From Candidatus Thalassarchaeaceae archaeon (GTDB lineage: Archaea > Thermoplasmatota > Poseidoniia > Poseidoniales > Thalassarchaeaceae), in the NCBI GenBank assembly GCA_943841885.1, contig CALSZZ010000002.1, positions 216,262 to 280,261 on the forward strand: a DNA stretch of 64,000 nucleotides, given 5' to 3'. The position numbers and the translations under genes were made by a program. Numbering within the stretch: the first letter of the stretch is position 1; the number at the start of each line of letters is the position of its first letter. This document shows positions 1-64,000 of this stretch, piece by piece. The notes beneath the pieces were generated by a model that worked only from the letters and a program-made list of their open reading frames with translations, did no database searches and was not told the DNA's origin.

Positions 1-1058
1 AAACCTCCTAATCCACATTCCAGGGCTTCTTTAAGGAATATTTCTTCTAATGATTTATCATTTAATCTCCAAGTTATATTCATCTTTGATCTGGAGTCTT
101 TATCTGCGTGAGGTTGCCAGAAATCTGTCCTATCCAGCTCCTCATACAGTAAATCAGATTTTTCTTTATTTCTTGCTATCGCACCTTTCATTCCTCCATT
201 CTCCTCTAGCCATTTGAATACACGGCCAAGAACAAATATGCCAAACGTATTCGGAGTATTAAACATTGAACCTTTCTCGATATGGGTATTATAATCCAGC
301 ATAGTGGGAATATCACTTCCAATACGAGATATTGCCCAAGGAGATAAAATAACAACTGTTATCCCACTAGGTCCTAGATTTTTCTGTGCACCTGCATAGA
401 TAATTTCATGTTTTGATATATCTATTTCTACTCCAGTTATATCGGAACTTGCATCAACAATCAATGGCTTTCCATCACTATTTGGAGGATTGTGGTATTG
501 AGTGCCATAAAGAGTGTTATTGGACGTGTAATGAACATATATGGCATCATCTCTGATTTTAAAATCACCTTCTTTCGGGATTCTTTTGAATCCATTAATT
601 TCATCACTCCATACTCCTTTGGCTTCTCCTATTCTACTTGCTTCCTTGAGGGCTTTTTTTGACCACCCTCCGGTGATGAGGTAGTCTGCTTTTTCTCCTT
701 CTTTTAGTATATTCAAAGCGGTCATATAAAATTGTAGAGAAGCCCCTCCCTGTAAAAAAAGTATTTCATAATCTTCTGGAACTGTTAATACTCTCCTCAC
801 ACTATCCATAGCGTCATCTATAACTTTTTGAAAAGTTTCACTTCTATGGGAAATCTCTAGTAATCCAAATCCACTTCCATTTAAATTAGGCAAGGATTCC
901 GAGACCTCTCTGATGACTTCTAAAGGCAAACCAGCAGGCCCAGCACCAAAATTATGTATACGTCCATCGCTATCCATGGAACCATGACAACGCCATAGGT
1001 CTTTGACTACATCGGATAAATCATCCAATACAGGGAGAAGTTCATTTCTATAATGCAT
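1..1058 (-). CDS. serC: Phosphoserine aminotransferase-like class V aminotransferase (3' end runs off the left edge)
   Basis: Minus-strand reading from ATG at 1058 is open to the window edge: MHYRNELLPVLDDLSDVVKDLWRCHGSMDSDGRIHNFGAGPAGLPLEVIREVSESL..., with NFGAGPAGLP and later GAQKNLGPSGITVVIL (SerC-type PLP lysine motif). Confidence 0.9.
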   Translation of the reverse strand, partial: MHYRNELLPVLDDLSDVVKDLWRCHGSMDSDGRIHNFGAGPAGLPLEVIREVSESLPNLNGSGFGLLEISHRSETFQKVIDDAMDSVRRVLTVPEDYEILFLQGGASLQFYMTALNILKEGEKADYLITGGWSKKALKEASRIGEAKGVWSDEINGFKRIPKEGDFKIRDDAIYVHYTSNNTLYGTQYHNPPNSDGKPLIVDASSDITGVEIDISKHEIIYAGAQKNLGPSGITVVILSPWAISRIGSDIPTMLDYNTHIEKGSMFNTPNTFGIFVLGRVFKWLEENGGMKGAIARNKEKSDLLYEELDRTDFWQPHADKDSRSKMNITWRLNDKSLEEIFLKEALECGLGG

Positions 1059-1063
1059 GACCG

Positions 1064-1687
1064 ATGCTTGTGATACGTATCGGACTTGTTATGCTTCAAG
1101 GTGCCCGACATGTCCATATTTCTTCCCTTAATAAGGCTGCCAAGGATTCTAATATAGAAATTAAAGTAATACAATTACGTAAATCTTCAGACTTACTTGA
1201 TGAAGATATTCACGCAATAATTATCCCAGGAGGTGAATCAACAACTATGCGTCTAACTGGCAATTCTCCCGATTCTCTTTTATTACCTAGCCTACTTGAT
1301 TGGTTAAGAAAAAGGCCCAATCTTCCTGTTTTGGGTACTTGTGCTGGTGCAATATTACTTTCAGACCCTCAAGATAAGAAAGAATCATTGATTGATGCAA
1401 CAATAAATAGAAATGCATATGGTAGGCAGATAGATTCTTTCCAAGCCGATATTCAAACTCCACTTCTCGAAAGGACCTTTCCTGGAGTTTTTATTCGTGC
1501 ACCTAAATTTAATTCTGATGTATCTGCCGAGGATATTGTGGCGATTTGTGAAGGGGAGGTAGTTGGCGTTAGAAAAGGGAACAGATTAGCCTTAACCTTC
1601 CATCCAGAACTCTCTGAAGACGTCGGTTTTCATCGTTGGTTAATTGAACGGGCAAGTACAATTGTGGAGGCGAAAAATGTCTCTTAA
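1064..1687 (+). CDS. pdxT: Pyridoxal 5'-phosphate synthase glutaminase subunit
   Basis: IGLVMLQGA, IIPGGESTTMRL, LGTCAGAILL and TFHPELSED are PdxT motifs. Confidence 0.9.
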   Translation: MLVIRIGLVMLQGARHVHISSLNKAAKDSNIEIKVIQLRKSSDLLDEDIHAIIIPGGESTTMRLTGNSPDSLLLPSLLDWLRKRPNLPVLGTCAGAILLSDPQDKKESLIDATINRNAYGRQIDSFQADIQTPLLERTFPGVFIRAPKFNSDVSAEDIVAICEGEVVGVRKGNRLALTFHPELSEDVGFHRWLIERASTIVEAKNVS

Positions 1688-2810
1688 TTTTAGCTTACCT
1701 CAACTTCCTAATTTACATGAAGCACCTGAAAAAACGGATGCTGAAGGATGTATTCAGTGTCAAATGGGTAGTAAATTAGTTTTATTCATAACGGGACATT
1801 GCCACTGGCAATGTGACTATTGCCCGCTTTCTGAAAATCGTAGAGAAATTGATTGGATGTACGCCAATGAAAGGAAATGTGAAAACTTCGATCAAGTAAT
1901 AGAAGAAGCTCATGCTATGCGTGCAACAGGTGCTGGAATAACTGGAGGAGATCCTCTCATGGCTAAAGATAGAACTATCGAAGGAATAAGGCGACTGAAA
2001 GATGAATTTGGTCCTCAATTTCATCTCCATATGTATACAAGTATACCATTCCGAACAGAATGGGCAAAAGATTTTGCAGATGCAGGATTAGATGAAATAA
2101 GATTTCATTTCTTAAATTTAGAATCAAAAAAATATAAAGAAACTATTTCTGCTTGCTCAAAGGCAGGAATATTCACTGGAGTTGAAATACCCTGTGAACC
2201 AGATAAAGAAAAAGAATTATTATTATTATTGGAAGATTTAAGAGATTTTGATATATCTTTTATCAATATCAATGAACTAGAGATAACGGTAGGAAATCAT
2301 GATAATATGGAGCTAAGGGGATTTAATTTATCTACAGAAATAACCGCTGGAGCAAATGGTTCTGCCGAATTAGCAATCTCTATGAAAGAAAGAGTAAATG
2401 CAGCAGAATTAGGGCTCCCAGATCCATTCGATGGTGAATTAAAACAAGCATATGGTTTCCATCTAAAATTCTGTACCGCTGTTTACAAAGATGCTGGGCA
2501 ACTTCGCAGACGTTTCCTTCGAAGGGGGGAATCAACCATAGCACCGCATGAAAATCTAACAGAAGATGGTACAATAGTATTTGGCGCCATTTCTTCTACA
2601 GAAGAAGATCAGGAGATGTGGATTTCGGAGATTATTGAAGAAACAAATCTTCCTCGTAGATTCCTATATTGGGATCCGAATTATCAAAGGATTGAATTGC
2701 CTTTAGTAGTTGCGGAATCTATTGCTAATGATATAGGTGCACCTGTATCATTCGTTGAAGTACTTCCTACTTTTGAAAGATTAGAAATGACTGTAATATG
2801 GCTAAATTAG
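1677..2810 (+). CDS. Radical SAM protein (COG2108-like, pyruvate formate-lyase activating enzyme related)
   Basis: CHWQCDYCPL is CxxxCxxC; GAGITGGDPL; ATG at 1677 overlaps the pdxT stop. Confidence 0.8.
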   Translation: MSLNFSLPQLPNLHEAPEKTDAEGCIQCQMGSKLVLFITGHCHWQCDYCPLSENRREIDWMYANERKCENFDQVIEEAHAMRATGAGITGGDPLMAKDRTIEGIRRLKDEFGPQFHLHMYTSIPFRTEWAKDFADAGLDEIRFHFLNLESKKYKETISACSKAGIFTGVEIPCEPDKEKELLLLLEDLRDFDISFININELEITVGNHDNMELRGFNLSTEITAGANGSAELAISMKERVNAAELGLPDPFDGELKQAYGFHLKFCTAVYKDAGQLRRRFLRRGESTIAPHENLTEDGTIVFGAISSTEEDQEMWISEIIEETNLPRRFLYWDPNYQRIELPLVVAESIANDIGAPVSFVEVLPTFERLEMTVIWLN

Positions 2811-2871
2811 AGTGATAAAATTAATATTTGTTTTGAACACATTGATAGAGTTTAGCATAACTAGTCGCTTC

Positions 2872-4707
2872 ATGCCTGTCCGGGTTTTAGATTTGGATAA
2901 TTCTAAAATTAATCCTTTTCGAAGACTTTCTGCATCTCAAGTAATAGCTTGGGAAAACTGTCCAAGACTCTGGTATTATGGCTGGAGGGAACGACTCAAA
3001 ACGCCACTTCCTCCTCAAATAATCAGGGGTAATGCAGTTGAAGAATGTATTTGCAGAGTTCTTCGTGATTCTCCATTGTTCATTGGCCCGGATTCTGATC
3101 AAGACATGACTTCGCCAATTGATGCTGCTGGATCTCCAGCATTAGACCAAGAAGGATGGGTAGGTCCTAATCTAAAATTAAGATCTGAAAACTTATGGCC
3201 AAATAATCGTAATGAGTTAGAGGAATGGGCATTTAAAAGAGCAATTTATCATTTCCAGGGGTGTTGGGAAAAAGCAATTGAAGATTGGGAATCAAATCCT
3301 AATCGTACAGGTGATTCTTCAGATATTACTTCTGAAGAAGCTCTGAATATGGTTTTTTCAGGAATTAGATTACATCTTGATGAGCTAGAAAGGTGTATTG
3401 AAAAAGGAGTAGATAGAAATCTTGAACTCTGGCGGAGAGGAGAATTTAGAGAATATTGGCCAGCTCCTGATGGTTTTCCAAGGAAGTGGAATACGCCTAA
3501 TCCTTCAGCATCTCAAGGGGATATTTCATGGCTTGAATCATGGGAATATGCTAGGCCATGGTTTGTTGATCCGGATGCTGCTCCTTTCTCTCAAACTACT
3601 TCACACCCTGATGGTTGGTTTCAAGGAGAATATGACCTAGTATATCGTTGGTCGGGAGAGCCAAATATTATTGATTTGAAAGCATCAGTAGGTAAAGGAG
3701 ACCGTTCAGCAGGATATGTTAAACAATTACAATTGTATGCATGGTTATGGTGGGAAACTCATGAACGTTCAGATGAAGTTAAAGGTTTAGAAATATGGTA
3801 CTTAGGGACCGAATCAATAAAAAAAATAGCTGTACCAAGTAAAGAAACTATGGAGATAATGTCTGCTGAATTATTGGAGATTTACAACTTAATTCATGCT
3901 CGTGACCCAGATATCTCTGATTGCCCGACTAATCCGTCTCCGCTCAATATCTTTAACAAAGGAGGAATTCCGGCTAATCCTCCTATAGATGCTACTCCAA
4001 AGTCACGTTGTAGAGTCTGTGAATTAAGGGCTATCTGCGAGGGTAGTGATTATGAGACAGATCTACCTTTAATGAATAGGATAGAAAAATTCGGCCATGC
4101 ATGGCCGGTTACTCCTTTGGGAGAAATAAAAACTAGATTTTCTTTAACAGGAGAAGTAATTCATCTTAGTGGCCCTGAAATATCATCTAATGGTGATATC
4201 GAAGTAAATTTTACCCTACAACACGGTTATGATCGGGCAAAAGTTAGAGAACATAGAAATGGAGGTTTCAAGAATATTACCAGATCAATTTCCGAAGGTT
4301 CTAAAATTAGAATAGATAATGCTCTTTCTTCTTTATGGAAAGGGCAACTGGTTATCGATTTAGATAATAAATCAAAGATAACTATGCTTAAAGACTCATT
4401 TGATGCACCTATTGTGGATGTGGAAACACGCATCAGTATTGTGGCTAGGGTATGGTCTATTGATGCCTTCCCAGATGCCAAAGGAATTAGAAGATGGTCA
4501 ATAACGTTGGTTGATAAATCCGGTTCTGGAGGAAGCGTTGCTTTCAAGCAATTTATACCGAATTCTGCTGCTGCTATAGCAAGAGGGGACATCATAGCTA
4601 TACTCAATGGTGAAGCAGGAGAATTCGCTGGAAGGTCTCAGATAAAGATCGGACCAGGAAGCAGAGTAGTCATTCTCAGGGATTCTGAAGATATCGCTTC
4701 ATTTTAG
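2872..4707 (+). CDS. PD-(D/E)XK family nuclease (RecB/Cas4/Dna2-like, probable Fe-S cluster) with C-terminal OB-like region
   Basis: SASQVIAWENCPRLWYYGW, NIIDLKAS...KQLQLYAWLWW, CRVCELRAIC (C-x2-C-x5-C). Confidence 0.7.
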   Translation: MPVRVLDLDNSKINPFRRLSASQVIAWENCPRLWYYGWRERLKTPLPPQIIRGNAVEECICRVLRDSPLFIGPDSDQDMTSPIDAAGSPALDQEGWVGPNLKLRSENLWPNNRNELEEWAFKRAIYHFQGCWEKAIEDWESNPNRTGDSSDITSEEALNMVFSGIRLHLDELERCIEKGVDRNLELWRRGEFREYWPAPDGFPRKWNTPNPSASQGDISWLESWEYARPWFVDPDAAPFSQTTSHPDGWFQGEYDLVYRWSGEPNIIDLKASVGKGDRSAGYVKQLQLYAWLWWETHERSDEVKGLEIWYLGTESIKKIAVPSKETMEIMSAELLEIYNLIHARDPDISDCPTNPSPLNIFNKGGIPANPPIDATPKSRCRVCELRAICEGSDYETDLPLMNRIEKFGHAWPVTPLGEIKTRFSLTGEVIHLSGPEISSNGDIEVNFTLQHGYDRAKVREHRNGGFKNITRSISEGSKIRIDNALSSLWKGQLVIDLDNKSKITMLKDSFDAPIVDVETRISIVARVWSIDAFPDAKGIRRWSITLVDKSGSGGSVAFKQFIPNSAAAIARGDIIAILNGEAGEFAGRSQIKIGPGSRVVILRDSEDIASF

Positions 4708-4718
4708 AATTTTTTTGG

Positions 4719-4800
4719 CGCCGAGAGAGGGATTTGAACCCCCGAATCCAAGGATAATGGATTTCGAATCCATCGCAATACCGGGCTATGCGATCTCGGC
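4719..4800 (-). tRNA. tRNA-Ser(CGA)
   Basis: Reverse complement GCCGAGATCGCATAGCCCGGTATTGCGATGGATTCGAAATCCATTATCCTTGGATTCGGGGGTTCAAATCCCTCTCTCGGC: 7-bp acceptor, anticodon loop TTCGAAA, extended variable arm, TTCAAAT T-loop. Confidence 0.9.
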
Positions 4801-4855
4801 TATATTTGTTCCAAACTTGGATTAGAAATAAGTCTGACTAGTATGTCGGAGGGGT

Positions 4856-5056
4856 ATGCGCATTGAAGTCGAGAGCCAAGGAGAAGTTTTTACCTTTGAA
4901 TCTAAAACACCTCTTTCAATAAATGAAATTTTGAATAAATTAGAGATAGCCCCATCTACGGTACTTGCTGTGTATGAAGGAACTATTCTTCCGCATACTT
5001 CAATAATAGAGTCAGATGTAAAATTAGAACTAGTCATAGTCTCCTCAGGTGGATGA
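4856..5056 (+). CDS. Ubiquitin-like MoaD/ThiS/SAMP family protein with C-terminal GG
   Basis: 66-aa beta-grasp-like sequence ending VIVSSGG. Confidence 0.75.
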   Translation: MRIEVESQGEVFTFESKTPLSINEILNKLEIAPSTVLAVYEGTILPHTSIIESDVKLELVIVSSGG

Positions 5057-5285
5057 TTTTATTTTTTCAATTTTTCTTTGAGAAATTTAAAAATATCTTT
5101 ACTCTCAATTATCATTGCACCGACGTATTCCAATATTTCTATTGTATCCAACAGACTAATGATTATTATGAGGCCTTATATCTTATTTTCACTAATTTTT
5201 TCGTTTTCACTAAAAATTTTATCTAAATTGGGAAAACAAAGTTTCTCTAAATATGTAGATTAAAAGCCAGCTCATGCCAACAAAA

Positions 5286-5393
5286 TCATTGTTTAGCCCG
5301 CTTACGTGAGGCTTTTCGTCGACGAAGCTTCTTTTTTCTCCATTTCCAACGCTGCTGCCCTCGCTTCTTCCATGCACGAGAGCCACGCTTCAT
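5286..5393 (-). CDS. eL41-like ribosomal protein, 35 aa (not in supplied ORF track)
   Basis: MKRGSRAWKKRGQQRWKWRKKKLRRRKASRKRAKQ*; the C-terminal half resembles eL41 ([25 protein letters not shown]). Confidence 0.6.
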   Translation of the reverse strand: MKRGSRAWKKRGQQRWKWRKKKLRRRKASRKRAKQ

Positions 5394-5452
5394 TCGGGCC
5401 GCCGACTTACTGCCCCTATATGAGCGATTCGTGCGTACTCTATTTTCTGTGG

Positions 5453-5526
5453 TGGGCAATACAGGATTCGAACCCGTGTCACCGGCTTAGAAGGCCAGCA
5501 TGATATCCAGACTACACCAATCGCCC
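5453..5526 (-). tRNA. tRNA-Arg(TCT)
   Basis: Reverse complement GGGCGATTGGTGTAGTCTGGATATCATGCTGGCCTTCTAAGCCGGTGACACGGGTTCGAATCCTGTATTGCCCA; anticodon loop CTTCTAA. Confidence 0.92.
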
Positions 5527-5581
5527 TTGGGCTTACGCGGTAGCATCTCTCTCATGAACTTAACACATGAGGGAGGGTCCC

Positions 5582-6142
5582 TCATTTGTTTTTGAAAAAT
5601 TTAGCACATTTAGGACACCTTGTTGGAGTACTCACTCTTCTCCTGTCCCATGTATGTCCACAATCTCCACAAATCCATTGCCTTTCTGGTAATTTTTCTA
5701 ACACTTGTTGTCTTAATTCTCTTAGTATTTTAGAATCTTTTAATTTAGGGGCAGGAGCAACCTTATTGACAAGTGAACTATGTTCGCCATCATGATCAGT
5801 TAATCCCGCGGCATGTAATAATTCATGAACTAATGTATGTAAATACAATGATTTATCCTTGGAAAGAATTGGATTAAGTGCGATTACGATTGGCCCAGGT
5901 GATAACTTTAATCTTCTCCTTCTGAATAACTCTTTGTGGTTGCACTCAAATCTTGTAAAACCTAGTCTCGATTCTCCTTCATCAGTCCATATTAATTTTA
6001 CTTCCTTATCCAAATGATTAAGAAAAGGGGCTTTTTTTCCTTTTAATAGAGATTTTATTTCTTCAATGATGCCATCAGGCATACTCGGTATTTTTGAAAT
6101 ACTAGTCATCCCCTCTGTCCTGCCTGCATGTTCGTATTCCAT
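5582..6142 (-). CDS. SprT-like zinc metalloprotease with C-terminal zinc ribbon
   Basis: LHTLVHELLHAAGLTDHDGEHSSLV (HExxH-type); WICGDCGHTW...TRCPKCAKF. Start trimmed to MEYEHAG to avoid overlapping the opposite-strand tRNA-Ala. Confidence 0.75.
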   Translation of the reverse strand: MEYEHAGRTEGMTSISKIPSMPDGIIEEIKSLLKGKKAPFLNHLDKEVKLIWTDEGESRLGFTRFECNHKELFRRRRLKLSPGPIVIALNPILSKDKSLYLHTLVHELLHAAGLTDHDGEHSSLVNKVAPAPKLKDSKILRELRQQVLEKLPERQWICGDCGHTWDRRRVSTPTRCPKCAKFFKNK

Positions 6143-6178
6143 TCTCCTTAAATGGTCACCGTCAAACGGATAATCAAA

Positions 6179-6255
6179 GGGCGTGTGGCGCAGCTTGGAA
6201 GCGCGCTTCCTTGGCATGGAAGAGGCCCCGAGTTCAAATCTCGGCACGTCCACCA
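6179..6255 (+). tRNA. tRNA-Ala(GGC), CCA encoded
   Basis: GGGCGTGTGGCGCAGCTTGGAAGCGCGCTTCCTTGGCATGGAAGAGGCCCCGAGTTCAAATCTCGGCACGTCCACCA; anticodon loop TTGGCAT. Confidence 0.92.
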
Positions 6256-6488
6256 TATTTGTAAATGAATTATTAAATTCGAGGTTTATGTTCACATCTA
6301 TTGTGAATTAATCATTTGTTCAATTAAGTATAAAAGATAATTTATTTTTTTATACAGTCGAGTAAATAAATAATATTTTTGTTATCATTTGTATGAATAA
6401 TTATATAAATATTGATTATTCAAGTATTATTAATAATATATTCTTTTCAAACGAACAAATAATAAACCTAATGAATAGTCGAGGTAAC

Positions 6489-7499
6489 ATGATAGACAAG
6501 GCAAAATTAGAATATATATGGCTAGACGGTTATGAACCTACTCAGAATATGAGAAGTAAGACATTAATTAGAAACAATTTTACTGGTGTTATTGATGAAT
6601 GTCCAATGTGGTCATTTGATGGTTCTTCGACCAAACAAGCAGAAGGAAAGAGTTCCGACTGTTTATTGAAACCTGTGTCTATTTTTCCTGATCCACAAAG
6701 AATTGATGGTTTTCTTGTAATGTGTGAAGTTTTGAATCCAGATGGCACCCCACATCCAAGTAATGGTAGGGCGATAATCGAAGAAGATGATAATGACTTT
6801 TGGTTCGGTTATGAACAAGAATATTTCATTATGGATGTTGATACTCAACTTCCATTAGGTTTTCCTGTAGGAGGTTATCCCGGTCCACAAGGACTTTACT
6901 ATTGTTCAGTTGGTGGAAAGAACACGCATGGCAGAGGACTTGTTGAGGAGCATGCAGATATGTGCTTAGAAGCCGGTATAAATTTTGAAGGAATTAATCA
7001 AGAAGTTGCATGCGGACAATGGGAATTTCAGATTTTCGCTAAGGGGGCAAAGCAAGCAGGCGACGAATTATGGATAGCAAGGTATCTCTTAGATAGATTG
7101 ACAGAGAAATATGGATATTATATTGAATACCACCCCAAACCAATCAAAGGTGACTGGAATGGTTCAGGGATGCATGTTAATTTTAGTGATGGAAGGATGA
7201 GAGATGAAGGAGGGGAGGAACTTTTTACAGATATCTGTGAAGCTTTTGGTAAGAATATTGATGCACACATGTCAGTTTATGGAGCCCATAATGAACTACG
7301 ATTAACAGGCCTTCACGAAACTCAATCAATAGATCAATTTTCTTACGGTGTTTCAGATCGTGGAGCATCAATACGTATTCCTATTGGGACAATAGAAGAC
7401 GGTTGGAAAGGAAGATTAGAAGATAGAAGACCTGCGTCGAATGGCGATCCATATAAAATAGGGGCGGTTGTAATTAGTACTACTAAATCAGCATATTGA
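6489..7499 (+). CDS. Glutamine synthetase type II (GSII, eukaryotic-type)
   Basis: YIWLDGYEPTQNMRSKT, WSFDGSSTKQAEGKSSDCLL, GYPGPQGLYYCSVG, VACGQWEFQ, GDWNGSGMHVNFS: GSII motifs and about 340-aa length. Confidence 0.9.
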   Translation: MIDKAKLEYIWLDGYEPTQNMRSKTLIRNNFTGVIDECPMWSFDGSSTKQAEGKSSDCLLKPVSIFPDPQRIDGFLVMCEVLNPDGTPHPSNGRAIIEEDDNDFWFGYEQEYFIMDVDTQLPLGFPVGGYPGPQGLYYCSVGGKNTHGRGLVEEHADMCLEAGINFEGINQEVACGQWEFQIFAKGAKQAGDELWIARYLLDRLTEKYGYYIEYHPKPIKGDWNGSGMHVNFSDGRMRDEGGEELFTDICEAFGKNIDAHMSVYGAHNELRLTGLHETQSIDQFSYGVSDRGASIRIPIGTIEDGWKGRLEDRRPASNGDPYKIGAVVISTTKSAY

Positions 7500-8424
7500 T
7501 TTTTAGAAGTTTGACTACTTCATCAGCACAACCCCACGAGAGAGTCACACCCGCACCTCCATGGCCATAATTATGAATTACTTTTTTCTTATCGACAATT
7601 TCCATTTCAAGTCTGAGCTTATATCTAGATGGCCTCAATCCAACTGCTGAACCTACAATATTCTCTCTGTTCAATTCAGGCCAAAAAGACTCGCATTTAG
7701 ATAAAATATCTTCTGTATCCCTTTCTCTTATTGTTGTATCCCAATCTCCCTTTTGAGCAGTCCCTCCGAGGACAGTTACATCTCTACGTGGGATGGTATA
7801 TGTCAAAGTTTCAGGTTGTTGGTCATATCGGCCAAAACCAGGGTCTTGATTTATGTATACAACTTGCCCTCTTACTGGAATCACTTCTTCATCATTTGAT
7901 AATAATCTTGCACCTAGTCCTGAACAATTTACAATAAACTCACCCGGGACTTCTTCAATAGAATCAAATTCATTAGACTCAATTAACCCTCCTAATGTTT
8001 TGAATTTTGATAATAGCCATGGCATGTAAAGATTCATTTCTATGACTGGGGCCTCTAATTCCCAGCCAAATTCATAATTCCCTATTATCTCATCTTGATT
8101 AAGGATCCTAAAATGAGGAATATCAAAACTCCATCCTGGAGGGGCACATTCTTGTTCAAGATATTCTCTTCCTAGGCGCATAGAAATACATTCTACTCCT
8201 TCACTTTCTCTGAGTCTTACCAATTCATTGAACGTTTGAATTGACCATTGATTAGTTTTTTCTACTGGTTCTACAAGGAACGGATACCACCATGCTGCAG
8301 CCACATCCGATACTGTATCAGGGCTAAATTCTTTAGAAATTATTCTTACTTGCCATCCCTGTTGTAATAATCTTATCCCTGTTGTTAAGCCTGAAACTCC
8401 TGCTCCTACAACAGTGATTTGCAT
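7483..8424 (-). CDS. D-amino-acid oxidase-like FAD-dependent oxidoreductase
   Basis: N-terminal ITVVGAGVSGLTTGIRLL; AAAWWYPF; VRGQVVYI; HNYGHGGAGVTLSWGCA. Confidence 0.85.
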   Translation of the reverse strand: MQITVVGAGVSGLTTGIRLLQQGWQVRIISKEFSPDTVSDVAAAWWYPFLVEPVEKTNQWSIQTFNELVRLRESEGVECISMRLGREYLEQECAPPGWSFDIPHFRILNQDEIIGNYEFGWELEAPVIEMNLYMPWLLSKFKTLGGLIESNEFDSIEEVPGEFIVNCSGLGARLLSNDEEVIPVRGQVVYINQDPGFGRYDQQPETLTYTIPRRDVTVLGGTAQKGDWDTTIRERDTEDILSKCESFWPELNRENIVGSAVGLRPSRYKLRLEMEIVDKKKVIHNYGHGGAGVTLSWGCADEVVKLLKINMLI

Positions 8425-8509
8425 GCCTTGAGATAAAGGTACAGTAAATCATCTAGTCGGTAAGGTAAATGTCTTCAACAAAACCCCCTCTGGAATAAAT
8501 GGTGATCAA

Positions 8510-8695
8510 TTGCCTAAAGTTAAGCGACCGAAAAAAGGATGGTATAGAATCACCAAAAAACGTCTTTTTCGTGGTCCACCTGTAAAACCAAGTGAGAAAG
8601 GATTACCGCCATGTCCTGCCTGTGGGCAGTGGACTATGCAGAAAGATAACAAACGTAATGAATTATTCTGTGGCCTATGTGGCGCAATACTCTAA
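8510..8695 (+). CDS. Small zinc-ribbon protein
   Basis: Basic N-terminus followed by CPACGQW...FCGLCGAIL. Confidence 0.6.
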   Translation: MPKVKRPKKGWYRITKKRLFRGPPVKPSEKGLPPCPACGQWTMQKDNKRNELFCGLCGAIL

Positions 8696-8735
8696 CTGTG
8701 CCAAATCCAATATGTGTATGCCTTCTCCGCAAGAC

Positions 8736-8800
8736 GCCACTGTGATGAAAAACCGCACCGGATGCTTTGGTCATCAAGAGTGATGGGCGATCTGAGTGGC
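8736..8800 (+). ncRNA. Candidate box C/D-like sRNA
   Basis: Terminal stem GCCAC/GTGGC flanks C box GTGATGA (8742-8748) and D box CTGA (8792-8795). Internal C'/D' boxes are not convincing. Confidence 0.3.
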
Positions 8801-8808
8801 ACTAGGAT

Positions 8809-10389
8809 TTGAAAATAATGAATAATGAAAAAATTATCATTGATTCACTAAATCGTAAATTCAGAGTCCCCTATCCAACCAGACTAAGTAATGCACCTGA
8901 TGATTTAATAATAGCCCGAAAAAGTAGCCCATGGAAAATATATTTCGGCATGGTTGGTACGGTTTTACCTGCATTTTTTTTACTATATACATCATTGTTT
9001 ATTATTATTGGAATTATTGATCGCAATCCAATTATGACATTATCTGGTGGTCTATGTAGTATGCCACTACTTTTTATTATAATTTATTTGTATCGGCCTC
9101 GTTTAATACATGTAAAACTGGCTATTCCTAGTGAAAAAGGTCATTTTCTTCATCCTTTACCTTCTGGAGGTTCTTTACAAACTGATATGAAAACCGATTT
9201 AAAAAGATATATTATCAGAGATGATTCTGTACTCGATTTACCACCTACAAATCAATTATGGCTCGTATTCATCTCTGTAGTTATAGTCGGTATTTTATCT
9301 TCTATTCTATTTTTCTCCCAATTAGTTGGCTACATGGGAGTAATATTATTCGTAGTTATCGCAATCCCATTATGGTTGATTGGATTTTCCTTGCCTGTAC
9401 TTGCTTGGTGGGGAACTTCTACACAATCATTGGGGTTGCCCACAAAGAGGAGGGATGCAGAATCTTGGTTACTGGCAGGTATGGTTTCTGCATTCCCGGC
9501 ATTTATTTTCAATAGTTTTGCAGCCCCAGCTATAATCCCATCCTCATTCCCTTTATGGGCAAGTGAATTATTTTTATTAGCAATTAGTGCTCCATTTTGT
9601 GAAGAAATTTTCAAAGGATTGGCCGTAGCCTTATTTTTACCTTCAATAAAAAGCCCAAAACATGGGTTCCAAATAGGGTTTACTGTTGGTTTAGGTTTTG
9701 CACTAATAGAAAATTTTCAATATATTGGAGTTTCATTATTTGGTGGACCATTAGGGATAACTCTTACAATTTTAATCAGAGGAATAGGTTCTATTCCGGG
9801 CCATGCGGTTTGGACTGCAATTACGGGCACTGCCATGGGCTGGTTGGTGAAAGAAAAAAAATTTAAGAATAAATTAGAATGGCATGCAAAATCTTTGTCT
9901 GTTGGTGCTGTAGATTTTATTGAAGCCATAGGCATCGATTTTGATGGAGATGGGGATTTATCAGGACATAATGACTCGAATTTAGATATTGAATCCTCAA
10001 TTAATAACAATTCTAAACCTATTAAAACAGAGAAACCATGGCTTTTATTGGATAAGTCTGGAAAAATATTCGATCAATTTGAGATTACAAATCCTTCAAA
10101 ATCAAATAATTTTGATGATGATTATCATTCTAAAATAGTATCAGATTATAATGTATCTTCAGGATTAATTCTTCCAAAGTCAATATACGTCTCATTAAGC
10201 CTCGCTATCTTGGGACATTCCTTTTGGAATGCTAGTTCTTACTTGTCATATTTTCTTCCTGAAAAATATGGATTAGGGGAAACATATTCTTCCTTGATAT
10301 CTATTTTGTGGACACTAATATTGATAATTTCTATACTGTTTATTGCCAATCGTTTACTAAAAGGAATTAAAACAACAGAATTTAATTAA
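8809..10389 (+). CDS. PrsW-family intramembrane protease-like protein
   Basis: Multi-TM; CEEIFKGLAVALF, GFALIENFQYIG, GHAVWTAITGTAMG motifs. Confidence 0.8.
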   Translation: MKIMNNEKIIIDSLNRKFRVPYPTRLSNAPDDLIIARKSSPWKIYFGMVGTVLPAFFLLYTSLFIIIGIIDRNPIMTLSGGLCSMPLLFIIIYLYRPRLIHVKLAIPSEKGHFLHPLPSGGSLQTDMKTDLKRYIIRDDSVLDLPPTNQLWLVFISVVIVGILSSILFFSQLVGYMGVILFVVIAIPLWLIGFSLPVLAWWGTSTQSLGLPTKRRDAESWLLAGMVSAFPAFIFNSFAAPAIIPSSFPLWASELFLLAISAPFCEEIFKGLAVALFLPSIKSPKHGFQIGFTVGLGFALIENFQYIGVSLFGGPLGITLTILIRGIGSIPGHAVWTAITGTAMGWLVKEKKFKNKLEWHAKSLSVGAVDFIEAIGIDFDGDGDLSGHNDSNLDIESSINNNSKPIKTEKPWLLLDKSGKIFDQFEITNPSKSNNFDDDYHSKIVSDYNVSSGLILPKSIYVSLSLAILGHSFWNASSYLSYFLPEKYGLGETYSSLISILWTLILIISILFIANRLLKGIKTTEFN

Positions 10390-10444
10390 TGATGGAAATA
10401 AAACTCATAAAATAGAATTACAAGGGAATGATTCTTGACAACAT

Positions 10445-11209
10445 ATGCTAACAGCAACACGGGGGAGTCAAGTGGAAGTGACTAGTGAACTTTTTATTTC
10501 TATATCATTAGTTACATTATTATTATCCGTTTCTAAATTCTATGATTTCTTAGACTTAGGAGGTTTATTAGCCGCCTTAACTGTTGGATTGTTGGTATCT
10601 TTACTTGGCCATTGGACATGGTTAATTGTTCTAATGTCATTCCTAATAATTTCTTCAATTGTGACTAAATGGAGATATGAGGAAAAAGCATTAATTTCAG
10701 TTGCAGAATCTAATGATGGTAAACGAGGTTGGAAAAATGTTTTGGCAAATGGAGGAGGAGCATCATTAATAGCTGTAATCAATCACTCCATGGGAGGTCA
10801 TGATTTAGCTTATCTATCATTTTGTGCATGCGTTGGTGTAGCCTCTTCAGATACGCTAGCATCAGAAATTGGAAGTTTAGATCCAAGAACTAGAATAATC
10901 ACAACCTTGGAAGCAGTTCCTGCAGGGACAAACGGAGGAATGTCTCCTACGGGGACTATAGCGGCTTTTTACGGCGGTCTGATAATAGCAATAATTTCTA
11001 CTCTATTAGGTGCTTTAAATGCTGATACAACTCCTCCTTTATTTTTGTTCTTATGCATAACTGTAATTGGATGGTTGGGTTGTCAATTAGACTCTTTACT
11101 CGGTGCATTATTTGAAAATCGTGGCTACCTCGGAAAGCATGCAGTCAATTTCATATCAACAATAACAGGCTCAGTATTGGCGTTTTGGTCTGCAGTACTT
11201 TTTTTATAA
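10445..11209 (+). CDS. DUF92 (TMEM19/VTE6-like) integral membrane protein
   Basis: SSDTLASEIG...TNGGMSPTGTIAAFYGG typical of DUF92. Confidence 0.8.
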   Translation: MLTATRGSQVEVTSELFISISLVTLLLSVSKFYDFLDLGGLLAALTVGLLVSLLGHWTWLIVLMSFLIISSIVTKWRYEEKALISVAESNDGKRGWKNVLANGGGASLIAVINHSMGGHDLAYLSFCACVGVASSDTLASEIGSLDPRTRIITTLEAVPAGTNGGMSPTGTIAAFYGGLIIAIISTLLGALNADTTPPLFLFLCITVIGWLGCQLDSLLGALFENRGYLGKHAVNFISTITGSVLAFWSAVLFL

Positions 11210-11240
11210 TCAAATATTCTCAACATAAGTAGGTAATGTC

Positions 11241-13574
11241 ATGTCCCCCGAAAGTAAGAATTATTTTAAGATATCAACATTATTGATAATTACTATAGTA
11301 TTATTTATTTCTACATTTTCAAGTGCGCAAACATATGAGCAATATGATGGCCCAGGAATATCATATGATTATCCTGATACCCATATGTTATTCATTAAGG
11401 GAGATGGTGAATCTCCTTTCCTAGATAGAAATTGGTCAGTATTAACTGGTTTCCCTCAGGGTAGTGTGTCATTTAGTAGAGCAAGTTCTACGTTGAATCC
11501 AAATATCTTGAATGTCCAATCTTCTCCTACTGAAGAACCATTTAGATTTGAAGGAAATATTTCTGTGATCCTTTTTGCTTCTTTGGAAGGAAGTGGTAGT
11601 AATTCTTGTGAGGCATCTGATATTTTGCCTAGTCCGGTTGGCTCAGAGACTCAATTTGCGGTATCTCTTGCAATAGGTGGAATATCAATTCTTTCTAATG
11701 AATATACTGAATCTATTTCCATGTCAGAAGGATATACGTCGCCACATAAATTCTCCGTAGATGCTGGTGAAGTTAATGTTAGTTTGAACAGAGGCGATAC
11801 TGTAGATCTATCAATAGATGTAAGGCATGAATGTGTAGAATCTGGGGCACTTCTGTGGGGCACATACGATGTAATATCAGGAATATCATTTGAAGGTAAA
11901 ATAGTTGACGCGGAAGTCGATGTGATAGTTGATGCCAATAGGATGGTTAGGGTCGAGATGACTCCGATTTCTCCGTGGGGCTTAAGTGATTTTTCTCATC
12001 AAATTTTTGAGATAGTGGGTCCAACGGAATGGAGTAGTATGTATCATGGAGAATGGGATAATGAAGATCTAAGGCAGTATCATTTCGAAAATCCTCAAGG
12101 AATTAGGATTGGGGATGATAATAGAACTACTTACACTTGGTCAACAGATAAACCTCTCGAATCTGGTAATTACATGGTTGATATGTGCATAGATCTTTCC
12201 GATCAAGATCCTGCAGAAACCTGTAATATGATTGTAATATTACGTTTTAGTGTACCTGATGATCCAAAATCATTGATTAATGGTACATGGGCAGCTGTTA
12301 TAATTCCACTTGGAATTTCGGCATGGATATTTATTTCTATCAAGGAAGCAATGTTGCCTTTACCTGCATATGGAGTAATTATTTTACTTGCATTCGCTAG
12401 TTTAGGGCCAGCTATAAGCCTACCAGATATCGATTCTAATTCCTTCAGAGATAACGGTGCAGTACCTTCATTCATGTTAATTTCACACAACCCAGATACT
12501 GAATCTTTAACTCTATATGACTTAATGAAAGATTCAGACATAGTAGTTATTGGAATGTTCCAACATGGATCTCCAAATGCATTACTCCAATATGATGATT
12601 TTTCCAAATCACAAAAATATTCTGAGGCCGACATATCTTATGTCCAAATTGCAACTGGGGAAGGCCTAGAGGCTAGCTATTTGGATTCTTATTCCGATCT
12701 TCTAAACGGTTCATGGCCTCTACTTTTAGATGAATATGATTCTAGTGTTGGTTTATCTCTTCCAAACAAAGCTAGTGACGCAGTTTTAGTTATTGATTCT
12801 GCAGGCTTCATTACTGATTGGAAGCCAGGCTCCATGTCTTCAACAGAAATTGATGAGGCATCATCTAGTGCCTCATTTGGTTCTGGCAATAACCCTTTTC
12901 AGATAATCACATTAATTTTCTCTACAGCACTTTTGCCATTAATTGTTTTAGCAATGCCTAGGGATAGAAAATTTAAATTTCCAGAAGAACCTCTTTTGCC
13001 TGGTGCAGGTAGTTTGTTAATAATTTATTCAGCAGCAATTGGATTTACTTATTGGGCATTACCCGTTGCAATATTGTCCTCATTTGGACTTGGTTTTCAC
13101 TGGATTTGGATCGAATTGTTTCTCTCGTGTATACTAATATATCATGGAATATCTACATTAAAATCTGGTAGAATTATCGAAATTGAGTTTTTATCAAATC
13201 TTGGCTATAATCAATTGCCCAGTGAATATCGTTCATGGAAATCAAAAGAAAGTTTTAGTGAAGATGCATACTTAGGACTTTGGCTGGCTTGGCTATTGTG
13301 GCTTAGAATACCAGACCTAATTCCTCAGGGAATAGGAGGCATATCTAGGTCTGGTTTGTTAGGGCCCTTTTTAGGAATTATAATTTTCATTACTTTCATA
13401 TTCTTTGCAGGATTTTCTGTAGTAATCTCACGTAATATAGCATTAATTTTGGGCCCTATATCAAGAGTTTTCGGTGAAATGAGTATCGGATTAAGGCCTA
13501 GGGCGTGGGGAATCGCTTCAACCATTTTTGGATTGTGGATAATGATTAGTATTGTACTCGGACCTTTATCATAA
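11241..13574 (+). CDS. Large secreted/membrane protein of unknown function
   Basis: N-terminal signal sequence, long extracellular region, C-terminal multi-TM region. Confidence 0.6.
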   Translation: MSPESKNYFKISTLLIITIVLFISTFSSAQTYEQYDGPGISYDYPDTHMLFIKGDGESPFLDRNWSVLTGFPQGSVSFSRASSTLNPNILNVQSSPTEEPFRFEGNISVILFASLEGSGSNSCEASDILPSPVGSETQFAVSLAIGGISILSNEYTESISMSEGYTSPHKFSVDAGEVNVSLNRGDTVDLSIDVRHECVESGALLWGTYDVISGISFEGKIVDAEVDVIVDANRMVRVEMTPISPWGLSDFSHQIFEIVGPTEWSSMYHGEWDNEDLRQYHFENPQGIRIGDDNRTTYTWSTDKPLESGNYMVDMCIDLSDQDPAETCNMIVILRFSVPDDPKSLINGTWAAVIIPLGISAWIFISIKEAMLPLPAYGVIILLAFASLGPAISLPDIDSNSFRDNGAVPSFMLISHNPDTESLTLYDLMKDSDIVVIGMFQHGSPNALLQYDDFSKSQKYSEADISYVQIATGEGLEASYLDSYSDLLNGSWPLLLDEYDSSVGLSLPNKASDAVLVIDSAGFITDWKPGSMSSTEIDEASSSASFGSGNNPFQIITLIFSTALLPLIVLAMPRDRKFKFPEEPLLPGAGSLLIIYSAAIGFTYWALPVAILSSFGLGFHWIWIELFLSCILIYHGISTLKSGRIIEIEFLSNLGYNQLPSEYRSWKSKESFSEDAYLGLWLAWLLWLRIPDLIPQGIGGISRSGLLGPFLGIIIFITFIFFAGFSVVISRNIALILGPISRVFGEMSIGLRPRAWGIASTIFGLWIMISIVLGPLS

Positions 13575-13645
13575 TTTATGAATAAATTTCATCATTATGA
13601 CCGAGACCATCATAAGAGTGGGGTTTCTCGGAATGTTATCCCTAC

Positions 13646-13834
13646 GGGGGTATAGTATAACCTGGTAGTACAGCGGGCTCCAGTTGCACGGGAATGACGA
13701 CGAGATGGTTTTCTGATGGTTTTGATGACCAACTGGAGCACCGACCTGTCGCAACCCGAGAGCGTGCATCTGCCAGGTGCACGCTAGGCGGAAGACACCT
13801 GCTGATCTGGGTTCAAATCCCAGTGCCCCCACCA
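13646..13834 (+). tRNA. tRNA-Trp(CCA) with intron 13684-13796
   Basis: Exon 1 GGGGGTATAGTATAACCTGGTAGTACAGCGGGCTCCAG; exon 2 ACCTGCTGATCTGGGTTCAAATCCCAGTGCCCCCA(CCA). Spliced anticodon loop CTCCAGA, intron at 37/38. Confidence 0.9.
13684..13796 (+). ncRNA. Box C/D guide sRNA encoded in the tRNA-Trp intron
   Basis: C ATGACGA (13694-13700), 12-nt guide, D' CTGA (13713-13716), C' TTGATGA (13722-13728), 12-nt guide CCAACTGGAGCA, D CCGA (13741-13744). Guide CAACTGGAGC is complementary to GCTCCAGTTG at the exon/intron junction. Confidence 0.85.
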
Positions 13835-13903
13835 TTTTTATCTTCAATGTTATTGAAATCACCCGTCAGTTTATTTCAAGAAACAGTTACCAGTCCCATC
13901 TAT

Positions 13904-16093
13904 ATGGGTGAGAGTAAGATTGCTATCCTTCTATTGTCAATCTTGACGTTCTCACTAATGGGAAGTATATCATTTACAGAAAATATTGACGAATCATCTT
14001 TTCACAAAAATAATTCTTCCGGTTATGAATTTGATTTCCCCAATCAAGAAGATGCCTCTTGGCTTAATTCAATTCCTTGGTGGGACACAACTTCATTAGA
14101 TTCTGATAGAGATGGAATTCATGATTCTATTGAAAATTCTACAGAGCCAGTAAATGTTGGAATTTCCTTTTCTAGAGAAATTACGGAAGAAGACAAATCA
14201 TTAATCTCAGATATGGGATTTGATATTCGCATGGAATTGCACTCCGTCAAGGCCCTCCTTCTAGGTCCTGTTGAGAAAGAAAATGCTATTATTTTGTCTA
14301 AAGTGAAAGATGTAGTTATGGTAGAAAGATATGGATCAGTAATTTTTTATGGTGATATCCAAACTCCATCTGTAAAGGCCAGTAATTCAAGTATATATCC
14401 AGGCGCATGGGATTTAGGAGTTACCGGAAAAGGAGTTAATATCGCTCTTACCGATACCGGAGTAGATAATGAGCACCCAGGATTAATCAATAAATTTGTT
14501 GCTGGTTATGATGCAGTATGTTATAATCCGTCAGATCCTAATTGTATATTAGCAGGATTCGGGCTGAGGCCCACTGATGGTACATTTGATCCCGATGATG
14601 CACATCAACATGGTACAGCGTGCATGGGTATGGCTAGCTCAACAGGAATGCAGGCAGATGGAAGTATTTCTAATTACACTGGCTCGGCTCCAGATGCAAA
14701 ACTAATTGATGTTAGGATAGGAACGGATGTAGGGGCAGGGCCCTTTGAGAACTATTTACTAGAACAAGAGTTTTATGAATCTGCAATGAATGGAATTCAA
14801 TGGATTATAGATCATCGTGATGATGCCTGGCAAGGGGCCTCAGAAGAGGATTATGGAATTGATATAATATCTCTTTCTTGGGGTATTACTAGCCATGAAA
14901 ATGGGGGCTCAGATGGTACAGATATGCATAGTAGAATCTTGGATGAAGCGATGGAGGCCGGAATAACAGTTTCAGTAGCAGCAGGTAATGACGGTCCAGA
15001 CAATGAAGGATTATCTGGGATGGGCTCTTCATCGTTATCTATTACAGTGGGAGCCACTGATGACCAGAATACTATCGAAAGAGATGATGATACTGTTGCT
15101 AGTTATTCTAGTAGAGGGCAAAGAAAAGATAACGGAGATGGCAACCCATTAGATGAACTGAAACCCGAGATATCTGCTCCTGGTTCAAGCATTATTCAAG
15201 CTGAAGGATGCGTTTCTAGTGGGGGTTGCAATAATTTTCTTGGCGGTGATGCTTCGGAAAATACCTACACTGGAAGAGGTAGTGGAACTTCTTACGCCAC
15301 TCCTTCAGTTTCAGGAATAATTGCATTGATAATCGAGGCTAATGATATGCTCACACCGATCCAGATTAAAGAAGTTCTAAAACAAACCTCTGAAAGAAAA
15401 GGAGAACCAAGTGCTCCAGAAATAGATCCATATTGGAATAGAGATTTTGGATATGGAATGGTTGATGCCCATGCCGCTGTTTCTCTAGCGATACATCTTA
15501 AAGAAACGAATCAAACCTCTTCATTGAATCCATATATTCAAAATCATTTACTTTCGATTAATTATGAAAATACTACATCAAACTGCTCTAGTTGTGTTGA
15601 GATAATGGGCCATACATGGGGGCAAATGGGAGATATTGAGAGTATGCAATATAGAATTGATGACGGAGAATGGTATTTTTTCGAGCCCAGAATATTATGG
15701 TCAGAAAACTCAGACTTACCTTCTGACATTGGCCCATTGACTCCAATGCGTTGGGGATTACCAATATATTTAGATCAACTCTCAAAAGGTTACCATCAAA
15801 TAGAGGTGAGGGCCGTATCTCAAAATCAATATTCTCTTCCAGTCTTATTCTCCGTAGAAGGAACTCCAATTGAAGAACAAACTCAATTACTATCTCCAAT
15901 TGTAATTTTTTCTTTATTATCCGTGGTAGTACTATCCGGCCTTTCAATAATTAAACAAAAAAAATATAGTTCTAAATTTACTGTTTTTAAACAAACAAAA
16001 AATGACAAAGTAAATTTTTCGTCAACTCAAAATGACCCTATTATTTCATTAACCTCTAAAGAGGCTTTAGATGCACAATTAATAGATGATTGA
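13904..16093 (+). CDS. Subtilisin-like (S8) serine protease, secreted with C-terminal TM anchor
   Basis: IALTDTGVDNEHPG, HQHGTACMG, GTSYATPSVSGIIAL catalytic motifs. ORF-track start lies inside the tRNA-Trp; start moved downstream (13847 also possible). Confidence 0.88.
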   Translation: MGESKIAILLLSILTFSLMGSISFTENIDESSFHKNNSSGYEFDFPNQEDASWLNSIPWWDTTSLDSDRDGIHDSIENSTEPVNVGISFSREITEEDKSLISDMGFDIRMELHSVKALLLGPVEKENAIILSKVKDVVMVERYGSVIFYGDIQTPSVKASNSSIYPGAWDLGVTGKGVNIALTDTGVDNEHPGLINKFVAGYDAVCYNPSDPNCILAGFGLRPTDGTFDPDDAHQHGTACMGMASSTGMQADGSISNYTGSAPDAKLIDVRIGTDVGAGPFENYLLEQEFYESAMNGIQWIIDHRDDAWQGASEEDYGIDIISLSWGITSHENGGSDGTDMHSRILDEAMEAGITVSVAAGNDGPDNEGLSGMGSSSLSITVGATDDQNTIERDDDTVASYSSRGQRKDNGDGNPLDELKPEISAPGSSIIQAEGCVSSGGCNNFLGGDASENTYTGRGSGTSYATPSVSGIIALIIEANDMLTPIQIKEVLKQTSERKGEPSAPEIDPYWNRDFGYGMVDAHAAVSLAIHLKETNQTSSLNPYIQNHLLSINYENTTSNCSSCVEIMGHTWGQMGDIESMQYRIDDGEWYFFEPRILWSENSDLPSDIGPLTPMRWGLPIYLDQLSKGYHQIEVRAVSQNQYSLPVLFSVEGTPIEEQTQLLSPIVIFSLLSVVVLSGLSIIKQKKYSSKFTVFKQTKNDKVNFSSTQNDPIISLTSKEALDAQLIDD

Positions 16094-16161
16094 TTCTTTA
16101 TCTTCATTTTTATGACTTTTATCAAGTCTTCTTAAAACCCCTAGCCATACCTCGGCAGGCA

Positions 16162-17313
16162 ATGGTGAAGTTCTCGGACCGTGCAAATAGCATACAGCCA
16201 ACAGGCGTTAGACGTATGTTTGATATGGCTGGAGATGATACTGTTCAATTTGGCCTAGGAGAGCCGGACTTCCAGCCTCCAAAATTAGCAATCAAAGCAT
16301 TCAATCTTGCAATGGAACAAGGCAAGAATAAGTATACTACTACAGCCGGTCTACCACAGTTAAGACAGAAAATAGCCGATGAATGGTCTCATTTATCTCC
16401 AAATCTAGGGCAATCAAATGTATGCATAACAATGAGTGGAACGAATGCCCTTTTAGATGTGTTTCTAGCTATAGTTAATCCAGGTGATAATGTTTTAATT
16501 CCCGAACCATATTTCCCATTATATCCTCAACATGCAGTAATTTGTGGAGGTGAACCTAATTTCTATCCTTGTAATTTTAATAATGGTTTTGTACCGACAA
16601 TTGATGATTTAGAATCAAGAATAAATGATAATACTGTAGCATTATTAGTTAATTTCCCCAGTAATCCTACGGGTGCAACCGTTTCTTTGAGCCAGAGAGA
16701 TGATTTGGTTAAATTTGCAAAAAAACATGATTTATGGATTATAACCGATGAAGTCTATGATCGTATAATATATAATGAAGAGCATGTTTCTTTTTTGGGA
16801 GCAGGACATGATAAATTATTCCTAATAAATTCCTTCTCCAAAACTTTTGCAATGACTGGATGGAGGATAGGGTATGTTTTATCTCCTGATAAAGATGCTA
16901 TGATAGAGATAAATAAAATGCAATATTACGTTACTGCTTGCAGTAATGATGCAATGCAATACGCAGTTCTAGAAGCTATGAATAATGCCTCTGATTATCC
17001 TTCAAAAATGTGTTCAGAGTTTAAATTACGTAGAGATTTAATATGTAATAGATTAAATGCGATGCCTGGTGTTTCATGCCATATCCCTGATGGTGCATTT
17101 TATGTATTTCCAAAAGTAGAAGTGGACGGATATAACAGCGAACAGTTAGCTCTAGCAATCCTAGAGAAAGGAGGAGTACTTTGTTCTCCAGGGACAGCAT
17201 TTGGAGAAGCTGGTGAAGGTCATTTACGATTCGCATATACTCTCGATAAGGATGGTATATCTAAAGGAATGGACCGTCTTGAAGAAGTACTTTCTGAATT
17301 AAGAGGAGAGTAA
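16162..17313 (+). CDS. Class I/II aminotransferase (aspartate aminotransferase family)
   Basis: GLGEPDFQPP, NFPSNPTGA, NSFSKTFAMTGWRIGY. Confidence 0.9.
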   Translation: MVKFSDRANSIQPTGVRRMFDMAGDDTVQFGLGEPDFQPPKLAIKAFNLAMEQGKNKYTTTAGLPQLRQKIADEWSHLSPNLGQSNVCITMSGTNALLDVFLAIVNPGDNVLIPEPYFPLYPQHAVICGGEPNFYPCNFNNGFVPTIDDLESRINDNTVALLVNFPSNPTGATVSLSQRDDLVKFAKKHDLWIITDEVYDRIIYNEEHVSFLGAGHDKLFLINSFSKTFAMTGWRIGYVLSPDKDAMIEINKMQYYVTACSNDAMQYAVLEAMNNASDYPSKMCSEFKLRRDLICNRLNAMPGVSCHIPDGAFYVFPKVEVDGYNSEQLALAILEKGGVLCSPGTAFGEAGEGHLRFAYTLDKDGISKGMDRLEEVLSELRGE

Positions 17314-17314
17314 T

Positions 17315-17551
17315 TTGTTAAATTTTATTCTCAATATATTTTATTTTACTTTAGGATTCTTAATTCCACTGTCCTTGGATATAGTAAATTATCTTGATGA
17401 TAAAAAAATGATAAAAGTTTCACTTCTTTTGATTACACTTTTCATATCCGGATTATTTTTATTCTTAAATGGCCCGAATATTATTTTCTTTGGATTATTT
17501 TTGAGTTCCGGTTGGAAATTACTTAATTTTTCATTAGATTATTTTATTTAA
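17315..17551 (+). CDS. Small membrane protein
   Basis: Hydrophobic ORF abutting the aminotransferase gene. Confidence 0.4.
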   Translation: MLNFILNIFYFTLGFLIPLSLDIVNYLDDKKMIKVSLLLITLFISGLFLFLNGPNIIFFGLFLSSGWKLLNFSLDYFI

Positions 17552-18583
17552 TTAATCACTATCAAAAAAACCAAATGGATCATCATTATCATTATCTTTA
17601 TTTTCTTCATCATTAGTTAATTCTAGAGAATTCATATTTATTTTTTCTAATTTTTCCTCCTGACCTAACATCCATTCTGGCATTTCCTTCATTCCACTAA
17701 GGACAGAAAAAGTTGTAAATGTAGCCATTGGTAATACTGAAATTGCAACTATCGAATCAAGTAAAGCCTTTTCAGGAATGTCTGCTTCATCAACTACGGT
17801 TTGAATGACTATTTTTTCTAATTGCATCTCATGCCATTGCTCATAATCAATTCCTAGCCAACCTAATGATAAAGCCAAAAAGAATCTTGCAAAAATCCAG
17901 TAAAGAATTAACGGCATCGTCCATGAAACTCTTCCAAATCTCCCTAAAATATTTCTTAATAGGTAAGCAAACCCAATTAATCTAGAAGAAATTAATGGAT
18001 GTATCCTTATTGCAGCCCACAGTGCTATTAAGTACCCTATTATTCCTAATTGAAAGGCAGAGTCTGACTTAACCAAATTATCAGGCATTCCTTCCATTAT
18101 TATTAATGGTACTGCAATAAGGATGACTTGCAATGGAATAGCTAGTAATTGCAAACCTCCGTGGACAGTCATTATATCATAATCTTCCTTCTTAATTTTA
18201 TTATGTACCAATCTACTCATTGCTCCATGTGGTGTTTTATACGCATTTATTCTCGCTCTATCAATCATCTCTGGATCATTTTTTCTTCTACTCATTCCAC
18301 TTACGACAAGCCATCCTCCATTATTTGAAACATAAAATGGAGTATAACCACTCATAACTAATGCAAGACCAAGCGAAATAATTCCATATGTTACTCCTGC
18401 TACAATTATCCAACTTATCATCTCAGTCCTTAGACCAATACTAGCATTATCAAGATCTATGTCAATCAAGTATGCAATCGAGAATAGGAATGTCGGCACA
18501 ATTGTAACTTGACATATTATGATTATGGCTAAATGGAACCGTTTGATTAAATTCCCGCCTACACTCACGTACTGACGTCTCAT
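17552..18583 (-). CDS. Multi-TM membrane protein of unknown function
   Basis: 343-aa ORF with several TM helices and an acidic tail. Confidence 0.6.
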   Translation of the reverse strand: MRRQYVSVGGNLIKRFHLAIIIICQVTIVPTFLFSIAYLIDIDLDNASIGLRTEMISWIIVAGVTYGIISLGLALVMSGYTPFYVSNNGGWLVVSGMSRRKNDPEMIDRARINAYKTPHGAMSRLVHNKIKKEDYDIMTVHGGLQLLAIPLQVILIAVPLIIMEGMPDNLVKSDSAFQLGIIGYLIALWAAIRIHPLISSRLIGFAYLLRNILGRFGRVSWTMPLILYWIFARFFLALSLGWLGIDYEQWHEMQLEKIVIQTVVDEADIPEKALLDSIVAISVLPMATFTTFSVLSGMKEMPEWMLGQEEKLEKINMNSLELTNDEENKDNDNDDPFGFFDSD

Positions 18584-18720
18584 TCAATAGAGATAAGGTC
18601 TTCATTTGATATCTATCTTGGAGTAATTGTTTTAACATATTTTTTGGAATTCCATGAGTTTAAAAATTCAAACTTTCACCCCATACTTTCATAGATAAAA
18701 GTACATTCGAATACCTGTAC

Positions 18721-21700
18721 ATGCGTAGTCTCTATTCCTATGCCGTCGTGGCAGCCTTTCTTCTTGTAAGTGCTTATCCGATGATATCTTCTACAGATTT
18801 TGATAATACCAATCCTTCCAAAGCCAATTCTAAGTCTGATGCTGTAGATTTTAGAGCGCTTGATATAGAATTAGGAAATTCTTCTGGTGCACCAATGGAA
18901 TGGGATCAACCGGATAATTCCGTTCAGGAATATCTAATCAAAGGAACTCCAATTCAAATTAATGTAACATTTATTCAATTAGGTTTTCAGCCAACACAAG
19001 TAACCGCAAATGCCACTTTACAAATTTGGCATCCCATTGGCTTCATGGTAAAAGAATGGAGATTCAACGTCTCGTTAGCAGGTTCCCAATCTGACAGATT
19101 GGATTTTATTTGGACTCCAAACACAGCACATAGTACTTTGAATGATGAAGGTTTATTGGCAGGAGGCATGGTAATAGTAGGCCAAGTTGATGCCGGTCTA
19201 CAAGATGGTAACACTGACAATAACAGAGTCGAGCGAGAAGTCCCCGTGGCCGCATGGTCTGACGATATGGATAACGGTAATTGCGGCGATGAAGGTGGTG
19301 AGGGAAAATATTGTACCAATACACCCCAAGGATATGGTAGGCCGACTTGGTTTGGAGCAGGTTATGAACAAAATGGACAGACTCTCGATGGAGATTTTCC
19401 AACTGGCACTTGGAGAATGGAGAATAATAATAGTGTAAACGGAGATTGGCATTGGAAAGTTTCCGGAGATGACAGCAATAGATATGCTTCAAATAGGTAT
19501 GATAGATTACATTGGGCTTGGGTAACTACCAGTAATCAAGATGGCTGTGCTGACGGCATTTGGGGAGATAATTATGAACACGGTTTGGGCCAAGGAGGAT
19601 ATACTTCAGCAATGTCCTCACTATATTCGCAATATATCTGTAAAGTCAAGGTAAAAAGTCCAAATTTTTATTCAATGCAAATTGTAACGAATGCTTGGGG
19701 TGATATGGATAATGGAGACTCAGTATTATTAGAAACTGATTCTGGATATGATGTTCATTATTATAATTATACGGAACAAAATCTTTCTACTAATGAAGGC
19801 GAGTGGTCTAGATTAATATGGAATGTCTCTGATTTACATCAAAGTGATGGTTTTTATCTCTCCTTTTTATTCTTATCTGATGGCTCCGATGCGAATGAGG
19901 GAATTCACCTAGATTCTTTCCTAATATTTGGTATCGAACGCTATCCAGAGTATACATTGGACGCTCAATGTAATGATCCGTTGCCTAATTCATATATCGT
20001 TTTGGCAGCCGACCCCAGTCCTCCATCACTTCATTGTAGAATAATGAATAAAGGATACATCGATATCACTTTGAGGTATTTTACCGTTTTATCTAATCAA
20101 TCTTGGATGTATAAATATCCCTTGCGAATAGATTCAAATAATTTAGTTGATCATGATAATTATGTTGTGAGCAAGGTAATTAAAGCAAGAACCGTTACTG
20201 ATGTTTGGTTTAATTTATCTATACCTGATGGAACTGTAGTTCAGGAGATAGATTGGATAGTTGATATTAATGATGGGGTTCAAAATAATTCAAAATTTGC
20301 ATTAGTAATTCCAGTTAAAGTCGAGCCAACATATTCAATTACCCTATCTCCTGATAAATTATTAAATCCTGCTGCTACATTACTGCCAGGAGATTCAACA
20401 AATATTACTATGAATTTAAAAAATAATGGTAATCAGATTGCTACCTGGAATCTAGGTGGTTCTTTCGATACAAACGAATGGCCATCAGAGTACATAAAAT
20501 GGTATGATACTGCTACGAATCAACAAATTTCTTTATTAAATTCTTCAATAAATGAGGAATTCGTTCTAAATGCAGAAATTACAGTTCCTGAAGGCCTAGC
20601 GCCAGGGATTTATACGCTATCTTTGATTGCCAATGGTAGGTCTCCTGCTATATTCCAAGCAGAAATACTTCTTTACATTGAAGTACCTGTTTATCACGAT
20701 TTAGTAGTTGCGCCAATAAAAAATGAGTTATTTGCTCCTGCAAATGGCTTCGGCAAAGTAATTGAAATATTTTTAATCAACAATGGAAATACTGAAGAAT
20801 CATTCGATATCTCCGTAACTACTGATTATTGGCAACTACTTCCATCTGCTAGTACACAATTTACTTCAGGTATTCCCCCTAATGGTGGCGATACTACTAT
20901 ATCTCTTCTTTTGCCTATGAATAAGGGTGTTGAGAATGGTACTTACGAAGTCACTGTTATAGCGACTAGTAGGATTAATCCAGATTTTTCATTTAGCTCA
21001 AGTGTTTACGTAACAGTGCCTGTCACCTATCTTGTGGAAATTCCTGATTTAGATATGACTGAGGAAATTTTCGGAGCAGGTAGTGATGACAGAACTCTTC
21101 GCTGGGAAATTTGGAATAAAGGAAATACAGTCGATGCCTTTGATATTTCTTTTTCTCATGTCTCTGATGTATTTACTTCGGCTCAAGGATTAAATAATGG
21201 ACGAACTCCATACATTCCAGCAGGTACATCTTATAATTTGTCAGTTAGCTATTCATTCGGCGAGGATGCAGATGGCTCAAGGAAGATAACTTTACAGGCC
21301 ACTAGTATTGAATCTGCAGAAAGTGGTTTATCAGTATTAGGAAGTGGAGAGGCTCTTTTCAATGTTGGAACTGTTGGATGGTTACGTTCTTCTCCTCCTT
21401 CTCCATTTTCCGATGCTATGGAAATTTTTGAAGCAGGAGATTACTATTCCTTGACATTTACTATCTCAAGTATGCATCCCACTGAAGATCAACAGGTCAG
21501 GACAGAAGTTGATCTAGAAAATCAATATACTATTTACAGAGCTTGGTTAGATGAAGAAGATAGTAATTTCGTCCTAAAGGCAGGAGAAGAAAGAGATGTC
21601 ACAATTTACCTAGATGTGAGGTCTGCCGACCTCGTTAATTTAGAAATGAATCAAGTAGATTTTGATGTTTCTTTAGTAGTTAGTAGCGAATTAGATGTTT

Positions 21701-22152
21701 CCACCAGAACTGTATCAATCAGTTTGGTTAAACCTGAACCAATAGAGGACGGTCCAGATGCTGGAAATATTGCATGGATTACAGGAAATGTAATAATAAT
21801 AATTGCAGGTTTAGTAGTATTTTTGGGCATATCTCTTGTGTCTTTGCGCATCATCAGAAAAGCCAATGCTCCCTTGGAGGAAATTTCTACCTTGGATGGG
21901 TATAATATGTCCATAGAGGGATGGAATGGTGAAAAATCTGACTCAAATTTAGAATTACCTTCAACAGATAAGGTTGCAAACTCAATGTTTGGTGGTTCGG
22001 AAGAAATATTCCAGCAACAACCTCCGCAACCCGAATCTCTCCAATCATCAGAACATCCTCCACTTCCAGAAAATGGATTACCCGATGGCTGGACTATGGA
22101 ACAATGGATTCATTACGGCCAAGAATGGTTGGATGAAAAAATAAATGAATAA
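18721..22152 (+). CDS. Large secreted surface protein with beta-sandwich-like repeats, one C-terminal TM helix and a cytoplasmic tail
   Basis: N-terminal signal sequence; repeats such as KNNGNQIATWNLGG, NNGNTEESFDISV, NKGNTVDAFDISF; TM near the C-terminus; tail LPDGWTMEQWIHYGQEWLDEK. Confidence 0.7.
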   Translation: MRSLYSYAVVAAFLLVSAYPMISSTDFDNTNPSKANSKSDAVDFRALDIELGNSSGAPMEWDQPDNSVQEYLIKGTPIQINVTFIQLGFQPTQVTANATLQIWHPIGFMVKEWRFNVSLAGSQSDRLDFIWTPNTAHSTLNDEGLLAGGMVIVGQVDAGLQDGNTDNNRVEREVPVAAWSDDMDNGNCGDEGGEGKYCTNTPQGYGRPTWFGAGYEQNGQTLDGDFPTGTWRMENNNSVNGDWHWKVSGDDSNRYASNRYDRLHWAWVTTSNQDGCADGIWGDNYEHGLGQGGYTSAMSSLYSQYICKVKVKSPNFYSMQIVTNAWGDMDNGDSVLLETDSGYDVHYYNYTEQNLSTNEGEWSRLIWNVSDLHQSDGFYLSFLFLSDGSDANEGIHLDSFLIFGIERYPEYTLDAQCNDPLPNSYIVLAADPSPPSLHCRIMNKGYIDITLRYFTVLSNQSWMYKYPLRIDSNNLVDHDNYVVSKVIKARTVTDVWFNLSIPDGTVVQEIDWIVDINDGVQNNSKFALVIPVKVEPTYSITLSPDKLLNPAATLLPGDSTNITMNLKNNGNQIATWNLGGSFDTNEWPSEYIKWYDTATNQQISLLNSSINEEFVLNAEITVPEGLAPGIYTLSLIANGRSPAIFQAEILLYIEVPVYHDLVVAPIKNELFAPANGFGKVIEIFLINNGNTEESFDISVTTDYWQLLPSASTQFTSGIPPNGGDTTISLLLPMNKGVENGTYEVTVIATSRINPDFSFSSSVYVTVPVTYLVEIPDLDMTEEIFGAGSDDRTLRWEIWNKGNTVDAFDISFSHVSDVFTSAQGLNNGRTPYIPAGTSYNLSVSYSFGEDADGSRKITLQATSIESAESGLSVLGSGEALFNVGTVGWLRSSPPSPFSDAMEIFEAGDYYSLTFTISSMHPTEDQQVRTEVDLENQYTIYRAWLDEEDSNFVLKAGEERDVTIYLDVRSADLVNLEMNQVDFDVSLVVSSELDVSTRTVSISLVKPEPIEDGPDAGNIAWITGNVIIIIAGLVVFLGISLVSLRIIRKANAPLEEISTLDGYNMSIEGWNGEKSDSNLELPSTDKVANSMFGGSEEIFQQQPPQPESLQSSEHPPLPENGLPDGWTMEQWIHYGQEWLDEKINE

Positions 22153-22230
22153 TTTTCAAACTAATCTTGTGCGAGGACTTATGACTAATAATACGGTGCC
22201 AAGTACAAGTGGTATAACGGAAGTGATTTA

Positions 22231-23841
22231 ATGTATAATGGACAACAACCAATTTTCATAATGAAAGAAGGAACACAAAGAACAAGCGGACGTACCGCAC
22301 AGAGTAATAATATCGCAGCCGCCAAAGCCGTGGCCGATGCTGTAAGATCTACTCTTGGGCCTAAGGGAATGGATAAAATGTTAGTAGATAGCATGGGCGA
22401 CGTAGTAATCACAAATGATGGTGCCACAATTTTGAAAGAAATGGATATAGAACACCCTGCTGCAAAAATGATCATAGAGATAGCAAAAACCCAAGAACAA
22501 CATTGCTATGACGGGACTACGAGTGCAGTTGTCATAGCTGGGGAATTATTAAAAAGAAGTGAAGATTTAGTTGAACAGAATGTTCATCCAACTGTAATTT
22601 GTGAAGGATTTAGACTTGCATCCGATAAAGCGGCTGAAATGATAGAGAACCATGCGATTGATGTATCTCCTGAAACATTGGAGGAAGTTGCTAAAACAGC
22701 ATTAACTGGTAAAAGTGCGGGTGCAGTTAAAGAATTCTTGGCAGATATTAGTGTGCGTGCAGTATTATCAGTTGCCCAAGAGATTGATGGCATGATGGTG
22801 GTGGACTTAGACGATGTAAAAGTTGAGAAGAAACAGGGTGGTTCAATAAGAGATAGTTCTCTGATAGATGGAATAATTTTGGATAAAGAAAGAGTCCATT
22901 CTGGAATGCCAAGAATGGTTTCTAATTCGAAAATCGCCTTGATAAATTCTGCAATAGAAGTTAAGAAGACAGAGGTTGATGCCAAAATACAAATCACAGA
23001 TCCAAATATGTTGTCAAAATTCATGGCAGAAGAAGAGAACTATCTAAAATCATTAGTAGATAAAATATCATCAGTTGGCGCAAATGTAATTATCTGTCAA
23101 AAAGGAATAGATGATTTAGCCCAACATCACATGGCAAAATCTGGTATTTTTGCAATAAGGAGGGCCAAAAAGAGTGATATGGAGGCATTATCCAAAGCAA
23201 CTGGTGGCAATATAGTAACAAATATTGATGATTTATCTGTAGATGATTTAGGAATTGCCGCCAAAGTCGAAGAAAAGAAGATAGGTGATTCTGATATGGT
23301 ATTCATCACTGGTTGCCCTGAGGCAAAAAGTGTTTCAGTTCTGCTCAGAGGTGGTACTGAACATGTCGTAGATGAAATTCGCAGGGCATTTGATGATGCA
23401 ATTGGTGTGGTTGCAGTCGCACATGAAGATGGTGCAGTATTAACTGGAGGAGGGTCCGTTCTTGCCGCAATAAGTCGTGGCCTTCGTTCTTATGCTGAGG
23501 GCATAGGAGGAAGGGAGCAGATGGCTATTGAGGCATTCTCCGGCGCTCTTGAGGTAATACCTCGTACTCTTGCTGAAAATGCAGGACTTGATCCTGTCAA
23601 TACAATCATAGACTTACGTAAAGCTCATTCTGAAGGAAAATCAACTTTTGGAGTTAACGTATACGATGGAGGAGTTGTAGACATGAATCACGCCAAGGTA
23701 TTCGAGCCAAGTAGAGTAGTAGAACAAGCTATACAAAGTGCCTCGGAGACTGCTGTGATGATTCTAAGGATTGATGATGTTATTTCTAGTCGAAGTGCGG
23801 GTCCAATGGAAGCCGGAGAATTCGACGGAATGGGTATGTAA
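22231..23841 (+). CDS. thsA: Thermosome subunit (group II chaperonin)
   Basis: [49 protein letters not shown]. Confidence 0.97.
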
Positions 23842-23938
23842 TTACTCCTTCCTTTTGTGATGTTTTTGACATTTAAAAAACGAGACTTATAATAATCGGT
23901 CACTAGTGGAAAGGGTTGTATAACTAACAGGTGTTACG

Positions 23939-26134
23939 ATGTCTGACAATTCTCCGCTTCTAATTTTATTTGGGTCTCAATCTGGTAATTCTGAAGAGAT
24001 AGCAACTCAAGCAGCTAAAGCTGCCACGTCACATGGCCTTCTAGCAACAGTAAAGTCCATGGATGAAACTTCAATTTCAGAGATTTCTAATAATAACAGA
24101 GTTTTGATTTGCTGTAGTACGTGGGGTGATGGAGAACAACCCGATAATGCTGAAGAACTATGGGAGGCCGTTAATGCTAATGAAGATATTAATTTAGAAG
24201 GCGTTAGCTTTTCTGTCCTTGCTCTGGGAGATTCATCATATGACTTGTTCTGTGAATCAGGGAAAGAATGGGATAATTGGTTCGAATCCAAAGGTGCAAC
24301 TAGAATACATCCTCGTGTAGATTGTGATGTAGATTATGAAGAACCAGCGAAATTATGGATGGATGCTGCTTTGCAAATTATGGCATCAGTAGAAGACAGC
24401 ACTGCCGAACAAATCCCCAAAGAATCTGTAACAATTCTCGATGAGCAAGTTGACGATGAAATCAATAGTTCTGTTGATTCTTCAGAATTCGACTCTTCAG
24501 GTATGGATGTAGACTCCTTTCTAAACGCGGGAGATAGGAGCCTTACTGTTTTATTTGGTTCGCAATCAGGCAACTCTGAAGAATTGGCCGCAAAGATAGT
24601 AAAAGAATCCTCTAAATATGGACTTATTGGAACAGTTCATGATATGGATGGTTTTGATTTCAATTCACTTTCGAAACATAAGAGAGTACTCATAGTTTGT
24701 TCAACTTGGGGCGAAGGAGAAATGCCAGATAATGCTGAAGAACTATGGAAAAACGCTAACCTTGAAAACAACCCTATCCTGAAAGGATTAAATTTTTCTG
24801 TCCTATCTTTAGGAGATTCTAGTTATGAATTATTTTGTCAATCAGGTAAAGATTGGGATCGTCGTTTTGAAGAATTAGGTGCTAATAGACTCGTTGCTAG
24901 GGTTGATTGTGATGTGGACTACGATTCCTTGGCTACCCAATGGACTTTAGAATCTCTAATACACATGTCTGCTGTAGATGGAACTGGTAATTTCCAAGAA
25001 GAAAAAATAGACTTGATTCGTAACTATGTAGACGGTTCTGACGCGGTTGGTGCAACAGGTGATGACGGTTTTAGTATCCCATCTTTAATATCTGAAAATA
25101 TACAAGTAGAAATTTCTATTTTTAGATATGATCCTGAAAGTAAATCGAGAGGAAAGGATGCATGGATTTGCTCTCTTCCAGGCCATATGTCTGTGTTGCA
25201 AACTCTAAGGACACTCAAATCCTCACATGATGGAAGTCTTACGTTCAGGGATGGATATTGCAATGATCCAAACACTGCCATTACAATAAATGGAAGATTG
25301 ACGCTACCGGGAACATTACGTCTTGATGCACTACCATTGAATGATGACGGTATTCTATCATTAAAATTGGCGCCTCTTCCATGTTTTGAGGTCATAAGAG
25401 ACTTACTTGTTGATACATGGACATTAGAAAGAAAGAGAGAATCAAGTAAACCTTGGATGGTTGCTGCTACCAGGGAAGGTAAAAGTACTCCTCAAGGACC
25501 TATGGGAACTATGTCTCAATCTACTGCGTCTTATTTGCATTCAATCAAGAACTTTCCAAGTTTTCCACTACTACATGCATGCTCTGATTCAACTCCCTTC
25601 TCAGAAAATTATATTGGGCCATCTCTAGTTGTCACTTCATGGGCTAGAAAAAATGATCCTCGTACTTCAGATACTAAAAAGTTAGAGATAGAAAACTATC
25701 TATCATCCTCCATTGGAATTAAGGCAGAGACAGATTTATCTTCAATACGCCGTCAAATATCTGTCTCTGATTCAATATCTGAAGCATTATTAGATGCAAA
25801 AACTTCCTCTCTTAATTCTGATTCTTTCAATGGAAGACACGGAAAATATGTTTGGTGGTACACTTGGTCAATCAAGAGTAGTGGTAAAGTAAATGATACA
25901 GTTATTTTTAGACAAGTATTAGGTCCTCTGGGGCTACTTAGTAATCTATTTTCAGGAGTTACTGCGAGAATGCTACTTGGATTCACTAGAACCGGAGGAA
26001 ATATGATTAACAATGGTCTAGGGATGATTCTTCCTCCTGCTGGAATCGGTAAAATGCCAAGACAATTTAATTCTTCAGTAGGAAACCATCATGAAGTTGT
26101 AGCCATATTCAATGAATTGGATGGTAGATTCTAA
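23939..26134 (+). CDS. Tandem double-flavodoxin domain protein fused to a cysteine-depleted SdhB-like region
   Basis: Two flavodoxin domains (LFGSQSGNSEEIA...LALGDSSYDLFC...RVDCDVDYEE and LFGSQSGNSEELA...LSLGDSSYELFC...RVDCDVDYDS), then FRYDPESKSRGK...LTFRDGYCNDPNTAITING...LPCFEVIRDLLVD...NYIGPSLVVTSWARKNDPRTSD, which resembles SdhB/FrdB. Confidence 0.75.
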   Translation: MSDNSPLLILFGSQSGNSEEIATQAAKAATSHGLLATVKSMDETSISEISNNNRVLICCSTWGDGEQPDNAEELWEAVNANEDINLEGVSFSVLALGDSSYDLFCESGKEWDNWFESKGATRIHPRVDCDVDYEEPAKLWMDAALQIMASVEDSTAEQIPKESVTILDEQVDDEINSSVDSSEFDSSGMDVDSFLNAGDRSLTVLFGSQSGNSEELAAKIVKESSKYGLIGTVHDMDGFDFNSLSKHKRVLIVCSTWGEGEMPDNAEELWKNANLENNPILKGLNFSVLSLGDSSYELFCQSGKDWDRRFEELGANRLVARVDCDVDYDSLATQWTLESLIHMSAVDGTGNFQEEKIDLIRNYVDGSDAVGATGDDGFSIPSLISENIQVEISIFRYDPESKSRGKDAWICSLPGHMSVLQTLRTLKSSHDGSLTFRDGYCNDPNTAITINGRLTLPGTLRLDALPLNDDGILSLKLAPLPCFEVIRDLLVDTWTLERKRESSKPWMVAATREGKSTPQGPMGTMSQSTASYLHSIKNFPSFPLLHACSDSTPFSENYIGPSLVVTSWARKNDPRTSDTKKLEIENYLSSSIGIKAETDLSSIRRQISVSDSISEALLDAKTSSLNSDSFNGRHGKYVWWYTWSIKSSGKVNDTVIFRQVLGPLGLLSNLFSGVTARMLLGFTRTGGNMINNGLGMILPPAGIGKMPRQFNSSVGNHHEVVAIFNELDGRF

Positions 26135-26994
26135 TGCCATTGAAGTATGCATATCATCCCGGTAATGTCTCTCACAGTAGCGCTCCAGAAGTTAATGATA
26201 CCGTAATCCCTTTGGCAAGATCATTGAATATAGAATTAATCCCATTGGAGGGTGCAACTAGTTGTGGCGCAGGCATTGTTCGTCAAGCTAATAAAAGACT
26301 CCAACTAACTTTGAATGCACGTACATTTGCGATGGCTGAATCTCTAGGTTTGGATATATTGACTCCTTGCGCTACTACATCAGGAAATTTAAATGAAGAC
26401 TTGTATACATTAAATAATAATCCAATTTTACTAGCAGAAGTAAATACAGTACTGCAAAAAACATGTGGTTTACAATTCAATGGCTCAATAAATGTTCATC
26501 ATTTACTCCATGTGTTAGTGGATGAAGTTGGCTTAGAAAAAGTATCTAAAGCTGTTAAAAATCCAATTAACTTCAATATTGCGGGTTACTATGGCCCGAA
26601 TATGCAGCAATCAGGGATGTGCGGAGGGGATAATCCATATGACCCCTCATATCTAGAGAAATTGATTGAAGCAATAGGGGGTAATCCTGTAATTTGGGAC
26701 AGTAGAACTCAAAGTGTTGGAGTACCAGGTTTACTTTCTGAAGAGCCCACAGTTTTGAAGCAATCCGCAAATGTAATCATGGACGCTAAAGATGAAGGTG
26801 CAGAAATTATCGTAAGTGCCTGTAATCTTTCACATACTGTTCTTGATATATATCAGGGCAAAGCATCAAGACAGGTTAAATATCCAATTAATATGCCAAT
26901 AATTCATATGACGGAACTGCTCGATTTCGCCTTTGGACATCATAATACAAGACTTGCTCAACTAAGAACCAGAATCGCGGTAATAGGTAACTAG
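26134..26994 (+). CDS. HdrB/SdhE-like (CCG domain) protein with degenerate cysteine motifs
   Basis: AYHPGN, TSCGAGIV, AESLGLDILTPCATTSGNL, VKHLL-like VHHLLHVL, GYYGPN, SACNLSHTVLD align with HdrB motifs but many Cys ligands are replaced. Start overlaps the upstream stop (TAATG). Confidence 0.75.
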   Translation: MPLKYAYHPGNVSHSSAPEVNDTVIPLARSLNIELIPLEGATSCGAGIVRQANKRLQLTLNARTFAMAESLGLDILTPCATTSGNLNEDLYTLNNNPILLAEVNTVLQKTCGLQFNGSINVHHLLHVLVDEVGLEKVSKAVKNPINFNIAGYYGPNMQQSGMCGGDNPYDPSYLEKLIEAIGGNPVIWDSRTQSVGVPGLLSEEPTVLKQSANVIMDAKDEGAEIIVSACNLSHTVLDIYQGKASRQVKYPINMPIIHMTELLDFAFGHHNTRLAQLRTRIAVIGN

Positions 26995-26995
26995 C

Positions 26996-28735
26996 CTAGT
27001 TGAATTCATCCAAGCCTCTTTGTTCATAAGAACGAAATTTATCTAATTTAACTCGGTCTTTATCCTTATTTATTTTGTCTACTATACTCTCATCATATTC
27101 AATAACTGTTGGCTCATGCAAACTCTTCTCCTTTCTAACAAATTCAGATGACGAAATAATTTTTTCATCTAATTTAACTTTAAAATTATTTAACTTACTC
27201 TTTCCTATGTGATTTGAAAAAGATAAATTTCTACTAACTCTCCGAACAACTTTGTGCATATTTACTTCTCTTTTTAGTGCTGCAGCTCTAGAATTTTCAT
27301 CCCTTGTACCTTCTGCTATTAACACAATTACCTCGCCTTCTCTCTGCCTTCCTGTACGCCCTCTTCTCTGTATTGTTCTAGTCTCACTAGAAACGGGTTC
27401 GTAGAATATAACTAAATCTGCAGTCGGGATATCTAATCCTTCTTCTCCAACAGATGTTGAAATTAGTATATTGGCAGAACCGTCTCTAAATTCATCTAAT
27501 ATCTCAATTTGTTGTTTTGGCTTCAAGCCATCTCCGCTAGTTCTATTCGATTGTCCAATAAATTTAACAGGACGAGCATCCTTTAAATCATTTAATGCAT
27601 CATTCAAAACTTTTATTGTATCTCTAAAACTTGCAAAAACTATAATTTTACTATCTGAATTTCTTCTCAATCTTTCCCTAACTAACCTTCTCACAGCCCC
27701 TACTTTGGAATGAATTTCATCAATCTGTTTAATTTCTTTCAAAAGATTTTGTATCCTCCCATCTCTCATAAAATTCTTAACAGTTTTTTTTCTATTTTCT
27801 TCTTCTAGTCTTAGTAAAAATTCCTTTGAAGCAGCAGTTCCTTGACAGAGCATATGGTTGATTAAATGATGCAATCTCATTGCAGTACCAATTTGAGATA
27901 TTGAACTATATGCAGTTTTATCTCCTCTTTTGATTGCATTTTGAGCTCTGTCTATAGCATTAGATAATCCTATGTGATTAATCTCTCCCGGCATTACATA
28001 TATTCCACGTCTTCTTTCACGATCCACTATTCCCTTTTGCCAGATTATCAATGGATTAGTGAGTAATATTATTTCTTCAGGAACATTAACTTTAATTTCT
28101 TGAATCTCTAAATTTGATAGATATCTAGATAACATAGGATCGTTAGGTGATTTTAGATATATCCTTTCCAATTTTAAATTTCTACATATTTCTTCTACTT
28201 GTCCCATACTTGACCCTGGACTAGCAGTCATTGCCAGTACTAGTGGTTTTTCTAATTTTGAATTATATAATTTTCCAACTTGCGCCATTGCATGTTTCCC
28301 AATGCAATGATGGGCTTCATCGAATATCATCAAAGAGAATCTTTTTGGATCTAGAATCTCATTTACAATATCATTCCTCACTACCTGGGGTGTGGCTATG
28401 ATTAACTTTGAGGATAGCCACATCATAGATCTTTTTTTTACATTATCCTGGCCAGTTATTGTAATGGGTAATGTATCCTCTAGAGATAATACTTTCTTAA
28501 TTCCATTGAGATGTTGATTTACTAATGCAACAGTGGGTGCTATTAGTAGAATACTTCCTATATTTTCTCTCATTTTTTCTGCTATTGCCATCCATGCCAC
28601 TGCCGTTTTACCAGCAGCTGTAGGTAGGACTAACATCGTTGAACCGCTCAATGCTTCATTTACTGCTTCAAGTTGATATGCCCGTGCTTCGATAACATTC
28701 GAAACTAAGTTTGTATGTTGTATCGAGGGGTACAT
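26996..28735 (-). CDS. Hef/MPH1-like SF2 helicase (helicase part only)
   Basis: VLPTAAGKTAVAWM, MIFDEAHHCIG, TAS, IQRRGRTGRQREGEV. Confidence 0.85.
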   Translation of the reverse strand: MYPSIQHTNLVSNVIEARAYQLEAVNEALSGSTMLVLPTAAGKTAVAWMAIAEKMRENIGSILLIAPTVALVNQHLNGIKKVLSLEDTLPITITGQDNVKKRSMMWLSSKLIIATPQVVRNDIVNEILDPKRFSLMIFDEAHHCIGKHAMAQVGKLYNSKLEKPLVLAMTASPGSSMGQVEEICRNLKLERIYLKSPNDPMLSRYLSNLEIQEIKVNVPEEIILLTNPLIIWQKGIVDRERRRGIYVMPGEINHIGLSNAIDRAQNAIKRGDKTAYSSISQIGTAMRLHHLINHMLCQGTAASKEFLLRLEEENRKKTVKNFMRDGRIQNLLKEIKQIDEIHSKVGAVRRLVRERLRRNSDSKIIVFASFRDTIKVLNDALNDLKDARPVKFIGQSNRTSGDGLKPKQQIEILDEFRDGSANILISTSVGEEGLDIPTADLVIFYEPVSSETRTIQRRGRTGRQREGEVIVLIAEGTRDENSRAAALKREVNMHKVVRRVSRNLSFSNHIGKSKLNNFKVKLDEKIISSSEFVRKEKSLHEPTVIEYDESIVDKINKDKDRVKLDKFRSYEQRGLDEFN

Positions 28736-28837
28736 GATTTGGAGTGTTAGGGTGCATGGTTCAAAATATTTACACTAATTAAGAGCCAAATCATTGCATT
28801 GGTATAATCTTGAATCCCCGATTTGTTCAAATAGGGT

Positions 28838-28950
28838 ATGTTAGTCGGAAGGCCGCTCACAACGTGAGATACCAGACACCTTAGGCTCTGTTTAACATCC
28901 TGATTGTTGTTTTTACGCTCGTAAAATCGACAACGGTGTCACGGTATCTC
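28838..28950 (+). promoter_or_regulatory. Structured RNA element upstream of the rpl3 operon (leader or independent ncRNA)
   Basis: GAGATACC-A-GACACC (28866-28880) pairs with GGTGTC-AC-GGTATCTC (28935-28950), enclosing hairpin GTTG..TTTTAC-GCTC-GTAAAA..CAAC (28906-28934); also ATGTTA (28838) / TAACAT (28893). Confidence 0.5.
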
Positions 28951-29015
28951 CTTTACGTATTGGGTCCATTTAGCCCGTTTACGGGATTATTTGGTTAAAA
29001 AAGGAGAAATGCATT

Positions 29016-30101
29016 ATGGCAGATAAAAGTAAACCGCGCAGAGGTAGTATGGGCTATAGCCCTAGAAAACGCGCAGTAAGACAGTTCCCTCGTATTTCTT
29101 CATGGCCTAATGGAGATTCCTCAGAAGTTAAGGTACAAGGATTCGCAGGCTGGAAAGCAGGTATGACTCATATCCTAATGAAAGATAATAATCCAAATTC
29201 CACTTCTGCCGGGCAAGAGATAAGAAAAGCAGTTACTGTAGTCGAAACTCCTCCAATGAAGGTTCTCGCTGTACGTGGCTATCGTAATACTCCATATGGG
29301 ATGCAAACAGCAGGAGAGGTTTGGTCCAATATATCTGAATCAGGTCCTGAAGGATTAATGCCAAGATTAGCAAATGATACTAGAGGTAAGAGAGATATCG
29401 ATGAAGGAAGAAAACCTGCAAAGAGAGCAGGTCGGATTCCGTTGAGTAATGGAGAAAATATGGATAAATCTTTTGAAGCATTGAAAAATGAATCCAATAA
29501 TCTCTGTGAAATAAGACTAATTGTTGCTACTCAACCAACTTTAGTTAAGAGTATACCAACTAAAACTCCTGAAATAATGGAAGTTGGATTAGTTGGCGGA
29601 AACAATGATGAGAAATTAGATTGGGCAAAAGATAGATTAGGAAATTTCATAGGAGTAGAAGATGTTTTCAAAGTAGGCAGAGATATAGATGTTGTTGGCG
29701 TTACCAAAGGTAAAGGTTGGCAAGGCTCAATTAAGAGATGGGGTATCAAATTATTAAGTCATAAAAATAGTAAGCGCCGAAGACAAGGCGGAAATATGGG
29801 AGATTTCGGAACTGCATATGTGCGTAAAACAATAAGGCAAGCAGGACAAGTAGGATATCACAAGAGAACTGAATTAAATAAAAGAATTCTCCGAATATCT
29901 GACCCTGAAGAATCTGAAATTACTCCTGCTGGTGGTTTTCTACATTATGGAGAAGTTAATAATCCATATGTGGTATTCCAAGGCAGTCTACCAGGGCCAG
30001 CAAAAAGAATGCTTAGATTCCGTGATCCTATTCGTCCAAAAGCAGATCAACCTGAGGTAGAAATTACTTATCTCAGTACTTCTAGTAAGCAAGGTGTGTG
30101 A
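29016..30101 (+). CDS. rpl3: Ribosomal protein uL3
   Basis: N-terminal GSMGYSPRKRA; VTKGKGWQGSIKRWG; operon context. Confidence 0.95.
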   Translation: MADKSKPRRGSMGYSPRKRAVRQFPRISSWPNGDSSEVKVQGFAGWKAGMTHILMKDNNPNSTSAGQEIRKAVTVVETPPMKVLAVRGYRNTPYGMQTAGEVWSNISESGPEGLMPRLANDTRGKRDIDEGRKPAKRAGRIPLSNGENMDKSFEALKNESNNLCEIRLIVATQPTLVKSIPTKTPEIMEVGLVGGNNDEKLDWAKDRLGNFIGVEDVFKVGRDIDVVGVTKGKGWQGSIKRWGIKLLSHKNSKRRRQGGNMGDFGTAYVRKTIRQAGQVGYHKRTELNKRILRISDPEESEITPAGGFLHYGEVNNPYVVFQGSLPGPAKRMLRFRDPIRPKADQPEVEITYLSTSSKQGV

Positions 30102-30985
30102 TTATTTTGAAGATAAAAGCATATAATTTGGTTAATTCAGTAATTCAAGAAGAGTTAGATGCAGGGTTATTAGCAGAATCTTATGAAGTATCAATAAAAG
30201 ATGGTAAAAATATTACTCTTCCTGATGTTTTTAATTCTGAAATACGTCAAGATTTAGTTAAATCGGCAGTTCATGCTTCAAGAGCAAATAGGAGACAACC
30301 ATACGGCCATCGAGAACATGATGGAAAGAAATCTCCACAACCTGGAATGAAGCATTCTGTAGAATGGTGGGGTAAAGGAAGAGGTGTTTCACGTATTATG
30401 AGGAAAACCGGTCAAAGGACTGGGGCACAAAATCCTCATACAAGAGGAGGAAGAAGGGCTCATGGTCCGATGGTGGCAAAAGACTGGTCGCAGAAATTAA
30501 ATTCTAAACAAAGGCTAATGGCTAGAAATTCTGCAATTACTGCATCTGTCGATAAATCAATTGTTTCTGCTAGAGGTCATAAATTTAGTGAAGATATTAG
30601 ATTTCCTATTATCATAGGAGATTATGTTGAATCGAGAGATAATGCCGATGAGAAATATGATCTAGAAACCATTCCGCTACAATATTCAACTCGAAAATTC
30701 GTGGCTATGATGGAAGGATTGGGCTTAGCAGATGACCTCATTCGTGCCAAAGAAGGTAGAAAAATAAGAGCCGGCAAAGCTACAATGAGGGGGCGTAAAT
30801 ATAGAACCCCAAAGAGTGTTTTACTTGTCGTTTCTAAGAAAGAAGGATTACATAAGGCAGCTAAAAATGTCCCAGGAGTAGACGTAGTAGCCTCTAAAGA
30901 TCTGTGTGCTGAGGATTTAGCACCCGGTGGAGATATGGGCAGACTCACAGTATGGACTAAGTCAGCCATTGAGGAGTTGGAGTGA
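30098..30985 (+). CDS. rpl4: Ribosomal protein uL4
   Basis: RQPYGHREHDGKKSPQPGMKHSVEWWGKGRGVSRIMR; synteny. Confidence 0.93.
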   Translation: MIILKIKAYNLVNSVIQEELDAGLLAESYEVSIKDGKNITLPDVFNSEIRQDLVKSAVHASRANRRQPYGHREHDGKKSPQPGMKHSVEWWGKGRGVSRIMRKTGQRTGAQNPHTRGGRRAHGPMVAKDWSQKLNSKQRLMARNSAITASVDKSIVSARGHKFSEDIRFPIIIGDYVESRDNADEKYDLETIPLQYSTRKFVAMMEGLGLADDLIRAKEGRKIRAGKATMRGRKYRTPKSVLLVVSKKEGLHKAAKNVPGVDVVASKDLCAEDLAPGGDMGRLTVWTKSAIEELE

Positions 30986-31281
30986 TTTTTATGGTAGATC
31001 CTTACAGTATAATATTAATGCCTTGGATTACTGAAAAAACATTAGAGGCAAGAAGGGTAGCAGACTTTGATGGGTCATATAAAGAAAATAATAACAGAAT
31101 AGAATTTATCGTAAGGCGTGAGGCTACTAAGCCACAAATACGTGATGCTGTGGAAAAACTTTTGGATGTTAAGGTAGCCAAAGTAAATACAAAAATAACT
31201 CGTTCTGGTAAACATGCTAGCATTCGCTTAGCAGAAGGTTATGATGCAGAAGAGGCTGCGCTTAAGTTAGGCGCGTTTTAA
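30982..31281 (+). CDS. rpl23: Ribosomal protein uL23
   Basis: MPWITEKTLEA...FIVRREATKPQIRDAVEKLLDVKVAKVNT. Confidence 0.95.
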   Translation: MIFMVDPYSIILMPWITEKTLEARRVADFDGSYKENNNRIEFIVRREATKPQIRDAVEKLLDVKVAKVNTKITRSGKHASIRLAEGYDAEEAALKLGAF

Positions 31282-31293
31282 TGAGGTGGTATT

Positions 31294-32007
31294 ATGGGTA
31301 AAAGAACACGTTCACAACGCCAAGGATCAAGTCCTAAAAATAAAGTTAGTTCTCACCGTTTTCCTGCAAGTAATAAACTTCCACGAAAATCTGATGAAGT
31401 TGGAGAAATTATCGATCTTATCCATAGCCCTGCACATACAGCTCCTCTCGCAAAAATTAAATTCGATGATGGTACAATAAGTCATTTCGCAGCACCAGAG
31501 GGGATATCTGTCGGACAAAATATTGCCTTTGGAGAAAATGTAACCTTAAGGCCAGGTAATGTGACAACATTGGATAGAATTCCTGAAGGTACTCCAGTTT
31601 GTAATGTAGAATCAAGGCCAGGAGATGGAGGCAAATTCGCCAGATCAGGAGGTAATTCCGCTATTTTAGAAACTCGTATGGATGATACTGTGCGAGTTCG
31701 CTTGCCAAGTGGTAGGTTGAAGGAACTACCTTCTAAATGCCGAGCAACTATTGGAGTCTTGGGTGGCCATGGAAGAACTGACAAGCCACTGATGAAAGCT
31801 GGTGCAGCACATCATAGAGCAAAAGCAAGAGGAAAATTGTATCCATCAGTCAGCGGAGTCGCGATGAATCCAGTTGATCATCCTCACGGTGGAGGAAATC
31901 ATCAAGCTGTTCACGGTCCCAACTCTGTTAGCCGAAATGCTCCGCCTGGTCAAAAGGTCGGAAATATAGCACCTAGTAGGACAGGTAGAGGAAGAAGGAA
32001 GGAGTAG
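31294..32007 (+). CDS. rpl2: Ribosomal protein uL2
   Basis: GVAMNPVDHPHGGGNHQ motif. Confidence 0.97.
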   Translation: MGKRTRSQRQGSSPKNKVSSHRFPASNKLPRKSDEVGEIIDLIHSPAHTAPLAKIKFDDGTISHFAAPEGISVGQNIAFGENVTLRPGNVTTLDRIPEGTPVCNVESRPGDGGKFARSGGNSAILETRMDDTVRVRLPSGRLKELPSKCRATIGVLGGHGRTDKPLMKAGAAHHRAKARGKLYPSVSGVAMNPVDHPHGGGNHQAVHGPNSVSRNAPPGQKVGNIAPSRTGRGRRKE

Positions 32008-32015
32008 TGTAAAAG

Positions 32016-32516
32016 ATGGCCCGTAAATCCAAAAAAATGTTCCGCTCCCCTAAACTTGCTAGACGTCAAGCAAGGAAGAGAAGATCAAAAATAAGTGAAC
32101 GTAGGAAGAAAGAATTCTTGTGGAGAGGATATACTCTTCAAGAACTATTGTCTCTTCCATTATACCCTCCAATGGATAGTCCTGATTCTGATAGTATTGC
32201 AACCCTTATGCCCTCTCGTGCCAAGCGTTCATTAGCCCGAGGATTAAATCCCGAGTGTGAAAAACTTCTTTTGAAAATAAGAGAAAATAAAGATCAAAAA
32301 ATAGTAAGAACACATTGTAGAGGAATGTATGTACTCCCAGAAATGGTTGGTACCACAATCGGTATCCATAACGGTAGGATGTTTGTAAACGTAGAAATAA
32401 TTCCCGAGATGATCGGTCATGCATTAGGAGAATTTGCAAGGACGAGAAATTCAGTAACACATACTGGACCGGGCGTAGGTGCTACCCGTTCATCACAGCA
32501 CGTTTCATTAAAGTGA
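32016..32516 (+). CDS. rps19: Ribosomal protein uS19
   Basis: [16 protein letters not shown]-like, [25 protein letters not shown]. Confidence 0.95.
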
Positions 32517-32525
32517 GGTTAGTAT

Positions 32526-33050
32526 ATGAGTAGAGAAGTAGGAAAACCACAATCTGGATATACACAACTTTTGGATGGTTCATACCTAGCTACTGCTAGA
32601 GCTGTAAATATTAATTGTCATCATAAACACTGCTATCACATAGCAAAGGCCCTAAGGGGAATGAATGCCTCTGACGCCCTCTCATATCTTGACGATGTAA
32701 TTAATAAAAAGAAAGCTATTCCTTACACCCGACGTTCTAGAAAAGGAAGGGGAGGCAATACAATGGCAGGTCATAGAAAAGGTAAAGTCGGACCTGGCAA
32801 ATATCCTAATAAAGCATCAAAAGAATTCTCTAAATTAATTTCTAGTGCTATGGATAATGCACGCCAAAGATATGATACTATAGAACCAGATGACATGATG
32901 ATTACTCATGTTGCAGCACACAGAGGTCAAGTTGCTACTAATTGGCGACCTAGGGCCCAGGGTCGTGCAACACCAAGTAATCACTATCAGGTTAATTTAG
33001 AAATATTCTTAGAATATTTCGGTGACGAAGAAGAAGAGGATGAATTCTGA
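32526..33050 (+). CDS. rpl22: Ribosomal protein uL22
   Basis: Synteny; ARAVNINCHHKHCYHIAKALRGM; HVAAHRGQVATNWRPRAQGRATP. Confidence 0.93.
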   Translation: MSREVGKPQSGYTQLLDGSYLATARAVNINCHHKHCYHIAKALRGMNASDALSYLDDVINKKKAIPYTRRSRKGRGGNTMAGHRKGKVGPGKYPNKASKEFSKLISSAMDNARQRYDTIEPDDMMITHVAAHRGQVATNWRPRAQGRATPSNHYQVNLEIFLEYFGDEEEEDEF

Positions 33051-33059
33051 GGTGAAATA

Positions 33060-33758
33060 ATGGGTCAAAATACAATACGCACATTACTCAATAGAAATGT
33101 TGAACGCCAACTAGTTCGTGAATATCTTCTAAAAGAAACTGAAAAAGCAGGTTTCGGTGGACTAACATTCAATCGTACTCCAGAAGGAACAAAGGTGACT
33201 CTAAAGGCAGAACAGGTTGGCCGAGTTATTGGCCGTAGAGGAAAAGTAATCCACGAATTACAACGTAGACTCCAAGAAGACTTTAACCTTCATGAGCCAC
33301 AATTAGAAGTAGATGAAATAGAAGAATCTAGGCTAAATGCTCAGGTAATGGCAAGTCGTTTGGCTAGCTCTTTAGAGAGAGGATGGTTTTTCCGTCGTGC
33401 AGGCCACAGTACAGCTCAGAATATTATGGATGCAGGAGCAAGAGGTTGTCTAGTTATATTAAGTGGTAAAATAACTGGGGCCAGGCATAGAGTTGAGAAA
33501 TTTCAGCAGGGTCATATAAAATTCTGTGGAGAAACTGCATTAGAATTCATGGATACCGGCTTTTCTACTGCAGTTAAGAAGTTAGGAACTATAGGTTGTA
33601 CTGTAAGAATAATGCGAAAAGGAATAAAATTACCTCATGAAGTTACAGTACTGGAACGCCATGAGGCTGGTCTACCTGCTTTAGAACAAGTAGCAATGAT
33701 AAAACCAGAACAAGACGCAGAATCTATGAATATTCCCGAATCCAAGGAGGAAGAATGA
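33060..33758 (+). CDS. rps3: Ribosomal protein uS3
   Basis: KH domain RVIGRRGKVIHELQ; ARGCLVILSGKITGARHRVEKF. Confidence 0.95.
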   Translation: MGQNTIRTLLNRNVERQLVREYLLKETEKAGFGGLTFNRTPEGTKVTLKAEQVGRVIGRRGKVIHELQRRLQEDFNLHEPQLEVDEIEESRLNAQVMASRLASSLERGWFFRRAGHSTAQNIMDAGARGCLVILSGKITGARHRVEKFQQGHIKFCGETALEFMDTGFSTAVKKLGTIGCTVRIMRKGIKLPHEVTVLERHEAGLPALEQVAMIKPEQDAESMNIPESKEEE

Positions 33759-33964
33759 ACATGTCACACGTCAAGTCTAGAGATATAGATTCTATGAACT
33801 TAGAACAACGTGAAAGACGTCTCGTAGAATTGAAAGAAGAATTATTACAATTACGCGCACAACAAGCACTTGGTGGATCTTCAGCAGATTCTGGTGCTTA
33901 CAAACAAACTCGTAGGTCTATAGCCCGCCTAATTACAAAAATTAACCAGGGGCAAGTGGAGTAG
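33755..33964 (+). CDS. rpl29: Ribosomal protein uL29
   Basis: Synteny; MNLEQRERRLVELKEELLQLRAQQALGG. Confidence 0.92.
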   Translation: MNMSHVKSRDIDSMNLEQRERRLVELKEELLQLRAQQALGGSSADSGAYKQTRRSIARLITKINQGQVE

Positions 33965-33970
33965 AAATAA

Positions 33971-34270
33971 ATGGCAGGTATATGTAATCTATGTGGATTG
34001 CCAAATGAATTATGTATATGTCAAGAAATAGCAAAAGAACAACAAAAAGCAATAATATCAGTAGTTAAAAGGAGATATGGTAAAATGGTTACTATGATTG
34101 AAGGAATAGATGATACTGCTATTGATATAAGTCAACTCGCAAAGATTTTGAAAAGTTCATGTGCTAGCGGAGGAACTGTTAAAGATCGTATAATAGAACT
34201 CCAAGGAGACCACAAAAAAAGGGCTTCGAAAGTTCTCGAACAGAATGGTTACAGAGTGGAGGTACGCTAA
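33971..34270 (+). CDS. Translation initiation factor aIF1 (SUI1)
   Basis: CNLCGLPNELCICQEI; KRRYGKMVTMIEGID; IELQGDHKKRASKVLEQNGY. Confidence 0.93.
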   Translation: MAGICNLCGLPNELCICQEIAKEQQKAIISVVKRRYGKMVTMIEGIDDTAIDISQLAKILKSSCASGGTVKDRIIELQGDHKKRASKVLEQNGYRVEVR

Positions 34271-34531
34271 ATGTCAGATGTGATTAATATGCCTTGGATT
34301 TCTCGAATTCTTCAAGTTACCAAATCAACTGATTCATCCCTTGAAGGAGTAAGCGGCATGATAATGAACGAGACAAAAAACACTATTTTGATTGATTCAA
34401 AAGGTAAAGATTTGTTATTGGCTAAGAACGTAATAAGTTTTACTCTTGACGGAAATGATAAAGAAATAGATGGTAAAATAGTATCTCAAAGACCTGAAAA
34501 TAGAATAAATAAAAAATATAGGAGGAATTAA
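34271..34531 (+). CDS. RNase P protein component 1 (Rpp29/Pop4 family)
   Basis: GVSGMIMNETKNTILI; conserved position between SUI1 and uS17. Confidence 0.82.
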   Translation: MSDVINMPWISRILQVTKSTDSSLEGVSGMIMNETKNTILIDSKGKDLLLAKNVISFTLDGNDKEIDGKIVSQRPENRINKKYRRN

Positions 34532-34532
34532 A

Positions 34533-34865
34533 GTGAGAGATATTGGAGTAGATGTAGAACCTCCCAAAGGAGAATGGGATGGAAATATGAATTGTCCTTT
34601 CTATGGGAATCTAAGAGTAAGGGGTCAAATAATCGAAGGTATAGTTTCTACATCTTCAATGACTGATGCGATAGTTGTTGAAAGAAGAATGGAGAGATAC
34701 ATGAAGAAGTATGAAAGATATGAGAAACGAACTCGACGTTACTCAGCACATCTTCCTTCATGCATAGGTGAAATTAATCCAGGTGATAAGGTTCGAATTA
34801 TGGAGTGTAGACCTCTATCTAAAACTATCAAATTTTGTGTTATTGAAATGGAGGAGAGTAAATGA
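34533..34865 (+). CDS. rps17: Ribosomal protein uS17
   Basis: CPFYGNLRVRGQIIEGIV; RRYSAHLPSC...GDKVRIMECRPLSKT. Confidence 0.94.
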   Translation: MRDIGVDVEPPKGEWDGNMNCPFYGNLRVRGQIIEGIVSTSSMTDAIVVERRMERYMKKYERYEKRTRRYSAHLPSCIGEINPGDKVRIMECRPLSKTIKFCVIEMEESK

Positions 34866-35260
34866 AAGGAATAGCAGGGAAGGTAACTGCAGGTTTGCCT
34901 ACCCAAGCAAAGCTAGATTGTGCTGATAATACTGGTGCAAAAATTGTTCAAGTAATCAATGTCCCAAAAAAGGGAGGCGTTGCGAGTAGATATCCAGCTG
35001 CAGGAGTTGGAGACATGATTCGTGTTACCGTTCGCAGAGGAACTCCCGAGACAAGAAGACAAATATTTACTGCAGTAATAATCAGACAAACACGGCCATT
35101 TAGAAGAGTTGATGGGACATGGGTGAGATTCGAAGATAATGCATGTGTATTAACTAATGAAAGAGGAGATATACAGGGTTCAGATATCAAAGGGCCGGTA
35201 AGTCGTGAAGCTGCAGAAAGGTGGCCACGTATCGCTGCAACGGCTAAGCAAATTGTATGA
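34862..35260 (+). CDS. rpl14: Ribosomal protein uL14
   Basis: LDCADNTGAKIVQVINV; AAGVGDMIRVTV; VRFEDNACVLTNERGDIQGSDIKGPV. Confidence 0.95.
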   Translation: MKGIAGKVTAGLPTQAKLDCADNTGAKIVQVINVPKKGGVASRYPAAGVGDMIRVTVRRGTPETRRQIFTAVIIRQTRPFRRVDGTWVRFEDNACVLTNERGDIQGSDIKGPVSREAAERWPRIAATAKQIV

Positions 35261-35271
35261 GGTGTAAATAT

Positions 35272-35712
35272 ATGGTAAGTAAAAAACCCGGAAAACAACG
35301 CCAAGAGCAGAGAAAATCTCCGTTACACATCAAACGTAAAAGAATGAGAGCAAGATTAGTCTCAGATGATCCTGAACTAATTTATGTCCGAACAGTAACT
35401 GTTCGTGTTGGCGATGAAGTAGAAGTATTAAGGGGAGATTTCAGTCACCCTAATAGCGTTAAAAGCGAATCAAGGGGCAAAAGACTTGGACAAACTAGGG
35501 GGCGAGCAGGAGTTAAATCCAAAGTAGTTGGAATTGATTCAAAGAACAACCGAGTATTCATAGAAGGTCTCACACAAAATACTGCTGACGGGAAAGAAGA
35601 AGCAGTCCCAATACGCCCTTCAAACATAATTGTTACAAAATTGTATGAAGGGGACCCATTGAGAATCAAAAGAATAACAGAAAGATCATCCGCAGGAGGT
35701 TCAGTAGAATGA
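35272..35712 (+). CDS. rpl24: Ribosomal protein uL24
   Basis: SKKPGKQRQEQRKSPLHIKRKRMRARLV; KOW-like VRVGDEVEVLRG. Confidence 0.93.
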   Translation: MVSKKPGKQRQEQRKSPLHIKRKRMRARLVSDDPELIYVRTVTVRVGDEVEVLRGDFSHPNSVKSESRGKRLGQTRGRAGVKSKVVGIDSKNNRVFIEGLTQNTADGKEEAVPIRPSNIIVTKLYEGDPLRIKRITERSSAGGSVE

Positions 35713-36407
35713 GTAGTAGTCATATAAAGAGACTAATGATGCCTAGAAGTTGGCCTTTACCAAGGAAAACTAGTATTTGGGTGCAAAAACCGAATCCTTG
35801 TGGTCATAGTTTAGAGAATTGTATGCCAATGACTTTAATTCTCCGAGATATTATGGGTGTTGCCCATACTAAAAGAGAAGCAAAAAAGATATTATACTCA
35901 AGAAAAATAATGGTTGATGGAAAAATAGAAACTGACTCTGGAAGGGGCGTAGGATTAATGGATGTCTTAACCATAGGGGATGAAAATTATCGTTGTATAT
36001 TAGATACTAATGGTAAACTACGATACAGGTCAATAAGTAAGAAATCAGCAAAAACTAAGATATGTAGAGTTACTGGCAAAACTACGATAAAAGATGGCAT
36101 GACTCAATTACATTTGCATGATGGTCGCAATATAGTTCTAAAATCCACTTCAGAATATAGTACTGGTGACTCAATAGTAATTTCACTTCCCGAACAAAAA
36201 ATCACAGCCCATTTGCCAATAGAAGAAGGAGCTCTGGCATATCTAACAGGTGGAAGTCATATTGGCGAGACTGCAAATGTCCGAGAAAGAATTGTCAAAA
36301 GATCTTCTAAAGCCAATGAAACAATCTTCGATGACTTCGGCACAGTCTCAGAATATGTATTCGTAATTGGTAAGGAAAAAGATTTACCCTTGGAGGCTGA
36401 ATCATGA
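35709..36407 (+). CDS. Ribosomal protein eS4
   Basis: HIKRLMMPRSWPLPRKTSIWVQKPNPCGHSLENCMPM. Confidence 0.95.
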   Translation: MSSSHIKRLMMPRSWPLPRKTSIWVQKPNPCGHSLENCMPMTLILRDIMGVAHTKREAKKILYSRKIMVDGKIETDSGRGVGLMDVLTIGDENYRCILDTNGKLRYRSISKKSAKTKICRVTGKTTIKDGMTQLHLHDGRNIVLKSTSEYSTGDSIVISLPEQKITAHLPIEEGALAYLTGGSHIGETANVRERIVKRSSKANETIFDDFGTVSEYVFVIGKEKDLPLEAES

Positions 36408-36931
36408 AACAACCCGTAAATCCAATGCAAAAACCTCGTGCAACAAAGGTTACAGTGAACATAGGAGTTGGAGAAGCAGGACAGAGACTCCAGTTGGCCG
36501 AACAAGTATTAGAAATTCTCACAGGTCTTAAGGCCGTAAGGACACTTTCTACTCAAACTAACAGAGATTTAGGGACTCGAGAAGGGGCACCAATTGGGTG
36601 TAAAGTAACTATCCGGGGCCATGAAAAAATAGACTCTTTCTTGAAAGATGCCTTTTGGGTAAGAGAAAATACTTTACCATCTTATAATTTTGATAATCAA
36701 GGAAACCTCTCATTTGGAATATCTGATTACACAGACTTCCCTAATCAAAAATATGACCCAGAAATAGGTATTTTTGGCATGGATATCAATGTATTATTAG
36801 AAAGACCAGGGCATCGTATCAAACATCGTCGAAGACGCAGCTCAAAGGTTTCAACTAAGCATCGTGTTTACAGGGAAGAATCAAAAGTATGGTTTCAAGA
36901 ACGATACGGCATAAATATAGTGGAGGAGTGA
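36404..36931 (+). CDS. rpl5: Ribosomal protein uL5
   Basis: MQKPRATKVTVNIGVGEAGQRL; GISDYTDFPNQKYDPEIGIFGMDINVLLERPG. Confidence 0.95.
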   Translation: MKQPVNPMQKPRATKVTVNIGVGEAGQRLQLAEQVLEILTGLKAVRTLSTQTNRDLGTREGAPIGCKVTIRGHEKIDSFLKDAFWVRENTLPSYNFDNQGNLSFGISDYTDFPNQKYDPEIGIFGMDINVLLERPGHRIKHRRRRSSKVSTKHRVYREESKVWFQERYGINIVEE

Positions 36932-36936
36932 CTTAG

Positions 36937-37089
36937 ATGGCAAGAGATCATGGAGAAACAATAGGTAGAACAACCGGTTGCCGTCGCTGCGGACGTAGAA
37001 GAGGACTCATACGTAGACATGGACTACATCTTTGCCGTCAATGCTTTCGAGATGTGGCTACAAATATAGGATTTAAGAAATATTCATGA
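36937..37089 (+). CDS. rps14: Ribosomal protein uS14, 50 aa (not in ORF track)
   Basis: Direct translation [50 protein letters not shown]: CxxC...CxxC zinc uS14; position between uL5 and uS8. Confidence 0.95.
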
Positions 37090-37101
37090 GGTGATAAAAA
37101 G

Positions 37102-37491
37102 ATGCAATTTGACCCCCTAAGTGACGCTTTTACACGTATATACAATGCAGAGCAAGCAGGCCATTATGAGGTATCTGTGAAACCTGCAAGCAAACTCCTA
37201 GGTAGCATGTTATCTATCATGCAAACTTCTGGATATATAGGAGAATATGAAAAAATAGAGAATGGTAGAGGAGGAGGATATAGAATAGAATTAATTGGTG
37301 CAATTAATCGCTGTGGAGTAATTAAGCCAAGATATTCCGTACAACGGCTAGATTATGATAAGTGGGAATCTAGGTATCTTCCAGCTCGTGATTTTGGACT
37401 ATTGATTTTAACAACTAATCAAGGAATAATGAATCATTATGATGCAAAGAAGGAGAGAGTAGGCGGTCGCTTACTTGCATATATTTTTTAG
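37102..37491 (+). CDS. rps8: Ribosomal protein uS8
   Basis: DPLSDAFTRIYNAEQAG; ARDFGLLILTTNQGIMNHYDAKKERVGGRLLAYIF. Confidence 0.95.
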   Translation: MQFDPLSDAFTRIYNAEQAGHYEVSVKPASKLLGSMLSIMQTSGYIGEYEKIENGRGGGYRIELIGAINRCGVIKPRYSVQRLDYDKWESRYLPARDFGLLILTTNQGIMNHYDAKKERVGGRLLAYIF

Positions 37492-37503
37492 GAGGTTTTA
37501 GTA

Positions 37504-38055
37504 ATGGTAAAAGTAGATCACATAGCACATGACATGAATCTCCCTGAAGGCGTCACAGCAACTGTATCTGGTTCAGTATTGACTGTCCAAAAAGGTAATA
37601 ATTCAGTAGAAAGAGAATTTATACATCCAAAGATAGAAGTTAGAAATCTTAATGAAAAGATTTCAGTATTTTGTAATTTACCTCGTAGGGCGGAGAAAGC
37701 ATTAGCTGGTACTTGGGCTGCTCACATATCTAACATGATTTATGGTGTCGATACTGGTTTTGAATATCATTTAAAGGCAGTTTACAGTCATTTCCCAATG
37801 ACCCTTAAAGTCCAAGGAAATAAAATGACTGTCACAAATCTATTTGGAGAAAAAGTTCCAAGAGTGGCAAAGTTGCCCTGGAGCCCGACTGAAGTTGAAG
37901 TTAAAGTGACGAATAAAACCGATGTAATAGTGAAAGGTATTGATAAAGAAAAAGTAGGTCAAACAGCAGCTAATATAGAGCGTTCATGTAGAATAAAAAA
38001 TAGAGATAGAAGAGTTTTCCAAGATGGAATTTACATTACTTCAAAGGGTGCATAA
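37504..38055 (+). CDS. rpl6: Ribosomal protein uL6
   Basis: GTWAAHISNMIYGVDTGFEYHLKAVYSHFPM; KNRDRRVFQDGIYI. Confidence 0.95.
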   Translation: MVKVDHIAHDMNLPEGVTATVSGSVLTVQKGNNSVEREFIHPKIEVRNLNEKISVFCNLPRRAEKALAGTWAAHISNMIYGVDTGFEYHLKAVYSHFPMTLKVQGNKMTVTNLFGEKVPRVAKLPWSPTEVEVKVTNKTDVIVKGIDKEKVGQTAANIERSCRIKNRDRRVFQDGIYITSKGA

Positions 38056-38068
38056 AGGAGGAATATGG

Positions 38069-38770
38069 ATGGAATATGATAAAATGACTGTTGCACAGTT
38101 GAAAGATTTACTTCGTGAAAATGACTTACCTGTATCGGGTAAGAAATCAGAACTAATTGAACGATTATCTTCTCTTTCTTCAGAAACTGAATTACCAAAT
38201 GAAGATGTAACTGACAATATTGATGCAAAGGAAGAAGAAGCAGAATCTGGTTCAGAAGAATCTGATTCTGAAGAATTTTTTGAAGAAGATAATGATGATG
38301 ATGATGATGATTTTTATGATGATTTCACCGGAATACATACTGCTAGACAGAAACCTATTTTGGATGACGAAACTAAAAATTTGCTTAAATTTAGAGCCAA
38401 TCAAATGAAAAAACAACCAGCATTTCGCCGTCAAGAATGGTTTAGATACAAGAGACTATCTCATTCAGGATGGAGGAAACCGAAAGGTTATCAGTCTAAA
38501 CAAAGACTAAATATGAAATATCGTACACCAATGGCAAGGATTGGTTATGGAAAGATATCTGCTGTTAGAGGATTACATTCTTCAGGATTTAAAGAAGTTT
38601 TAGTTCATAAAATTGAAGATTTAGAATCAATTAATCCAGAGAAACAAGCCATTAGAATAGGATCTTCAGTAGGAAATAGAAAGCGATTATCAATTCATGA
38701 CCGTGCTGATGATTTAGGGCTTAGAATTCTCAATCGTCGCCGTATCGATCGTAAGGGGGACTTACAATGA
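38069..38770 (+). CDS. Ribosomal protein eL32 with N-terminal SAP-like domain and acidic linker
   Basis: N-term MTVAQLKDLLRENDLPVSGKKSELIERL (SAP); linker EESDSEEFFEEDNDDDDDDFYDD; C-term eL32 RYKRLSHSGWRKPKGYQSKQRL...GYGKISAVRGLHSSGF. Confidence 0.88.
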   Translation: MEYDKMTVAQLKDLLRENDLPVSGKKSELIERLSSLSSETELPNEDVTDNIDAKEEEAESGSEESDSEEFFEEDNDDDDDDFYDDFTGIHTARQKPILDDETKNLLKFRANQMKKQPAFRRQEWFRYKRLSHSGWRKPKGYQSKQRLNMKYRTPMARIGYGKISAVRGLHSSGFKEVLVHKIEDLESINPEKQAIRIGSSVGNRKRLSIHDRADDLGLRILNRRRIDRKGDLQ

Positions 38771-39243
38771 TGATTACCAACCAAAAAAGAATGGCTGCCC
38801 AAATACTTTCTAAAAAAGAAGGTCGCGAAGTTGGTATCCACAGAGTTTGGATCCATCCAGATTACCTAGAAGAGGTTACTAGTGCGGTACAAAAAGATGA
38901 TGTCCGCCAATTGATTGAAGAAGGAATAATTAAAGCGAAACCAATTGTTGGTATTAGTCGTTCCAGGGCCCGTAAAGTAGCTATTCAGAAAGCCAAAGGA
39001 CGCCGTAAAGGACAAGGTTCTAGAAAAGGTACTTTTAATGCACGAGCACCTAAAAAAGAACGTTGGATGAGAATAATTAGATCTCAACGTAAAATGCTAA
39101 AGGAGTTTAGAGAAGATGAAACAATCTCTCCGTCTAAATATCGATATTATTATCGAAAAGCAAAAGGAGGTTCTTATCGTTCTGTTGCAGATATGAAAAG
39201 AAATATGGAAATAGATGGTATCTCATTTGGAGGTGAAAATTAA
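38767..39243 (+). CDS. Ribosomal protein eL19
   Basis: QKRMAAQILSKKEGREVGIHRVWI; RKGQGSRKGTFNARAPKKERWM. Confidence 0.95.
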   Translation: MMITNQKRMAAQILSKKEGREVGIHRVWIHPDYLEEVTSAVQKDDVRQLIEEGIIKAKPIVGISRSRARKVAIQKAKGRRKGQGSRKGTFNARAPKKERWMRIIRSQRKMLKEFREDETISPSKYRYYYRKAKGGSYRSVADMKRNMEIDGISFGGEN

Positions 39244-39758
39244 TGGCACATGGTAAGAATCAGAGACTTCGCTTTAAGAGACGTCGTAACGGCCAAACAG
39301 ATTATAGAAGAAGAATGAAGTTACTTAGAGGTGGAGATCTTAGAGCCGTAGTTAGGATATCTAACACTCAAGTAATCTGCCAATTGATTGAATTTGGAAT
39401 GGATGGAGATAATATATTTGAATCTATTTCTGGGCAAACACTTGTTGATAACTATAAATGGCCCAAAAATATTTCTAGAAAATCAGTACCAGCTTCTTAT
39501 TTAGTAGGTTTTGCTCTAGGTAATAGAGCAGTAAAAGCTGGCCATAAAAATGCAATATTGGACATTGGTCTCGCAGCCTCATCTCCAGGAAATAGAGTCT
39601 TTGCAGCACTAAAAGGAATGATAGACGCTGGTTTGGAAATTCCCCACGGTGAATCTGTACTGCCTGATGAAGACAGAATAAATGGATTACACATAAATGA
39701 AAATCTTGCTAAATCAGTTTTAGCTACAAAGAAAGCGATAGAGGGGGCCAAGAAATGA
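39243..39758 (+). CDS. rpl18: Ribosomal protein uL18
   Basis: FKRRRNGQTDYRRRMKLLRGGDLRAVVRISN. Confidence 0.95.
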   Translation: MAHGKNQRLRFKRRRNGQTDYRRRMKLLRGGDLRAVVRISNTQVICQLIEFGMDGDNIFESISGQTLVDNYKWPKNISRKSVPASYLVGFALGNRAVKAGHKNAILDIGLAASSPGNRVFAALKGMIDAGLEIPHGESVLPDEDRINGLHINENLAKSVLATKKAIEGAKK

Positions 39759-40522
39759 GTGAAGAAAATGAAGCACCTGAGGACGAAAAAGTAATATTAG
39801 CACCAGGTTTAACCATGGCTCTATATCCATCAGAATCAGAAGAACCCGTTAGAAGAAGGGGTCCAGATCCATTAGCAGGGCTAAGAATGTGGGAACCACG
39901 CACAAGACTTGGAAGAATGGTTAGAGAAGGAAAAATACTAACTTATGAGGAAGCACTAGAAACAGGTTATCCAATAAGAGAAGTTGAAGTTGTTGATGCC
40001 CTTCTTCCAGATTTGACAGATGATGTTTTGGGTGTCAACATGATTCAAAGAATGACAGACTCAGGACGCCGTGTCAGATTCAATGTATTATGTGTTGTTG
40101 GAAATAGTGATGGTTATGTTGGATTAGCAGTATGCAAAGGAAAAGAAGTTTCTAGCACAATTAAAAAAGCAATAGATAGTGCAAAATTAAATCTTATACC
40201 TGTTATGAGGGGAAATGGCTCATGGGAATCATCCGAAGGACCTGGAAATAGCGTTCCATTCAAAGTTACTGGAAGATCAGGTTCTACAAGAATTACACTT
40301 CTCCCAGCACCTTCTGGTAAAGGTCTAGTAATCGGAGATTATGGCAGACGTGTTCTAACTCTCGCAGGTATTACTGATGTATGGTCTCGTTCCAAAGGCC
40401 AAACACGCTCTACTATTAATTTTGCAAAGGCAACTTTTAATGCTTTAGTGGAATTAAATAAAACTAGAATACATGATTCTGATCGAGATAGATTGCATAT
40501 GAAATCAGGGAGGGAACTTTAA
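39755..40522 (+). CDS. rps5: Ribosomal protein uS5
   Basis: WEPRTRLGRMVREGKI; GRRVRFNVLCVVGNSDGYVGLAVCKGKEV; RSKGQTRSTINFAKA. Confidence 0.95.
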   Translation: MSEENEAPEDEKVILAPGLTMALYPSESEEPVRRRGPDPLAGLRMWEPRTRLGRMVREGKILTYEEALETGYPIREVEVVDALLPDLTDDVLGVNMIQRMTDSGRRVRFNVLCVVGNSDGYVGLAVCKGKEVSSTIKKAIDSAKLNLIPVMRGNGSWESSEGPGNSVPFKVTGRSGSTRITLLPAPSGKGLVIGDYGRRVLTLAGITDVWSRSKGQTRSTINFAKATFNALVELNKTRIHDSDRDRLHMKSGREL

Positions 40523-40992
40523 TGGCATTTTTAGTAATCAGGGCACGCAGCGATCGTGGTGTAACAGTGAAAATAAGGGACACTATGGGCATGCTCAATC
40601 TAACAAGAGTTAACCACGCTACCATACTACCCGATGTCCCATCTTATACAGGAATGCTCGACAAAGCTAAAGATTACATTACATGGGGAGAAGTTAGTCA
40701 TGAATTAATAACTAATTTACTTAAAGAAAGAGGTAGGATGATGGGAGATAATCCTGTTACTGACGCCTCGATAAAGGAAAATAGCCAATATTCTTCAGTT
40801 GAAAAGTTTGCTAAAGCACTTTCTTCGGGAGAAGCGACAATGAAGGATGTAAACAATTTGAAACCAGTTCTCCGCTTACATCCTCCTCGAGGCTCAAAGG
40901 GCTGGGGAGGAATAAAAAGAAGTTACACCGTTGGTGGGGCTCTAGGATTTCGTGGCGAGGCTATTGGAGAATTAGTCTCTAGAATGATGTGA
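40522..40992 (+). CDS. rpl30: Ribosomal protein uL30
   Basis: MGMLNLTRVNHATILPDVPSYTGML; LRLHPPRGSKGWGGIKRSYTVGGALG. Confidence 0.94.
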   Translation: MAFLVIRARSDRGVTVKIRDTMGMLNLTRVNHATILPDVPSYTGMLDKAKDYITWGEVSHELITNLLKERGRMMGDNPVTDASIKENSQYSSVEKFAKALSSGEATMKDVNNLKPVLRLHPPRGSKGWGGIKRSYTVGGALGFRGEAIGELVSRMM

Positions 40993-40993
40993 G

Positions 40994-41392
40994 GTGATAA
41001 ATTTGGTATCAAGAACAAATAAATTTCGTGGAAGTAGGTATCATGGCAGGGGAAAGAAAGCTGGCAGAGGTGCAGGAAAGAGAGGCGGTAGAGGAAACGC
41101 TGGAATCAATAAGCACCGTCTAATGACGAGGCTAAAATATATGCCCAGGCATTGGGGTATGCATGGATTTAACAGACACCCCAGTCTTAGAAAAGTAAAT
41201 ATTTCTATCAATTTACAAGAATTACAAAGTATTGCAGAAGGAGACTCTATCAATTTAGGAGAAATTGGCTACGATAAACTTCTAGGAAAAGGACGGATAG
41301 ATCGTCCAATAAACATAACCGTTTCAAAAGCAAGCGCTCTGGCAGTATCAAAAGTTGAAGCTGCTGGCGGTTCTGTAAATATAGAAGAATAA
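40994..41392 (+). CDS. rpl15: Ribosomal protein uL15
   Basis: KFRGSRYHGRGKKAGRGAGKRGGRGNAGINKHR; GMHGFNRHP. Confidence 0.93.
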   Translation: MINLVSRTNKFRGSRYHGRGKKAGRGAGKRGGRGNAGINKHRLMTRLKYMPRHWGMHGFNRHPSLRKVNISINLQELQSIAEGDSINLGEIGYDKLLGKGRIDRPINITVSKASALAVSKVEAAGGSVNIEE

Positions 41393-41411
41393 TACAATAA
41401 GGGGGGATTAT

Positions 41412-43346
41412 GTGGTAAATCGAAGACCAAATGTCATAGGTCTCGTAGTCCTTGCAATACTTTATTGGGGGGCGCTTTACTATTGGCTAAGAGCAGATTT
41501 AAATTCTGATATAAGAGATGTGCAATTAGATGCTTTAGTTTTATTTTCCCTATCGATACCATATGTTGCATTTGTGATGTGGGGTGCCATGACAGATTTG
41601 CCTGAGTCAGTTGCAAAGATACCTTATATAGGAAAATATATGAAAGCATTAGTTTGGATACTGATATTAATTTCTTTTGCAATATGGGCATGGATTGATC
41701 CTAGCCTAGTTGGATTCTTATTCGTTGCAATAGCTCTACTTGGCCTGCCAGTTGGATTAGCTTTAGCATGTTTCCTGTATACGGGAGATGGAGGGAGTAG
41801 ATTGTACGGTCTAAAAAGACTAGTTGATGTTTACCCAAGTATAACAAAACCAGAAGGGCATGTTAGGTTTAACCAAAAACTTTGGACAACTACTTTGGTC
41901 CTAATAATATATTTCGCAATGACCAATGTTATGATTTATGGCCTTTCAGACTCAACACTCGATATATTCTCGTCATTTAGATCTATCATGGCTGGGGCTT
42001 CAGGTTCAATAATGCATTTAGGAATTGGACCAATAGTAACAGGTTCTATCATCATGCAATTATTCTCTGGCGCTAAAATAATTCAATTAGATTTACAAGA
42101 TTCTGCAGATAAACAATTATATCAGGGAGTTCAGAAAATATTAGTTTTGATTATGATTCCAATTGAGTCAATACCTCAAGTTTATGGATTCTTAGATCCT
42201 TCAGAAACAGTCATTCTGGATTATGGAGTTGGCTGGGCAAATACATTAATTGTATCTCAATTATTCATTGGTTCTTTACTTGTATTCCTTCTTGATGAGT
42301 TAGTAAGTAAGTGGGGAATTGGAAGCGGTATATCTCTATTTATTGCTGCTGGTGTAGCACAATCAACATTCGTAGGAACTTTGTCTCCTCTTCCCACTGT
42401 ACTGAGGGTTCTGCCATTTCCATAGAAAATCCTCCTTCAGGAACTCTTCCAATGATATTTTATGTACTAAGGACTGCTTCTAACTCAGGATCTAGTATCT
42501 GATAATGGTTTCGAACTCATGCTATTGAACCATGCAAATCCAATTGCCGCTTTGATTTCCTCTATTATCGTATTCGTTGTTGTCGCTTATGCCGAATCAA
42601 GTAAATTAGAACTACCTTTAACGCATGGTAAAGTAAGGGGGCATAGAGGGCAATATCCCATCCGTCTTGTTTATGCCAGTAACATTCCTGTGATATCTGA
42701 TGGCTGCATTATTGGCAAACTTGAATATGTTCACTCTTCTATTCTGGAGCCATCCCGTTCTATCTACTACGTCCAATAATAGGTAGAAACGGTTGGGGCA
42801 GTAAGGCAGAATGGTTCGGCTCATACAAGCCAGGGGCTACGACTCCACATGATGGATTTGCATGGTACGCTTCAATGGTAAATGGTGTTGGTGATTGGTT
42901 ATTCCACTCCTCAATCAGACTGGAGACGTATATGGTCATAGCTTTACCACAAATTATGCTACATGTATTTACATATGTATTCTTCATGACTGCTGGTTCT
43001 ACGGTTTTCGCCAAGTTTTGGATAGAAACAACAAATATGGGCGCCAAGGATGTAGCAAAACAAATTGAGAGAACCGGAATGCAGATACCAGGATTCAGAA
43101 AGAACCCAGTTGTGTCTGGAGAGAATCTTGAAAGATATATTCCTCCTGTAACTCTATTCTCTGGTGCCTTCGTAGGCTTTCTAGCAGCAGGAGCTGACTT
43201 TCTCGGTACTGTGGGTAATGCTACCGGAACAGGACTCTTACTAGCAGTAGGTATCATACTCAGGACATACGAACAGATTCAGAAAGGAGCAGGCCATGGA
43301 GATGCATCCTGTCCTCCGAGAGTTCTTTGGGGCAGATTATTGTTAA
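41412..43346 (+). pseudogene. secY: Protein translocase subunit SecY, interrupted by several frameshifts (probable sequence errors)
   Basis: ORF 41412-42425, then SecY-like peptides in other frames: IENPPSGTLPMIFYVLRTAS, LLNHANPIAALISSIIVFVVVAYAESSKLELPL, NGWGSKAEWFGSYKPGATTPHDGF, and C-terminus AMEMHPVLREFFGADYC* at 43346. Confidence 0.85.
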
Positions 43347-43540
43347 ATCTAAGCTATCTGAACATATTTATCGTATTTAATGACTCCAATCTTAATATTA
43401 CTGGTAAATTCATACTCCTCAAGTCACTGTCATCATTGATACCACTGCAGGTCGGCGGACGCTACGTTAACTGGCGTTGGAGATTGAGCACCTAGTGCCA
43501 TGAGTCTTCATCAGGTTAGGACGTTGCCGAGGAAGTGCGG

Positions 43541-43559
43541 CCACGAACTTAGTTCGTGG
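43541..43559. other. Perfect 8-bp hairpin upstream of the 16S gene
   Basis: CCACGAAC-TTA-GTTCGTGG. Confidence 0.6.
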
Positions 43560-43722
43560 TTTAGGAGGTTAACCACAATATGACTTGACCCCGTAATAGG
43601 GGGTGCAAGAAGCAGATATTTCATTCAATTCAAAATGAATGTGATTCTGCGCCAATAACCAATAAGTGAAATTGTGACCATTTAACACAAACTTCGAAAG
43701 GATCAGTGATTTGCACACGCGA

Positions 43723-45190
<1,468 letters not shown>

Positions 45191-45209
45191 AGAAACTCGG
45201 AAACCGGGG

Positions 45210-45233
45210 GGCGGGGCGTTTATTCGCCCCGTC
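45210..45233 (+). terminator. GC-rich hairpin just after 16S followed by a T-rich stretch
   Basis: GGCGGGGCG-TTTATT-CGCCCCGTC then TTCCAACTTTACTCTATTCTTTTTT. Confidence 0.55.
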
Positions 45234-45395
45234 TTCCAACTTTACTCTATTCTTTTTTATTTCACTAGTGTAATAGTAATATTCGTTAACATAATATTAC
45301 TCCTAGGTTTTTTTATTAATACATCAATTCTTAACCTCCAAACTTAGTTTTCCCATTGGAGAAGGTATATACATACTATAGTCGACGCAAGGAAC

Positions 45396-46579
45396 ATGCG
45401 AAGATTACTCGCGACAACTATGATGCTGTTAATGACGACTGCGGCCCTTGCGGGCTGTGCGCGGATCTGACGTTACACAAGATGACGTAGATGCGGCAAG
45501 AGAAGAAGGTAGACTAGCGGAGTATGCAGATAGCAACACCTGTAAGTACACTGGACACAATCTCGAGCGTGGATCTATGAAGTGTGGAGTTAAAGAGTCC
45601 CAATATGGAATGGGTTACTTAGATGCTACAACGGAGTTCGCTCGGTCTTGATATTCTTACTGCAGAGCTGTAGCCGCTGCTCTTGGACTTAATCCAGATA
45701 CTGACGTTGAGTACATCCCAGCATCAGGCTCGGACAGATTCGAGAAACTATCTGCTGGAACAATCGACGTTCTAATCCGTACCACTACTTGGACTACAAG
45801 CCGTGATGCGATCTAAATGCTGATTTCGCTGGAATGAACTTCTTCGATGGACAAGGTATTCTAGTCCGTGAGGATGCTTTCCCGCAGCAGCTGCAGGAAA
45901 CTCAGCATCTGGACTAGATCGTGCTAACATCTGTGTAGGAACTGGTACAACTACTGAAGGAAACTTGGCGGACTACAACACAGTCAATTCAATCGGTATG
46001 GACATAGTTCCAGTAGCAGATGCTGCTGAAGCTACGACAAAACTAGTTGACGGATCTTGTGATGCATTCACAGGCGACATGTCAGCAATGGTTGCAAAGA
46101 AATACACTCTCGAACTAACAAATGCTGATGATACAACTGGATGTGACGGTTGTGATCTATGGATTGCACCAGAACTTCTTTCAAAAGAACCATTGGGAGC
46201 AGCAGTTCGCGATATGGATTCTGACTGGAAAGATGTTGTAACATGGGTATGGTACGGAATGGTAACTGCAGAAGAAATGGGACTCCACTCAGGAAACTAT
46301 GCTGCTGCAGATATGACTAACCCATCAGTTGACAGATTGTTGAATAACAATCTTGGTCTAGGTACAGATACTAATCCTCTACCTGCTACATGGATGCAAA
46401 ATGTTCTATCTGCTGTAGGTAACTACGGAGAAGCATGGGATGACTCATTCTGTGACGGAACATGGGATGCTGGTGTAGGCGGTTCAGACACTATGAGTAA
46501 TTGTGTATTATCTCGTGTAGGCACAGCAAATGCATTAGTATCTGAAGGTGGATTGCAATTTGCACCACCATTGCGTTAA
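45396..46579 (+). pseudogene. General amino-acid ABC transporter substrate-binding lipoprotein (AapJ-like), 5' half frameshifted
   Basis: Signal/lipobox MRRLLATTMMLLMTTAALAGC at 45396, then frame breaks; intact C-terminal 204 aa (VDGSCDAFTGDMSAMVAKKYTLEL...) to 46579. Confidence 0.75.
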
Positions 46580-46632
46580 GTAATTCTGTAAATTAAATTA
46601 AATTAAATTAAATTAAAATCAGATAAACATAA

Positions 46633-46664
46633 ACTCCTAGAGGGGAAATATCTCCTCTGGGAGT
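46633..46664 (+). terminator. Terminator-like hairpin between binding-protein and permease genes
   Basis: ACTCCTAGAGG ... CCTCTGGGAGT (11 bp, one G-T) followed by CCATTTTTTC. Confidence 0.5.
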
Positions 46665-46705
46665 CCATTTTTTCATATTTAAATTCAATAAAGTAGGTGC
46701 TATAG

Positions 46706-48554
46706 ATGGTTAATAATTTTCAGTTATTAAAAAATTTAATCCATCAGACAAAAGAGAGCGGCGTTAATAAAAAAAACATTTTTCTATTCTTTACAATTTC
46801 TTGTTTCTGTAGTAATTCTTTGGAAATATAATTTAAAATTCCTTAATCCTACTTTTAATGCAATTTCTCAAATGTCTCGTTCATTTGTAGTTTCAGGAGT
46901 TGAACAAAATCCTGCTTTTTACGAGACGAGCACTATGGTACCAATTATTCTATTGAGTACGTTGCTATTTTATATATTGGCTCAAGATGACTTTAGAAAT
47001 ATTATTAAAAATCCCAAAGATTTTAAATCTTATCCAACCACTATTTTACCTTTTTTCGCAATTCTGATAACTACAATTCTTTCTATCATGCTAGATTTCT
47101 CGCCACAAAAAGGTATGCCTTTCTTAATCATAGGAACAACTATCTATTTATCCTATTTGATGAATTTTGATAATTCTATTATTACTAAAATATTTTATGA
47201 ACCAAAAGAAAATCATATTGATGCAATAAAAGTTTTTTCTCCTTTTTTAATATTTATTTTAATTTCTATGTTTATATCTCTAATTCCTCTCATTTCGGAA
47301 AATATGGTAGAATTGTTCTCACTCGTACTAATTGTTATGGTTATGCTATCAGGCCTCCATATATTTTCTGAATCAAATAATTTGGCGAATCACGATAAAA
47401 AGAATTCTGCATTAATTTTTACAATAGCTTTACCAATAGTCTTGTATGCAATAACAAGATTACTTTTTTTATTACATAATCCAGACATAGTAACTCGTGA
47501 ACGCTGGGACCTTTCTTGGTCATTTATGGTTGATACAAACCGATTTGAAATAAATGCTTGGCCTATTCAACCAGATTTCCCTGAAGATATAAGATGGAAA
47601 TTTTATGTCGCTGCCATTATCAATTCAGTCCGAATAACTTTGGTTAGCATTGTACTATGTACAATTCTTGGAGTTATCATAGGAGTTACTAGATTATCAA
47701 ATAATAAATTAGCATCTATTTTGGCAACAGTATATGTAGAGATATTCAGGAATCTCCCACTTGCTGTTCTGTTGTTTCTAGTCGCATTACAGCTTGGCGA
47801 ATCGCTCCCTCTCTTTACCGATGAAGCGAATATCTCTGAATTGATGTATTACAGTAATCAGGGCATTTATATTCCTAATCCGGAGACAAATATGTTGATA
47901 TTATCTACTTTATTAATTCTTAGCGTTTGGTCTTGGAATAAATATAAGGATTATAATGCTCAAAAAGATCCGAATTATCAATATTCTGACAATCCACTAC
48001 TTTGGCCCTTAGTACTTATTTTGTGTGTATTTTTAATCTTTTCAAATGCATCTCATCCAGATTATGTCAAGGATGATCCGCTAAATAGAATATTTCTCAA
48101 TATTCCTGGTTCATGGGATATAATAGAAGGTAGCGGTTTCGAAATCACTCCAGAATTTCTTGCCATGATAATAGGTCTTACATTATTCACTGCATCAGTT
48201 GTTGCTGAAATAGTAAGGGGAAGTATTCAGTCTCTACCTAGGGGGCAGATAGAAGCTTCAATATCTTTGGGACTTTCATCTTATCAAAGGCTTAGACTAG
48301 TAATTTTACCCCAAGCCCTAAGGAGTATGATACCATTACTCAACAGTCAATATATGAATGTTTGGAAAAATTCTAGTTTAGCTATAATTGTAGCTTATAG
48401 TGATATATTTTATGTCATATTTGTGATGATGAATAATCTTGGTAAACTTATACCTTTATTCTTATTATTATTAGTAACTTATCAAGCAGGTAGTCTGCTA
48501 ATATCTGGAATCATGAATTTTTATAATTCAAGAGTTACGAAGGTGAAAATATGA
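46706..48554 (+). CDS. Amino-acid ABC transporter permease 1 (AapQ/HisM family); N-terminus probably frameshifted near 46.79-46.83 kb
   Basis: NSVRITLVSIVLCTILGVIIGVTRLS...VEIFRNLPLAVLLFLVAL; EIVRGSIQSLPRGQIEASISLGLSSYQRLRLVILPQALRSMIP. Longest single frame starts at 46872. Confidence 0.85.
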
Positions 48555-50266
48555 TCCCAGATGACAATAAAATAACGGAACAAATCGCAAAAAAAAATGG
48601 AGATGAAGGTGATAATATGTCTCTACAGCGTTATGATTTTGAATTCTTCTGTAAAAAATTATTAAAATCTGAGAGGAGTTTTGCAGGCCGTTCACGATGG
48701 GACCAAAATTATGACAAAGACATACAATTATCAATCGCATGCCTTAGCCTTTCTCTAATATTTTCTATTTATATGATTTCTAATACAATTTCTTCTATAG
48801 AATTAGTAGGTGAAATTACTGAAACTGATAGATTATTATATTCACTTGGAGTCTCTGCTGCGTGGTTTTTAGTTGCATGGTTGATTTCAATATCGTTTAT
48901 CAAAAGATCAAAGATAGTTTGGTTTGAATTGAACTTATCAAAAGTTAGTTTAGGATTTAATAATCTCAAGATTCCAATCCCATGGATTGGTGGCACTGCT
49001 TTAATGGGAATCATATCATCCCTCATCCTCCTTTCCTTAATTCAGTGGACATTAGACTTAACATTAATTACTTCTAGGTGGGATATAATTTGGGCTAACC
49101 GTGCTTCAGTTCTAATAGGGCCAAATCTCACTGAGGCCATGACTCAAGATTATCTGGTTTCAGAAAACTGGAGATTATGGCCGATCTTCTTTTTGGTTTG
49201 TACTATAATTGGATTATCATATGGCTCTTCAAACATTAAAGTACGATCTTTCATACCTGCATTTGGTCTTGCAACTACTATTATTATCGCATTCGCTGGT
49301 AACTCTCATGAAGCAAATTATAATGTAGATAAAATAATATTTAGATTCATACTTGGTTCACTACTTACTATGGCATGTTTCTTTGGGATGAGATTATACG
49401 CAATTAAGGTAGAAGAATATAAATTAAACAAAGCAAAGAGGAATATAGGGATATTATCCATATCAACTTTTTTCTTTACGATTTTTATACTAGATCCTCC
49501 AGAAATAATTGCAAATATTTCAAAGGTAATATCAGATAACATCGCTTTTCTTGAGCCAGTGTTTGAGCCTTTAACTCGAGAAGGTGTAAAACCTTCTCAA
49601 TGGGGAGGGCTATTAATTAATTTGATGGTTGCAGCCGCAGGATGTGTATTAGGTTTTGTTATCGGAGTTATCTTGGCATTCTGGCGTCAGAGTAATTTAC
49701 CAATATTAAAATGGCCTGGTATTGCAATCATAGAAATTGTCAGATCAGGTCCTTTGATTTGTTGGTTATATTTTGCTATGTATTTGTTGCCAGATATTGC
49801 AGATCCATTGTTTACTAATCCTGAAGACTTTGATAATATTCTCAGAATGATGGCTATTTTCAGTATATTCGGTGGATGTTACATTGCTGAAGTAATTAGA
49901 GGAGGTTTACAGGCAGTTGATAAAGGTCAAAAAGAAGCCGCCGTGGCTCTAGGGTTGAGCCCTCTACAAATAAAACTCCAAGTTGAATTGCCAAATGCTG
50001 TTAGGACAACACTGCCTTCAATAGTAAGTGTATTTATTGGTTTATGGAAAGATACTACTCTTTTATTCATAATTGAAATAATAGATTTCTTCAGAATTTC
50101 TAAAACTATGGCAAATACTGACTTAAGATTTCTTGGTGATTTCCTAGAACCAGTATACTTCACCGCATTAGTTTTCTGGATTTTTGCATTCTACTTATCA
50201 CGTGTATCGATGGGAGTAGAAAAAGGTCTCGGATTAGTTAAAGAAGGAGGAGGAGATGCAACATGA
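48551..50266 (+). CDS. Amino-acid ABC transporter permease 2 (AapM/HisM family)
   Basis: [61 protein letters not shown]. Confidence 0.9.
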
Positions 50267-51018
50267 ATGAAACAAATGATGAAGAAATAATTATACAAGC
50301 TGAAGGAGTAAAAGTAAATTTTGGAGATTTTTGGGCTCTCAAAGGAATCGATATAGAAGTTCGTACGGGAGAAATCATAGTAATTTTAGGCCCATCCGGT
50401 TCAGGAAAATCAACATTTATACGTACATTAAATAGATTACAACCTCATAGTGGAGGAAAGATAATTTTAGATGGTATACCAATTGATGATGATACATCAA
50501 TTAAAGATCTAAAATATATTCGTTCTGAAGTCGGCTTTGTTTTCCAACAATTTAATTTATTCCCGCATTTGACTATTATGGAAAATATCACACTTGCGCC
50601 TATGAAAGTTAAGGGGATGTCCAAAACAAAAGCCGAAGAAAAGGCTATGGAACTTCTTGAAAGAGTAGGGATACCTGAGCAAGCATACAAATATCCTAGT
50701 GGATTATCTGGTGGTCAACAACAACGTGTTGCTATAGCAAGAGCTTTAGCCATGGATCCCAAAATAATGCTATTTGATGAACCAACATCAGCTTTAGATC
50801 CCGAAATGATAAAAGAAGTACTAGATGTAATGATAGACTTAGCCAAGAGAGATATAACAATGATTGTTGTAACTCATGAGATGGGTTTCGCGAAAGAGGT
50901 GGCAGATAGAGTAATACTTTTTGATGAAGGTTTACTAATCGAGGAAAACACTCCGGATGTATTTTTCGATAGTCCTAAACACGATAGGACAAAACTATTT
51001 CTCGAACAAATCCTCTAA
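50263..51018 (+). CDS. Amino-acid ABC transporter ATP-binding protein (GlnQ/AapP)
   Basis: [49 protein letters not shown]. Confidence 0.96.
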
Positions 51019-51021
51019 ATG

Positions 51022-51912
51022 TTATATTTTAATCCAGTGAGCAACTCTGTCATGTATTGTACTTCTAAAGGTCAGTAATTTTAGTGAAGGACCTTGTAAG
51101 TTTATTGTTACAGTCGAACCTCTTGTAAAATGAGTTTCTTCCCAGCCATCACTGACGACGTAACCTCTATGCATGTCACTAGTTAGTTTTGTTGATTTAT
51201 TCGTCCATGACCAATATGAACCATCATCTAATCTCTCGCTTCTTGGAAGATCTCTTGATACAAATAAATATTTTTTACTCACATCTTCTAGAGGAAAAGT
51301 AACTCCTTCTATGTTTGCAACATGTCGGAACCATGCTCCTTGTCCCAGAAAAGTTGAGAATAAACATCCTGATGATTTTTGTACTATGTCTATTACTTCA
51401 TTACCCTGGTCTGCATCTCTTTCAATTCTATATTTGGAGGGTTGATATTGATGCGTATTAGCTACCAATAGATCATTAAGGGCTGGGTCTGAAATAATTC
51501 TTTTACCACTTGGAGTTTCAATTTCTGCTTGTAATCGAGGTAGGACATTGATAATCGCCCTACCTTCAATTGCTTCTATTATATCTTCAGCGAAAAAATT
51601 TGGTTCACTACCCATATAAAATCCATATGAACCGTCACTATGTACTTCTCTAGGATGACTATTTACGCCCATTACAGGAGTCTTGGAATCAATTGAGTGA
51701 ACTATTGATGTTAATGTGCCGTCGCCCCCTAATATTATGGCCAAATCCCTATCTAGAAAATCGGACCTACGAACAGTTTCTCTTACAGTATAATCTACTC
51801 TGATTTGACGTTTAGATACCAATTTATCTAATATTTCTTTAATATCTTCAAGTGCCTTATCATGTATTTCTTCGAAATTTTTCTTATAAACAACTAAAAT
51901 GTTCGTGGTCAC
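51022..51912 (-). CDS. NAD kinase family protein
   Basis: LAIILGGDGTLTSIVHSID; MGVNSHP. Confidence 0.85.
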   Translation of the reverse strand: MTTNILVVYKKNFEEIHDKALEDIKEILDKLVSKRQIRVDYTVRETVRRSDFLDRDLAIILGGDGTLTSIVHSIDSKTPVMGVNSHPREVHSDGSYGFYMGSEPNFFAEDIIEAIEGRAIINVLPRLQAEIETPSGKRIISDPALNDLLVANTHQYQPSKYRIERDADQGNEVIDIVQKSSGCLFSTFLGQGAWFRHVANIEGVTFPLEDVSKKYLFVSRDLPRSERLDDGSYWSWTNKSTKLTSDMHRGYVVSDGWEETHFTRGSTVTINLQGPSLKLLTFRSTIHDRVAHWIKI

Positions 51913-52031
51913 TTCAGGCCCTCCAGTATACTATCCTGTCGGCATTCACATATAGCCGCAACGTACAAATATTTACTCTCTAACTTAATATTTCTACATA
52001 GACTCATCAACGATATCCCATTGGGCTGTTC

Positions 52032-53093
52032 ATGAGAGTAGTATATTTGCTGTCACTGCTAATATTGTTCCCTATGATTTCAGGTTGTTTATCAGTTCCT
52101 TTGAATGAATCTTGCAATAGAGAGGACTGCTTCCCTCTTAATAATGAATCCTTCTCTGATATATTATCAAATAGTAACGCTTTTGATGTAATTCAATATT
52201 CAAATTTTTTCCCTCAAATAAAGGTTGAAGTAACTTTGGTTTCTGAATATCAAGAACAGAGGGGGGAGATTTACTGGAATGTTGTTAAAGATGATCATGC
52301 TAAACTAAGTTCAGTTTCTTCAAGGCTAGTTTTAGGGGAAACAGTAGTAATTGATACAGAATATGTCGAAGGGCAAAAATCAAATAATTACAGAGTAGGA
52401 AATGAGTGGTATGAAGGGCGTGATGAAATACCTGAATATTCTAATCCCTTCGTTAAATTAGCACAATCTGCTACAGATAATCCAGATGGATTTTGGCCAC
52501 CATTTGCTTTTGATACGACGCAATTAATTGATCTTGATTGGTCCATAACAGCAGATATTTCTTCAACACAACAGATTGCTAGCTCGTCTAATGAAACCCA
52601 TTCAATATTTATTGAAACTATGGGAATTCCTCCAATTATCACTGGAATCGAAACATATTCTGGCGAAGATAAATTTATTTTACAAGTTACGACGGAAAAT
52701 ATCTCTTTATCTTTAAGAAATGATATCCAAAGGACTCCAGCCCCATTTATTCCAAATCCTTTTCCAAAAGACTCGTCTGAAAATATATCATATTGGTCAG
52801 GAGTAATATCAAATTCTTTGTCTCTTGAAATTAAGCCAGAACAGTTAGAGATTCATGGGTTAGTATCTGAAAATAACTACAGCTCTTCGGTTTCTGTAAT
52901 GAGATTCGATAATCAAAATTTAAATCAAACATTATCTGATGGAACGTGGTGGGAATTTTATTGGATAGATTACCTAGGAGAGAATTTGGTTTCGAATGGA
53001 GATTTGTATACTGTGAGGACGAATACAACAGGAAATATTACCATAGGTATTTTTGATTTATGGGCTAATTCATGGACTAATCAATCTTTTTGA
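52032..53093 (+). CDS. Lipoprotein of unknown function
   Basis: N-terminal signal with lipobox MISGC. Confidence 0.55.
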   Translation: MRVVYLLSLLILFPMISGCLSVPLNESCNREDCFPLNNESFSDILSNSNAFDVIQYSNFFPQIKVEVTLVSEYQEQRGEIYWNVVKDDHAKLSSVSSRLVLGETVVIDTEYVEGQKSNNYRVGNEWYEGRDEIPEYSNPFVKLAQSATDNPDGFWPPFAFDTTQLIDLDWSITADISSTQQIASSSNETHSIFIETMGIPPIITGIETYSGEDKFILQVTTENISLSLRNDIQRTPAPFIPNPFPKDSSENISYWSGVISNSLSLEIKPEQLEIHGLVSENNYSSSVSVMRFDNQNLNQTLSDGTWWEFYWIDYLGENLVSNGDLYTVRTNTTGNITIGIFDLWANSWTNQSF

Positions 53094-53133
53094 TGAATAA
53101 AAAATTTAATTTATTATTATTACACAGGTTTAT

Positions 53134-54663
53134 GTGCACCTGTCTTTTGGTGGGAATGTGAGTTTTACTGCTAGTAACACAGTTGTCAAAAAAAACCCCT
53201 CTTTCTTTTTATTTTTAATTCTAATTTCCTCATCCATTTCAGGCTGTACTTCAACAAATATGTTAGATACTGATGATGATGGCATAGAAGACTCATTGGA
53301 TAATTGTGCATTTTTGATTAATCCGAAACAGATTGATACTAATTCAGATGGCGAAGGCGATACCTGTGATGACGATGATGATGGTGATTTAACCCTAGAT
53401 TTAGATGATAAATTCCCCTTAGATCCTACCGAAATATCAGATATGGATAACGATGGCATTGGAGATAATAATGATTCTGATAGAGATGGAGATGGGGTTG
53501 ATAATACACAAGATTATTTTCCCAATGATTTTTTTGAACAAAAAGATACAGATTTAGATGGACTGGGAAATAATGCTGATGATGATGATGATGACGATGG
53601 GTTGTTGGATGTTGTTGATCCATTTGATTTAACGCCCTTCACATCACTAAACTCTTCTGGACCTTTTAATGTTGGAACAACAGAATTAATTTTTAATTCT
53701 CCCAGAGGCCATGAAATTACTCTTCAATTATGGTATCCAACTGGAGATAAAGAAGGGGAATATACAATTTATGATGATGCATGGTATGGAAACGCATGGG
53801 AATCCGCAAAACCAGATTGCTCGGAATCAAGGCCAGTAGTGGCTTATAGTCACGGCTTTCCTAGTATAAGATGGGCTTCTGCTTACTACATGGAATATTT
53901 AGCCAGTCATGGCTTTTTCGCATTTGCACCTGATCATAGATTTAGTACATTGCTAGATGTTCAATTACAAAATTTTGCAGAAATGATGCTTTCCAGGCCA
54001 GTTGATATTATGGAATCTTTTGATTGGCTTTCTTCTAAAAGTGAAGATCTAGGATATCTAAATGGATGCGTAGAATACCGCAATGGATATGCTATGACTG
54101 GCCAATCTACTGGGGGGTTTACTTCTTTAATGATTTCTGGTGCTGAAATATTGCTGTCAGATTTACAAGAAGATTGCAAAAATCCACATTCTGGTGGAAT
54201 TGATGAAATATATCCAGGTAGTTCTTGTGAGATGATAGAACTATGGCAAATTACAAATCCAAATTCTACTGTTATTAAAATACAGGATAGTAGAGCATGG
54301 GCTACGGTTTTACTAGCTCCATGGAACGGTTCACTGTTGGATGATGGAATTTCTTCTACTGATTCAAATATTCTCTTAATCGCTAGTGATATTGATGAAA
54401 CAGTTTCATTATCTGAGGTAAATAATACACGAGATTTGTTAAGTGAAAATGTACTTCATTCTGCATTACTCATTGACGCTGGACACTATCACTATGCTCC
54501 GATAGGATGTGCTGTAAGGGGTTGTGTTGGCAATCTTTCTATTGATGAAGCAACTGATTTTACTAATACGACAATTCTTATCTTCTTAGCACAAATGATG
54601 CAATGGCCTGGTGCTAATGATTATGAAATGCCCGAAAGAGAATTTGTAGAATGGCGCGTATGA
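53134..54663 (+). CDS. Secreted lipoprotein: thrombospondin type 3-like calcium repeats fused to an alpha/beta hydrolase
   Basis: Lipobox SISGC; DTDDDGIEDSLDNC, DTNSDGEGDTCDDDDDGD, DMDNDGIGDNNDSDRDGDGVD; hydrolase VVAYSHGFPS, AMTGQSTGGFTSLM, LIDAGHYHYA. Confidence 0.75.
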   Translation: MHLSFGGNVSFTASNTVVKKNPSFFLFLILISSSISGCTSTNMLDTDDDGIEDSLDNCAFLINPKQIDTNSDGEGDTCDDDDDGDLTLDLDDKFPLDPTEISDMDNDGIGDNNDSDRDGDGVDNTQDYFPNDFFEQKDTDLDGLGNNADDDDDDDGLLDVVDPFDLTPFTSLNSSGPFNVGTTELIFNSPRGHEITLQLWYPTGDKEGEYTIYDDAWYGNAWESAKPDCSESRPVVAYSHGFPSIRWASAYYMEYLASHGFFAFAPDHRFSTLLDVQLQNFAEMMLSRPVDIMESFDWLSSKSEDLGYLNGCVEYRNGYAMTGQSTGGFTSLMISGAEILLSDLQEDCKNPHSGGIDEIYPGSSCEMIELWQITNPNSTVIKIQDSRAWATVLLAPWNGSLLDDGISSTDSNILLIASDIDETVSLSEVNNTRDLLSENVLHSALLIDAGHYHYAPIGCAVRGCVGNLSIDEATDFTNTTILIFLAQMMQWPGANDYEMPEREFVEWRV

Positions 54664-54700
54664 TGCTTACATTCAAACGCCCCATCGCTCAGGGTTTTAT

Positions 54701-56470
54701 GTGAGTAATAGCCAACACCCACTTTTACGCTTATTATCTCATTTGAGGCGTCATAGGTTTACTGTATTATTGGCTTCAATATGTTCAATATTGAATAAAA
54801 TTTGGGACCTAGCACCCCCTCTTTTAATTGGTATAGCGATTGATGTTGTTGCGTTAAAAGAAGAATCATTTCTGGCAGAATGGTACCCAGATCCAAAAGA
54901 TCAATTCTTACTTTTGACTGTAGTAACTGCAATAATATGGATACTAGAATCAATTTTTCAATACTTATATGATGTACTATGGAGAAATTTAGCACAAACT
55001 GCACAACACGACCTAAGGATGGATGCCTACTCACATATTCAAAATCTTGAGATGCAATGGTTCTCTGAGCAAACTACTGGTGGCCTTATGGCTATTATGA
55101 ATGATGATGTTAACCAATTGGAAAGATTTCTAGATCAAGGTGCTAATGATTTATTCCAAGTTGGCACAACAGTTTTTGTAGTTGGCGGAATTATGTTATT
55201 TTTAGCCCCTGAAGTAGCTATATGGGCAATTTTACCTGTTCCTATAATTGTAGGTGGATCTTTCCTTTTCCAAAGAAAAATAGGTGTTAGATACTCAAAT
55301 GTGCGAAAAGAGGTAGCAGATTTAAACTCAATTTTGAATAATAATCTTCAAGGAATCACCACTATCAAATCATTCACTGCCGAAGATAGAGAAATAGAAA
55401 GAGTATCAAAAGCTTCAAGTTCATATAGAGATGCAAATAGAGATGCAATAAAACTTTCAGCTTCTTTTGTTCCACTGATTAGAATGGCAATTTTATTTGC
55501 CTTCACCGCTAATATGCTAGTTGGTGGATGGTTAGCATTAGAAGGCGAACTTAGTATAGGGGCATATTCAATAATAGTATTCATCACACAACGTCTCTTG
55601 TGGCCATTAACTAGACTTGGGCAAACATTCGACTTGTATCAAAGGGCTATGGCTTCTACAACTAGGGTCTTAGATCTATTAGATACCAAAGTAGGAGTTG
55701 TAGAAGGCGATTTTACATTATCTAACATTTCTGGAAGTATTGATTTTAATAATCTTAATTTTACATATCCTGGCCGAGAAGTTGTTTTGGATGATTTTCA
55801 ATTATCTATACCCGCCGGCTCCACAGTAGGTTTAGTTGGAGCCACAGGCTCAGGAAAAACCACTCTCATTAGATTGTTACTAAGGTTTCATGAATCACAG
55901 GAAGGAGATATTTCAATTGATAAATACAATATCAACGATGTAACGCTAAATTCACTAAGGAAATGTATCAGTTTAGTCAGTCAAAATACTACTTTATTCC
56001 CAGGGACAGTACGGGAGAATATTCTTTATGGTAATCCAAATGCTTCCGAAGAAGAAATTATAGAAGCTGCAAAAATAGGTGAAGCATTAGGATTTATTGA
56101 AGATTTACCAAATAAATGGAATACTAATATTGGAGAAGATGGTCATAAACTATCTGGAGGTCAGCGGCAAAGATTAGCCATAGCTAGGGCCATTCTGAAA
56201 GATGCACCTATACTAATTTTAGATGAAGCTACAAGCAATGTAGATAACGAGACTGAAGCAGCATTACAGCGATCAATAACAAAAATTTCTGAAAACAGGA
56301 CTACTTTAATCATTGCACATCGTCTTTCAACGGTCCGCTCTGCAGATATTATAGCGGTACTAGAAAATGGAAAAGTATCTGAATCAGGAACGCATGATGA
56401 TTTAATATCAAATAATGGGTTGTATTCAAGATTATGGGGCGTACAAACAGGTGAGAGATTAACTGAATAG
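54701..56470 (+). CDS. ABC exporter (MsbA/MDR-like fused TM/ATPase)
   Basis: GATGSGKTTLIRLLLRF, KLSGGQRQRLAIARAILKDAPILILDEATSNVD. Confidence 0.95.
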   Translation: MSNSQHPLLRLLSHLRRHRFTVLLASICSILNKIWDLAPPLLIGIAIDVVALKEESFLAEWYPDPKDQFLLLTVVTAIIWILESIFQYLYDVLWRNLAQTAQHDLRMDAYSHIQNLEMQWFSEQTTGGLMAIMNDDVNQLERFLDQGANDLFQVGTTVFVVGGIMLFLAPEVAIWAILPVPIIVGGSFLFQRKIGVRYSNVRKEVADLNSILNNNLQGITTIKSFTAEDREIERVSKASSSYRDANRDAIKLSASFVPLIRMAILFAFTANMLVGGWLALEGELSIGAYSIIVFITQRLLWPLTRLGQTFDLYQRAMASTTRVLDLLDTKVGVVEGDFTLSNISGSIDFNNLNFTYPGREVVLDDFQLSIPAGSTVGLVGATGSGKTTLIRLLLRFHESQEGDISIDKYNINDVTLNSLRKCISLVSQNTTLFPGTVRENILYGNPNASEEEIIEAAKIGEALGFIEDLPNKWNTNIGEDGHKLSGGQRQRLAIARAILKDAPILILDEATSNVDNETEAALQRSITKISENRTTLIIAHRLSTVRSADIIAVLENGKVSESGTHDDLISNNGLYSRLWGVQTGERLTE

Positions 56471-56488
56471 AATGATGGAGAAGATTTA

Positions 56489-56908
56489 GTGGATAAAATT
56501 GAGAAAAATATGCCTAAACTTTCTGGTTTAGGAAAACTAATGGGAATGGAATTAGATAACTTCTCGAACGGTAAATGTATGGTCACTGCTGTAGTTTTAG
56601 AATCTCATCTTAATGCTGGAGGAGTTGCACATGGGGGGCTTCACGCCACAATGCTGGATACTGCACTAGGGGGGGCTTTAGTTTCAATGATAAAGAAACA
56701 AGAGTGGTGTGCTACTGCCCAATTGGATATTTCCTACATCAATCCAGCATATTTAGGGACAAGATTATTGGCAGAAGGAAATGTAATAAGACGCGGTAAA
56801 AATATCGCCCATTGTGAAGGAATTTTAAAAAACTCAGATGGAAAAATAATCGCTTCAGGGAAAGGGACCTGGATAATTTGGAATAAAAAACCTGATAGCT
56901 TAATATAA
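56489..56908 (+). CDS. PaaI-like hotdog thioesterase
   Basis: HLNAGGVAHGGLHATMLDTALGGALVS; QLDISYINPA. Confidence 0.88.
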   Translation: MDKIEKNMPKLSGLGKLMGMELDNFSNGKCMVTAVVLESHLNAGGVAHGGLHATMLDTALGGALVSMIKKQEWCATAQLDISYINPAYLGTRLLAEGNVIRRGKNIAHCEGILKNSDGKIIASGKGTWIIWNKKPDSLI

Positions 56909-56960
56909 TTCAACTCGATTAAGGGTATAATTCATTAATCACTCCCTCTCTAGTGAATAC

Positions 56961-57293
56961 ATGGCTCCCTCCGATTCTATGATGTGGTTCATAGTTGGCT
57001 TTGCTCAATTAATAATTGCCAATGAGATAGAAAAAGGTTTTTTCAATCTGTTATTCAGTACAACTGGAGGAAGTTTTCTTGTGGTGGGTGTTTATGTGTT
57101 ATTATTCATCGCCAAACATTCTGAAGAATTTTCCGACGCATATTCAAAATTTGAGAAAAGTGAACTTACAAGAGATGAAAATGGAAGTTTAACGATTAGG
57201 AATGGAGACTCATCAGTCAAGAAAGGAATAGGTATTGCAATTCCTGCCTCGTTAACATTCATATCTGCTATTGTATGGCTTGCTACGCTTTGA
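56961..57293 (+). CDS. Small membrane protein
   Basis: 110-aa ORF with hydrophobic segments, collinear. Confidence 0.5.
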   Translation: MAPSDSMMWFIVGFAQLIIANEIEKGFFNLLFSTTGGSFLVVGVYVLLFIAKHSEEFSDAYSKFEKSELTRDENGSLTIRNGDSSVKKGIGIAIPASLTFISAIVWLATL

Positions 57294-57308
57294 AGGAGGT
57301 GTATTCCA

Positions 57309-57566
57309 TTGGATAAAAATCCACATGAGAGTATTGTGGATAAGGTAGTAAATAATCCAGCATATGAATTATTAGGCGGATACCAACTATTTCTTCGGAG
57401 AGTTACAATTCCAATAATACTGGTATTGATTCTATTACTTTCCTATACGCTATTCTCTAATCTTACAAACTCTGATAATGCTACAATTTTGGCCTTTGGT
57501 TTTACGGGTTTATTATTAGGGCCAGTTTTAAATCTCGATCGCCTTTTGGCGCAATGGCTAAAATAG
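57309..57566 (+). CDS. Small membrane protein
   Basis: 85-aa ORF with two hydrophobic segments. Confidence 0.5.
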   Translation: MDKNPHESIVDKVVNNPAYELLGGYQLFLRRVTIPIILVLILLLSYTLFSNLTNSDNATILAFGFTGLLLGPVLNLDRLLAQWLK

Positions 57567-57608
57567 TCTATTTCCTAACTTATTTTATGATTTAGCCGAA
57601 TATGTCAA

Positions 57609-58232
57609 ATGGCAAGTACAGTTAGACATGTAATAATGGCCTTATTAGATGAATTGATTTTTGATTTTTTAGGTTTGGAATCTCCATCTCTACTTGAGTT
57701 AATTTTTGCTGGCTCCGCAGTAATCGGCGGTGGTCTATTTTTATTCTGGTTCGCTCTTGTAATGATTGGTGGAATTACTGCCGATATTTTCGATGGAGTG
57801 TTCGGGACAGATATAGATGCAATAGGTGCCGATGCTTCATTCAAAGCCTTGACCTTTCAAGGAATTATGGCATTTTTAATGTTTTTCGGTCTTGGTGGTT
57901 TATTTGTATTGAAGTCCGATGGAGGTAATGCAATTGCAATAGTGGTTGGGGGAATGACGGGATTTGCATCCATGGTTGGAACTGGTAAATTATTTGAATT
58001 CTTTATTGGCCTTCAGGCTGATGGTACTGTTAATATAGCAAATGCAATCAATGCAAAAGGAACCGTTTACTTAGGTATTGGCGAAGAAAATATTGGTCAA
58101 GTACAAGTAAATGTAGGTGGAACTATGCGAACTTATCCAGCGCGCTCTTTTGATAAAACTTCAATTGATACAGGAGTAATGATACAAGTAAAGGAAGTAG
58201 TAGCAGGCATATTAATCGTAGAAAGAATTTAA
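57609..58232 (+). CDS. NfeD/YqiJ-like membrane protein with C-terminal OB-like domain
   Basis: TM N-terminus; GTVYLGIGEENIGQVQVNVGGTMRTYPARS...VMIQVKEVVAGILIVERI; adjacent to flotillin. Confidence 0.75.
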   Translation: MASTVRHVIMALLDELIFDFLGLESPSLLELIFAGSAVIGGGLFLFWFALVMIGGITADIFDGVFGTDIDAIGADASFKALTFQGIMAFLMFFGLGGLFVLKSDGGNAIAIVVGGMTGFASMVGTGKLFEFFIGLQADGTVNIANAINAKGTVYLGIGEENIGQVQVNVGGTMRTYPARSFDKTSIDTGVMIQVKEVVAGILIVERI

Positions 58233-58309
58233 TTTTCTCTTTTATTTCATCCTTGTACGGCGAAGCATTCATGACTGACCACTGCCTCATGAGGTCGGAG
58301 ATATAGAAG

Positions 58310-59755
58310 ATGGTAGTATTCGAAGTAATGCAAGAGGGTTCTGATAGTGATAATGGTGCTGGAGCATTATTGATAATCATGCTCTTTGCAATGATATTAG
58401 TTTTTGCTGCTACTATAATGTTTTTCGCCCAGAGATACAAAAGATGTCCCCCTGATAAAGTAATGGTAGTCTACGGGCGAACTGAGAAAGGTAGGGCTTC
58501 TAAGACCATCCATGGAGGTGCAACTTTGGTTTGGCCATTAATTCAAGATTATGCTTTCCTCCCTTTGACTCCAATAACAATTCAGATACCACTTGAAAAC
58601 GCATTATCTCTTCAGAATATCAGAATAAGTATTCCTAGTACATTTACTGTTGCCATAAGTACCGACCCTCCAGTAATGTCGAATGCAGCGAATAGATTAC
58701 TCGGATTAAGTATCGTAGATATTGAATCAATGGCGGCAGATATCATCCTTGGCCAACTTCGTTTAACTGTAGCATCTCTAACAATTGAACAAATAAATCA
58801 GGATCGAGAAGCCTTTTTAGCCGAAATACAAAAGAATGTTGACACAGAACTTTTGAAAATCGGTTTATATCTCATCAATGTTAACTTGGTTGATATTACA
58901 GACGACTCACAATATATCGAAAGTATAGGTAAGAAAGCTGCATCCCAAGCTCGCGCTAATGCAGATGCAGATGTCGCTAGAGCGAAACAATACGGAGCAA
59001 CCGAAGTTGCCAGAGCAAAGAAGCTAGAGGATGAAGCAGTTGCCCAAGCGGAGGCTGAAGGTTTGATGAGTGTAAAAAAGGCAGATGTAGATCGTAGGAT
59101 GTATGTTGAACAGCAAGAAGCAGAAGCTATTACCGGAGAGAATACAGCTAGGGCTTCTATTGCACGTTCTAATGCTGACTTAGCAATCGAACAGGCTAAG
59201 GCGAAACAGTCCGCAGAAGTTGAACAAGCAAAAGCAGAGGCCGAAATTCAAAGAGCTAGATTTATAGAGACAGAAGAAACTCTACGTGCGCAAGAAATTG
59301 TTCGTGAAGAAATCCAGAAACAACAAATAGAGATTGCTGCTAATGCAGAAGCAGAGCGTATTCGTGTTGTAGCACAAGGTGAAGCGGACGGATTACTTGC
59401 AAGGTATACTGCTGAAGCAACTGGTGTACAAAGAGTTCTGGAAGCTAAAGCAGCCGGTTATTCAGACTTAGTAAAGAGTGCATCAGGAGATGCCAAGGCA
59501 GCAGCTACTCTCTTAATGGTTGAGAAAATAGAGGCAATGGTCGCCGCTCAAGTTGAAGCAATAAGAAATATTAAAATTGATAAAGTTACAGTTTGGGATG
59601 GAGGAAATGCATCTGGAGATGGATCTTCAGCGACAAGTAATTTTGTTAGTAGCTTAGTACAGAGTTTACCACCGATTCATGATGTAGCAAAGATGGCTGG
59701 AGTAGATTTACCAGATTATTTAGGCTCCATCAATGAACTACCCGACGATTCTTGA
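58310..59755 (+). CDS. Flotillin/SPFH-domain protein (YqiK-like)
   Basis: CPPDKVMVVYGRT...HGGATLVWPLIQDYAFLPL; long Ala/Glu-rich coiled coil. Confidence 0.92.
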   Translation: MVVFEVMQEGSDSDNGAGALLIIMLFAMILVFAATIMFFAQRYKRCPPDKVMVVYGRTEKGRASKTIHGGATLVWPLIQDYAFLPLTPITIQIPLENALSLQNIRISIPSTFTVAISTDPPVMSNAANRLLGLSIVDIESMAADIILGQLRLTVASLTIEQINQDREAFLAEIQKNVDTELLKIGLYLINVNLVDITDDSQYIESIGKKAASQARANADADVARAKQYGATEVARAKKLEDEAVAQAEAEGLMSVKKADVDRRMYVEQQEAEAITGENTARASIARSNADLAIEQAKAKQSAEVEQAKAEAEIQRARFIETEETLRAQEIVREEIQKQQIEIAANAEAERIRVVAQGEADGLLARYTAEATGVQRVLEAKAAGYSDLVKSASGDAKAAATLLMVEKIEAMVAAQVEAIRNIKIDKVTVWDGGNASGDGSSATSNFVSSLVQSLPPIHDVAKMAGVDLPDYLGSINELPDDS

Positions 59756-59801
59756 TATTTATAATCGTCATCCTCTTGAATGACCTGTTCATCGGAAGGC
59801 T

Positions 59802-61037
59802 ATGATTGGGGAAGACATTGTTATTATAGGGGGTGCCAGAACTCCTTTTTGTGAATGGCTAGGGGGAAAAAGAGGAGATGGAAAAACAGGTGGATTATTA
59901 TCTTCTATCTCCGCTGAAGAATTAGGCTCAATAGCAATCAAAGGCGCATTAATTAAGACAAATACTGATCCATCCTCAGTTGATCATGTCATTATGGGAA
60001 ACGCATTACAGACTTCTGACCAAGCCATATTTGGAGCAAGACATTCAGGGCTAAAAGCAGGAATTCCTCAAGAAGTACCTATGTTGACATTAAATCGCTT
60101 ATGTGGTAGCGGCGCACAATCAATAATATATGGTGCACAGTTGATTCTCCTCGGTGAAGCAGAAGTAGTTATTGCAGGTGGAATGGAAAATCTGAGTCAA
60201 GCCCCTCATGTTTTGAGAGGGATGAGGAATGAATACAAACTTGGTAGATCTCCAAGAAAAGGTGAACAATTATCAAAAGATATGGAAGATTATTTATTTA
60301 CCAACTTGAAAGACTCAATTCCTGGATATTTTATGGCACAGACCAGTGATGAATTATGTAGCCGCACAGGCGTGACTCGCCAACAGGCTGATGATTTTGC
60401 AGTTTTAAGTCATCATCGAACAGAGAAAAGTATAGACTCCAAAATTTTTAAAAGTGAAATTATAGATGTAGTGACGCATAATGGGACTGTGAGCGTATCC
60501 GACGAAGATCATTTTGTCAGAGGTACCTCTGCAGAATCCTTGGCGAGCCTAAGAACACACTTTGGCCCAGATTCTCTTGTTACTGCAGGCAATGCCTCCG
60601 GAGTCGTTGATGGTGCTGCAGCAATAATATTGAAATCAGCAAGAAAGGCTTCTGAGGATGGAGATAATCCATTGGCGAGAATAGTATCATGGGGTGTAGT
60701 CGGATTAGATCCTGCTATAATGGCACATGGTCCAGTACCAAGTAGTCGCCTTGCCTTAGAAAAAGCAGAACTTTCAGTAGACGATATAGACCGTTGGGAA
60801 ATTAATGAGGCCTTTGCAGGGCAAGCAGTGGCATGTATCAAAGATTTGGGATTAGATGTATCTAAAGTAAATGTTAATGGAGGGGCAATTGGTTTAGGTC
60901 ATCCTTTGGCCGCTACGGGCACAAGGCTTGTTCTTACCCTTGCACATGAATTGAAGAGATCTGATGGTAAATATGGTGTTGCAACTGCGTGTATTGGTGG
61001 GGGTCAGGGAATTGCAATAATCATCGAATCACTTTAA
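59802..61037 (+). CDS. Acetyl-CoA acetyltransferase (thiolase)
   Basis: IIGGARTPFCEW, LNRLCGSGAQSI, NEAFAGQAVACI, NVNGGAIGLGHPLAATGTR, ATACIGGGQG. Confidence 0.95.
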   Translation: MIGEDIVIIGGARTPFCEWLGGKRGDGKTGGLLSSISAEELGSIAIKGALIKTNTDPSSVDHVIMGNALQTSDQAIFGARHSGLKAGIPQEVPMLTLNRLCGSGAQSIIYGAQLILLGEAEVVIAGGMENLSQAPHVLRGMRNEYKLGRSPRKGEQLSKDMEDYLFTNLKDSIPGYFMAQTSDELCSRTGVTRQQADDFAVLSHHRTEKSIDSKIFKSEIIDVVTHNGTVSVSDEDHFVRGTSAESLASLRTHFGPDSLVTAGNASGVVDGAAAIILKSARKASEDGDNPLARIVSWGVVGLDPAIMAHGPVPSSRLALEKAELSVDDIDRWEINEAFAGQAVACIKDLGLDVSKVNVNGGAIGLGHPLAATGTRLVLTLAHELKRSDGKYGVATACIGGGQGIAIIIESL

Positions 61038-61861
61038 ACTAAATATATTACAATTTCTTGAGCATATTTAATCATACTGAGTGAAATTATGATTATGAAT
61101 AAACTAGTGATAAATTTCACTGGAAGGTAATTGACAGCATATTTAGCACCACTAAATGATAATAATGAAATTAAAAAAGGAACTATGATTGCGTATATGG
61201 TTGCCTGTTCATATAACTGGAAAAAAGACTTATCAATTAGGATATGTGAAATAATAGCCGTCGGAACTACCATTGAGGCCAACATGAAAGAGGTCCCAGA
61301 TGCAGATTTGGTATCAAATCCTCCATAATTACGATTGGTTGTAACAAAAATGCCTCCTCCTCCTATTCCAAGCAGACCCGATGACATTCCTCCAAAAAAA
61401 ACACCAGTTGACCAGAGCTTCTCATTCATTTTTCCTATTGATTCTCCTGTGATGTCTTCTTTATTTATCATCCTAATTACAGCTTTATATAATATCCAAG
61501 AAACTATCGTAAGGGCAATTATTTTTATGGTGATATCGTTAATTATTTCAATAAGCAAATACCCAATAATTGTCCCAATTATTGCCCCGGGTATAGCAAA
61601 CAAACTTCCTTTTTTTGCTATTTTTATATCTCCAAAACCCTGTCTATTGTGGGCAATTTGACTCCCCATCGCCACCGACCAAACTAATATTAGCGACCCT
61701 AAGATTGCTATTTTTATTTCCCATCCCAGTAGATAATGAAGAATAGGCATAAATATTATTCCACCACCAAGTCCCAATGGTGAAAAAACAAGCCCAGTCA
61801 TGAAGATTAGAAAAACTCCTAATATAATTTCTAGGTCCATATTTATCCCATTTTTTATCAA
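61034..61861 (-). CDS. TauE/SafE-family sulfite/sulfonate exporter-like permease
   Basis: GLVFSPLGLGGGIIFMPIL...GSLILVWSVAMGSQIAHNRQG; SSGLLGIGGGGIFV. Confidence 0.85.
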   Translation of the reverse strand: MIKNGINMDLEIILGVFLIFMTGLVFSPLGLGGGIIFMPILHYLLGWEIKIAILGSLILVWSVAMGSQIAHNRQGFGDIKIAKKGSLFAIPGAIIGTIIGYLLIEIINDITIKIIALTIVSWILYKAVIRMINKEDITGESIGKMNEKLWSTGVFFGGMSSGLLGIGGGGIFVTTNRNYGGFDTKSASGTSFMLASMVVPTAIISHILIDKSFFQLYEQATIYAIIVPFLISLLSFSGAKYAVNYLPVKFITSLFIIIISLSMIKYAQEIVIYLV

Positions 61862-61862
61862 T

Positions 61863-62840
61863 TTATGATAACATTATTATCATTGTATAACTACTAATTA
61901 ACATAGAAATAGTTGCCAATATTCCAACTATGAGAATGCTTCCACCAGCATCTTTGAGACTTTCTCTAGTTATAAAAAATCCTACTGATGCTAGTAATGG
62001 TAATAGTAAATATTTTCCAATAATGGCCAAGAACTCTGATAAATTAGGAGGTAAAATCCAAGTTGATAATATTGCAGCAATAATAAATCCTGGTACGAAG
62101 TAGGGGATTACTCCAATTTGTTTATTTTGATTATTTTTCTTGTTAATACGATTTCCTAGCCAAGCGCATAGTGGAACCACTACAAACAAAAGCGACACCC
62201 TAGACAATTTAACTGCAGTCGCTATGATCATTGCTTCTTGTCCTATTGTTTCACCGGCAGCTATGGCTTGAGGTACGGCATGAATTACAGACCCAGACCA
62301 AATCCCTCCCTGTTGTTCTGTCAAACCAAGAACCGATGTTAATGGAGGAATTAACAAGAAGGTAACCAATCCTAGTAAATTAATAATTGCTAAAATTACT
62401 GCTACTCTTTCCTCTTTCAATCTTAAACTTGGTGATACGGCTACTACTGCACTATTGCCACATATTGCTCCCCCTGCTCCAAGTGCTACAGATGTCTCTA
62501 AATCTAATTTAAAATATTTACCAGCGATATAGCATATTATGAAACTAGTTATTGCTGTTGAAAATGCTACAGCAATGCCAAACAAACCTATTTCAGGTAC
62601 AAAAAAAGTTCTTATATTTAGCCCGAAACCAAGTAATATTATGGAAATTGGTAATATATAACTAATAATCCATCGCCCTCCTTCTCCAGTGTTAGGGATA
62701 TAAAAAGCGATAACGGAACCTAGGATTAATGCTATAGTGCTAGATCCAATGTTGAAATTTATACTTGAAAGAAATATATTAGTTAAGTATGCAATTAGTG
62801 CAATTAATATGGCTATACTTATTCCTATATTTTTACTCAT
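61863..62840 (-). CDS. YeiH-family (UPF0324) putative sulfate exporter
   Basis: ALGAGGAICGNSAVVAVSPSLRLKEERVAVILAIINLLG; GSVIHAVPQAIAAGE. Confidence 0.85.
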   Translation of the reverse strand: MSKNIGISIAILIALIAYLTNIFLSSINFNIGSSTIALILGSVIAFYIPNTGEGGRWIISYILPISIILLGFGLNIRTFFVPEIGLFGIAVAFSTAITSFIICYIAGKYFKLDLETSVALGAGGAICGNSAVVAVSPSLRLKEERVAVILAIINLLGLVTFLLIPPLTSVLGLTEQQGGIWSGSVIHAVPQAIAAGETIGQEAMIIATAVKLSRVSLLFVVVPLCAWLGNRINKKNNQNKQIGVIPYFVPGFIIAAILSTWILPPNLSEFLAIIGKYLLLPLLASVGFFITRESLKDAGGSILIVGILATISMLISSYTMIIMLS

Positions 62841-62858
62841 AAAATATCACCTTTTATT

Positions 62859-64000
62859 CTAAAAGAATATATTGAAAATCGCACCACCCGCTATTAATGA
62901 TCCTGCTGTAGATCCAATATTCCCTCCTATCACAACTAACATAACTCTCCCTACTTTATTTTTCCAAAATATTGAGTAATCTGAGAGTGTTATGAATTCT
63001 TGAGCATCTTTTCCAGTTGGTGGTACCATTTTGATCTGTGTGTAGCCTGCAAACCAACCTGCTGCGAGGCTCGGATTAAGGGATGTAAATGGTGACGCCA
63101 AAGCACCTACAATTACAGATAAAGGATGTCCGCCAGCAATTAATATGCCTATTCCTGCAAGTAATGCATTCAATACTAGCCAGACTGAAATAGAATCCCA
63201 TACTTTAGTAAAATCTCCATCATAGGCCATTTTACCAACTAATGTGGCTAGAATAATTGGAATCAATAACATCAAATATTTAGGTAAGTTAGATTTCTTA
63301 GGTTGTTTCTCCAATTCTGGTAATCTTGAAATCATTTCTTTAGAAGGTTTTTTCAGATTATCTTGAATTCCAGATAGGTGTCCTGCACCTACAACTGCTA
63401 GAATTCTACCTTTATCACGTATTTGTTGTATTCTACCACTCAGATAAGCATCTCTTTCATTAATTAGTACATGGCCTGCATTTGGTGCAACTTTGTAGAC
63501 ATCTTCCATCATACTACTTAGCAAATCACTATCTTCCAATAACTCTTCTAAATCAATATCATCTTCTTCAACTTCTTCCCATAATAATGAATTTAGTACT
63601 CTTAATTTCTCTCTAATTCCCATTTTATCCCATGCCCTTCTCAAGGTAATAATCACATCCCTATCTATTAATTCTACAGGAATTCCAACTTCATCAGCTA
63701 CATTAATCGCAGCCAACAATTCAGCACCAGGCTTCTCTCCTGAATTAATTCCCATTTTTCGTTGCTGGACTGATATAGCAGATTGCAATATTATCATAGC
63801 TGACTTTCCATCATTAATTATTTTCATCAAGTCTTCATTATCTATTCCTTCTGGCCTCTTTAATGAAGATAATCTTGATTCACAGAGTTCAACTGCAACA
63901 ATATCAGGTTTATATTCTGCAATCTGTTCTTTTACTAAATTTACCGATGTAGTACTTACATGCGCAGTTCCAAGTAAGCGAAGACTATCATCTATATCTA
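62859..64000 (-). CDS. TraB/PrgY/GumN family membrane protein (5' end runs off the right edge)
   Basis: LRLLGTAHVSTTSVNLVKEQIAEYKPDIVAVELCESRLSSL... (64000 downward), VVGAGHLSGI, SVIVGALASPFTSLNPSLAAGWFAGY. Confidence 0.85.
   Translation of the reverse strand, partial: DIDDSLRLLGTAHVSTTSVNLVKEQIAEYKPDIVAVELCESRLSSLKRPEGIDNEDLMKIINDGKSAMIILQSAISVQQRKMGINSGEKPGAELLAAINVADEVGIPVELIDRDVIITLRRAWDKMGIREKLRVLNSLLWEEVEEDDIDLEELLEDSDLLSSMMEDVYKVAPNAGHVLINERDAYLSGRIQQIRDKGRILAVVGAGHLSGIQDNLKKPSKEMISRLPELEKQPKKSNLPKYLMLLIPIILATLVGKMAYDGDFTKVWDSISVWLVLNALLAGIGILIAGGHPLSVIVGALASPFTSLNPSLAAGWFAGYTQIKMVPPTGKDAQEFITLSDYSIFWKNKVGRVMLVVIGGNIGSTAGSLIAGGAIFNIFF

Follow-up and report, generated by a model that had tools for sequence, protein, structure and literature searches.

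A flavodoxin-fused SdhB-like protein lacking cluster cysteines, and its SdhE-like partner, in the marine archaeal order Poseidoniales

The closest described relatives of the locus reported here are the E-type complex II enzymes, SdhABE(F), known from Acidianus/Sulfolobales, from Wolinella as the methylmenaquinol:fumarate reductase, and from other Thermoplasmatota. In these systems the SdhB gene is followed by an SdhE/HdrB-like gene, and both folds recur in the present locus. SdhE is the anchor subunit of the E-type enzymes, and its 10-Cys motif has been described (PMC2680327). A comparable pairing of an SdhB-like and a CCG part is found as a fusion in TfrB of thiol:fumarate reductase, and the CysJ/diflavin reductases combine flavodoxin domains of the type seen here with an FAD/NADPH reductase (TIGR01931). 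Phototrophs under iron limitation substitute iron-free flavodoxin for ferredoxin (PMC5322553). In Marine Group II, canonical complexes I and II were reported in PMC6336850, where flavodoxin is not mentioned. Both genes of the present locus were noted, without analysis, between a helicase and a thermosome gene in PMC6741140, with the annotations 'succinate dehydrogenase cytochrome b subunit' and 'sulfite reductase flavoprotein'. Metabolic models of Marine Group II that relied on these annotations would be misled. Among open-licence papers no description of the fusion or of the ferredoxin/flavodoxin exchange was found, in line with the initial annotation of this DNA, which treated the architecture as one not known to have been described.

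The window is the whole stretch of DNA that was analysed, 64,000 nucleotides from a Candidatus Thalassarchaeaceae archaeon. The two flavodoxin domains of the fusion protein are named Fld1 and Fld2, its SdhB-like part SdhB* and the product of the following gene SdhE*. The relevant features are as follows.

22231..23841, + strand: thermosome subunit, conserved upstream neighbour, outside the unit
23939..26134, + strand: fusion protein Fld1-Fld2-SdhB*, 731 aa (open reading frame, Pfam, SdhB models)
23963..24343, + strand: Fld1, the exchangeable first-carrier slot (Pfam Flavodoxin_1, architecture comparison)
24548..24922, + strand: Fld2, found in nearly all orthologues (Pfam Flavodoxin_1, motif conservation)
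25100..25684, + strand: SdhB-like region, residues 388-582, with every cluster-ligating Cys column replaced
25685..26131, + strand: C-terminal extension, residues 583-731, strongly kept in the order (alignment, phylum search)
26134..26994, + strand: SdhE*, HdrB/SdhE-like, 286 aa (TIGR03288 4e-39, NF042965 (SdhE) 2e-32)
26996..28735, - strand: Hef-like helicase, conserved downstream neighbour, outside the unit

Pfam recognizes two Flavodoxin_1 domains in the 731-aa reading frame (E 1e-66), as the initial annotation had deduced from tandem FMN signatures. Fld2 displays the motifs GSQSGNSEE, STWGEGE and LGDSSY, and predicted FMN-binding motifs are present in at least 94% of the Fld domains of each class. 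The flavodoxin domains are of the CysJ type (TIGR01931 7.7e-85, a score below the equivalog cut-off); a CysJ-type FAD/NADPH domain is absent from the same chain. The SdhB-like region proposed to follow the flavodoxins was recovered by several means. Pfam Fer2_3 matches residues 392-493 (E 2.1e-8), the SdhB models NF004616 (E 1.6e-13) and TIGR00384 (E 2.8e-11) cover residues 388-582, and the SdhB model match reaches E 3.5e-14 when the C-terminal part is used alone. A profile of 28 SdhB* orthologues compared to the PDB retrieved SdhB/FrdB at E 4e-16 and no other convincing match. AlphaFold2 modelled the domain with modest confidence (mean pLDDT 57.6), and the model was used for fold matching alone; SdhB/FrdB chains occupy ranks 1 to 31 of the Foldseek results, with a best E of 6.7e-9, a target TM of up to 0.71 and about 250 aligned columns for most matches. 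On this ranking SdhB* has the fold of SdhB over about 250 residues. The C-terminal extension, with the motifs GFTRTGG ... HHEVVAIFNExDGRF, gave full-length matches in Poseidoniales only in a search of the phylum; outside the order, matches reach the SdhB part only.

Only four cysteines occur in residues 378-731 (positions 411, 441, 482 and 548), the number also counted in the initial annotation. In an alignment with six genuine SdhBs, one of them the canonical SdhB of the window genome, the window protein and five diverse orthologues have no cysteine in any of the 11 cluster-ligand columns. Cys411, the sole cysteine widely kept in SdhB* across 51 loci, sits off the ligand positions. The domain thus combines the SdhB fold with absence of the Cys ligands of the [2Fe-2S], [4Fe-4S] and [3Fe-4S]/[4Fe-4S] clusters. 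This loss is common to all orthologues, and the common ancestor of Poseidoniales already lacked the SdhB clusters. Two outcomes that the initial annotation had named as contrary to its reading, a predicted structure without the SdhB fold and orthologues still holding the cluster cysteines, were not observed.

The start of SdhE* lies at the last base of the fusion gene, with a one-base overlap; neither this partner gene nor the unlinked reductase described below had been considered in the initial annotation. The structure model of SdhE* (pLDDT 85.9) superposes on HdrB of methanogen complexes with a TM of 0.88, and the sequence matches the model of the 8-methylmenaquinol:fumarate reductase anchor. 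While the HdrB fold is present, the 10-Cys motif with its two CCG sites is not: the window protein retains three of the ten cysteines (C44, C79 and C230) and has lost the other seven. Only C79 and C230 are present in every SdhE* sequence. The second CCG site (CCG2) is incomplete in all of them, and the first (CCG1) is complete in 11 genomes drawn from both families, which on the SdhB*/SdhE* tree implies by parsimony that CCG1 was lost at least twice. SdhE* therefore differs from HdrB in having lost the second cluster motif in all sequences and the first in most, and in being partnered with SdhB* instead of HdrA/HdrC. TfrB is matched weakly (NF004898), but the two parts are encoded here by separate genes, without an SdhA partner and without clusters. 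One apparent read-through was seen in a Red Sea genome, where SdhB* and SdhE* form a single 987-aa reading frame (L055:3371-6331, L129:4888-7848); SdhB* ends out of frame there, and a frameshift or an assembly error is possible. An uncharacterised single-chain structure from Helicobacter pylori, PDB 3kwl, matches both folds and is the only listed structure matched by both subunits (E 8e-4 for SdhB*, 8e-10 for SdhE*); it may be a related fusion.

The C-terminal half of SdhB* was found in 97 of 98 Poseidoniales genomes, nearly all of them metagenome-assembled; the second match in one genome is a fragment. Loci from the two genome samplings overlap, and identical sequences were entered once in the trees. 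The named records carrying SdhB* belong to Marine Group II, several being labelled Thalassarchaeaceae. The gene order surface protein, thermosome, SdhB*, SdhE*, Hef helicase is the same in both families, and SdhB* and SdhE* adjoin in every locus with enough sequence. The Hef-like helicase measures about 580 aa in the window and 870-915 aa in several relatives; at L047 and L050 a separate reading frame of about 240 aa adjoins it, possibly a split-off nuclease part.

Other Thermoplasmatota possess SdhA-SdhB-SdhE operons with intact motifs, and an operon of this type is the likely source of the SdhB*-SdhE* pair. The pair is the SdhB-SdhE unit of an E-type complex II, differing from that enzyme in the absence of SdhA and of the SdhB clusters, in the fusion of carriers to SdhB and, in the window, in the reduction of the 10-Cys motif to three residues. 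The window genome retains a separate canonical SdhA-SdhB locus, and its sole SdhA-type gene adjoins the canonical SdhB, leaving SdhB* without an SdhA partner gene of its own. The idea of a second, overlooked SdhA was dismissed, the only other strong match to the SdhA family (FAD_binding_2) in this genome being NadB-like.

The N-terminal part of the fusion proved to be variable. In most orthologues the module that precedes Fld2 is a [4Fe-4S] ferredoxin (Pfam Fer4_13), which keeps its four cysteines in 58 of 59 cases, the exception being interrupted by N. Architectures were called by regular expression in 99 thinned loci as Fd-Fld (54), Fld-Fld (34), Fld (10) and Fd (1), at least two of the 'Fld' rows being due to a broken frame or an overlooked Fd; an Fld-only SdhB* in L178 was rejected on these grounds, the reading frame being broken and a ferredoxin lying upstream. 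At L015:1144-2541, a ferredoxin is fused directly to SdhB* without a flavodoxin (466 aa). Since most orthologues place an intact ferredoxin and a single flavodoxin ahead of this cysteine-free domain, Fld1 of the window genus stands in a former ferredoxin slot, and the SdhB clusters are not what it replaced. The proposal of the initial annotation that an iron-sulphur wire had been exchanged for two FMN carriers is consequently not supported. The window genus represents an end state without any complete cluster motif.

The slot has been exchanged repeatedly. On a tree of SdhB*+SdhE* with 99 rows, 25 architecture changes were counted, an approximate figure as the tree is a quick IQ-TREE, and 17 changes of Fld-Fld are forced by the supported branches alone. 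In close pairs with differing N-modules (89-91% DNA identity in SdhB*, 82-88% upstream), these modules are unrelated throughout and homology returns at the Fld2 linker. Fld1 of Thalassarchaeaceae forms mostly one clade, whose branching sometimes departs from that of the host genes (e.g. L087); this mismatch suggests a spread of Fld1 by recombination. Some Fld1 modules resemble local duplicates of Fld2. Misbinning is an unlikely source of the module differences, which occur inside single genes between conserved flanks; Fld-Fld was seen in single-cell genomes (L077, L094, L123) and Fd-Fld in a one-contig genome (G060, L043). In contrast to the ferredoxin/flavodoxin replacement of phototrophs, the exchange is here one of domains within a single gene, at a fixed position and many times in one order.

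In 97 of 98 genomes there is one CysJ-type FAD/NADPH module, about 425 aa long. Its gene adjoins a biotin carboxylase gene and is unlinked to the SdhB* locus; the reductase lies directly before the biotin carboxylase gene in both families (e.g. L207:1618-4289), a possible operon. Within the phylum sample, the module is confined to the class and absent from the Thermoplasmatota sampled outside it. The f3 relatives within the class possess the reductase and lack SdhB*, four of the six sampled being also devoid of Flavodoxin_1, and the reductase can therefore serve something other than SdhB*. Assimilatory sulfite reduction was discarded as an explanation for the CysJ parts, as the sulfite/nitrite reductase domain of the CysI hemoprotein (NIR_SIR, PF01077) was found in none of 40 genomes; the hemoprotein partner of the CysJ sulfite reductase flavoprotein is thus missing from these. 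A further difference from CysJ is that the window genome splits the FMN and FAD halves over two genes, the FMN half residing on SdhB*. Fld1 and Fld2 of the fusion are the only Flavodoxin_1 domains of the window genome, and so the only flavodoxin partners available there to the reductase, a statement that could change as the completeness of this genome is 80%. Several Fd-Fld genomes (G013, G060, G064 and G067) possess no Flavodoxin_1 domain besides Fld2.

The reductase of 19 genomes bears its own N-terminal flavodoxin, as CysJ does, and in Thalassarchaeaceae this domain clusters with Fld1 and not with Fld2. A covariation test built on profile-based domain calls showed such reductases in 0 of 53 genomes where SdhB* has a ferredoxin versus 19 of 36 where it has none: 14 of 29 alongside Fld-Fld SdhB* and 5 of 7 alongside Fld-only SdhB*. 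The two Fld-only exceptions are G012, whose contig begins inside the reading frame, and G047 (L125), whose single flavodoxin is of the Fld1 type, and a first carrier, be it Fd, Fld1 or the Fld of the reductase, is missing in no clear case. The mutual exclusion of Fd on SdhB* and Fld on the reductase yields a Fisher p of 1.3e-9 on 80 rows, a value in which relatedness matters. Of 12 independent sister pairs in which the reductases differ, about 6 have the ferredoxin differing in the opposite sense and none in the same sense (median p 0.03). Since the reductase gene is unlinked, its tie to SdhB* is drawn from exclusion and covariation, which provide moderate evidence for a functional link. The covariation could be indirect, both loci answering iron supply without touching each other.

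With little better than even confidence, we read the locus as supplying one half, the carriers and their scaffold, of an electron relay that is driven by NADPH, runs through flavins and was built from a dismantled E-type complex II. Comparison of the extant sequences shows that the Poseidoniales ancestor had an SdhB-SdhE pair already deprived of an SdhA neighbour, of the SdhB clusters and of the second CCG motif. The metal sites were lost stepwise as the protein bodies were held under selection; CCG1 disappeared at least twice, and the ferredoxin in its slot was repeatedly swapped for a flavodoxin of the kind that the reductase can also bear. The unlinked CysJ-type FAD reductase would take electrons from NADPH and hand them to Fd, Fld1 or its own Fld as first carrier, with the FAD domain as presumed donor to the ferredoxin module where present, and the first carrier would pass them to Fld2, tethered on the iron-free SdhB*-SdhE* scaffold. 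As the window SdhB* and SdhE* lack clusters and complex II-style conduction with them, the pair may be read as a docking body that no longer conducts electrons and presents Fld2 to a putative acceptor, either a partner enzyme or the quinone pool. Replacement of Fd by Fld would lower the iron cost of the unit, and the direction of change would fit iron sparing in surface water. We infer FMN content, complex formation and an iron response for the unit. A bolder reading, put forward tentatively and with less than even confidence, would place the unit in a redox enzyme class of its own, assembled from parts of complex II/heterodisulfide reductase, fully iron-free and using NADPH and FMN, with a first-carrier Fd/Fld cassette exchanged by recombination and related flavodoxin cassettes at two unlinked loci.

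Other readings were weighed against this relay. SdhB*-SdhE* might be the membrane-facing end of a ferredoxin/flavodoxin:quinone oxidoreductase, SdhE* keeping the quinone site known from E-type complex II and Fld2 reducing the quinone directly. The anchor role of SdhE in E-type enzymes (PMC2680327) and the match of the window SdhE* to the methylmenaquinol:fumarate reductase anchor model point that way, and the full CCG1 motif of basal lineages could be the last cluster of such an enzyme; CCG1 was nevertheless lost at least twice with the gene still kept, and the reading is unlikely on the whole. The HdrB likeness also raises the question of a putative thiol/disulfide catalyst, in which C79 and C230, remnants of the two HdrB cluster sites, act directly on a thiol or a disulfide. 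In favour, HdrB itself reduces disulfides, and no other cysteine of the 10-Cys motif is common to all sequences, but a one-electron flavodoxin would be unusual as a direct disulfide donor; this role is very doubtful.

Electrons might also flow in the reverse direction, a dehydrogenase docking on SdhB*-SdhE* to reduce Fld/Fd and the CysJ-type reductase regenerating NADPH. SdhB normally receives electrons from an SdhA-type flavoprotein, FNR-type enzymes are reversible, and the L-aspartate-oxidase-like (NadB) protein, the only strong family match besides the canonical SdhA, would be a candidate donor. However, NadB acts alone in bacteria, its gene is not linked to the SdhB* locus, and an SdhB* devoid of clusters would require direct transfer from FAD to FMN; reverse flow is considered distinctly unlikely. 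The loss of nearly all cluster ligands could be taken to mean that the SdhB and SdhE parts are in decay and survive solely through the need for the flavodoxins. This view is scarcely credible and was rejected, as SdhB* is under purifying selection (pairwise dN/dS 0.04-0.07), with many invariant non-Cys residues and a conserved C-terminal extension, and as the near-universal occurrence of SdhB* and the constant company of SdhE* noted above also speak against it.

At this locus an entire order has naturally retained the protein body of a multi-cluster iron-sulphur unit from which the metal sites were removed, with graded intermediates still living: first CCG site kept, ferredoxin kept and ferredoxin replaced. 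The repeated Fd-Fld exchange inside one gene is a genomic marker that could test the effect of iron supply on the redox proteins of abundant ocean archaea. Elsewhere in the window, a complete archaeal 16S rRNA gene was located at 43723-45189, with no 23S match in the window. The secY gene at 41385-43495 appears to be broken, lying in pieces in three frames around 42311-42780, and displays an odd C-terminus, for which assembly frameshifts are the likely cause.

Follow-up and report, generated by a model that had tools for sequence, protein, structure and literature searches.

A putative SdhB/SdhE-derived gene pair of Marine Group II archaea combines graded loss of iron-sulfur ligands with exchangeable ferredoxin and flavodoxin domains

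Within the window, by which we mean the whole 64,000-nucleotide stretch of a Candidatus Thalassarchaeaceae genome that was analysed, two adjoining genes encode an HdrB/SdhE-like protein and a partner in which flavodoxins are fused to an SdhB-like region, and most of the cluster ligands expected of the two homologous regions are replaced (Table 1). With about even confidence, we interpret the pair as the SdhB and SdhE of an ancestral E-type succinate:quinone oxidoreductase, which would have lost its SdhA and been turned into an electron-transfer unit. Marine Group II are among the most abundant archaea of the surface ocean, and the pair occurs in all their good genomes.

The initial annotation described an open reading frame for an HdrB/SdhE-like protein with its CCG motifs altered one by one and its start overlapping the upstream stop in TAATG, and all of these features are present in the sequence, the ATG sharing one nucleotide with the TAA stop codon of the partner gene. 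The replaced motifs read PGN (N11), TSCGAG (S43 and C44) and C79-A-T-T82 in the N-terminal unit, and YYGPN (P155), SVGVP (S194 and V195) and C230-N-L-S233 in the C-terminal one. Three of the ten cluster cysteines are kept (C44, C79 and C230), that is, two of five in the first CCG motif and one of five in the second, short of the five per motif that characterise the noncubane [4Fe-4S] HdrB/SdhE class. By fold and sequence homology the protein nevertheless belongs to this class: it matches the NCBIfam models for HdrB (E=3.8e-39) and SdhE (E=1.8e-32), although neither score reaches the equivalog cut-off, as well as the HdrB of PDB 8rvv (E=1.2e-34), and its predicted fold, modelled with moderate confidence (pLDDT 66), compares with HdrB structures at TM 0.76-0.81. 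Homology to HdrB/SdhE is thus well beyond chance. The ligand changes are genuine and not sequencing errors, because identical residues recur across many independent genomes. The model also matches PDB 3kwl, an uncharacterised protein of Helicobacter pylori with 498 modelled residues (E=1.2e-6, TM 0.62, 16% identity).

The partner had been presented as a flavodoxin-SdhB-like protein; both kinds of domain were found, and the description had to be amended in that the window protein has two flavodoxin domains. These match Flavodoxin_1 (CysJ-like) in Pfam at E=1e-66 over the two copies, and the FMN loops SQxGN, STWGxG, PD and GD..Y are conserved in the core flavodoxin of 95 sequences and in 29 N-terminal copies, which assigns the partner to the flavodoxin class with a predicted FMN. 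The Pfam scan detected no FAD/NADPH-binding domain of the CysJ or diflavin reductase kind in the partner. The SdhB-like region aligns end to end, C-terminal extension included, with the SdhB of family f6 of the same phylum, and all 12 ligand columns defined by f6 SdhB are replaced in practically all 95 partner sequences (with a rare single Cys), one of these columns being invariably Ser and another Glu (95/95). The structure model of the partner is confident for the flavodoxins only, and of low confidence in the SdhB-like region.

Table 1. Features of the gene pair, by position in the window, and of related loci in other genomes, by their own coordinates.
Feature	Position	Strand	Remarks
Partner protein gene	23939..26134	+	731 aa; flavodoxin, flavodoxin, cluster-less SdhB-like region, C-terminal tail
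N-terminal flavodoxin, aa 7-149	23957..24385	+	Exchangeable domain ([4Fe-4S] ferredoxin or absent in relatives)
Core flavodoxin, aa 201-345	24539..24973	+	Found in every homologue; FMN loops kept 95/95
SdhB-like region, aa 392-631	25112..25831	+	Fer2_3, E=2.1e-8; column counts
C-terminal tail, aa 632-731	25832..26131	+	Phylogeny that of the HdrB-like protein, unlike the rest of its own chain
Overlapping stop and start codons, TAATG	26132..26136	+	
HdrB/SdhE-like protein gene	26134..26994	+	286 aa, ATG start, coordinates include stop; 7/10 cluster cysteines replaced
Degraded N-terminal CCG unit, aa 5-85	26146..26388	+	Pfam CCG, E=4e-9; ligand columns; N11, S43, C44, C79, T82 where five Cys expected
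C79 codon	26368..26370	+	Invariant: 49/49 and 95/95 family sequences
Degraded C-terminal CCG unit, aa 150-236	26581..26841	+	Ligand columns; P155, S194, V195, C230, S233 where five Cys expected
C230 codon	26821..26823	+	Invariant: 49/49 and 95/95 family sequences
Recombinant loci, g14-type HdrB-like gene and partner C-terminus in g16 flanks	L067 (G133) 1447-4587; L066 (G162) 1-2343		
f3 cluster	L256 (G062 C10), ~8949-13581		Rieske-like TAT-signal protein first, read by eye, Pfam scan without match

In a class-wide sample, the HdrB-like gene was found in all 34 Poseidoniales (Marine Group II, MGII) genomes of at least 90% completeness, and the three high-quality genomes without it all belong to f3, another family of the same class. 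The initial annotation had staked its reading on the pair being conserved and not decaying, and in the 95 genomes with a full locus, from which the ligand, domain-state and adjacency counts were taken, the two genes are adjacent without exception. Compared with its closest relative, the HdrB-like gene gave dN 0.015 and dS 0.418 (dN/dS ~0.04), and the partner gene dN 0.024 and dS 0.496, so that both are under strong purifying selection. That the pair is a decaying pseudogene or an assembly artefact has next to no probability: ligand loss alone would look alike, and isolated genomes do show a stop or frame anomaly, but decay is excluded because dN/dS is ~0.04, the frames are open in practically all genomes, and the same substitutions occur in independent assemblies.

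The named close relatives of the window genome are Ca. Thalassarchaeaceae and other MGII metagenome-assembled genomes. The neighbouring thermosome and helicase genes lie beside ribosomal-protein genes in an order common to both Poseidoniales families, and are uninformative as to pathway. The conserved order of the same two genes, as recognised by position and neighbours, has already been noted (PMC6741140), although under other annotation names and with these names as the whole entry, ligand loss, ancestry, domain exchange and function not being addressed. In the literature on Poseidoniales and Thalassarchaeaceae, we found no paper tying the group to such a flavodoxin. As regards individual loci, an apparent absence of the pair from genus g2 was rejected when a truncated partner was located there. 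The HdrB-like gene of one genome (G137 C29:1932-2780) contains a single in-frame TGA, and in another (L130 of G014, 541-3531) both genes form one 997-aa frame with a shortened partner C-terminus, either a true fusion or an assembly error. An entry titled 'Chloroflexi bacterium' (PBAZ01000031.1) holds a Poseidoniales locus at 70% identity, and is probably mislabelled or contaminated.

Outside the order, the nearest relatives found are the SdhA-SdhB-SdhE operons of f6, at ~40% identity, in which the ten CCG cysteines of SdhE are intact in 12/12 aligned sequences and the 12 cluster cysteines of SdhB are retained. Phylogenetic analysis united the Poseidoniales HdrB-like proteins with f6 SdhE, apart from HdrB (support 100/97), with a warning from the tool that long branches meet, and the SdhB domain layout and C-terminal extension are common to the partner and f6. 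As the nearest outside relatives are intact operons of this kind, the pair appears, on these sequence grounds, to descend from the E-type complex without its SdhA; the pair itself departs from that type in having no SdhA encoded alongside and in lacking the SdhB cluster cysteines. Whether the same genome also encodes a canonical Sdh complex was a point raised by the initial annotation, and a canonical SdhABC, made up of SdhA, a membrane subunit and an SdhB that keeps its cluster cysteines, was indeed found at a separate locus, in agreement with the complex II reported in MGII (PMC6336850). In the search for a second SdhA that might serve the pair, the only other SdhA-family protein of the window genome read as L-aspartate oxidase (NadB); further members of the SdhA family occur in other genomes. 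An intact SdhE elsewhere in this genome was likewise rejected, its other CCG proteins being of 931 aa and 670 aa and of other kinds. It is improbable that the pair joins a succinate dehydrogenase-type flavoprotein as auxiliary subunits. Direct descent from SdhB and SdhE and the canonical SdhA encoded elsewhere would favour such an association, but that SdhA is encoded together with a membrane subunit and an SdhB of its own, the latter with all its cysteines, the alternative flavoprotein is the apparent NadB, and electrons from SdhA could not pass through a cluster-less SdhB.

Mapping of cysteine conservation bore out the predicted loss of noncubane sites in one half of the protein and restricted it in the other. 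C230 aside, the C-terminal site is lost in 95/95 sequences; the N-terminal site, in contrast, is complete in 10/95 (genera g5, g17, g19 and g21, and two g16 genomes), and all ten of these genomes carry the ferredoxin form of the partner. In the remaining genomes, the N-terminal site reads N-S-C-C-T on the Thalassarchaeaceae side (family f1) and N-S/G-D-C-S/A in family f2. Most Poseidoniaceae retain an N-terminal [4Fe-4S] ferredoxin domain on the partner, whereas the window lineage has a flavodoxin at either carrier position, and its pair lacks any complete Fe-S site. The loss is therefore graded rather than uniform, and the pair is nearly iron-free in some lineages only, that of the window included. 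Accordingly, the original idea of a module rebuilt without Fe-S clusters fits every test that we ran, provided that it is narrowed to these lineages. Loss of the N-terminal site in one clean event is favoured by the HdrB-like tree (an f1 clade being rejected, p-AU 0.023) and contradicted by the partner core; its history may comprise either one loss plus exchange of the HdrB-like gene together with the partner tail, or parallel losses.

Of the ligand cysteines, only C79 and C230, one per former cluster site, persist in 95/95 sequences whatever else is lost, and in the HdrB fold both cluster sites face one active-site cavity. The HdrB-like protein could accordingly still be redox-active, with C79 and C230 as a disulfide or thiol pair at the old heterodisulfide site exchanging electrons with the flavodoxin. 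We regard this as unlikely, given that the surroundings of C230 are predicted with low confidence, and that C79 would still be a cluster ligand in the ten full-site sequences, where its conservation needs another reason. Far less probable is the binding of a different metal or cluster by leftover and substitute residues (C44 or D44, C79, N11). Within families there is almost no variation at N11 or in the residue pair 43-44 (S/C or S/D), and Asp, Asn and Ser are able to ligate metals; however, the N-terminal site has two cysteines in the window protein and one in most Poseidoniaceae, and we know of no noncubane site built from so few.

At its N-terminus, the partner occurs in three states, all confirmed in named assemblies: a [4Fe-4S] ferredoxin, a second flavodoxin, or neither, in which case the core flavodoxin comes first. 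At least 19 changes of state were counted on the core tree, several genera contain more than one state, and the N-terminal flavodoxins have several separate origins, one of them a local duplication in g7. Because ferredoxin and flavodoxin replace each other at one place, this often and from several flavodoxin origins, the N-terminal domain probably acts as an electron carrier. One partner (L183 of G119, 627-2597) has an in-frame stop between its ferredoxin and flavodoxin domains, due to a sequencing error or a split gene; its scoring as flavodoxin only was rejected, the ferredoxin frame lying upstream of the flavodoxin in the same frame, past this one stop. The initial annotation had left the choice between a two-protein flavin-based electron-transfer system and a scaffold. 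The flavodoxins with their conserved FMN loops and the ancestry of the pair agree with such a system, and the transfer role is the likelier half of the proposal. A role of the pair as a scaffold, structural or regulatory, or as a redox sensor, its flavodoxins sensing rather than carrying electrons, seems to us unlikely: the cluster-free SdhB and HdrB parts are strongly conserved without catalytic ligands, and universal retention beside a ribosomal-protein cluster points to no pathway, but electron transfer more easily explains why ferredoxin and flavodoxin replace each other at one position, and conservation of the FMN loops is complete.

Together with the final ~100 residues of the partner, the HdrB-like gene behaves as a single block, whose stripped version has replaced it in one genus by recombination. 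In two g16 genomes (G133 and G162), the sequence resembles g14 across the HdrB-like gene and the final ~300 bp of the partner gene, whereas in the flanks and over the greater part of the partner it is similar to that of other g16 (or g13). In trees of G133, the SdhB C-domain joins g16 (99/96), whereas the tail rejects a g16 grouping (p-AU 0.003). At a deeper level, the stripped lineages group together in the trees of the tail (aa 632-731) and of the HdrB-like protein (95/98 and 100/99, respectively), whereas the flavodoxin and SdhB-like core splits the two families and rejects this grouping, with log-likelihood differences of 172 and 120. In the test of the tail alone, f1 as one clade stays unrejected (p-AU 0.25), and because of this the deep event may have been either an exchange or parallel co-evolution. 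Since the tail and the HdrB-like protein are co-inherited, having one phylogeny and being replaced together in the recombinant, we infer that they may be in physical contact.

The arrangement in sister family f3 provides a hint as to where such proteins act. Two f3 genomes encode a dicluster ferredoxin fused to a flavodoxin that shares 55% identity with the core flavodoxin, and in one of them (G062) this fusion adjoins a cytochrome b, a cytochrome b-type membrane protein that bears an HdrC-like dicluster, and an HdrB-like protein that is intact. The cluster looks like a ferredoxin/flavodoxin-fed bc-type complex, and hints at a route in this class from flavodoxin, ferredoxin and HdrB-like proteins into a quinone/cytochrome b complex. 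A second f3 flavodoxin (L255 of G062 C10, 1432-2229) has a zinc-ribbon-like C-terminal tail.

Returning to the descent from an SdhA-less E-type complex, the comparisons show several steps. Order-wide, SdhB has lost its cluster ligands and the HdrB-like protein its C-terminal noncubane site, with loss of the N-terminal site later; SdhB has been fused to a conserved FMN-type flavodoxin, and its N-terminal carrier has been swapped repeatedly between ferredoxin, flavodoxin and nothing. The core flavodoxin, with its predicted FMN, would be the indispensable redox centre, the N-terminal ferredoxin or flavodoxin an interchangeable feeder, and the SdhB remnant a rigid scaffold, while the HdrB-like protein would have a docking role and no redox role, binding the C-terminal tail of its partner and offering the flavodoxin to a donor or acceptor, probably at the membrane. 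Since the flavodoxins lack an NAD(P)H domain, they are compatible with electron flow in either direction. Cluster loss and the replacement of ferredoxin by flavodoxin could represent an iron-saving trend that suits the open ocean. More tentatively, the pair could represent a new class of electron-transfer complex, in which an SdhBE core stripped of Fe-S clusters, a ferredoxin/flavodoxin carrier domain swapped by recombination, and a cluster-less HdrB-like block spread by recombination across Marine Group II would together form an adaptation to the iron-poor ocean. The data suggest that evolution removed iron from an electron-transfer machine stepwise. To our knowledge, these archaea have no cultured member; the natural forms grade from complete SdhABE relatives, whose SdhB and SdhE are together expected to carry five clusters, through intermediates having one noncubane site and a ferredoxin, to an all-flavin form, and this series makes the stepwise freeing of a protein complex from iron directly testable.

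Among known systems, the E-type (non-classical) succinate:quinone oxidoreductase resembles the pair in the sequences of SdhB and SdhE, in their order and in the C-terminal extension of SdhB; unlike it, the pair has lost the SdhB ligands and the C-terminal noncubane site, and has flavodoxin or ferredoxin domains fused at the N-terminus. The SdhE of the methylmenaquinol:fumarate reductase SdhABE of Wolinella and Campylobacter has a CCG fold, a 10-cysteine motif and zero transmembrane helices (PMC2680327); the fold is common to the HdrB-like protein, but SdhABE has a flavoprotein and the cysteine motif, of which the window protein keeps the three residues given above. The HdrB of methanogen heterodisulfide reductase (PDB 5odc and 8rvv) is similar in fold and length, but in the window protein both noncubane sites are broken and the tree position is outside the HdrB clade. 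Under iron scarcity, iron-free flavodoxin takes over the carrier role of ferredoxin, and in the pair flavodoxin likewise stands in for ferredoxin. Unlike that exchange of carriers, however, the pair swaps domains at one position within one polypeptide, repeatedly and between close relatives, which would make it an unusually clean record of carrier substitution.
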